From positions 12,789 through 47,598 of the forward strand of contig VBOX01000065.1 of the NCBI GenBank assembly GCA_005893265.1: DNA of 34,810 nt, given 5' to 3'. The translations under genes and the position numbers were made by a program. The notes beneath the pieces are model-generated. The model had not been told where the DNA came from. It searched no databases and saw only the letters and a list, made by a program, of their open reading frames with translations. Below, in pieces: positions 1 through 34,810 of the stretch (its first letter is position 1; the number at the start of each line of letters is the position of its first letter). This stretch comes from Candidatus Eiseniibacteriota bacterium. Its GTDB lineage: Bacteria > Eisenbacteria > RBG-16-71-46 > SZUA-252.

Positions 1-1237
1 GGGAGCCGATGTACGTGCGGCGGTGGCCCCGGATCTCCGCCTCGTCGCGAACGCCCCCCACGCTCATCCGGACGAAATCGCGCCCCATGGCGCGCGCGAT
101 CGAGCTCCCGAGCGACGTCTTCCCTGTGCCGGGGGGTCCCGCGAAGCAGAGGATCGGGCCCTTGAGATCGTTCTTCAGCTTGAGCACGGCGAGGTATTCG
201 AGGATCCGCTCCTTCACCTTGTCCAGGCCGAAATGCTCCGCGTTGAGCCGGCGCGTTACCTCGTCCAAGTCGATCGGCTGGCGCACGGGCTTGTTCCAAG
301 GCAGCGCGAGCAGCCAGTCGATGTAGTTGCGGATCACCCCTGACTCTTGCGAAGTCGGGGTCAGATAGCGAAGCCGGTTCGTCTCCTCGTACACCACCGA
401 GCGCACGTGCTGCGGCAGGCCCAAGATGTCCGCGCGGTCCAGAATCTGCCTGACGAGCATCTCCTGGGGGTCTTCTTCGCCGAGCTGACGGCGGATTTCG
501 TCGAGCTGCTGGCGGAGGAAAAACTCTTTCTGATTCTTGTCGACCTGGGCCGACGCACGGCGCACGACGTCCTCGGCGACACTGAGACGCGCGACCTCGC
601 TTTCGAGGGATTCGGCCACGAAACCCAGGCGCTCCTCGACGTTCAGGGTCTCGATCACTCTCTGTTTTGCCTCAACCGGAAACCGTACGATCGAAGCCAC
701 GGTGTCGGCAAAGAGGCCGGGATCCCCCAGGTTCATGCTGAAGATGTTGTCCATCTCAGGGGGATAGGAGTGGTCGAGCTGGGAGATCGTCTTGAGGTGC
801 TGCAAGATCCGGGTCGCGAGGAGCTTCGCCCGCTCCGGATCCACCTCGTTCTCGAGCGGGCAGGATACGCGTGCCTCGATATAAGGATCTCTCCGGAGAA
901 TCTCCTCGACCCCGATGCGCCGCAGTCCTTCGAGGGTGACCTGGACATTGCCGTTCGGCATGTTCAGGATCCGGATCACCCGGGCCGCGAGGCCTATCTT
1001 GCTTAGCTGCTCAGGGTTGAGATCTTTTTCGCTCTTGGCGGGGCTGTAGACGAGCGCGATCAGCTCGTCGGGCTCCGCGTGATCGCGGAGGAGCGCCTTC
1101 GACTGCTCGAGGCGAATCTGGATCGAGGTAACGCCAAGCGGGAAGACGACGGTGCTCATCAGCGGGAGCACCGGCATGACCGGGGGCACGTCGCATTCGA
1201 GCATCCGGCCGATCTCGGACATCGGTCGCTTGCTCAT
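1..1237 (-). CDS. lon: Lon ATP-dependent protease, N-terminal part (cut by window edge)
   Basis: ATP-dependent cytoplasmic serine protease that degrades misfolded and regulatory proteins. Read on the minus strand from ATG at 1237, about 412 codons are present. The N-terminal substrate-binding domain starts with the typical pattern PVLPLMSTVVFPLGV, followed by a long helical region. The AAA+ Walker A motif GPPGTGKTS is at residues 367-375 (Lys373), matching the spacing in known Lon proteins. The rest of the AAA+ module and the Ser-Lys protease domain lie beyond the window. The start is supported by an AAAGGA ribosome binding site about 10 bases upstream. It lies downstream of, and is separated by a hairpin terminator from, the small-peptide unit on the same strand. 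Confidence 0.95.
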   Translation of the reverse strand, partial: MSKRPMSEIGRMLECDVPPVMPVLPLMSTVVFPLGVTSIQIRLEQSKALLRDHAEPDELIALVYSPAKSEKDLNPEQLSKIGLAARVIRILNMPNGNVQVTLEGLRRIGVEEILRRDPYIEARVSCPLENEVDPERAKLLATRILQHLKTISQLDHSYPPEMDNIFSMNLGDPGLFADTVASIVRFPVEAKQRVIETLNVEERLGFVAESLESEVARLSVAEDVVRRASAQVDKNQKEFFLRQQLDEIRRQLGEEDPQEMLVRQILDRADILGLPQHVRSVVYEETNRLRYLTPTSQESGVIRNYIDWLLALPWNKPVRQPIDLDEVTRRLNAEHFGLDKVKERILEYLAVLKLKNDLKGPILCFAGPPGTGKTSLGSSIARAMGRDFVRMSVGGVRDEAEIRGHRRTYIGS

Positions 1238-1355
1238 GCAGGCGATCCTTTCCGCCAGGGACGGAACGAGGGTCGAGGGCGAGGATACGAAGGCCACGGT
1301 ATCACAGCTTCCCTGCCGATGGCCAGTCGCCCCCCGCCCCCTCGCCCCCCCAAAA

Positions 1356-1395
1356 TCGAAGGGCCATCAGGGGAAGCCAACTGATGGCCCATCGA
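1356..1395 (-). terminator. Hairpin terminator after the small-peptide unit
   Basis: Arms 1356-1370 and 1381-1395 are 15-base inverted repeats with one mismatch (core GGGCCATCAG / CTGATGGCCC) around a 10-base loop. On the minus strand the hairpin is followed by TTTT and then a G-run. This fits a weak intrinsic terminator that separates the two-peptide transcript from lon. Confidence 0.6.
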
Positions 1396-1408
1396 TCCGC
1401 CTTACTCC

Positions 1409-1440
1409 GGCTCGCAGGGGTTCGCCCTCCCCGCGAAGCC
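1409..1440 (-). other. Second 3' hairpin downstream of the small peptides
   Basis: The segments 1409-1420 and 1429-1440 (GGCTCGCAGGGG and CCCCGCGAAGCC) can form an 11-base-pair stem with a single-base bulge on each side and an 8-base loop. It lies 15 bases after the stop codon of the second peptide and just before the terminator hairpin. It may stabilise the 3' end of the short mRNA. The role is inference. Confidence 0.4.
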
Positions 1441-1454
1441 GAGAACTACGCCGC

Positions 1455-1532
1455 TTACCAGCCGGCCTTGCCGTCCGGAGGAATAATCGTGCCGAAGGCG
1501 ACGATTAGCGCGGTCAGAATGAGTGCGGTCAT
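1455..1532 (-). CDS. Small hydrophobic peptide B, 25 aa, C-terminus PDGKAGW
   Basis: Unrecognised 25-residue peptide. It begins MTALILTALIVAFGTII, an uninterrupted hydrophobic segment long enough to span or insert in a membrane, and ends PPDGKAGW. It has a near-perfect Shine-Dalgarno sequence (AGGGAGGTG at 1541-1549) 8 bases before the ATG. The last seven residues are identical to those of peptide A, 71 bases upstream on the same strand, although the hydrophobic halves differ. That pattern suggests selection on the C-terminal heptapeptide. Possible roles: precursor of a secreted signalling peptide, single-pass membrane subunit, or type I toxin-like peptide. No function can be assigned. It is far below usual gene-calling length limits. 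Confidence 0.72.
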   Translation of the reverse strand: MTALILTALIVAFGTIIPPDGKAGW

Positions 1533-1603
1533 TTGGTTCTCACCTCCCTTCAGGTTGTTTCGTTTGAACCGGTGTATCGGGGGTTTCTTGGTACCGTTGC
1601 CGC

Positions 1604-1678
1604 TTACCAGCCAGCCTTGCCGTCAGGACCGGGGCCAGCGAACGACAGGATCACGAGAATCGCGAGAAGAGCTGCCAT
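1604..1678 (-). CDS. Small hydrophobic peptide A, 24 aa, C-terminus PDGKAGW
   Basis: Unrecognised 24-residue peptide, paralogous to peptide B. It begins MAALLAILVILSFAG (hydrophobic, no charge before residue 19) and ends PGPDGKAGW. A Shine-Dalgarno sequence TGAGGTG at 1683-1689 precedes the ATG by 4 bases. Both copies have a Pro-rich hinge, one Asp, one Lys, a terminal Trp and a TAA stop followed by GCGGC. Peptide A is the first gene of the unit, about 53 bases after the predicted sigma-54-type start site. It lies 228 bases downstream of the histidine kinase gene on the same strand, but a hairpin and its own candidate promoter suggest separate transcription. Confidence 0.72.
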   Translation of the reverse strand: MAALLAILVILSFAGPGPDGKAGW

Positions 1679-1741
1679 CACACACCTCACTTCGTTTGGG
1701 TTCACTGCTCACCTTCCGAACTGCTGACGTCGGAACGTAAG

Positions 1742-1757
1742 AGCAGCCGCCGTGCCA
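1742..1757 (-). promoter_or_regulatory. Candidate sigma-54 (-24/-12) promoter of the small-peptide unit
   Basis: On the minus strand the site reads TGGCACGGCGGCTGCT. The sigma-54 consensus is TGGCACG-N4-TTGCW. Every consensus base matches except the first T of the -12 element (C here), and the GG and GC dinucleotides have the exact canonical spacing. The start site would be near 1731, about 53 bases before the ATG of peptide A. I see no convincing sigma-70 promoter in this gap. Whether the genome has rpoN is unknown. Confidence 0.5.
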
Positions 1758-1782
1758 TTTGCAATTCCGGGAGACCGATAGT

Positions 1783-1803
1783 CTGTAAGTGTTTGTCTTA
1801 CAG
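1783..1803. promoter_or_regulatory. Palindrome CTGTAAG-N7-CTTACAG upstream of the candidate sigma-54 promoter
   Basis: Perfect 7-base inverted repeat (1783-1789 and 1797-1803) with a 7-base spacer, centred about 62 bases upstream of the predicted start site. Its position and dyad symmetry suit a regulator site, such as one for a sigma-54 enhancer-binding protein. That spacing is a little closer than typical upstream activator sites. The regulator is unknown. Confidence 0.45.
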
Positions 1804-1852
1804 GTGACTGAGGGGATGGCAAAATGCGAACCCAGGCAAGAGCGAGGCAGGC

Positions 1853-1880
1853 AAATCAGTCAACAAAAACTGACCGATTT
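1853..1880 (-). terminator. Imperfect inverted repeat after the histidine kinase gene
   Basis: The minus strand reads AAATC-GG-TCAG, a T-rich loop, then CTGA-TTT. This can form a stem between the halves at 1853-1860 and 1869-1880 with a small internal mismatch. It starts 27 bases after the histidine kinase stop codon, so it could end or process that operon's transcript. No long T-run follows. A regulator site is an alternative. Confidence 0.3.
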
Positions 1881-1906
1881 GTGATTTAGGTATAACTGCT
1901 TTAATA

Positions 1907-3826
1907 TCAGCCGATTATATGTGTCGTGTTAACTTTACGGCGAATGTCTGAAACGGTTGTCTCTTCCTGATAGCCCTCAGGGCTGGGGAAGGGGAGCCGA
2001 ACCAGAAAAATGCTCCCCTCACCGACGCGGCTCTCCACTTGGATCATCCCCCCGTGTGCCTCCACGATGCCGCGGGCGATCGAGAGGCCGAGGCCGAGCC
2101 CGGAGGAATTGAACTCGGCCGTCCCCGAGGAGTGGAGGTTCACGTCCTTGAGCTCCACGAGCTTCGAGAAGATCCGCTCCTGGTCCTCTTCGGCGATGCC
2201 GATCCCCGTGTCGCTCACCTCGACCTCTACGGCGTCCCCGACCCTCTGCGCCGCAAGCCCGATCGAGCCCCCGTCCGGCGTAAAGCGCACGGCGTTCATG
2301 GCGATGTTCAGGATCGCCTTGCTCAGGTAGTCGCGATCAATGCGGGGATGGACGAGGCTCGGCTCCACGCTGATCGAGAGCTGCTGATCTCGCTGCGTTA
2401 CAAAGGGGGCGACTTGCACCGCCACTTCCTCGAGGACCTCGCCGATGTCGCAGGGAGCGAAATGCGCCGGGAGCTGGTTGCGCTCGATCAAGGACATGTT
2501 GGTCAGGTCCCGCGCCAGGCGGGTGAGCGTATCCGTTCCGCGGCGTATCGCGGAGAGCCCCTCCCTCTGGGGTGGGGTGACTTCCCCGAGCGCCCCTTCG
2601 CCGATCATGTCCGCGTACGCGCGGATCATCGTGACGGGGGTGATGATCTCGTGCGAAGCGACGGCGATGAAGTCTGATTTCATCCGGTCGATCTCCCCGA
2701 GCCGCTCGATCTCGTGCCGCTGGGTATCGCGCATGATCTCGAAATCCTCGGCGAGCCTCCCCATCTCATCGCGTGAGCGGACGTTCAGCGGGAAGTCGTA
2801 GTTGCCGACCCGCATCTCATTGGCGGCTTCCACGAGGCGCCGGATCGGCCGCGTGATTCCGGCCGCGACCCCGAGACCGAGCAAGAGCGCCAAGAGCGCG
2901 GCCGTGGCCCCCGCGACGGAGAGATCCACTCCGATCCTCTTTAGGATTAGCGTTTCCTGGTCGAGGGAGCGCAGAAGCACGTACCCGAGGTGACCTCCCA
3001 CTTCCGGACCCCTCACGTCGCCGCGAAGCGCGAGAAAGCGCTCTCCCTGGACCGGGAGCACCTCGAGCCTCTGTCCCAGTCGCTCGCCGGCGGCCTGGAG
3101 GCGAGAGTCCGCCTCCCGCCACTCGCGAATCTTCGTTTGCAGCGTGCTCCGGAGCGCGGACTCGGGAAGGGTGCTCAAAGCGATTTCGCCGTCCACGGCA
3201 AAAACGACATCGCTCCGTGTCGTCTCCTTGAGAGCCTGCGCGAGCTCGGAGTCCACGCTCCTTCCCAGCGTCAGGGTGCCGACGAGGGTGCCGCCGACCA
3301 GGATGGGAACAACCGCGACCCGGTGGGCCTTCCGTCCCTCCACCATGTAGCCGCTGGCCGGACGACTCGCCAGCGCTTCCCGGATGAGCTTCGACCCGGA
3401 GATGTTGATCCCGTGCTCGTCGGGCCGTCCCCCGCGGACGAGAACCACCCCGTGCTCGTCCGTAACGTCAAAGACCTGCGCCTCCGTATCGCGCTGGAAA
3501 TCGCCGACGACGCCAGCGAGCGTCGCCTGGAAATACTCGGTACCGCGATCCACCCCGGGGAGTGTGAGCATCGCGAAGAACTTCGGATCACGTGCGACGA
3601 TGATCCCGATGCGCTTCAGCTCCTCCCCCTGATGCAGCATCTGCCTCTCGAAGGAGAGGGCCGCGCGCGCGAGGTCGGCGGTGACCGTCCTGTTCTCCTG
3701 GGCGGCGACCCGGAAATTCACGGCGAGGAGCGCGGCCACCAGGACCGCCAGAATGGGGATCGAAGTGATCGTCGCGATCTTCGCCGCGAGCGAGAGGCGG
3801 AATCTCGGAAGCCGAAACGGCTTCAC
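1907..3826 (-). CDS. Membrane sensor histidine kinase (orphan)
   Basis: 639-residue inner-membrane two-component sensor kinase. Domains in order: transmembrane segment at about 16-38; extracytoplasmic Cache-like sensor region at about 40-295; second transmembrane segment at about 300-323; HAMP linker at about 324-376; HisKA with the H-box SHEIITP (phospho-acceptor His392); HATPase with N-box (Asn507/Asn511), DTGIGI at 539-544 and GLGLGLS at 576-582. No response regulator gene is adjacent. The GTG start overlaps the cupredoxin stop codon by four bases (GTGA). A longer upstream reading frame exists but would run inside the cupredoxin gene. Context suggests it senses an envelope or redox signal linked to the porin and cupredoxin. 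Confidence 0.88.
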   Translation of the reverse strand: MKPFRLPRFRLSLAAKIATITSIPILAVLVAALLAVNFRVAAQENRTVTADLARAALSFERQMLHQGEELKRIGIIVARDPKFFAMLTLPGVDRGTEYFQATLAGVVGDFQRDTEAQVFDVTDEHGVVLVRGGRPDEHGINISGSKLIREALASRPASGYMVEGRKAHRVAVVPILVGGTLVGTLTLGRSVDSELAQALKETTRSDVVFAVDGEIALSTLPESALRSTLQTKIREWREADSRLQAAGERLGQRLEVLPVQGERFLALRGDVRGPEVGGHLGYVLLRSLDQETLILKRIGVDLSVAGATAALLALLLGLGVAAGITRPIRRLVEAANEMRVGNYDFPLNVRSRDEMGRLAEDFEIMRDTQRHEIERLGEIDRMKSDFIAVASHEIITPVTMIRAYADMIGEGALGEVTPPQREGLSAIRRGTDTLTRLARDLTNMSLIERNQLPAHFAPCDIGEVLEEVAVQVAPFVTQRDQQLSISVEPSLVHPRIDRDYLSKAILNIAMNAVRFTPDGGSIGLAAQRVGDAVEVEVSDTGIGIAEEDQERIFSKLVELKDVNLHSSGTAEFNSSGLGLGLSIARGIVEAHGGMIQVESRVGEGSIFLVRLPFPSPEGYQEETTVSDIRRKVNTTHIIG

Positions 3827-4494
3827 GGTTCGAGAGGCGGGAGCGAGGCGGCGCCCTTTGCGGGCACGTCGACCGTGACCATGCGTTCGCCCGAGCTGGG
3901 CAGCCACACCTTCACCGTGTGGGAACCGGCGGGCACGTTCTCGATGCGGAACCGGCCGCTCCGCCCGATCAAGGCGAAACGCCGGGTCGGCGCCACGATG
4001 ATGTCGGCGCGCATGTCGGAGTGGATGTCGCAGTAGACCTGGACAGCTCCCGGCTTCGCGAACGTCACGCTCCGGGACTTCCCTTTCGGGTAGCGTCCCA
4101 GGTCGAATCGCTTTGGGGGCGAGTAGGAGAAAATGTTGTGAAAGACATTGTCGCTGTTGTGGAACTCGACGGTTTGCCCCGCCTGAACGACAAGAATGCG
4201 CGGGACGAACCGCTGGCCGAGCTGGTCCATCCTGGCGGGCGGAGGCGGAGGTCCCGTTTCGGGTTCGGGATCGGCGACCCACGCCGCACCGTAGGCGGTG
4301 TCGACCGTAGCCGCGGCCACCGACCGGGCGGAAGCACTGAGCTGGCCGACGTATGGATTGGGCTTCGACATATCCCGGATGGCGAGATCCGCGGGCGCGA
4401 CCACGACCTCTCCTGTGATCGCGCCGGCCGAAGCGCCGGCCGCGCGGAGGAGCGCGAGGAGAAACACCGAAGCGATCGCGGGCGCTCCGCGCAT
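3823..4494 (-). CDS. Secreted cupredoxin-like (plastocyanin-type) protein
   Basis: 223-residue exported protein. The signal peptide covers about residues 1-24 (hydrophobic core, ending ASAGA). A cupredoxin fold at about 95-168 carries the type 1 copper ligand set: His119 in VFHN and CDIHSDM with Cys155, His158 and Met161. This resembles the methylamine-utilisation/plastocyanin-like family. A C-terminal segment (about 172-212, FRIENVPAGSHTVKVWLP) resembles a carboxypeptidase-regulatory or transthyretin-like beta domain. It probably carries electrons or binds copper in the periplasm. The ATG overlaps the stop codon of the upstream barrel gene (TGATG) and the stop overlaps the kinase start, so the three genes are one coupled operon. 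Confidence 0.82.
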   Translation of the reverse strand: MRGAPAIASVFLLALLRAAGASAGAITGEVVVAPADLAIRDMSKPNPYVGQLSASARSVAAATVDTAYGAAWVADPEPETGPPPPPARMDQLGQRFVPRILVVQAGQTVEFHNSDNVFHNIFSYSPPKRFDLGRYPKGKSRSVTFAKPGAVQVYCDIHSDMRADIIVAPTRRFALIGRSGRFRIENVPAGSHTVKVWLPSSGERMVTVDVPAKGAASLPPLEP

Positions 4495-5684
4495 CAGAAC
4501 CCCACCGAGAGCTGGGCCGCCGCGAACGCGCGCACGAGCGGAGGCGTCACGTTGACCTTAGACTGCTGATGCACAAGCTTCGCGACCAGGCGCTTCGACG
4601 GCTTGAACCCGATACCGATCTCGCGTTTCCAAAGATCCGCGTCCCATGCCGCGACACCGCCTCCGGAGAGCGCTATGTCGGCGAAGATCATGCGGTCGAA
4701 GCGCCCGGCGATGTACCAACCGGGCAGGACGGTCCACTTGCCTTCCACGTACCACGAGCGGAGGTCCAGGTTGCCGATGAACGGCGACTCGAATCGGCTG
4801 AAGAGGAACTCCGAGTAGAGGACGCCGTGACCATAGGAAAGCTCCAGGTCGGCGGCCGCGAGCTTCTGCATGAACTGATCGACCGTCCGCCCCGGCGGGA
4901 GATCGTCGTTCAGATCCTCGTAGAGATAGGGGGCGCGCGATCCGGAAACGCCGGCCCGAATCCACGGGGCGGGGACGAATCCGAGCCGCGCGAGAACCTG
5001 CTTCCCGTTGTTCGTGTCGCCCATGACCGGCTGCGCCGCGCTTCCGTTCGTCACGCCGACCGCGAACTCGATCGGAGCGGCGGTTCCGATCAAGACCATC
5101 CCGAAGTCCCAGCAGTTCTCGTAGAGGACGGGAACCGCCTGCCCCCCGGAGCCCCCGACTCCGGTGAGCCCCGGTCCCATGTAACTCGAACGGTAGCCTT
5201 TCCCCCGATTCGCCACGATATCTTCGCCGCGAACGGCCGCCTGGTCGGTGCGGAGATCGGTATGGTATTGGTACATGAGGGGCGCGCCGATCAGGTTGTT
5301 TTGGGGAGCGTACGAGCGGTTTGGATAGGCTCCCAAGTGGAGCGGAATCTTCCCGACCTCAAGATGGATGTCGCGCCCTTTCGGATCCGAAAGCCGGACG
5401 AAACCCCCGAAGAGCCGCGCCATCATGGTTTCGTCGTCGTAGAGGAACTCCGTGAAGACGTGGACGTGATCCTGGATGGGGGCGTCGGCAAAGAGACGGA
5501 TCCGGGCCGTGTGAAACGGGTTCTCGCCGAAGTTGAGGGTGTTGATGCCCTCCTGGTCGGTACGGCTCAAGCCCACGAGGTCCAGGTTGCCCTGGAAATT
5601 CACCGGGCCGACCGAGGCGCATTCCACGGGCTCAACCGGCCCCAGGCAAAGTGCGAGCCCGAACATCAGACCGATCCATCGCAC
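4494..5684 (-). CDS. Outer-membrane beta-barrel (porin-like) protein
   Basis: 396-residue protein with a signal peptide (about 1-23, cleavage near VECAS). It is rich in alternating aromatic/hydrophobic strands (for example RSWYVEGKWTVLPGWYIAGRF) and ends in LSVGF. The terminal Phe in an amphipathic strand is typical of proteins inserted by the BAM machinery. I do not recognise a specific porin family. It is first in the operon with the cupredoxin and sensor kinase. Uptake of a substrate or metal handled by the cupredoxin is a plausible role, but this is inference. A perfect 12-base palindrome lies in the divergent promoter region upstream. Confidence 0.75.
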   Translation of the reverse strand: MRWIGLMFGLALCLGPVEPVECASVGPVNFQGNLDLVGLSRTDQEGINTLNFGENPFHTARIRLFADAPIQDHVHVFTEFLYDDETMMARLFGGFVRLSDPKGRDIHLEVGKIPLHLGAYPNRSYAPQNNLIGAPLMYQYHTDLRTDQAAVRGEDIVANRGKGYRSSYMGPGLTGVGGSGGQAVPVLYENCWDFGMVLIGTAAPIEFAVGVTNGSAAQPVMGDTNNGKQVLARLGFVPAPWIRAGVSGSRAPYLYEDLNDDLPPGRTVDQFMQKLAAADLELSYGHGVLYSEFLFSRFESPFIGNLDLRSWYVEGKWTVLPGWYIAGRFDRMIFADIALSGGGVAAWDADLWKREIGIGFKPSKRLVAKLVHQQSKVNVTPPLVRAFAAAQLSVGF

Positions 5685-5784
5685 GTTCGGTTCCTCCTTG
5701 AACGAATCTCGCGACCGCCCGCCCCGCCGCCGGGTCGCACCTCCATCACCCGGCTTCCCGGGGACAAACCGCGTCGACGTAATT

Positions 5785-5796
5785 TTCGGTACCGAA
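5785..5796. promoter_or_regulatory. Palindrome TTCGGTACCGAA in divergent promoter region
   Basis: A perfect 12-base palindrome in the 153-base gap between the divergently transcribed porin operon (minus, from 5684) and the RNA methyltransferase operon (plus, from 5838). Its position fits an operator acting on one or both. No matching regulator is identified. Confidence 0.35.
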
Positions 5797-5825
5797 CGCC
5801 CCGATCCTGAGCGGAAACGATGGTG

Positions 5826-5831
5826 TAGACT
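5826..5831 (+). promoter_or_regulatory. Candidate -10 element TAGACT placed for leaderless transcription
   Basis: TAGACT ends six bases before the ATG at 5838, the distance expected if transcription starts at the start codon itself. No good ribosome binding site or -35 element is visible. Confidence 0.3.
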
Positions 5832-5837
5832 CTGGGG

Positions 5838-7289
5838 ATGGATTCGATGGAACCGACCCCGGCGGGGGTTTCACCCGTCCGTGGGTCCGCTGAAAACCAG
5901 GCTCCGGCTCGCCGCGGCCAGACGCTCGATCTCACGATCTCTGACCTCGCCTTCGGCGGAAAGGCCTTGGCCAAAATCGGGGGGTTCGTCGTATTCGTGG
6001 AGAATGCCCTCCCGGGAGACCGTGTGCTCGCAACGGTCTATCGGAAGCGGCGTCAATACGCCGAGGCCCGGGCCGTGGAGATCCTGGCCCCCTCCCTATC
6101 CCGAGTGCCGGCGCGCTGCGACCACGTTCCCATCTGCGGGGGGTGCCGGTTTCAGGATTTCGACTATCCAGAGCAACTTCGACACAAACAGCGCCAAGTC
6201 GAGGACTGCCTCGCTCACTTGGGCCGGCTCCGGGTGCCCTCACGGCCGATCCTGCCGGCCACGAGCCTCTTTCACTACCGGAACAAGATGGAATACTCGT
6301 TCGGCCGCGACGGAGATCGGCTGACGCTGGGCCTCCACCGGCGCGGGCTTTTCGACAAGCCGTTCGATCTCGAGCGCTGCCATATCGCGACCCCTATCTC
6401 CAGCGAGATCGTCGCGTTCGTGCGTGACTTCGCACAGAGGGAAGCTCTGCCGCCGTACGATCTGCGGCGCCACACGGGCCTCCTCCGATTTCTCGTCGTG
6501 CGCGAAGGGATTCGGACCGGCCAGGTGATGGTCAACATCGTCGCGAGCGAGCCGCATCCGGCGCTCGAGCGGCTGGCTGCGGCTTTGCGGGGAGCCTTCC
6601 CCTCCGTCGCCAGCGTCGTGTTGAATCTCACGCGACGGAAGGCGCAGGTCGCGCTCGGGGAGGAGGAGCGCGTGCTCGAGGGGCAGCCGACGATCCTGGA
6701 ACGTTTCGGAGGCCTTACGTTCGAAATCTCCTCCAACTCATTCTTCCAGACCAACACCGAGCAGGCGGAACGTCTTCTGGATTCGGCGCTGGAAGCGCTC
6801 GCCCTGACCGGAACGGAGCGAGTCCTGGACGTGTACTCGGGCACGGGCACGTTCACCCTCCCCATCGCCATGAGGTCGGCCGAAGCGATCGGGATCGAAT
6901 CCTCCGAAATTGCCGTGCGGGACGCGGAGCGAAACGCCGAGCGGAACGGCATCAAGAACGCGCGCTTCTGGAGGGGGGAAGCGATGGAAGTCCTGCGCGA
7001 CCGCCTGGACTGGGGAGGGCGCGATGCCTTGGGACCCCCCGGTCGCCCGGACATCCACGCGGTACTCGTCGATCCGCCGCGTGCGGGACTGCATCCCGGC
7101 GTCGTGACACGCCTCATCCAATTGGGCGCGCCGCGGCTCGTCTACATATCGTGCAATCCGAGCACGCTGGGCCGCGACCTAGCACTCCTCTGCGAATCGC
7201 GATTCGCGCTCGAATGGATCCAACCCATCGACATGTTCCCTCATACACCCCACATCGAATGCGTGGCGGCGCTCAAGCGCGCCGGATGA
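5838..7289 (+). CDS. rlmD: 23S rRNA (uracil-5-)-methyltransferase, RlmD/TrmA family
   Basis: 483-residue SAM-dependent RNA m5U methyltransferase. A TRAM-like RNA-binding domain covers about 27-85. The [4Fe-4S] cysteines typical of RlmD-type enzymes are at Cys94, Cys100, Cys103 (CDHVPICGGC) and Cys181. The Rossmann SAM motif DVYSGTGTFTLPIA is at 331-344, DPPRAGL at 412-418, and the catalytic Cys439 is in YISCNPSTLGRDL. The family is clear; RlmD, RlmC and other members cannot be told apart from this sequence alone. The ATG at 5838 gives the usual length. The stop overlaps the start of the next gene (ATGA), so it leads a coupled operon with the M16 peptidase. Confidence 0.9.
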   Translation: MDSMEPTPAGVSPVRGSAENQAPARRGQTLDLTISDLAFGGKALAKIGGFVVFVENALPGDRVLATVYRKRRQYAEARAVEILAPSLSRVPARCDHVPICGGCRFQDFDYPEQLRHKQRQVEDCLAHLGRLRVPSRPILPATSLFHYRNKMEYSFGRDGDRLTLGLHRRGLFDKPFDLERCHIATPISSEIVAFVRDFAQREALPPYDLRRHTGLLRFLVVREGIRTGQVMVNIVASEPHPALERLAAALRGAFPSVASVVLNLTRRKAQVALGEEERVLEGQPTILERFGGLTFEISSNSFFQTNTEQAERLLDSALEALALTGTERVLDVYSGTGTFTLPIAMRSAEAIGIESSEIAVRDAERNAERNGIKNARFWRGEAMEVLRDRLDWGGRDALGPPGRPDIHAVLVDPPRAGLHPGVVTRLIQLGAPRLVYISCNPSTLGRDLALLCESRFALEWIQPIDMFPHTPHIECVAALKRAG

Positions 7290-10000
7290 AACGGCACGCG
7301 TCCATGAGCCAATCGCCCACGGCAACCCGTCGGGAACCGGTGAAGAAAGGGAGTCCGGTCTTCGAGGCCGTCCTCGCCAATGGCTTGAAGGTCTTGATCC
7401 AGGAGACGCGGGGGGCGCCGGTCGTCTCCTTCATGGTCTGGTACAAGGTCGGATCCCGAAACGAGAGCACCGGCATGACCGGCATCTCCCATTTGCTCGA
7501 GCACATGATGTTCAAAGGAACACCGAAGTACGGCAAAGGCGAGATCGCGCGGCTTCTGCAGCGAAATGGCGCCTCGTTCAACGCGGGGACCTCGCTGGAC
7601 TACACGAACTATTTCGAGGTGCTCGCGTCGGACCGCCTCGAGCTGGCGATGGAGATCGAAGCCGATCGCATGACGAATGCGCTCATCCCCGAGGAAGAAC
7701 ATCGGCTCGAAATGACCGTCGTTCACTCGGAGCTTGAGCGGAACGAGGACGATCCTCACCGGGCGCTTTACACGGAGCTCTTCGCGCAGGCCTTCCAGGC
7801 ACACCCCTATCACTGGCCGACGATCGGATGGCGAAGCGACGTCGAAGCGATTCGAACGGAGCAGATCCGTGACTACTACCGGAGCCATTATCTGCCCAAC
7901 AACGCCACGGTCGTCATCGTGGGGGACGCGTCGCGTGACGAAGCGCTCGCGCTCGTGGAGAAACACTTCGGCCTGATCGAGAGAGGCCCGGAGCCTCCGC
8001 CCGTCGTGACGGTGGAGCCGCCGCAAATCGGTGAGCGTCGATTCAAGATTCGAAAGCCCGGAGACACGCGCTACCTCATGGTGGCCTACAAGGCGCCCGC
8101 GCTCACGGACCCGGACACCTATGCCCTGGACGTGCTCGGCATGATCTTGGGCCATGGGAAGGCGTCCCGGCTCTATCAGGCCCTCGTCGAAGGAAAGCTC
8201 GCCACGGATGCCGAGGCGGCGAATGAGACGGCGCGCGATCCTCTCTTCTTCATCGCCGAGGCCACCGCGGCTCCCGGCGTGCCGCTGGACAGGCTGGAGC
8301 GGGCGCTGCTCGAGGAAGCGGACCGTATGAAAGCGGAGCCCCCATCGCAGGGTGAGCTCAGCCGCGTGAAAAAGCAGATCCAGGCGTCCTTCACGTATTC
8401 CAGGGATTCCGTTCGGAGCCTGGCGCAGCAATTGGGGTACTACGAAACCGTGGGGTCATACCGATACCTGGACACCTACCTCGACCTGATCGCGAAGGTG
8501 ACTCCCGAGGATATCCAAAGGGTGGCGCGCGGATACCTCCTGGACGACTCGCGAACGGTCGGCCACTACGATCCGCTCCCCCTCGACGGGGTCCCCTCGG
8601 CAGGATACGCCCGCGGCGCGGGCGGACCGCGTGGGGGGCCGGGACGCATTCGTCGGCCCGCCGAGAACCGATACCGGGAGCGCGATGCCGGGTCCGCCGC
8701 GGCGACGAAGGGCCCGTCGCGCGCCATCGAGCCGGTCCGATTCGAGCTCCCGAACGGCCTCGTGGTCGTGCACCGGGTGAATCCTGCGAACCCGACCGTC
8801 GCGATCCAGGGTCTCGTGAAGGCGGGCGCGATTTACGACCCGGCCGGAAAGGGCGGGCTCGCCAGCTTCGTGGCAGCGATGCTGGACAGGGGCACCACGA
8901 ACCGCACGGCGCTGGATCAAGCGGAGGCGCTCGAGAGCATCGGAGCGAGTCTCCGCTTCAATGGAGGCCCGGAGACCGTCACGTTCTCCGGGAACGCGCT
9001 GGCGGAGGACATCGGCACGGTGCTCGCTGTCCTGGCCGACGCGCTCCGGAACCCGGACTTTCCGCCGGACCAGATCGAGAAGGCGCGCGACGAGCAGATC
9101 GTTCGGGTCAAGGTTGCGGAGGAGGACACAGCCTTCGTGGCCTCGAAGGTCGCGAATGAGATTCTCTTCCCCCCCGGGCACCCGTTCCACCTTTCGTCCA
9201 TAGGCACCAAAGCCTCCCTCGGCGCGATCGCGCGCGACGACCTGACGTCCTCCCATGCCGCGCACTATGGGCCCAACACGGTCGTTTTGGTTCTGGTCGG
9301 AGACATCGACTCCAGGGCCACGATCGAGCAGGTGACGCAATCGTTCGGCGATTGGCGGAAGCTCGAGGGCCCCGCGCCGTTCGCGGTGCCCCGCATCGAG
9401 CCGCCCGATCGCGCGGAGCGGCGAATCGTTCGCATGGAAGGGAAATCACAGGTGGACGTCGTCTACGGCCTGCCGGGGTTGTCCCGAACCGATCCCGACT
9501 ATTACGCGGCCTTGATCATGAACTACCTCCTGGGCGGTGGCTCCCTCTCGAGCCGCCTCATGGACAACCTCCGCGACAAGCAGGGGCTCGTGTACGGTGT
9601 CTATTCGAATTTGAACGCGGGGATCGGCGCGGGGCCGATTCAGATCCGGGCCGGAACCAACCCTGCGAACGCGGACCGGACGGCGAAGGCGATCTGGACC
9701 GAGGTGAAGCGGATGCACGACGGGGGACCTACGCCGATGGAGCTAGCGGAGGCAAAGAGCTACATGACCGGGGTCTTCCCTGTCAGGCTCGAGACGAATT
9801 CCGGGGTCGCGTCCCAGCTGCTTGGGGCCGAGCTCTACGGGCTCGGCATGGACTATATCGACCGCTACGTCGCCCTCATCAACAGCGTCTCGCTTGAGGA
9901 GGTGAGCGCAGCCGCGAGAAGGTACCTTGCCCCCCGAGGCTATGCGCTGGCTATCGCGGGAAGCTACGATGCGGACCCTTCGGCGCCCGGGGTTGCATGA
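7286..10000 (+). CDS. M16 family zinc metallopeptidase, fused two-half form
   Basis: 904-residue pitrilysin/insulinase-family peptidase. The N-terminal half has the inverted zinc motif HLLEH at 69-73 (His69, Glu72, His73) and a downstream Glu149 at the spacing expected for the third ligand. A second peptidase-like half starts near residue 495 after a Gly/Pro/Arg-rich linker (about 450-495). At the equivalent place it reads GLASFVAAMLDRGT and lacks the zinc ligands, so it is probably the structural, non-catalytic half. The start ATG overlaps the methyltransferase stop (ATGA). An upstream in-frame extension lies inside that gene and is rejected. No signal peptide is seen. The stop overlaps the next gene. 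Confidence 0.9.
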   Translation: MKRHASMSQSPTATRREPVKKGSPVFEAVLANGLKVLIQETRGAPVVSFMVWYKVGSRNESTGMTGISHLLEHMMFKGTPKYGKGEIARLLQRNGASFNAGTSLDYTNYFEVLASDRLELAMEIEADRMTNALIPEEEHRLEMTVVHSELERNEDDPHRALYTELFAQAFQAHPYHWPTIGWRSDVEAIRTEQIRDYYRSHYLPNNATVVIVGDASRDEALALVEKHFGLIERGPEPPPVVTVEPPQIGERRFKIRKPGDTRYLMVAYKAPALTDPDTYALDVLGMILGHGKASRLYQALVEGKLATDAEAANETARDPLFFIAEATAAPGVPLDRLERALLEEADRMKAEPPSQGELSRVKKQIQASFTYSRDSVRSLAQQLGYYETVGSYRYLDTYLDLIAKVTPEDIQRVARGYLLDDSRTVGHYDPLPLDGVPSAGYARGAGGPRGGPGRIRRPAENRYRERDAGSAAATKGPSRAIEPVRFELPNGLVVVHRVNPANPTVAIQGLVKAGAIYDPAGKGGLASFVAAMLDRGTTNRTALDQAEALESIGASLRFNGGPETVTFSGNALAEDIGTVLAVLADALRNPDFPPDQIEKARDEQIVRVKVAEEDTAFVASKVANEILFPPGHPFHLSSIGTKASLGAIARDDLTSSHAAHYGPNTVVLVLVGDIDSRATIEQVTQSFGDWRKLEGPAPFAVPRIEPPDRAERRIVRMEGKSQVDVVYGLPGLSRTDPDYYAALIMNYLLGGGSLSSRLMDNLRDKQGLVYGVYSNLNAGIGAGPIQIRAGTNPANADRTAKAIWTEVKRMHDGGPTPMELAEAKSYMTGVFPVRLETNSGVASQLLGAELYGLGMDYIDRYVALINSVSLEEVSAAARRYLAPRGYALAIAGSYDADPSAPGVA

Positions 10001-11289
10001 CTCCGATCCGCCGGCTCCACGCGAGGCGTCCCGCGCTTGCGGCGCTTGCGGCGCTTCTCCTCGTCGGCCCCCTCGCTCCCGGGCCCGCGCAGGCCAAGCG
10101 CATTTTCGTGCCCCGCCAGTACAAGCGTCTTCAAGCGGCCATCGACGCGGCCGCTGTTGGGGACACCCTTTGGGTGTCGGCCGGAACCTATAACGGCCCG
10201 TTCGTCCTCAAGAAGCGGCTCGTGCTCTTTGGCGAGGGAGGGCCGACCGAAACCATCTTGGACGGCCGGGACAGCGTGCGGGTGCTCCACGTGGAGGGCG
10301 TCGTAGGCGGCGGGATCTACGGGTTTCGAATTCAGCGCGGGAAGGCGCCCGGGGGAAGCGGGATCTACTGCCTGCGGGACTCAACGTTCTCGATCGAGAG
10401 CTGCGATATCCGATCGAACTGGGAAGCCGGGATCGCGGCGTGGCAGACCGCCATCCGGATCGCCGATTCCGAGATTTCGCAGAACAAGGGCAGCGGACTC
10501 ACCGCGAGCGATACCGAAATGAAGCTCTTTGGCGTGACCTTCCGCTCGAACCATGGCGCGACCGGAGGAGGAATATCGCTCGTGAAATCGGTGCTTCAGC
10601 TCGCCACCGGCTGCCTCTTCGAGGAGAACCGAGCGGACGGGGGCACGGGAGGAGCCGTCAACGCGGAGAACTCGTTGCTCGCGTTTATGAACTGCACTTT
10701 TAGAGGAAACACGTCCGCGGTCGCGGGCGGCGCCTTGGCCGCCACCGATAGCTCCGACCTTCGTGTTCGCAACTCGGTGTTCACCGCGAACCGCGCGGCG
10801 ACGGGCGGCGCGGTGCTGGTGGATCACGCCGCCCTCACGCTCCAAGCCTCCATTTTCAATAAGAACCGCGCGACCGCCGCCGGCGCCGCGATTCAGATCC
10901 TGGCCCGGCGGACGGCGGGAGTAAACCCTGCCCTGTACGGCAACACCTTCTATCGGAACGGAGTCGATGCGGAGGGAGGCGCCATCTTCGCCCAGGAGGT
11001 GTCCCCCGAAATCGTCCGCAACATCTTCGTCGTCGACAGCACCGCCAAGAACAAGGCTGTGCTCGAGCTGAAAAGCTCCCCGCGCTATGAGTGCAACCTG
11101 ATCCACACGCTGGACGGCCCCGGTGACCGCCCCTCCGGGAATACGATCGCGGGGGATCCCTCCTTCTGCGACCCCGAAAAAGGGGACTTCCACCTGAGAG
11201 ACCTGAGCCCGGCCCTCGTCGCCTCGTGCGGAAAAATCGGCGCCCTCGGCAAGGGGTGCGTCTCCTTCAAGATGGTCCCCGGCCACTAG
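9997..11289 (+). CDS. Secreted right-handed parallel beta-helix protein
   Basis: 430-residue exported protein. The signal peptide covers about residues 1-33 and ends AQA. The remainder is a pectin-lyase-like right-handed beta-helix. It opens with the common cap pattern YKRLQAAIDAAAVGDTLWVSAGTY, then has turns of about 22 residues marked by GGAI/GGAV/GGALA and N-x-F/N-x-A patterns. No catalytic residues of pectate lyases are evident, so a structural or glycan-binding role is as likely as enzyme activity. Its ATG overlaps the M16 stop (ATGA). No C-terminal sorting domain is seen. Confidence 0.8.
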   Translation: MTPIRRLHARRPALAALAALLLVGPLAPGPAQAKRIFVPRQYKRLQAAIDAAAVGDTLWVSAGTYNGPFVLKKRLVLFGEGGPTETILDGRDSVRVLHVEGVVGGGIYGFRIQRGKAPGGSGIYCLRDSTFSIESCDIRSNWEAGIAAWQTAIRIADSEISQNKGSGLTASDTEMKLFGVTFRSNHGATGGGISLVKSVLQLATGCLFEENRADGGTGGAVNAENSLLAFMNCTFRGNTSAVAGGALAATDSSDLRVRNSVFTANRAATGGAVLVDHAALTLQASIFNKNRATAAGAAIQILARRTAGVNPALYGNTFYRNGVDAEGGAIFAQEVSPEIVRNIFVVDSTAKNKAVLELKSSPRYECNLIHTLDGPGDRPSGNTIAGDPSFCDPEKGDFHLRDLSPALVASCGKIGALGKGCVSFKMVPGH

Positions 11290-11391
11290 GCAACGCTGGC
11301 GCCCCACTGGAACTTTAGAAGCCCTGGGGCGGTAGTGCTTGGGTGAGGCGACGGTGGCCCTGTAAGTTTCAGTCCTGCAAGGAGGTCATGA

Positions 11392-12150
11392 ATGAGGCTG
11401 CTCAAATGGATGCCCTTGGGGGCCGCCCTTTTCGCCATGGGGTTGGGCCTCTCCTCGGCGGCCCTCTCTCCGTCTCGCGCGGATGACGAGGACGCGAAGG
11501 GCGGAACCGAAAAGAAAGTCACCCGCATCACGCGCGATGGCGAGGAGCGCGATGCCCAAGCAGGGTACTTGGGCGTCCAGGTCCAGCGGCTCACGGCCGC
11601 GTTGCGTCGCGCGAAAGGTATTCCGGAATCCACGGAGGGAGCGCTCGTCAACACCGTGGAGGACGGGAGCCCAGCGGACAACGGCGGAATCAGGCGAGGG
11701 GACCTGATCCTCGAAGTGAACCACGAAGCGACGCGCGATCCATCGGACCTAGTCCAGCTCGTGCGCGACTTGGAGCCGGGCTCGAGGGTACCGGTGCTGA
11801 TTTGGCGCGACGGCGTTCGGAAGACTCTGAACCTCAAGGTCGGATCGCGCCCCGAGGGCAGCGACACCCCCATGCCGATGCCGGGCTGGGAAGGTCCGGG
11901 CGGCGACCGCGGCGGGCCCGATGGCGGCCCCAGGATGCAGATACTTCGCCGGAACCAGGGTGATCTCCAGCAGCAGCTCCGCGACATTCAGGAGCAACTG
12001 TCCAAGCTGCGCGACGAGGATCTCGCGCGTCTGGAGCAGGAAATCCGCGACCTTCGGTCCGACCTTCAGCGCGGCGGCATCCTGGACAACAGCAGGGATC
12101 GAGACCGTTCTGATGATCGCGGCCGGAACGACAAGGAAAGCGGGGACTGA
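11392..12150 (+). CDS. Exported PDZ-domain protein with C-terminal coiled coil
   Basis: 252-residue protein with a signal peptide at about 1-30. A single PDZ domain at about 55-155 has the DegP/HtrA-type pattern GYLGVQVQ, then GALVNTVEDGSPADNGGIRR and GDLILEVNHEA. No serine protease domain is attached. Residues about 160-185 are Gly/Pro-rich. Residues about 185-230 form a predicted coiled coil (LQQQLRDIQEQLSKLRDEDL), followed by an Asp/Arg-rich tail. It probably acts as a periplasmic scaffold or adaptor. A strong ribosome binding site (AAGGAGGT at 11379-11386) lies 5 bases before the ATG. It has its own 102-base upstream gap. Confidence 0.82.
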   Translation: MRLLKWMPLGAALFAMGLGLSSAALSPSRADDEDAKGGTEKKVTRITRDGEERDAQAGYLGVQVQRLTAALRRAKGIPESTEGALVNTVEDGSPADNGGIRRGDLILEVNHEATRDPSDLVQLVRDLEPGSRVPVLIWRDGVRKTLNLKVGSRPEGSDTPMPMPGWEGPGGDRGGPDGGPRMQILRRNQGDLQQQLRDIQEQLSKLRDEDLARLEQEIRDLRSDLQRGGILDNSRDRDRSDDRGRNDKESGD

Positions 12151-12174
12151 CGACGTTGTGAGCAGTAAGTAAAC

Positions 12175-12236
12175 GGCGGGTGGGTGTTTCCTTTGGATGG
12201 TTCGAGCCCATCGAGAACTGTTCAAACCCACCCGCC
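12175..12236. repeat. Long-range inverted repeat (11-bp arms) after the PDZ gene
   Basis: GGCGGGTGGGT at 12175-12185 is perfectly complementary to ACCCACCCGCC at 12226-12236, with a 40-base loop that holds a smaller stem (GATGG / CCATC). It starts 25 bases after the PDZ gene stop. It could be a terminator or mRNA-stabilising structure, but no T-run follows it. Confidence 0.45.
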
Positions 12237-12288
12237 CCTCCCTTCTTCCCAACCACCGACACCAAAGAGGTTGGACCCCCGGACGGGT

Positions 12289-12304
12289 CGCATGCTACCA
12301 TGCG
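12289..12304. other. Short perfect hairpin in the leader gap
   Basis: CGCATG (12289-12294) and CATGCG (12299-12304) form a 6-base-pair stem with a 4-base loop. It lies between the PDZ gene and the candidate promoter of the carboxypeptidase. No function assigned. Confidence 0.3.
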
Positions 12305-12310
12305 TCTCGT

Positions 12311-12340
12311 TTGACGCTTTAGAACCGCAACGCGTACGGT
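12311..12340 (+). promoter_or_regulatory. Weak candidate promoter for the carboxypeptidase gene
   Basis: TTGACG at 12311-12316 matches five of six -35 consensus bases. A poor -10 (TACGGT, 12335-12340) follows after 18 bases. A start near 12347 would leave a leader of about 100 bases that contains the two hairpins at 12351-12399. Confidence 0.3.
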
Positions 12341-12350
12341 TTTTGCTACA

Positions 12351-12399
12351 TATCGGAGTGCCCAGTCCGATAAGCGTGGGGGGGACAATCCCATGTCCC
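12351..12399 (+). promoter_or_regulatory. Structured 5' leader: two consecutive hairpins
   Basis: Hairpin 1: TATCGGA (12351-12357) with TCCGATA (12366-12372), 8-base loop. Hairpin 2: GGGACA (12382-12387) with TGTCCC (12394-12399), 6-base loop, extendable by G-U pairs and followed by TTTCC. They lie 48 bases before the chosen start of the carboxypeptidase. The layout resembles a regulated leader or attenuator, but I recognise no known riboswitch class. Confidence 0.4.
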
Positions 12400-12446
12400 T
12401 TTCCTACAACCCGCTGGTACCCACACGGATGAGGGCTGGGAAACCT

Positions 12447-13451
12447 ATGACCTATCGCCGAACGCTCATTTCCCTGGCTTGTGGCCTCCTTGTAACACTG
12501 GGCCTGGCGGAGCACGCCCCGGCCGCCCCAGCTCAGCAATACGCACGCTCGCCCGGCCCGAACGGTACAAGGCTGGCGTCCGCTTCGGTCACGGCGTCCG
12601 CCCCCTCGAGGACCCGTACCCGCCGGTCGCGGCGCCGGCTACGCAGGCGAGCAACCTTCTCGCTGCCGCAAGTTACGCGGGATGGCATCCCCAGGCTGCA
12701 CGCAAAGGCGGCTTACGTCGTCGACGAGACGAGCAACCGGGTGCTCTTCCAGAAGAATCCGGCGGAGCTCTATCCCATCGCGAGCCTGACGAAGCTGATG
12801 ACCGCCCTCGTCTTTTTCCAGACCGCCCCCGCGTTCGACCAGGTCGTCGAGATCGCGCCGGAAGACGTGAAGAACTCGAGCCGTTCGCACATTCGCCCGC
12901 GCGAGGAGATCACAGTCCGGGATCTCCTTCACGCGGCCCTCATGTCCTCGGACAACGTCGCGACGAAGGCGCTCGTACGGACATGCGGTATCCCAACCGA
13001 GGAGTTCGTTCAGAGAATGAATATGCTGGCGGATTCGCTGGGTCTCACGGGGGCGCGTTTCGTGGAGCCCACCGGCCTGAGCGAGCAGAACGTGGCGACA
13101 GCGCAAGCCATCGCCGCGATGCTGCGGACCGCCGCCGCAAATCCAATCGTCAGCTCCATCATGCAGAAGCAGACGTACACGTTCGCCTCGGACCGGAAGC
13201 TCCACCGGCTCGTGAATACGAACCGACTGCTCCGGAGCAAGTGGCGCATCACCGGCGGGAAGACAGGCTTCATCAGCGAAGCCGGCTACTGCCTCGCCAC
13301 CCTCGTCGAGACTCCCTCCGGCACGGAGGTGACCGCGGTGTTGCTCGGGGCGCCGAGCAACCGGCTCCGGTTTGCGGAGGCGAGAAGGCTCCTCGACTGG
13401 ACGTTCCGCTTCGGACTGCCGCAGAGCAGCGCGGCCCCAGGGAACGACTAG
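12447..13451 (+). CDS. D-alanyl-D-alanine carboxypeptidase (peptidase S11, PBP5-like)
   Basis: 334-residue exported penicillin-binding protein that trims the terminal D-Ala of peptidoglycan stem peptides. Catalytic motifs: SLTK at 113-116 (nucleophile Ser113, Lys116), SDN at 168-170 and KTG at 272-274. The chosen ATG at 12447 places a normal signal peptide at the N-terminus (MTYRRTLISLACGLLVTLGL). In-frame ATGs at 12393 and 12429 would only add residues before it. A very basic linker (about 55-68) follows the signal peptide. The C-terminal PBP5 beta domain and membrane-anchoring helix are absent. It is followed three bases later by an M23 peptidase gene, so this is a wall-remodelling pair. 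Confidence 0.9.
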   Translation: MTYRRTLISLACGLLVTLGLAEHAPAAPAQQYARSPGPNGTRLASASVTASAPSRTRTRRSRRRLRRRATFSLPQVTRDGIPRLHAKAAYVVDETSNRVLFQKNPAELYPIASLTKLMTALVFFQTAPAFDQVVEIAPEDVKNSSRSHIRPREEITVRDLLHAALMSSDNVATKALVRTCGIPTEEFVQRMNMLADSLGLTGARFVEPTGLSEQNVATAQAIAAMLRTAAANPIVSSIMQKQTYTFASDRKLHRLVNTNRLLRSKWRITGGKTGFISEAGYCLATLVETPSGTEVTAVLLGAPSNRLRFAEARRLLDWTFRFGLPQSSAAPGND

Positions 13452-13454
13452 CGC

Positions 13455-14855
13455 GTGCGGCCCCGCGGCGCGATCTTTCGACGGGCGTGTCGCCTTTCGA
13501 TTGCCGTGACCCTCCTCTGCCTCCTGGCCCCCTCGCCGGGCCCGGCGGAAGAATCCGCTCCGACCGCCCGGGCCTTCGTTTATCCAATTGGAAACGAGCA
13601 GGATTTCACGAAGCCGGCGCCGGGTGAGCTCGCGGGGTTCCACGTTTCGTCTCCCTACCTCGCGGTGCGCCAGGCCCGCAAACGCCGGCCGCAGAGGATC
13701 CACTACGGCGTGGATCTGTCCGCCGGCTCCAGCGGCCCTGTCGTCCGAGCGATAGCGGCCGGAGTCGTCGACGTGAGCGACGGCAATGCGCTCATCAAGG
13801 TTCGCAAAGCTCAGACGATCAAGCTCCCGAAGGTCGTGGACGGCAAACAGGTCTACGCCAACGCGATCCGGTACAGGACGGCCTATCGCTGGCGCACCGG
13901 CTGGGGAAACCGGGTCGTGATCCGGCACAGGCTCCCGAACGGGGACATTGTTTACTCCCTGTACGCGCATCTCATGCCGCGATCGGTGCTGGTGAAGAAG
14001 GGGGACATCGTGGCGGCGGGGCAGCCTATCGCCAAGGTGGGCCGGACCGGGCGCGCGACCGCGCCGCACCTCCATTTGGAGATACGGACGAATCGGATCG
14101 AGGTTCCGCATACGGTGAACCCTCTCTCCTTCCTCGAGGACCACGTCATGCGCTTCGAGGATCTGGAGCCCGGGAGCTGGCAGTCCCGCTATGCGCTGGC
14201 CGCGATCAAGGACGGCGTGATCGGTGGGTCGAAGAAGCGCTTCGATCCGGACGATTCAATCTCGCGGGAGGCCTTCTACGCCGCGCTCGTATCCATGTTC
14301 CACTTGGGCACCCCCTTCACCAAGGACGAGTTCCGGTCCAGCCTCGACGCGCTCGTGGATGCCGGAATCATGGACGACACGGAGCGCTCGGGGAAGCGTG
14401 CGGAGGATCATGTGAGCCGGTCGGACGCTCTCGAGCTTGTGCTCCGGTGCCTGGATCGCGGCGCGGCCGAGAGCCCAAGCCTGGCTCGGATCGCAACCGA
14501 CCAGCTCGCGAGCGATTTCAACGTGGAATTCGCGGGACGCGAAGCCGCGGTCACCGCCGCACTCGAGGCGCACAGGCTCGCCGCCGCTGAGACGGAGGCG
14601 CGAAGGAAGCTTGCCGCGGCGAAGACCGGCCGGATTGCCAAGGAAGCCGCGGCTCGCGGGGAACGCGCGCGGGCCAAGGTCGTACCGGTCAAGCCGGTTC
14701 CGATTCTCGACCCGGGATTCGAATCCCTCGCGCAGTCGACGAAGAATATTTCTCGTGCCGAAGCGTGCCTGCTCCTGGCCTCTGCGATACGTCTCGGCTC
14801 CTCGCATCTTTCGGCCCTGGAGCGCGCCGCCACGCGGGCCACGAACTCGGGCTAG
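13455..14855 (+). CDS. M23 metallopeptidase fused to S-layer homology repeats
   Basis: 466-residue exported protein. After a signal peptide (about 1-31), a LytM/M23 domain carries the full zinc and catalytic set: His83 and Asp87 in HYGVD, His172 in LYAHL, and His205/His207 in HLHLE. The C-terminal half has SLH-like segments at about 232-285 (YALAAIKDGVIGG, then FDPDDSISREAF), about 290-335 (LVDAGIMDD, then VSRSDALELVL) and a degenerate third near the end (NISRAEACLLLASA), separated by an Ala-rich helical stretch. The peptidase probably cuts peptidoglycan cross-links while the SLH repeats hold it to the wall. The GTG at 13455 follows the carboxypeptidase stop by three bases. Confidence 0.87.
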   Translation: MRPRGAIFRRACRLSIAVTLLCLLAPSPGPAEESAPTARAFVYPIGNEQDFTKPAPGELAGFHVSSPYLAVRQARKRRPQRIHYGVDLSAGSSGPVVRAIAAGVVDVSDGNALIKVRKAQTIKLPKVVDGKQVYANAIRYRTAYRWRTGWGNRVVIRHRLPNGDIVYSLYAHLMPRSVLVKKGDIVAAGQPIAKVGRTGRATAPHLHLEIRTNRIEVPHTVNPLSFLEDHVMRFEDLEPGSWQSRYALAAIKDGVIGGSKKRFDPDDSISREAFYAALVSMFHLGTPFTKDEFRSSLDALVDAGIMDDTERSGKRAEDHVSRSDALELVLRCLDRGAAESPSLARIATDQLASDFNVEFAGREAAVTAALEAHRLAAAETEARRKLAAAKTGRIAKEAAARGERARAKVVPVKPVPILDPGFESLAQSTKNISRAEACLLLASAIRLGSSHLSALERAATRATNSG

Positions 14856-14888
14856 CCTTCCCCCTCCGGCGCTGGCATTGTCGCCGGC

Positions 14889-16166
14889 GTGGCTTCTCCC
14901 GCTTCGCCATCGTTACGCTCGACCCTCGTCCGCGCCGAAGGCATCCACGTCTGGGACGCGGGGGGCCGCCGCTACCTGGACGCGATCTCCGGCGCCTTCT
15001 GCGTTCAGCTGGGCTACAGCCGCACGGACTTGGTCCGCGTGATGGCGGAAGCCGCGTCTCGTCTCCCCTTTGCCCGCCCCACAACGTTCGACAGTGAGGA
15101 ATCGGAAGGATACGCCCGGGAGCTTCTCGCGGCGGCGGGTCCGCCTTTCTCCCGCGTCCTCTTCACTTCTTCGGGGAGCGAGGCGGTGGAGGCCGCTCTC
15201 AAGACGGCCTACCGTTACCAGCGTGCCGCCGGGTACGCGGGGCGGACGCGCGTGGCGCACCTGCGCGGGCACTTCCACGGAGCGACGCTCGCGGCGTTGC
15301 AGGTGACCGACTACGGTCCCCGCCGGGCGCCCTACGAAACGGTGCTGGCCGGGGGTTCGCCGGCGCTCGCGGAGGAGGCGGGCGGGCGGCCGCTCGACGA
15401 GGAAGTGGGAGACGCCGCGGCGCTGATCGCGGAGACCGTTCCCGCGGCCGGCCTGGGCGCGCCGGTGCCGCCCCCAGGCTATCTCGCCCGGCTCCGCGGC
15501 GCGTGCGACGCGGGCCGCGCCTTATGGATTGCCGACGAGGTTTTGACCGGGTTCGGCCGGGTCGGCCCGCTCTTCGCCTGGAAGAGACTCGCCGAGCGCC
15601 CGGAGGACCAAGGCGCCGTCCCCGATATCGTCGCCTTCGGCAAGGGCGCGGGCGCGGGCTACGCACCCGTCGGAGGCGTTCTCCTCGCCCACCGCGTGGC
15701 CTCGGCGCTCGATTCCGCTCCGGACGGACCCTTCGTCCACGCGCAAACCTACGGCGGAAACCCGATCGCGTGCGCCGTGGGCCGGCGGGTGCTCGCCGCG
15801 CTGCGCGAGGAGAAGATCGACGCGCGCGTGCGCGAGAAGGAAACGCTCCTCGCCGGCGCGCTCGCCCCCCTCGCGCGACACCCCCATGTCCGCGAGGTGC
15901 ACGGGCTCGGGTTTCTCCACGGTGTGGAGCTCCAAGCGGACCGGTCAGGGGCGCCGTTTCCGCGCGGGCTCGCGATCGCCGAGCGCATGGAGGCGGCCTG
16001 CCGCGAGCGAGGGATCCTGGTCTACACAGGCGTCGGGTCGGCCGATGGGGCGCGGGGAGATTTCCTCCTGATCGCGCCGCCGCTCGTCTCGGATCCGCAC
16101 CATTTCGCCCAGATCGCGATCGCGATCACGCGGGCGTTGGACGAGGTGATGGGCGGCTTTCCGTGA
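14889..16166 (+). CDS. Class III PLP-dependent aminotransferase
   Basis: 425-residue fold-type I aminotransferase of the acetylornithine/omega-amino-acid group. PLP phosphate binding is at SSGSEAVEAAL (94-104), with His128 and Gly131 in the HFHGATL motif. Asp216 in IADEVLTGFGR pairs with the cofactor nitrogen, and Lys252 in FGKGAGAGYAP forms the Schiff base. It is a full-length family member. The substrate cannot be deduced: neighbours are envelope proteins rather than a biosynthetic pathway. The GTG start at 14889 fits the domain boundary, but the ribosome binding site is weak. Confidence 0.88.
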   Translation: MASPASPSLRSTLVRAEGIHVWDAGGRRYLDAISGAFCVQLGYSRTDLVRVMAEAASRLPFARPTTFDSEESEGYARELLAAAGPPFSRVLFTSSGSEAVEAALKTAYRYQRAAGYAGRTRVAHLRGHFHGATLAALQVTDYGPRRAPYETVLAGGSPALAEEAGGRPLDEEVGDAAALIAETVPAAGLGAPVPPPGYLARLRGACDAGRALWIADEVLTGFGRVGPLFAWKRLAERPEDQGAVPDIVAFGKGAGAGYAPVGGVLLAHRVASALDSAPDGPFVHAQTYGGNPIACAVGRRVLAALREEKIDARVREKETLLAGALAPLARHPHVREVHGLGFLHGVELQADRSGAPFPRGLAIAERMEAACRERGILVYTGVGSADGARGDFLLIAPPLVSDPHHFAQIAIAITRALDEVMGGFP

Positions 16167-16195
16167 GCGGCCCCTACTGGAGGGATCGCATGGCG

Positions 16196-16201
16196 TACAA
16201 T
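16196..16201 (+). promoter_or_regulatory. Candidate -10 element TACAAT close to the lipoprotein start
   Basis: TACAAT (five of six consensus bases) ends seven bases before the GTG at 16209, so transcription would begin at or within two bases of the start codon. No good -35 element or ribosome binding site is seen. Confidence 0.35.
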
Positions 16202-16208
16202 CGGCTCT

Positions 16209-16976
16209 GTGAAATCCCGGCAACGTATCGCGCTCGCTGCGCTCCTGCTCCTGGGAGTGCTCCCAGGGTGTGCCTCCGAATCGGATCTCCTGCGCCTGGA
16301 TCCGGGGCTCACGGAAACCGATTTGCGTCAGGGGAAACTCGCGGTTCTCGGCGTCGTGAAATTTCAGGAACCCGATCAGGTCCGCCCCCCGCTCGTCGCC
16401 ATGTTGGAAAAAACTCTTGGAGAGGAGCGCGTCGACGTCCCGCTGATCCGGGCGGACAGCGTCCGGCACGCGCTCGGCGACGAGCGCTATCGACGGATTC
16501 TCCTCGGTTACGAGTATCACGGAACGCTGGACTCCGCGGCGCTCCGCGAGATCGCCGATCCCCTGCAAGGAGTGGCCAGATTTGTGGTGCTCGCAAGGGT
16601 GGAAAAGGATCGCACGCGCAATTCGGCGCGGAGCATCTCGGATGCCGACGGAGCGGGCAGGACCGGCTACGCAATGGGAATCACGGGAAGGGATGCGACC
16701 GTCGAGATCCATCTCTACGACGTGGCGCGGCGGGCGCTTGTGATGAAGGGCAAGTACGATGGCTCGAGTGAGAACTCGAAGCCGATCGTATCGTCGGTCC
16801 CACCGGGCGGGGGACCCGCGGTCACCGTGGAGGTCGGCGAGGCCGTCCCGCCCGAGGCCCAGGGATACCCCGGGGTCCCCGAGCTGGCGCAGGCCCTTGA
16901 GGAGCCGTTCCGCGCCTTTGCCCGCGCCTTGCCGGGAGCGCCCCGGCCCGCCCCGCGTCCGCCCGGGCCGCGCTAG
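16209..16976 (+). CDS. Predicted lipoprotein, unknown function
   Basis: 255-residue protein with a lipoprotein signal ending in the lipobox VLPGC (lipidated Cys21). The body begins with a beta-strand pattern (GKLAVLGVVKFQE) reminiscent of CsgG/GNA1162-like periplasmic lipoproteins, but that similarity is weak. The last 25 residues are a Pro/Arg-rich tail. I do not recognise the family. It starts at a GTG 42 bases after the aminotransferase and is the last gene of the plus-strand block. Confidence 0.72.
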   Translation: MKSRQRIALAALLLLGVLPGCASESDLLRLDPGLTETDLRQGKLAVLGVVKFQEPDQVRPPLVAMLEKTLGEERVDVPLIRADSVRHALGDERYRRILLGYEYHGTLDSAALREIADPLQGVARFVVLARVEKDRTRNSARSISDADGAGRTGYAMGITGRDATVEIHLYDVARRALVMKGKYDGSSENSKPIVSSVPPGGGPAVTVEVGEAVPPEAQGYPGVPELAQALEEPFRAFARALPGAPRPAPRPPGPR

Positions 16977-16992
16977 CCCGATCGTTCCGGCG

Positions 16993-17013
16993 CCATGAGG
17001 GCTTTCCTCACGG
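16993..17013. terminator. Hairpin between convergent genes
   Basis: CCATGAGG and CCTCACGG form an 8-base stem with one mismatch and a 5-base loop. It lies between the convergent lipoprotein and transporter genes and overlaps the last codons of the latter. There is no T-run, so termination is only suggested by location. Confidence 0.3.
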
Positions 17014-17910
17014 AGCTGCCTTCTTGACCTCCGCGACGAGCACCCCGAGGAGAATCGCCGCGCTGCCCAACACCTCGCGCGAGCTCATTCCCTCACCGAA
17101 GAACGACATCGCGAATATCGAGGCGAAAACCGGCTCCAGCGAGTAAATGACCCCGGCCCGCACTGGGTTCGTCTTGCCCAAGGCCCATGTTTGGAGCACG
17201 AGGATGAACGCGGTTGCGATGACGCCGAGATAGAGGATCGTCCCCCACGGGATGGAACGCGCGGGGACAGAAATCCCGCCGTGCGCTCCCACGAATATCC
17301 AACCCACGGTGGCCGCGACCACGGCCTGCAGCGCCGAGACCGCGAAGGGATCGCTGCGACGCGCGGCGACGTTGGTATAGACGACTTGCCCCGCGAAGGC
17401 CACCGCTCCGGCAAGGGTCCAGATGTCCCCCGCACGAAACCCGAGCCCTGCTTCGGAGTAGAAGAATCCGAGCCCCAGCAATGCAAGCAGGACCCCGGCG
17501 GCCTCGCCGACCCCCACCCCCGAGCGCAGGACGATGAAGGAGATGAGCGGCACGAACACCACGGCGGTTCCGGTCAGGAACGCCGATCGTGGGGTGCTGA
17601 TGGTCGTGAGCCCGATGGCTTGGGTGAGGTAGCCCGCGACCATGAAAAGCCCCGTGCGGACGCTGTCTACCACCTCCGTGGCTCCTATCCGGAAGAGCCT
17701 CTTCCTGTAAACCAAGGCGAGCACGGCCCCGGCGATGGTGAATCGGAGCGCGATGATGTCGAAGGGGTTGACGAAGTGCAGGGTCGTGCGCAGGAGCGGA
17801 AACGTCGTTCCCCAGATCGCGGTGATAAGAAGGAGCGAGCCCTCCGCGACGCGGCTCGTCGAGACGGGCCCTTCGGGGGTTCCAGCCGTCGGCGAGGCGG
17901 CGCGCCCCAC
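17008..17910 (-). CDS. DMT-superfamily (EamA) transporter
   Basis: 300-residue inner-membrane protein with about ten predicted transmembrane helices arranged as two EamA repeats. The first begins LLLITAIWGTTFPLLRTTL at about residue 27; the second begins near FRAGDIWTLAGAVAFAGQVVY. The C-terminal repeat ends with the typical SLEPVFASIFAMSFFGEGMSSREVLGSAAILLGV pattern, split here as about residues 253-287. Members export metabolites or amino acids; the substrate cannot be predicted. The GTG at 17910 is the only reasonable start before the first helix. It lies 18 bases after rex on the same strand, so it may belong to the gyrA-rex transcript. Confidence 0.85.
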   Translation of the reverse strand: MGRAASPTAGTPEGPVSTSRVAEGSLLLITAIWGTTFPLLRTTLHFVNPFDIIALRFTIAGAVLALVYRKRLFRIGATEVVDSVRTGLFMVAGYLTQAIGLTTISTPRSAFLTGTAVVFVPLISFIVLRSGVGVGEAAGVLLALLGLGFFYSEAGLGFRAGDIWTLAGAVAFAGQVVYTNVAARRSDPFAVSALQAVVAATVGWIFVGAHGGISVPARSIPWGTILYLGVIATAFILVLQTWALGKTNPVRAGVIYSLEPVFASIFAMSFFGEGMSSREVLGSAAILLGVLVAEVKKAAP

Positions 17911-17928
17911 GCTAAACGCCGGAATGCA

Positions 17929-18582
17929 TCAGCGGCGCTCCCGGCCGGCGGGCCGTGAGTTGAGCGCCTTGATGGAGAACGAGAGACTCTCCAGCTCGAC
18001 CGCGAGATTGACGTTTCTGAGAGCGACCTGGGGAGGTACGAAGAGCTTCCGGTGGGCGAAGTTCAGGATGCCACGCATCCCGGCATGGACCATCCGATCG
18101 GCGACCGCCTGAGCCGCTCGCGCCGGAACGGCGATCACACCGATCTCGAGCCCCAGTCGCTCGGTCTCCTGTTGCAGCGACTCGACGTTCTGGATGTGTA
18201 GGTCGCGCCAGCGCAGCCCCACGCGGTCGGGGCTCACGTCGAACACGGCGGCAAAATCGAATCCTTGCCGGCGAAACTCCTTGTATGAAAAAAGGGCCGA
18301 CCCGATGTTCCCGGCGCCGACCAGCGCGACTTTCCACCGGCGATTCAATCCCAGGATGAGGCGGATCTCCTTCTTCAGGCGCGCGACGTTATAGCCGAGC
18401 CCGCGTTTTCCGAAGTTGCCGAAGTAGGAGAGATCTTTGCGGACTTGAGCGGACGTGACGCCGCTCAGGTGAGCGAGCCCCTGCGAGGAGATTGTCTTGA
18501 CGCCTTCGAGCTCGAGCTCCTCCAGGACTCGGTAGTAATCGGACAGCCGCCGAACCGTGGAGGTCGAGATCCTCGGATCCAG
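17929..18582 (-). CDS. rex: Redox-sensing transcriptional repressor Rex, probable CTG start
   Basis: 217-residue NADH/NAD+-responsive repressor. The frame begins directly after the gyrA stop. Residues 5-75 form the Rex winged-helix DNA-binding domain (STVRRLSDYYRVLEELE, SGVTSAQVRKDLSYFG, GKRGLGYNV). The Rossmann NAD(H) domain starts at VALVGAGNIGSAL. No ATG, GTG or TTG occurs in frame before this domain. The first codon after gyrA's TAG is CTG, and gyrA's last codons supply GGAGG five bases upstream of it, so a CTG start is the best reading. The first standard start (TTG at 18348) would remove the whole DNA-binding domain. Stop-codon readthrough from gyrA or a sequence error are less likely alternatives. 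Confidence 0.85.
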   Translation of the reverse strand: MDPRISTSTVRRLSDYYRVLEELELEGVKTISSQGLAHLSGVTSAQVRKDLSYFGNFGKRGLGYNVARLKKEIRLILGLNRRWKVALVGAGNIGSALFSYKEFRRQGFDFAAVFDVSPDRVGLRWRDLHIQNVESLQQETERLGLEIGVIAVPARAAQAVADRMVHAGMRGILNFAHRKLFVPPQVALRNVNLAVELESLSFSIKALNSRPAGRERR

Positions 18583-21021
18583 CTACACCTCCTCACCCTC
18601 GTCCTTCTCCTCCACCTTGGCGACGTCGATCAGCTGATCCCCCGCCTCCAAGTTGATGAGCCGGACTCCCTGGGTGTTGCGTCCGATCTCGGATATCTCG
18701 GAGACCTTCGTACGGATGACGATTCCTCCCCGCGTGATGAGCATGACCTGGTCGGTCGGGATCACCTCCAGGGCCGCCACGACGCGCCCGTTGCGCTCGG
18801 TCGCCTGGATGGAGATGATCCCCTTCCCGCCGCGCCCTGTAATCCTATAGTCGGAAATCGGTGAACGCTTGCCGTAACCGTTCTCGGTCGCCACGAGGAG
18901 CGAGGCTTCCCGCTTCACCGCGATCATGCCGACCACCGCGTCGTCCTCCTCGAGGGTCACGCCGCGCACGCCATAGGCGGTACGCCCCATCGGCCGGACG
19001 TCCTGTTCGTTGAAGCGGATCGCTTTGCCGTTCCGCTTCTGCAAGATGATGTCCTGGATGCCGTCGGTGAGGACCGCGTCGATGAGGGAATCCTCCTGTT
19101 CCACGCCGATCGCCACGATGCCGCCGCGTCGCGGATTGGAGTAGGCGGAGAGAGGCGTCTTTTTCACGGTTCCCTTCGCCGTGCACATCATGATGAAGTG
19201 CGTGTCCTGGAACTCCTTGACGGGGAGCACCGCGGCCACGCGCTCCTGTTGCGACATCTCGACCATGTTGACGATCGCCTTGCCCTTGGCGGTCCGCCCA
19301 CCCTGCGGGACCTCGTGAACCTTGAGCCAGTAGACGCGCCCGCGGTCGGTGAAGACGAGGATGTAGCTGTGCGTTGAGGCGATGAATAGATGCTCGATGA
19401 AATCCTCTTCCCGGGTGCCCGCGCCCGTGACGCCGCGCCCGCCGCGGCGCTGGCTCCGGTAGGTCGTGACCGGCAGGCGCTTGATGTAGCCCGCGTGGGA
19501 GATCGTGATCACCATGTCCTCTTCGGCGATCAGGTCCTCGGCCTCGAATTCCCCGGAGCCCGCGACGATCTCCGTCCGTCGCTCGTCGCCAAAGCGCTCC
19601 CGGACCGCTGCCATTTCGTCCTTGATGATCTGGAGCACTTTCGCGGGCGAATCGAGGATGGCCTTCAGCCGCTCGATGAGCTGGATCACCTCGAGGTACT
19701 CGTCCTCGACTTTCTGACGCTCGAGGCCGGTGAGCCTCGACAGCCGCATTTCGAGGATCGCGTTCGCCTGGATCTCGCTCAATCCGAAGCGGCTCATGAG
19801 CCCGGTCCGAGCGCCCTCGGTATCGGCCGCCGCGCGGATCAGGGCTACGATCTCGTCGATGTGGTCGAGGGCGATCTTCAGCCCCTCGAGGATGTGCGCG
19901 CGCTTCTCGGCCTCCGCGAGGTCGAACCGCGTGCGCCGCACCACGACGTCGCGGCGGTGCGCGACGTAGTGCTCGATCATCTCCTTCAGACTGAGCGTGA
20001 GCGGCCGGTTCCCGACCAGCGCGAGCATGTTCGCGCCGAAGGTGGTCTGCATCTGGGTGTGCTTGAAGAGCTGATTCAGAACCACTTTTGGCTGCGCGTC
20101 GCGCTTCAGCTCGATCACGATCCGCATCCCGTCGCGGTCGGACTCGTCGCGTAGGTCGGAGATTCCGTCCAGCGGGCCGTCCTTCACCAGATCCGCGATC
20201 TTCTCGAGGAGCGCGGCCTTGCTCACCATGTAGGGGATCTCGGAGACGATGATCGCCTGGCGGTCCTTCCGGATCTCCTCGACTTCCGTGCGCGAGCGCA
20301 CGGTGATGTGGCCGCGGCCGGTGCGGTAGCAGTCCTGAATTCCCTGGCGCCCATAGATGATTCCCCCCGTCGGAAAATCCGGGCCGGTCACCAGATTCAG
20401 AAGATCATCCACCTCGCAATCGGGGTGATCGATGACGTGGTGAATCGCATCCACGATCTCGCGGAGGTTGTGCGGCGGAACGTTCGTCGCCATGCCCACC
20501 GCGATGCCGGCCGAGCCGTTCACGAGGAGGTTCGGCACCCCCGCCGGAAGCACCACCGGCTCTTCGCGCGACTCGTCGTAGTTCGGCCGCATGTCGACGG
20601 TGTCGCGCTCCATGTCGCGGAGCATCTCTTCCGCGAACTCGGTGAGCCGGGCCTCGGTGTACCGCTCCGCCGCCGGGGCGTCCCCGTCGACCGAACCGAA
20701 GTTGCCCTGCCCGTCCACGAGCGGGTAGCGCATCGAGAACGTCTGGGCCATGCGGACCATGGTCTCGTATACGGCCGCGGTGCCGTGCGGATGGTAGTTT
20801 CCGGTGACGTCGCCGGTGATCTTGGCGGATTTCCGGAAGGGGCGGTCGTGGAGGAGATTCAGCTCGCGCATGGCCACGAGGATCCGCCTGTGGACGGGCT
20901 TCAGGCCGTCCCGGACGTCCGGCAGGGAGCGCGAGATGATGACCGACATCGAATAATCGATGTAGGAGTTCCGCATCTCGTCTTCGATATAGATCGGAAC
21001 TTCTTTATCGCGCGTGGCCAT
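18583..21021 (-). CDS. gyrA: DNA gyrase subunit A
   Basis: 812-residue DNA cleavage/rejoining subunit of gyrase. The catalytic tyrosine is Tyr121 ([10 protein letters not shown]). The C-terminal pinwheel carries the GyrA box QRRGGRG, diagnostic of gyrase rather than topoisomerase IV, and ends in an acidic tail. The quinolone-resistance region reads [10 protein letters not shown], so the E. coli Asp82, Ser83 and Asp87 positions are Thr81, Ala82 and Glu86. The start has an AGGAGAG-type ribosome binding site. It lies 44 bases downstream of gyrB. Its final codons form the Shine-Dalgarno sequence for rex. Confidence 0.97.
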
Positions 21022-21065
21022 CGATCAATCTCTCCTCAATCGCCGCACGAAAACGCGGCCATGAG

Positions 21066-24387
<3,322 letters not shown>

Positions 24388-24397
24388 GCGTTCCGGG

Positions 24398-25531
24398 TCA
24401 GCTCGCCAGGCGGAGGGGCATCACGAGACAGAGGAGATCCTCTTTCGCGGAGCTCCCCTTGTCCCCTTGAGGTGTAGGCGCGATGAGTCCGGCCGTCACC
24501 GGCGTATTGAGACGAATGTCGACCTCTTCGCTGTCGACGGTGCGAAGAATGTCGAGCAAGTAGGCGGCGTTGTAACCGATGTCGAGATCGTCCGAGCCGT
24601 ACTGGGCGTCGAGCTCTTCGGTCGCCTCCCCCTGGTCGGGCGTCTGCACGATCAGCGTCAAACGGTTCGGGCGAATGGAGAGCTTTACCTGGCGCGTGAG
24701 GCTGTCGGAGAAAACGGAGACCCGCTCCAGTGCCTGGGCGAAATCATCCCGCTTCACTCTTAGATGCTTGTTGTTCTGCTTTGGAAGCACCTGCTCATAG
24801 TTCGGGAACGGCCCTTCGATCAGCTTCGTCGTGAGCGTTGTATCGCCGATGGCGAATTGAGCGTGGTTCTTGGAAATACCAATCCGGACAGGTCCCGTGG
24901 CTCCCGGAAGAAGACGCAGGACCTGGTTCAATGCCTTGAGCGGCACGATCACGTCCCCTTTCGGGGGCGAGGGAATCCCTCCCGCCGGCCTGCACGATGC
25001 CTTCGAGAGGCGGTGTCCGTCGGTCGCGACCAGGCGCAGCTCATCGTCCTTGATCTGGAGCAACGACCCGTTCAGCGCCGGGCGTGTCTCGTCCGTCGAG
25101 ACAGAGTAGATCGTGCGCCGGATGAGCCGCTCCAGGAGATCCGGATCCAGCGATGCCTCCACGTCCGCGGTGACCGAGGGGAGTGCCGGAAATTCCTCCG
25201 GGCGGATGCACAGGAACTTGTAGCGACCGTTCTTGCTTCCAATGTTCAGCGTCAAATCCTTCGCCTCGACCTTGAGCTCTTCCCTCGGAAGCTTTCGCAC
25301 CAGCTCGAAAAGCTTCTTCGCCGGGACCGTCAGTGTTCCGACGTCCTTCACGCTGGCTTGCGCTCGCGTCGAGATTGCGAGATCCAGATCGGTCGCGCGC
25401 ATCTCGATGCGATCCTCGGATGCTTCGAGAAGAATGTTGGACAAGACCGGGAGCGTCGTCCGCGTCGGAACGGCGCTCGAAACCACCTGCAATGCGTTGA
25501 GGAACTCGGTCTGCGCGATCGAGAATTTCAT
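24398..25531 (-). CDS. dnaN: DNA polymerase III beta subunit (sliding clamp)
   Basis: 377-residue processivity clamp, expected to form a ring dimer of three-domain protomers around DNA. The N-terminus MKFSIAQTEFLNALQVVSSAVPTRTT and TLPVLSNILLEA are typical. Domains two and three are recognisable by DETRPALNGSLLQI and the C-terminal VMPLRL, which contributes to the partner-binding pocket. The ATG at 25531 is preferred: AGGA lies seven bases upstream and the protein aligns from its first residue. An ATG at 25555 would add eight residues with a poorer ribosome binding site. A good sigma-70 promoter is at 25622-25650. Confidence 0.96.
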   Translation of the reverse strand: MKFSIAQTEFLNALQVVSSAVPTRTTLPVLSNILLEASEDRIEMRATDLDLAISTRAQASVKDVGTLTVPAKKLFELVRKLPREELKVEAKDLTLNIGSKNGRYKFLCIRPEEFPALPSVTADVEASLDPDLLERLIRRTIYSVSTDETRPALNGSLLQIKDDELRLVATDGHRLSKASCRPAGGIPSPPKGDVIVPLKALNQVLRLLPGATGPVRIGISKNHAQFAIGDTTLTTKLIEGPFPNYEQVLPKQNNKHLRVKRDDFAQALERVSVFSDSLTRQVKLSIRPNRLTLIVQTPDQGEATEELDAQYGSDDLDIGYNAAYLLDILRTVDSEEVDIRLNTPVTAGLIAPTPQGDKGSSAKEDLLCLVMPLRLAS

Positions 25532-25561
25532 AGCCACTTCCTGGGCGGTGATCATCTCCGT

Positions 25562-25579
25562 TAATCCTTTATTGGATTA
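25562..25579. repeat. Short inverted repeat before dnaN
   Basis: TAATCC (25562-25567) and GGATTA (25574-25579) form a perfect 6-base dyad with a 6-base A/T spacer in the dnaN leader. It could be an operator or an early-transcript hairpin; the function is unknown. Confidence 0.3.
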
Positions 25580-25621
25580 GGGTTTGCAGACGGTTCGGGA
25601 GAGGGTCTCAAGTCCTAAAAA

Positions 25622-25650
25622 AGTATATGTGGAGAGGGGTATTTTCACAA
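25622..25650 (-). promoter_or_regulatory. Sigma-70-type promoter of the dnaN operon
   Basis: On the minus strand: -35 TTGTGA (25645-25650, four of six consensus bases), a 17-base spacer and -10 TATACT (25622-25627, five of six). The expected start is near 25615, about 85 bases before the dnaN ATG. Confidence 0.6.
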
Positions 25651-25830
25651 TAGGAAAGCCCCTTATTTTCATGCGATTTCTGTCTGGTCTACGAAGATCA
25701 AGTTCCTTGAATAGAAGACGTAGTAATAGGGCCGGTGGATTGTATGGATAGAAGCGCCGGCCTGGAAAGTAAGTTGTTGTGTGACAATGTAGTGCGAGGT
25801 TGTTTGCACGGACGGACCCCTGTGATTCGA

Positions 25831-25856
25831 TGTGGATAAGCCTTGGGTTATGCACG
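25831..25856. promoter_or_regulatory. Inverted pair of DnaA boxes
   Basis: TGTGGATAA (25831-25839) is the exact complement of the consensus box TTATCCACA. TTATGCACG (25848-25856) is a weaker box in the opposite orientation, eight bases away. The pair forms a dyad, as found in many origins. Confidence 0.7.
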
Positions 25857-25878
25857 GTGCGCCGCGGAGGCCGCGAAT

Positions 25879-25907
25879 CGGTGGACTTGTGCACCGCGTG
25901 TCCACCG
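25879..25907 (-). terminator. Hairpin downstream of dnaA
   Basis: CGGTGGAC (25900-25907 read on minus) pairs with GTCCACCG (25879-25886 on minus) around a 13-base loop, 30 bases after the dnaA stop. It could end the dnaA transcript, but no T-run follows. The arms also contain TGGAC/GTCCA half-boxes. Confidence 0.35.
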
Positions 25908-25936
25908 CCTAACCAGGTTGAATCCAGAGGCAAGGG

Positions 25937-27271
25937 TTACGTGCTCAGGCTCGCCATGAGGTCTTCGACGACGACCCTGAGCTCCTTGTCCGTCGTCATC
26001 AGCCCTTCGATCTTGTGGCAGGCATGAAGCACCGTGGAATGGTCGCGGCCGCCGAATTTCGCTCCGATCTCCTGGAAGGAGAGATCGGTGACCGCTCGGG
26101 CGATGTACATGCCCACCTGGCGCGGGAAGGCGATGACGTCGGTGCGGCGCTTGCCGCGGATCGACTCTTCCGTGACGTTGAAATGCCTCGCTACCAGTCG
26201 CTGGATGTCCGAGACGTCGACGCGGGCGAGATCGGGCTTGATCTGATCGCGCAGCACCTCCTGCGCGAACTCGATCGTCAGCTCGTGGCTCATGAGATCC
26301 GCGAACGCGAGAAGGCGCGAGAGCGAGCCCTCCAGATCGCGGATGTTGTTCTTGATGTTGCTCGCCAGGAGAAGCGCGATCTCGTTCGGTATGTTTCTGC
26401 CCTGAAGCTCGGCCTTCTTCTTGATGATCGCCACGCGCGTTTCGAGGTCGGGAGCCTGCAGATCGGCGACCACGCCCCACGTGAATCGGGAGACAAGGCG
26501 CTCCTCGATCGCGGTCATCGCGTTCGGCGGGCCGTCGCTCGTGAGGACGATCTGCTTGTGCGCGTCGTGGAGCGTGTTGAAGGTGTGAAAGAACTCCTCC
26601 TGCGTGCTCTCTTTCCCCGCGAGGAACTGGATGTCGTCGATGAGGAGAACGTCGGCGGTGCGGTAGCGGCTCTTGAATTCTAGGGTCGTGGCGTGCTGGA
26701 TGGCGTAGATCATCTCGTTCATGAACTTCTCGGCGCTCACGAAAAAGACCCGCGCCTGGGATCGCGTAGCGCGTACCTGGTGGCCGATCGCGTGCATGAG
26801 ATGGGTCTTCCCCAGCCCAACGCCGCCGTAGAGAAAGAGCGGGTTGTAACGCTCCCCCGGGCTCTGCGCGACCGCCTGCGCGACCGCGTGGGCGAACTGA
26901 TTGCCGCTGCCCACGATAAAGGTCTCGAAGGTGTTATGCGGGCTTAGGTAGCACTCGATCCTGCCGGGCAGCGGCCCGCGGGGGCGCTCCTCGAAGACGG
27001 GAACGTCGACCGAACGGACGTGAAAGGAAAGAGCGACCGGACGCCCCGCCGTCGCGGAGAGCGAGGACTCGATGAGCCCCCGGTAATGGTGATCCAGCCA
27101 GTCGACGTAAAACTGGCTCGGCACATCCAGAACAAGCGCGGAGCCGTCAAACTCCAGAGGATCGAGAGAGCGGAACCATGTTTCAAACGCTTGGCTTGAG
27201 ATGTGGGATTGAATCTTTTCGAGAGCGCCCTGCCAGATGTCTCCGGCCACCATCGTCTCCATCGTCGTCAT
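25937..27271 (-). CDS. dnaA: Chromosomal replication initiator protein DnaA
   Basis: About 444-residue AAA+ initiator that binds DnaA boxes and melts the origin. Domain I is at the N-terminus (DIWQGALEKIQSHISSQAFETWF). Walker A is GGVGLGKTH at 149-157 and Walker B LLIDDIQFL is near 209-217. The C-terminal helix-turn-helix signature is FGGRDHSTVLHACHKI. Three close in-frame ATGs (27271, 27262, 27253) are all possible. 27271 has GGGGA in front, while 27253 begins nearest to domain I homology. The open frame extends to 27301 through an N-terminus without homology. Confidence 0.96.
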   Translation of the reverse strand: MTTMETMVAGDIWQGALEKIQSHISSQAFETWFRSLDPLEFDGSALVLDVPSQFYVDWLDHHYRGLIESSLSATAGRPVALSFHVRSVDVPVFEERPRGPLPGRIECYLSPHNTFETFIVGSGNQFAHAVAQAVAQSPGERYNPLFLYGGVGLGKTHLMHAIGHQVRATRSQARVFFVSAEKFMNEMIYAIQHATTLEFKSRYRTADVLLIDDIQFLAGKESTQEEFFHTFNTLHDAHKQIVLTSDGPPNAMTAIEERLVSRFTWGVVADLQAPDLETRVAIIKKKAELQGRNIPNEIALLLASNIKNNIRDLEGSLSRLLAFADLMSHELTIEFAQEVLRDQIKPDLARVDVSDIQRLVARHFNVTEESIRGKRRTDVIAFPRQVGMYIARAVTDLSFQEIGAKFGGRDHSTVLHACHKIEGLMTTDKELRVVVEDLMASLST

Positions 27272-27304
27272 GTCGTCCCCATCCACACACAGGGTGTCCA
27301 CCGC

Positions 27305-27325
27305 TTATCCACACATTTATCCACA
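27305..27325 (+). promoter_or_regulatory. Two tandem perfect DnaA boxes
   Basis: TTATCCACA occurs at 27305-27313 and again at 27317-27325, same orientation, 12 bases apart start to start. They are just upstream of dnaA and may serve both origin function and dnaA autoregulation. Confidence 0.85.
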
Positions 27326-27333
27326 AATGAATC

Positions 27334-27370
27334 GGGGCGTAACGGGTAATGTCGGTAACCGTTACGCCCC
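27334..27370. repeat. Perfect 12-bp inverted repeat in the origin region
   Basis: GGGGCGTAACGG (27334-27345) and CCGTTACGCCCC (27359-27370) are exact complements around a 13-base spacer. It begins eight bases after the DnaA box pair. Candidates are an operator for dnaA, a binding site for an origin regulator, or a cruciform or RNA hairpin in the dnaA leader. Confidence 0.6.
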
Positions 27371-27592
27371 AATGAAGGGAAATCGGCTTGAGGAATGCTC
27401 ACAACTCTTAGGTCCGGGTGAAGGAGCGCGTCGTCTTGCGCGGGGGAAGCCCGGTACGGCGAGGACCCGGAGCGCGAGAGAAGCGTTCACGCTCTCGGCC
27501 CTCGCGATGGGCGCAGAATACGCTCGCGATTCCGACCCACGCAACGAAAATTTTGGCGACGCGGTATCGCCTGCGGCCACTGGGCTTTCGCA

Positions 27593-27621
27593 TTGACCGA
27601 TTCCAAGCGATTCGCTAGAAT
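27593..27621 (+). promoter_or_regulatory. Sigma-70-type promoter of the rpmH operon
   Basis: -35 TTGACC (27593-27598, five of six consensus bases), a 17-base spacer, and -10 TAGAAT (27616-27621, five of six). The expected start is near 27628, about 44 bases before rpmH. Confidence 0.75.
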
Positions 27622-27671
27622 CCGACGCTCGTGTTCGGTCCATCCCGTTCCCAACGACAGAGGCAATCTAC

Positions 27672-27806
27672 GTGAAGCGCACGTTTCAGCCCCACAATCG
27701 CCGCCGAAAGAAGGTGCACGGCTTTCGTGAGCGCATGAGCACGCGAGGCGGCCGCGCCGTTCTGAAACGCCGCCGTGAACGAGGCCGCAAACGCCTCACG
27801 GTATAG
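27672..27806 (+). CDS. rpmH: 50S ribosomal protein L34
   Basis: 44-residue, highly basic ribosomal protein. The sequence starts [17 protein letters not shown] after the GTG start and contains [20 protein letters not shown], the standard L34 pattern. It is encoded from a GTG eight bases after AGAGG (27659-27663). It leads the rpmH-rnpA-yidD-yidC-khpB-mnmE-mnmG-rsmG order that flanks the origin in many bacteria. Confidence 0.96.
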
Positions 27807-27831
27807 CGTCGCCCCAAGGCTCGAGGCCAGG

Positions 27832-28179
27832 ATGCCCGGCGCGGTTCGACCGCGCGATCGCCGCCTGCACCAAGGCTGGCAATTCCGCGAAGTGTATCAA
27901 TCAGGGAAGTCCATTCACGGCAGCCTGATGACATTGGTGAGCATGCCGCGGAGCTCAGACCACGGCCGGACCGCGTTCGTCGCCAGCCGCAGGGTCGGCC
28001 CCGCGGTCCGGCGGAATCGCGCGAAGCGCCTCCTGAAGGAGGCATTCCGGAAGGTTTCCCCTGGGGTGCGCGACCGCGCGACCTGGCGGGTCTGGATCGC
28101 CCGAAGCGCCTGCTCGATCGCCACGTTCGAAAACGTCTCCGCCGAAATGAACGACCTCCTGAGGCGAGAGCCCGCGTGA
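27832..28179 (+). CDS. rnpA: Ribonuclease P protein component
   Basis: About 115-residue basic protein subunit of RNase P, which matures tRNA 5' ends together with the RNA subunit. The conserved RNR motif region reads GPAVRRNRAKRLLKEAFR. The N-terminal strand region QGWQFREVYQSGKSIHG is typical. The ATG at 27832 gives the usual length and lies 25 bases after rpmH. A GTG at 27775 would overlap rpmH and add unconserved residues. The stop overlaps the yidD start. Confidence 0.93.
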   Translation: MPGAVRPRDRRLHQGWQFREVYQSGKSIHGSLMTLVSMPRSSDHGRTAFVASRRVGPAVRRNRAKRLLKEAFRKVSPGVRDRATWRVWIARSACSIATFENVSAEMNDLLRREPA

Positions 28180-28421
28180 GGGTCCCGGCGAGGTCGTCCG
28201 CGTCCTTGGGGCTACGATGGCTCCTCTTGTGGTTGATCCGCTTTTACCGGGCCGCGGTCTCCCCATTCTTGCCACGCTCCTGCCGCTTCGAGCCGAGCTG
28301 CGCCGCCTACGCGGAAGAGGCCATGGCGCGGCGCCCGCTGCGACGCGCGTTGATCCTCATCGTGGGCCGCGTCCTTCGCTGCCATCCGTTCCACCCCGGA
28401 GGTTACGACCCGGTCCCTTGA
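28176..28421 (+). CDS. yidD: Membrane protein insertion efficiency factor YidD
   Basis: 81-residue protein of the YidD family, thought to assist YidC-dependent membrane insertion. The core has RFYRAAVSPFLPRSCRFEPSCAAYAEEA, split here as residues about 22-49, and RCHPFHPGGYDPVP at the C-terminus. The conserved cysteines and the GGYDPVP end are diagnostic. The GTG start overlaps the rnpA stop (GTGA). Confidence 0.93.
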   Translation: MRVPARSSASLGLRWLLLWLIRFYRAAVSPFLPRSCRFEPSCAAYAEEAMARRPLRRALILIVGRVLRCHPFHPGGYDPVP

Positions 28422-28439
28422 ACGGATCGCGGCGACGCC

Positions 28440-30152
28440 ATGGATCGTAAAGTCCTCATCGCGATGGTCATGATCATGATGGTCCTGCTCCTGGACCAGG
28501 TGATCTCGCCGAAATTTTATCGCCCGCGCCGAAAACCGGTCCCGTCCCAGCCGGGCGGCACGGCGGGGCAACCTGCCACGACGGCCCCCAGCCCTCAGGG
28601 GAGCCCGCAAACACCCGCTTCAGGAGGGTCCCAGGCAGGGGCTCCCGCCGGCAGTTCGTCGAGTGGGGCTCCCGGGGGAGCTACCTCGGCCGTCTTGTCG
28701 ACGGGAGCCGTTCTGACGAGTGCCAGGGTGTCGCCGGAACCGATCGAGACCCGCGAGGTGAAGACCGAGCATTTCCGGGCGGAGTTCACAAGCGAAGGCG
28801 GGGCGATCTCTCACTGGACTCTCGATTCCTACAAGGACCAGATCCGGAGCGCGCCCGTGGACTTGGTGCCGCCCGGCGCGCGTGCCCTCTTGGTCATCGT
28901 TGAGGCCGGCGCGCGCGCGATCAACTTCTCGAACGTTCCATTCCGAATCACCCAGGACGACCCGCTCGGCGGCGCGCTGACCTTTGAGGCGGTCGATTCG
29001 AGCGGCATCCGGGTCGTGAAGAGCTATCAGGTGGGCCGGGACCGGAGGCTCCTCGAGAGCGACGTTCGAGTCTCGGCGCCTCCCGGGCTGGGCCCCATTC
29101 GTTATCGCATCGGATGGGGTACGCCCCTTCCGATCACGGAGGCGGCGACCAAGCGGGAGCAGCTGCAGGCAGTGGCTCTCCTCGGCACCAAGCTCGAGAG
29201 CCTTCCGGCGGGGAAGCTGGGGCCGAACGGAGAGCGGATCGTCCCTCCCGGAAATGTCCGCTGGGTCGCGAGCCGCAGCAAGTACTTCATCGCGGCGGTC
29301 ATTCCGGACTCGGGAACGGTCTCGGACGTCGTTTTTCGCAGCACGGGATCGGGGCTCGTGACGGCGTGGTTCGTAGGGGCGGCGCCACCGGGCACCGAGG
29401 TGGTGCGCCGTACCCGTATCTACGCGGGACCAATCCATTACGAGACGCTGGCGGCGGTGGGAGCCGGCCTGGACGAGGTCGCGAACCTGGGTTGGAAGTG
29501 GATGCGCGGCGTCAGCGTGCTCATGCTCACCTGTCTGAATCTGCTCCACAAGATGATCCCGAACTACGGCATCGCGATCATCATCCTGGCCGCGGCGACC
29601 AAGTTCCTCTTCTACCCGCTCACCCAAGCGAGCCTGCGCTCGATGAAGGTCATGCATCACCTGCAGCCCCAGATCAAAGAGCTTCAGGAGAAGTACAAGG
29701 GCGATCCGATGAAGCTCAACCAGGCGATGATGGCCCTGTACAAGGAAAACAAGGTCAACCCGATGAGCGGTTGCTTGCCGATGCTCTTGCAAGTACCTGT
29801 CTTCATCGCGCTCTACAACGTGCTCCTCTTTTCCGTCGAGCTTCGGGCTTCGGGGTTCGTCGGCTATATTCGCGATCTCTCGGCGCCGGACGTGCTGGCC
29901 ACGATCGGCGGGTTCCCGATCCACCTCATGCCCGTCGTCATGACCGGCAGCACGTATCTGCTGCAGTCCCAGACCCCTGTCGCCCCGGCCCAGAAAGGCA
30001 TGATGTACGTGATGCCTCTCTTTATGCTCTTCTTTATGTATACTTTTCCGTCTGGAGTGATCCTCTACTGGACCGTGAACAACCTTCTTTCGGCGCTTCA
30101 GCAGTATCTGGTCAATCTGGCTGAAGACCGAAAGCTCGCCGCGCAGGGATGA
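28440..30152 (+). CDS. yidC: Membrane protein insertase YidC
   Basis: 570-residue inner-membrane insertase of the Gram-negative type. Transmembrane segment 1 is at residues 5-21 (VLIAMVMIMMVLLLDQV). A Ser/Gly/Pro-rich linker follows at about 35-85, then the periplasmic beta-sandwich domain at about 95-330. The conserved insertase domain from about residue 340 includes NYGIAIIILAAATKFLFYPL and SLRSMKVM with the groove Arg. Later helices include PMSGCLPMLLQVPVFIALYN and FPSGVILYWTVNNLLSALQQ. Presence of the large periplasmic domain supports a diderm host. Confidence 0.95.
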   Translation: MDRKVLIAMVMIMMVLLLDQVISPKFYRPRRKPVPSQPGGTAGQPATTAPSPQGSPQTPASGGSQAGAPAGSSSSGAPGGATSAVLSTGAVLTSARVSPEPIETREVKTEHFRAEFTSEGGAISHWTLDSYKDQIRSAPVDLVPPGARALLVIVEAGARAINFSNVPFRITQDDPLGGALTFEAVDSSGIRVVKSYQVGRDRRLLESDVRVSAPPGLGPIRYRIGWGTPLPITEAATKREQLQAVALLGTKLESLPAGKLGPNGERIVPPGNVRWVASRSKYFIAAVIPDSGTVSDVVFRSTGSGLVTAWFVGAAPPGTEVVRRTRIYAGPIHYETLAAVGAGLDEVANLGWKWMRGVSVLMLTCLNLLHKMIPNYGIAIIILAAATKFLFYPLTQASLRSMKVMHHLQPQIKELQEKYKGDPMKLNQAMMALYKENKVNPMSGCLPMLLQVPVFIALYNVLLFSVELRASGFVGYIRDLSAPDVLATIGGFPIHLMPVVMTGSTYLLQSQTPVAPAQKGMMYVMPLFMLFFMYTFPSGVILYWTVNNLLSALQQYLVNLAEDRKLAAQG

Positions 30153-30176
30153 GGCGACCGGCGCGGGGCATACGAT

Positions 30177-30989
30177 ATGAGTGATTCGATACAGGTCGAA
30201 GCAGCGAGCTACGGAGACGCGGTGCATCAGGCGGCCGACCGCCTGGGCATCAGTCCCAAGGATCTCGCGATCGAAGTGATCGATCCCGGCCGCTCGGCCA
30301 ATTCACTGGGCGGATTCCGCCCGGTGAAGGTGCGCGCCTGGCGTCGCGATCCGACTTCGTCTCCCGACGGCGCGCGGATTCCCGCCAGCGCCGTGCGACG
30401 GCAGGCGTCCGCGGTGGGCGCGGAGGCTCATCGCGGTGGACGGCGCGGGGCCCCAGCCGAGACCTACGGTCCGCCGCCGCCGCCCCTCGATCCTGAGAAG
30501 ATCACGCCGGAGCTCGTCGAAGCGGTGCGCTCGATCAGCGCGGGGATCGTGGAGCAGATGGGCTTTCCTTCCACGGTGAGCGCCGAGAAGACACGTGACG
30601 GGATCCGTGTCGCGATCCAAGCCGGGGAACAGGATCAGTTCCTGATCGGCCGCGATGGAGAGACGCTCGCCGCGCTTCAGCATCTGGTCGCGCGGATGTT
30701 GCGGGCACGCGCGCCCGAGGAAGCCATTCCACGCGTCGAGGTGGACGTCGCCGGGTACCGCGATCGGCGCGTGGAAAGCCTTCGCGAGCTGGCGCGCGAC
30801 CTCATCGGCGAAGTGGGGCAGACCGGAGCCGAAGCATCGACCGAGCCCCTCTCCGCGATCGAGCGCCGCATCGTGCATCTGGAGGTGGCGGAAGTCGACG
30901 GATTCACGAGCGCCAGCGTCGGAGACGGTCTTTTCAAACGAGTCATCATCCGACGCGAAGAAGAGAAGCGCGCCGGGTCGCGCGAGTAG
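30177..30989 (+). CDS. khpB: RNA-binding protein KhpB/Jag
   Basis: 270-residue cytoplasmic RNA-binding protein. The Jag_N domain is at about 4-52 (SYGDAVHQAADRLGISPKDL). A disordered Arg/Pro/Gly-rich linker covers about 55-105. A KH domain at about 110-190 contains the GxxG loop GRDG at 158-161. The R3H domain at about 200-262 contains ERRIVHLEV and GFTSASVGDG, with Arg231 and His234 matching the RxxxH pattern. It sits directly after yidC, as in the spoIIIJ-jag pair. Confidence 0.93.
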   Translation: MSDSIQVEAASYGDAVHQAADRLGISPKDLAIEVIDPGRSANSLGGFRPVKVRAWRRDPTSSPDGARIPASAVRRQASAVGAEAHRGGRRGAPAETYGPPPPPLDPEKITPELVEAVRSISAGIVEQMGFPSTVSAEKTRDGIRVAIQAGEQDQFLIGRDGETLAALQHLVARMLRARAPEEAIPRVEVDVAGYRDRRVESLRELARDLIGEVGQTGAEASTEPLSAIERRIVHLEVAEVDGFTSASVGDGLFKRVIIRREEEKRAGSRE

Positions 30990-31006
30990 ACGAGGCATGG
31001 CCGAAA

Positions 31007-32439
31007 GTGGAAAACGACACGATCGTGGCATTGGCCACGGCACCCGGAGAGTCGGCCGTCGCCATCGTGCGGATGAGCGGCCCCTCGGCTCTCGCGATCG
31101 CGACGCGCCGCTTCCGCGGCCGCCGCTCCCCGGAGCGTAGCGCCTCACACCGTCTGCTGCTCGGAAGTTTCCTCGACGCCTACGATTCACCGCTCGACAC
31201 CGTCTTGCTCTCGATTTTCCGCGCTCCGCGCTCCTATACGGGCGAGGACGTGGTCGAAATCTCCTCCCACGGCGGGTACGTGATTCCGCGCGCCATCTTG
31301 GAGTGCTTGATCGCGGAAGGAGCGCGCGCGGCGCGCCCGGGTGAATTCACCGAGCGCGCGTTTCGGAACGGCAAGCTCGATCTCGCGCAGGCGGAGGCGG
31401 TGGCGGCGCTCGTCAAGGCGCGATCCGATCGTGCCGTTCGCGCCGCCGGGGCCACGTTGGGCGGAGCGCTGTCGCTCCGGGTGGCGGAGTTGGACCGCGA
31501 TCTGGTGCCGCTCCTCGCCGAGATCGAGGCGCGCATCGATTTCCCCAGCGACGTCGAACCCTCGCTCGACGGCCCGGCGCTCGCGGACCGCTGCTCGAGG
31601 ATCACGATGCCGCTTCGAGAATGGCTCTCGCATCTGCCGGCGGCGCGCCGGAGGGAGCAGGGCGTCCGGGTCGCGCTCGTGGGAAGACCGAACGTCGGAA
31701 AGTCGAGCCTCCTGAACGCGCTCGTCGGCTACGAACGCGCGATCGTCAGTGAGCTCCCCGGCACCACCCGCGACACGGTCGAGGAGTCGATCTGGCTGGA
31801 GGGGACCGAGCTTCGTTTGTGCGATGCCGCGGGCGTCCGCCGCTCCTCGGATCCCCTGGAGCGGCTCGGGCTCGAGCGGACGAACGACGCGGCCCGCCGC
31901 GCCGATCTCGCGGTCTTGGTGCTGGACCGCTCCGAGCCTTGCGTGGAAGACGCCGCCGCCGTCTTGACCGTGGTTGCCGATCGACCGCTTGTCGTCGCAT
32001 GGAACAAAGCGGATCTCGCTCCCGCCGCCGCATGCGCGGCCGGAGTGCCGGGGCGGGTCGCCGATGCCGACACGATCGGAGCCGCGAGCGCGCGGGAGCT
32101 CGGGATTTCCAAGAGTCTGCTCCTCGCGGAGGTCGAGACCGTGGCCGTGCGTCCCGGCGGTGTGGAGCCGCTTCGCGAGGCGTTACGCGATTCGCTTCGG
32201 CGCATCTCGGGCGACGCCGCCGGCGAGGAGCTACCGACGACGAGCGTCCGGCAGGAAACGTTGCTGCGCCGAGCGGTCGATGCACTGGAGCGCGCGGAGT
32301 TGGGCCTAAGGGAGGATTCTTCCTACGATCTGATCGCGGTCGATCTCACGGAGGCCCGCCAGGCTCTTGGCGAAATCGTGGGGCGCGGCATCGATCACGA
32401 CGTGGTCCAAGCCATCTTCTCGCAGTTCTGCATCGGAAA

Positions 32440-32443
<4 letters not shown>
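31007..32443 (+). CDS. mnmE: tRNA modification GTPase MnmE
   Basis: 478-residue GTPase that works with MnmG to modify the wobble uridine of certain tRNAs. The N-terminal folate-binding domain opens with [22 protein letters not shown]. The G domain has G1 GRPNVGKS at 226-233, G3 DAAG (usually DTAG in this family) and G4 NKAD. The C-terminal tetrapeptide-like end CIGK carries the conserved Cys475. The GTG start is 17 bases after khpB. The stop overlaps the mnmG ATG by four bases (ATGA), coupling the two partner subunits. Confidence 0.95.
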
Positions 32444-34356
<1,913 letters not shown>

Positions 34357-34810
34357 CCTTGAGCCGGATTTCGCTGAGTTCAAGGAGCGCCTATCGGAAC
34401 GGATCGCGTCGGGCTCACTGACGCCCGATGCGTTTCATCTCCTCGCCAGATTCGGGCAGCTCGTCTACACGCAGGTCGCGCAGCTCTCCCTCGTCGCCCG
34501 GGGCGACCGCACGGTGCTATACACGCGGCACATCCTCGACTCCCTCAATCCGATCGACTTCCAATCACCGCCGCCATCATCCGTACTCGATGTCGGCAGC
34601 GGTGGGGGGTTTCCGGGCATACCGCTCGCCATTGTCTGGCCGCGAACTCGATTCACCATCCTCGAATCACGAGAGAAGAAGGCGGGGTTCTTGGAGAGGG
34701 TTGGGCGGGAGTTGGGCCTCCGGAACGTGACGGTCGCCTGCGCGCGGCTCGAGGAATACGGGCGAACCTGGACGGCCGAACCCCACCAGAACGTTCTCAT
34801 CAGGGCCCTG

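Follow-up and report, generated by a model that had tools for sequence, protein, structure and literature searches.

Why do two adjacent and very short ORFs end in the same peptide, and is that peptide their functional part? The question is raised by a locus in a 34,810-nt stretch of DNA from a Candidatus Eisenbacteria genome (hereafter, the window), whose neighbourhood we take to be that of dnaA/dnaN/recF/gyrAB/yidC/mnmEG, based on gene names read from the translations. The initial annotation suggested that the tail PDGKAGW was the functional part of a secreted signalling peptide, the docking tail of a small membrane protein or the end of a duplicated type I toxin-like peptide. We examined these readings in 47 genomes of the phylum; below, genomes, loci and families are designated G, L and f, respectively.

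The micro-ORF pair and its flanking genes

The two minus-strand frames, each with a Shine-Dalgarno sequence and both ending in PDGKAGW, were exactly as originally described. Micro-ORF 1 (1604..1678, minus strand) encodes MAALLAILVILSFAGPGPDGKAGW-stop, preceded by the Shine-Dalgarno sequence GAGGTG (1683..1688, minus strand; spacing 4), and micro-ORF 2 (1455..1532, minus strand) encodes MTALILTALIVAFGTIIPPDGKAGW-stop, preceded by GGAGGTGA (1540..1547, minus strand; spacing 7). A pattern scan placed the GKAGW-stop tags of micro-ORFs 1 and 2 at 1604..1621 and 1455..1472 (minus strand), respectively. The sigma-54 promoter TGGCACGGCGGCTGCT (1742..1757, minus strand; -24 GG, -12 GC) scored 14.5 of 15.5. 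Further, a terminator-like hairpin, GGGCCATCAG-N10-CTGATGGCCC (1361..1390, minus strand), was read by eye and was absent from the list of the consensus terminator scan. It corresponds to a hairpin located 3' of the pair in G007, with a compensatory change (GGGCCACC/GGTGGCCC). The consensus sigma-70 scan of the window yielded one sigma-70-like site, outside the pair, and an Rfam search of the window yielded no match.

The gene adjacent upstream encodes a histidine kinase (dCache_3-HAMP-HisKA-HATPase_c; 1907..3826, minus strand), and the N-terminal part of lon protease (LON_substr_bdg, AAA; 1..1222, minus strand) is adjacent downstream. The orthologous pairs of the family were flanked by the same two syntenic genes. 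Upstream of the kinase, a cupredoxin-like secreted protein is encoded at 3823-4494 (minus strand), with a gene for an exported protein of 390 aa in front of it; among the loci seen, synteny of these two was found in G001 only.

In a pattern scan of the 2.48-Mb genome of the window, PDGKAGW-stop was detected at two sites only, namely the pair itself; beyond this genome, it was found in the orthologous pair of one congener. Micro-ORF 1 differed from its G003 ortholog by three synonymous codons and one nonsynonymous codon.

A conserved G[KR]AGW tail on two carriers

The heptapeptide PDGKAGW, first proposed as the conserved unit, proved longer than the conserved core, which is G[KR]AGW-stop. GKAGW-stop gave 46 matches in the 47 Candidatus Eisenbacteria genomes, compared with two for the reversed-pattern control. 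Forty-five of the matches fell into two unrelated carrier classes, 26 hydrophobic micro-ORFs of 16-28 aa and 19 larger proteins of ~200 aa, and L079 was the sole match outside them. GRAGW-stop was found at the end of both kinds of carrier in f3, f4, f7, f10 and part of f8. The tail is therefore not limited to micro-ORFs, and even the genome of the window has two further copies on lipoproteins (L054 and L058). In 338 genomes outside the phylum, GKAGW-type matches were scattered, with no sign of the tag, and none of the six that were inspected (L115-L120) lay in a plausible gene.

The tag was encoded in 23 distinct ways among 41 micro-ORFs, and synonymous variation was present within the tail of f1 orthologous pairs. 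The pN/pS of the micro-ORFs was 0.21 (f1), 0.20 (f7) and 0.45 (f8), and the stop codon following the tag was not conserved (TAA, TAG or TGA). Since synonymous sites vary and the carriers diverge, selection acts on the tail peptide and not on its DNA or RNA. In related genomes many copies adjoin strong ribosome-binding sites, and sister genomes keep the micro-ORF frames intact. Thus, the many copies, the diverging carriers and the intact frames support the proposal that conservation, and probably function, lies in the tail.

The second residue of the tail was K throughout f1 and R throughout f3, f4, f7 and f10, and K or R agreed within the genome in 16 of the 17 genomes in which both carriers were found. 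The exception was G038, whose micro-ORF has K where its lipoprotein has R. G023, the sole genome with GKGGW, has this variant at the end of its micro-ORF and of each of the two lipoproteins whose tails could be read; further variants on lipoproteins were GRSGW (L127), TRAGW (L131) and YRAGW (L125). The agreement within genomes could reflect mere shared ancestry, which explains part of the concerted variation; nonetheless, G023 changed at three loci. That a motif so short arose by chance or as a sequence artefact is scarcely credible; this reading is refuted by the 46 matches against two in the control, and synteny, pN/pS and the concerted variants also argue against it. We found no mention of GKAGW in the literature searched, and to our knowledge a tag common to stand-alone micropeptides and lipoproteins has not been described.

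The micropeptides

The 41 micro-ORFs (families f1, f3, f4, f7, f8 and f10) encode 16-26 aa, as called, on a common plan, in which Met is followed by a hydrophobic or amphipathic stretch of 11-20 residues and G[KR]AGW. The first copy of L072 was shortened by the automatic choice of start and is read by eye as MEALLLIAFVISMFGDGGGKAGW. Micro-ORFs of f1 occur as tandem pairs beside lon, and those of f8 as one copy of 16-18 aa. In G014, three tandem GRAGW micro-ORFs (L092:6246-6544, oriented) precede the gene for an ECF-type sigma factor, and a fourth copy lies elsewhere (L091). Searches of Pfam, NCBIfam and PHROGs with the micropeptides gave no significant match. Their charges give no prediction of membrane topology, and the tails of micropeptides and lipoproteins may therefore not share a compartment.

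In f8, the micro-ORF was upstream of a MASE9-HD-GYP gene in 14 of 14 loci scored and sits inside a structured RNA. Two arms of this RNA, GAGACCGRCATC and GATGYCGGTCTC, are ~200 nt apart and form a long-range helix. All 12 of 12 pairs are formed in L103 via GGCGAC/GTCGCC and in L084 via GACATC/GATGTC, which are compensatory changes. In most loci, a CCCACC-type segment further upstream could pair with the Shine-Dalgarno sequence. This RNA (L103:4822-5182, L084, L107 and others) has repeated AGCGAAGCGGA boxes. A search of seven f8 loci against Rfam found no family over the threshold, tmRNA included, and a tmRNA reading of the locus was rejected, since the frame has a start codon with a Shine-Dalgarno sequence of 9-10 nt.

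The ZU5-like lipoproteins

The larger tagged proteins, one to three per genome, are ~200 aa in length, and nearly all have a lipobox. Their C-terminal domain of ~124 aa ends in HFSxY, which is followed by a variable linker of 1-11 residues and then by G[KR]AGW; all 25 members aligned had the same H, F and S. The predicted structure of the domain (pLDDT 93.7) had as its top PDB matches in Foldseek ankyrin ZU5 (4d8o), CD97 (9mqr), BAI3 (4dlo) and NLRP1 (7crw), with query-normalised TM of 0.55-0.64 for the top matches of the model (ankyrin ZU5, GAIN). The domain is predicted from this model to have the ZU5/GAIN fold, a beta-sandwich. Pfam ZU5 (PF00791) matched 5 of 25 members at E<=0.1 (best, 0.0043) without reaching the curated cut-off (the single printed score was 14.5 bits, the cut-off 21). 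NCBIfam assigned the lipoproteins to no family, and a PDB sequence-profile search found one weak match only.

Two tagged proteins of G040 (L053:3140-3616 and L085:5365-5925, oriented) have no HFS and end in LGRY/LGGY...LPPGKAGW; one of them also has no lipobox. Conversely, the tail-less relatives L098 and L134 retain HFS. The motif therefore belongs to the domain and not to the tag, and any self-cleavage would not be tied to the tag. In L128 (964-1908), the lipoprotein runs 24 residues beyond GRAGW; the tag is thus internal, suggesting that it may not need a free carboxylate. Tag-less ZU5-like genes were also found ~0.6 kb downstream of a GRAGW micro-ORF in f7 and f10 (L091:5372-5746 and L098:5804-6085, oriented).

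Genes for MASE9-like proteins neighbour tagged lipoproteins in f1 (L057, L060, L061, L063-L065), f8 (L067) and f4 (L095). At L061:1164-1923, the gene for a MASE9-like multi-TM protein comes after the stop codon of the lipoprotein, at a distance of no more than 8 nt, an order that recalls a split GAIN-plus-7TM arrangement.

Micro-ORFs persist in G030, G032 and G034, in which no ZU5 lipoprotein was detected. The lipoprotein was therefore rejected as an obligate partner of the micropeptide; neither carrier is the obligate partner of the other, and each looks like a client, in its own right, of a third component.

Sigma-54 promoters upstream of tagged genes

Each of the seven f1 loci for which upstream DNA was available had the sequence TGGCACGNCNNCTGCT, which lay 136-149 nt upstream of the tag. 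For the lipoprotein genes, sigma-54 sites were counted 20-160 nt upstream, and other genes in the same loci, scored alike, served as controls. Of the 24 genes for tagged lipoproteins, 58% had a site scoring at least 13, as did 71% of the 14 micro-ORF loci outside f8, compared with 2% of 304 control genes; none of the 304 reached 14 or more, as the promoter of the window does. Mann-Whitney comparison of the scores with those of the controls gave 3e-8 (lipoprotein genes) and 1e-8 (micro-ORF loci outside f8), p-values that are optimistic because related genomes are not independent. The f1 block represents few events, but several families are represented among the lipoprotein genes. RpoN was found in 45 of 47 genomes of the phylum. 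No sigma-54 site was detected in the 14 f8 micro-ORF loci, and sigma-54 control of f8 micro-ORFs was therefore rejected.

Candidate partners of the tag

Micro-ORF loci neighbour the histidine kinase gene and lon in f1, MASE9-HD-GYP genes in f8 and genes for sigma-54 activators in f3, f7 and f10. The adjacent kinase is a possible partner of the tag. Its G006 ortholog (L074:2752-4503, oriented) has lost HisKA and kept dCache_3 and HATPase_c, and both micro-ORFs persist there, making the kinase a weak receptor candidate and unlikely to be an obligate receptor. Exosortase (PF09721) was absent from G000, G001, G002, G003 and G006, all of which bear the tag; sortase (PF04203) was detected in 8 of 47 genomes, none of them in f1. 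Both being absent from the genus of the window, they were rejected as readers of the tag there. No receptor, exporter or processing protease for the tag was identified.

Discussion

Several known systems resemble the tag in part. Streptococcal ComS and SHP precursors are short, with a hydrophobic N-terminal part and a functional C-terminus, and the micropeptides (16-28 aa, hydrophobic) resemble them in outline. It is possible, but unlikely, that G[KR]AGW is the pheromone segment of such a secreted or processed signalling peptide, which the lipoproteins would also release or display. Sensor genes near many loci (the dCache histidine kinase of f1 and MASE9-HD-GYP of f8) and the sigma-54 activators near f3, f7 and f10 loci are consistent with this, and self-cleavage at HFS would release a peptide of ~10 residues ending in the tag. 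However, no Rgg-type regulator was found among the neighbours of tag loci, the kinase is degenerate in G006, and the tail is invariant across the phylum, nearly without the between-species diversity of most specificity-bearing pheromones; a second, lipoprotein class of carrier and sigma-54 control are also unlike ComS/SHP. PEP-CTERM is a C-terminal homology signal on exported proteins that is linked to sigma-54 in Proteobacteria, with PrsK/PrsR (Haft 2006, PMC1569441). Like PEP-CTERM, the tag is a short, lineage-patchy C-terminal signal on exported proteins with sigma-54 -24/-12 sites upstream. The tag with its sigma-54 promoters works most like that system, yet fails two of its defining features: on the lipoproteins it is a bare pentapeptide that lacks both the TM helix and the basic cluster, and it occurs in genomes without detectable exosortase. 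Further, unlike PEP-CTERM, it also ends stand-alone micropeptides. It differs likewise from LPXTG/sortase systems, as f1 has no sortase and the tails do not follow the LPXTG-TM-basic plan. That the tail sends its carriers to a particular place or is processed by an enzyme of its own, as with exosortase, is accordingly improbable, despite its C-terminal position, its exported carriers and its promoters; most tag-bearing genomes have no sortase, and each genome has only one to three large clients.

A device acting in translation, in which the tail would stall the ribosome at the stop codon as an arrest or leader peptide, is very unlikely. The tail always directly precedes the stop in micro-ORFs, and those of f8 lie inside a conserved RNA with pairing that sequesters the Shine-Dalgarno sequence, but the identity of the stop codon varies, the same tail occurs on unrelated lipoproteins in other operon contexts, and it is internal in L128. 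Slimmer still are the chances of duplicated type I toxin-like hydrophobic peptides. Small size, hydrophobicity, strong Shine-Dalgarno sequences and tandem copies, such as the G014 triplet, recall type I toxins and small membrane proteins of the Ibs, Ldr and Fst class. In contrast to these, the micropeptides have a conserved hydrophilic tag, fixed while the carrier sequence is free to vary, and sigma-54 promoters, and no antisense RNA was detected (Rfam was empty in the window). This reading also leaves the tagged lipoproteins unexplained. Among the first readings, the docking tail fits best, but it foresaw neither the same tail on ~200-aa ZU5-domain lipoproteins nor the sigma-54 promoters.

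The reading that we prefer, at a probability of slightly under one half (about 0.48), is that G[KR]AGW-COOH serves as a sigma-54-controlled C-terminal recognition tag, specific to Candidatus Eisenbacteria, that is read by a shared envelope partner. The micropeptides would bear it on no more than a helix, and the lipoproteins on the ZU5/GAIN-like domain with its terminal HFS motif. On the simplest reading, both carriers are clients of one further component, which recognises G[KR]AGW in the envelope, at the free C-terminus or close to it. This would be a single partner in the membrane or periplasm, such as a PDZ-type protease or a sensor, that binds both free C-termini. When an enhancer-binding protein turns on sigma-54 transcription, the micropeptides would flood or occupy this partner from the membrane, and the lipoproteins would offer the same ligand from their anchors. 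The tag would thereby act like a docking signal that both carriers share in an envelope-response circuit.

Self-cleavage may add a further step. PIDD cleaves itself at HF/S, and CARD8 and NLRP1 at SF/S, at the end of the domain (PMC3210808); GAIN domains use H-X-S/T (PMC13062082). The lipoprotein domain resembles ZU5/FIIND (PIDD, NLRP1, CARD8) and adhesion-GPCR GAIN domains in its predicted fold and in H-F-S at the domain end, and it differs from them in having only ~124 aa and a short tagged tail in place of UPA or 7TM. By analogy, bacterial HFS domains may cleave themselves as PIDD, NLRP1 and adhesion-GPCR GAIN do, and HF|S cleavage, as an optional step, would then leave SxY..G[KR]AGW as a C-terminal strand that could detach. 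The GAIN/ZU5-like lipoprotein, often with an adjacent MASE9 multi-TM gene, recalls the tethered-agonist logic of GAIN-plus-7TM in adhesion GPCRs. A hitherto unknown bacterial signalling system on these lines, with the pentapeptide as a C-terminal ligand carried both by free sigma-54-induced membrane micropeptides and by the self-cleavable last strand of the lipoproteins, is improbable.

These results describe a conserved family of micropeptides and a C-terminal tag, both of them new, in a phylum represented here by metagenome-assembled genomes alone. A functional signal can be common to exported proteins and to very short ORFs, which gene callers easily miss. The sigma-54 regulon and the second class of clients make the function of the tag testable, and if the HFS motif cleaves, the lipoproteins would provide a minimal bacterial model of GAIN/ZU5 self-cleavage with a detachable peptide.
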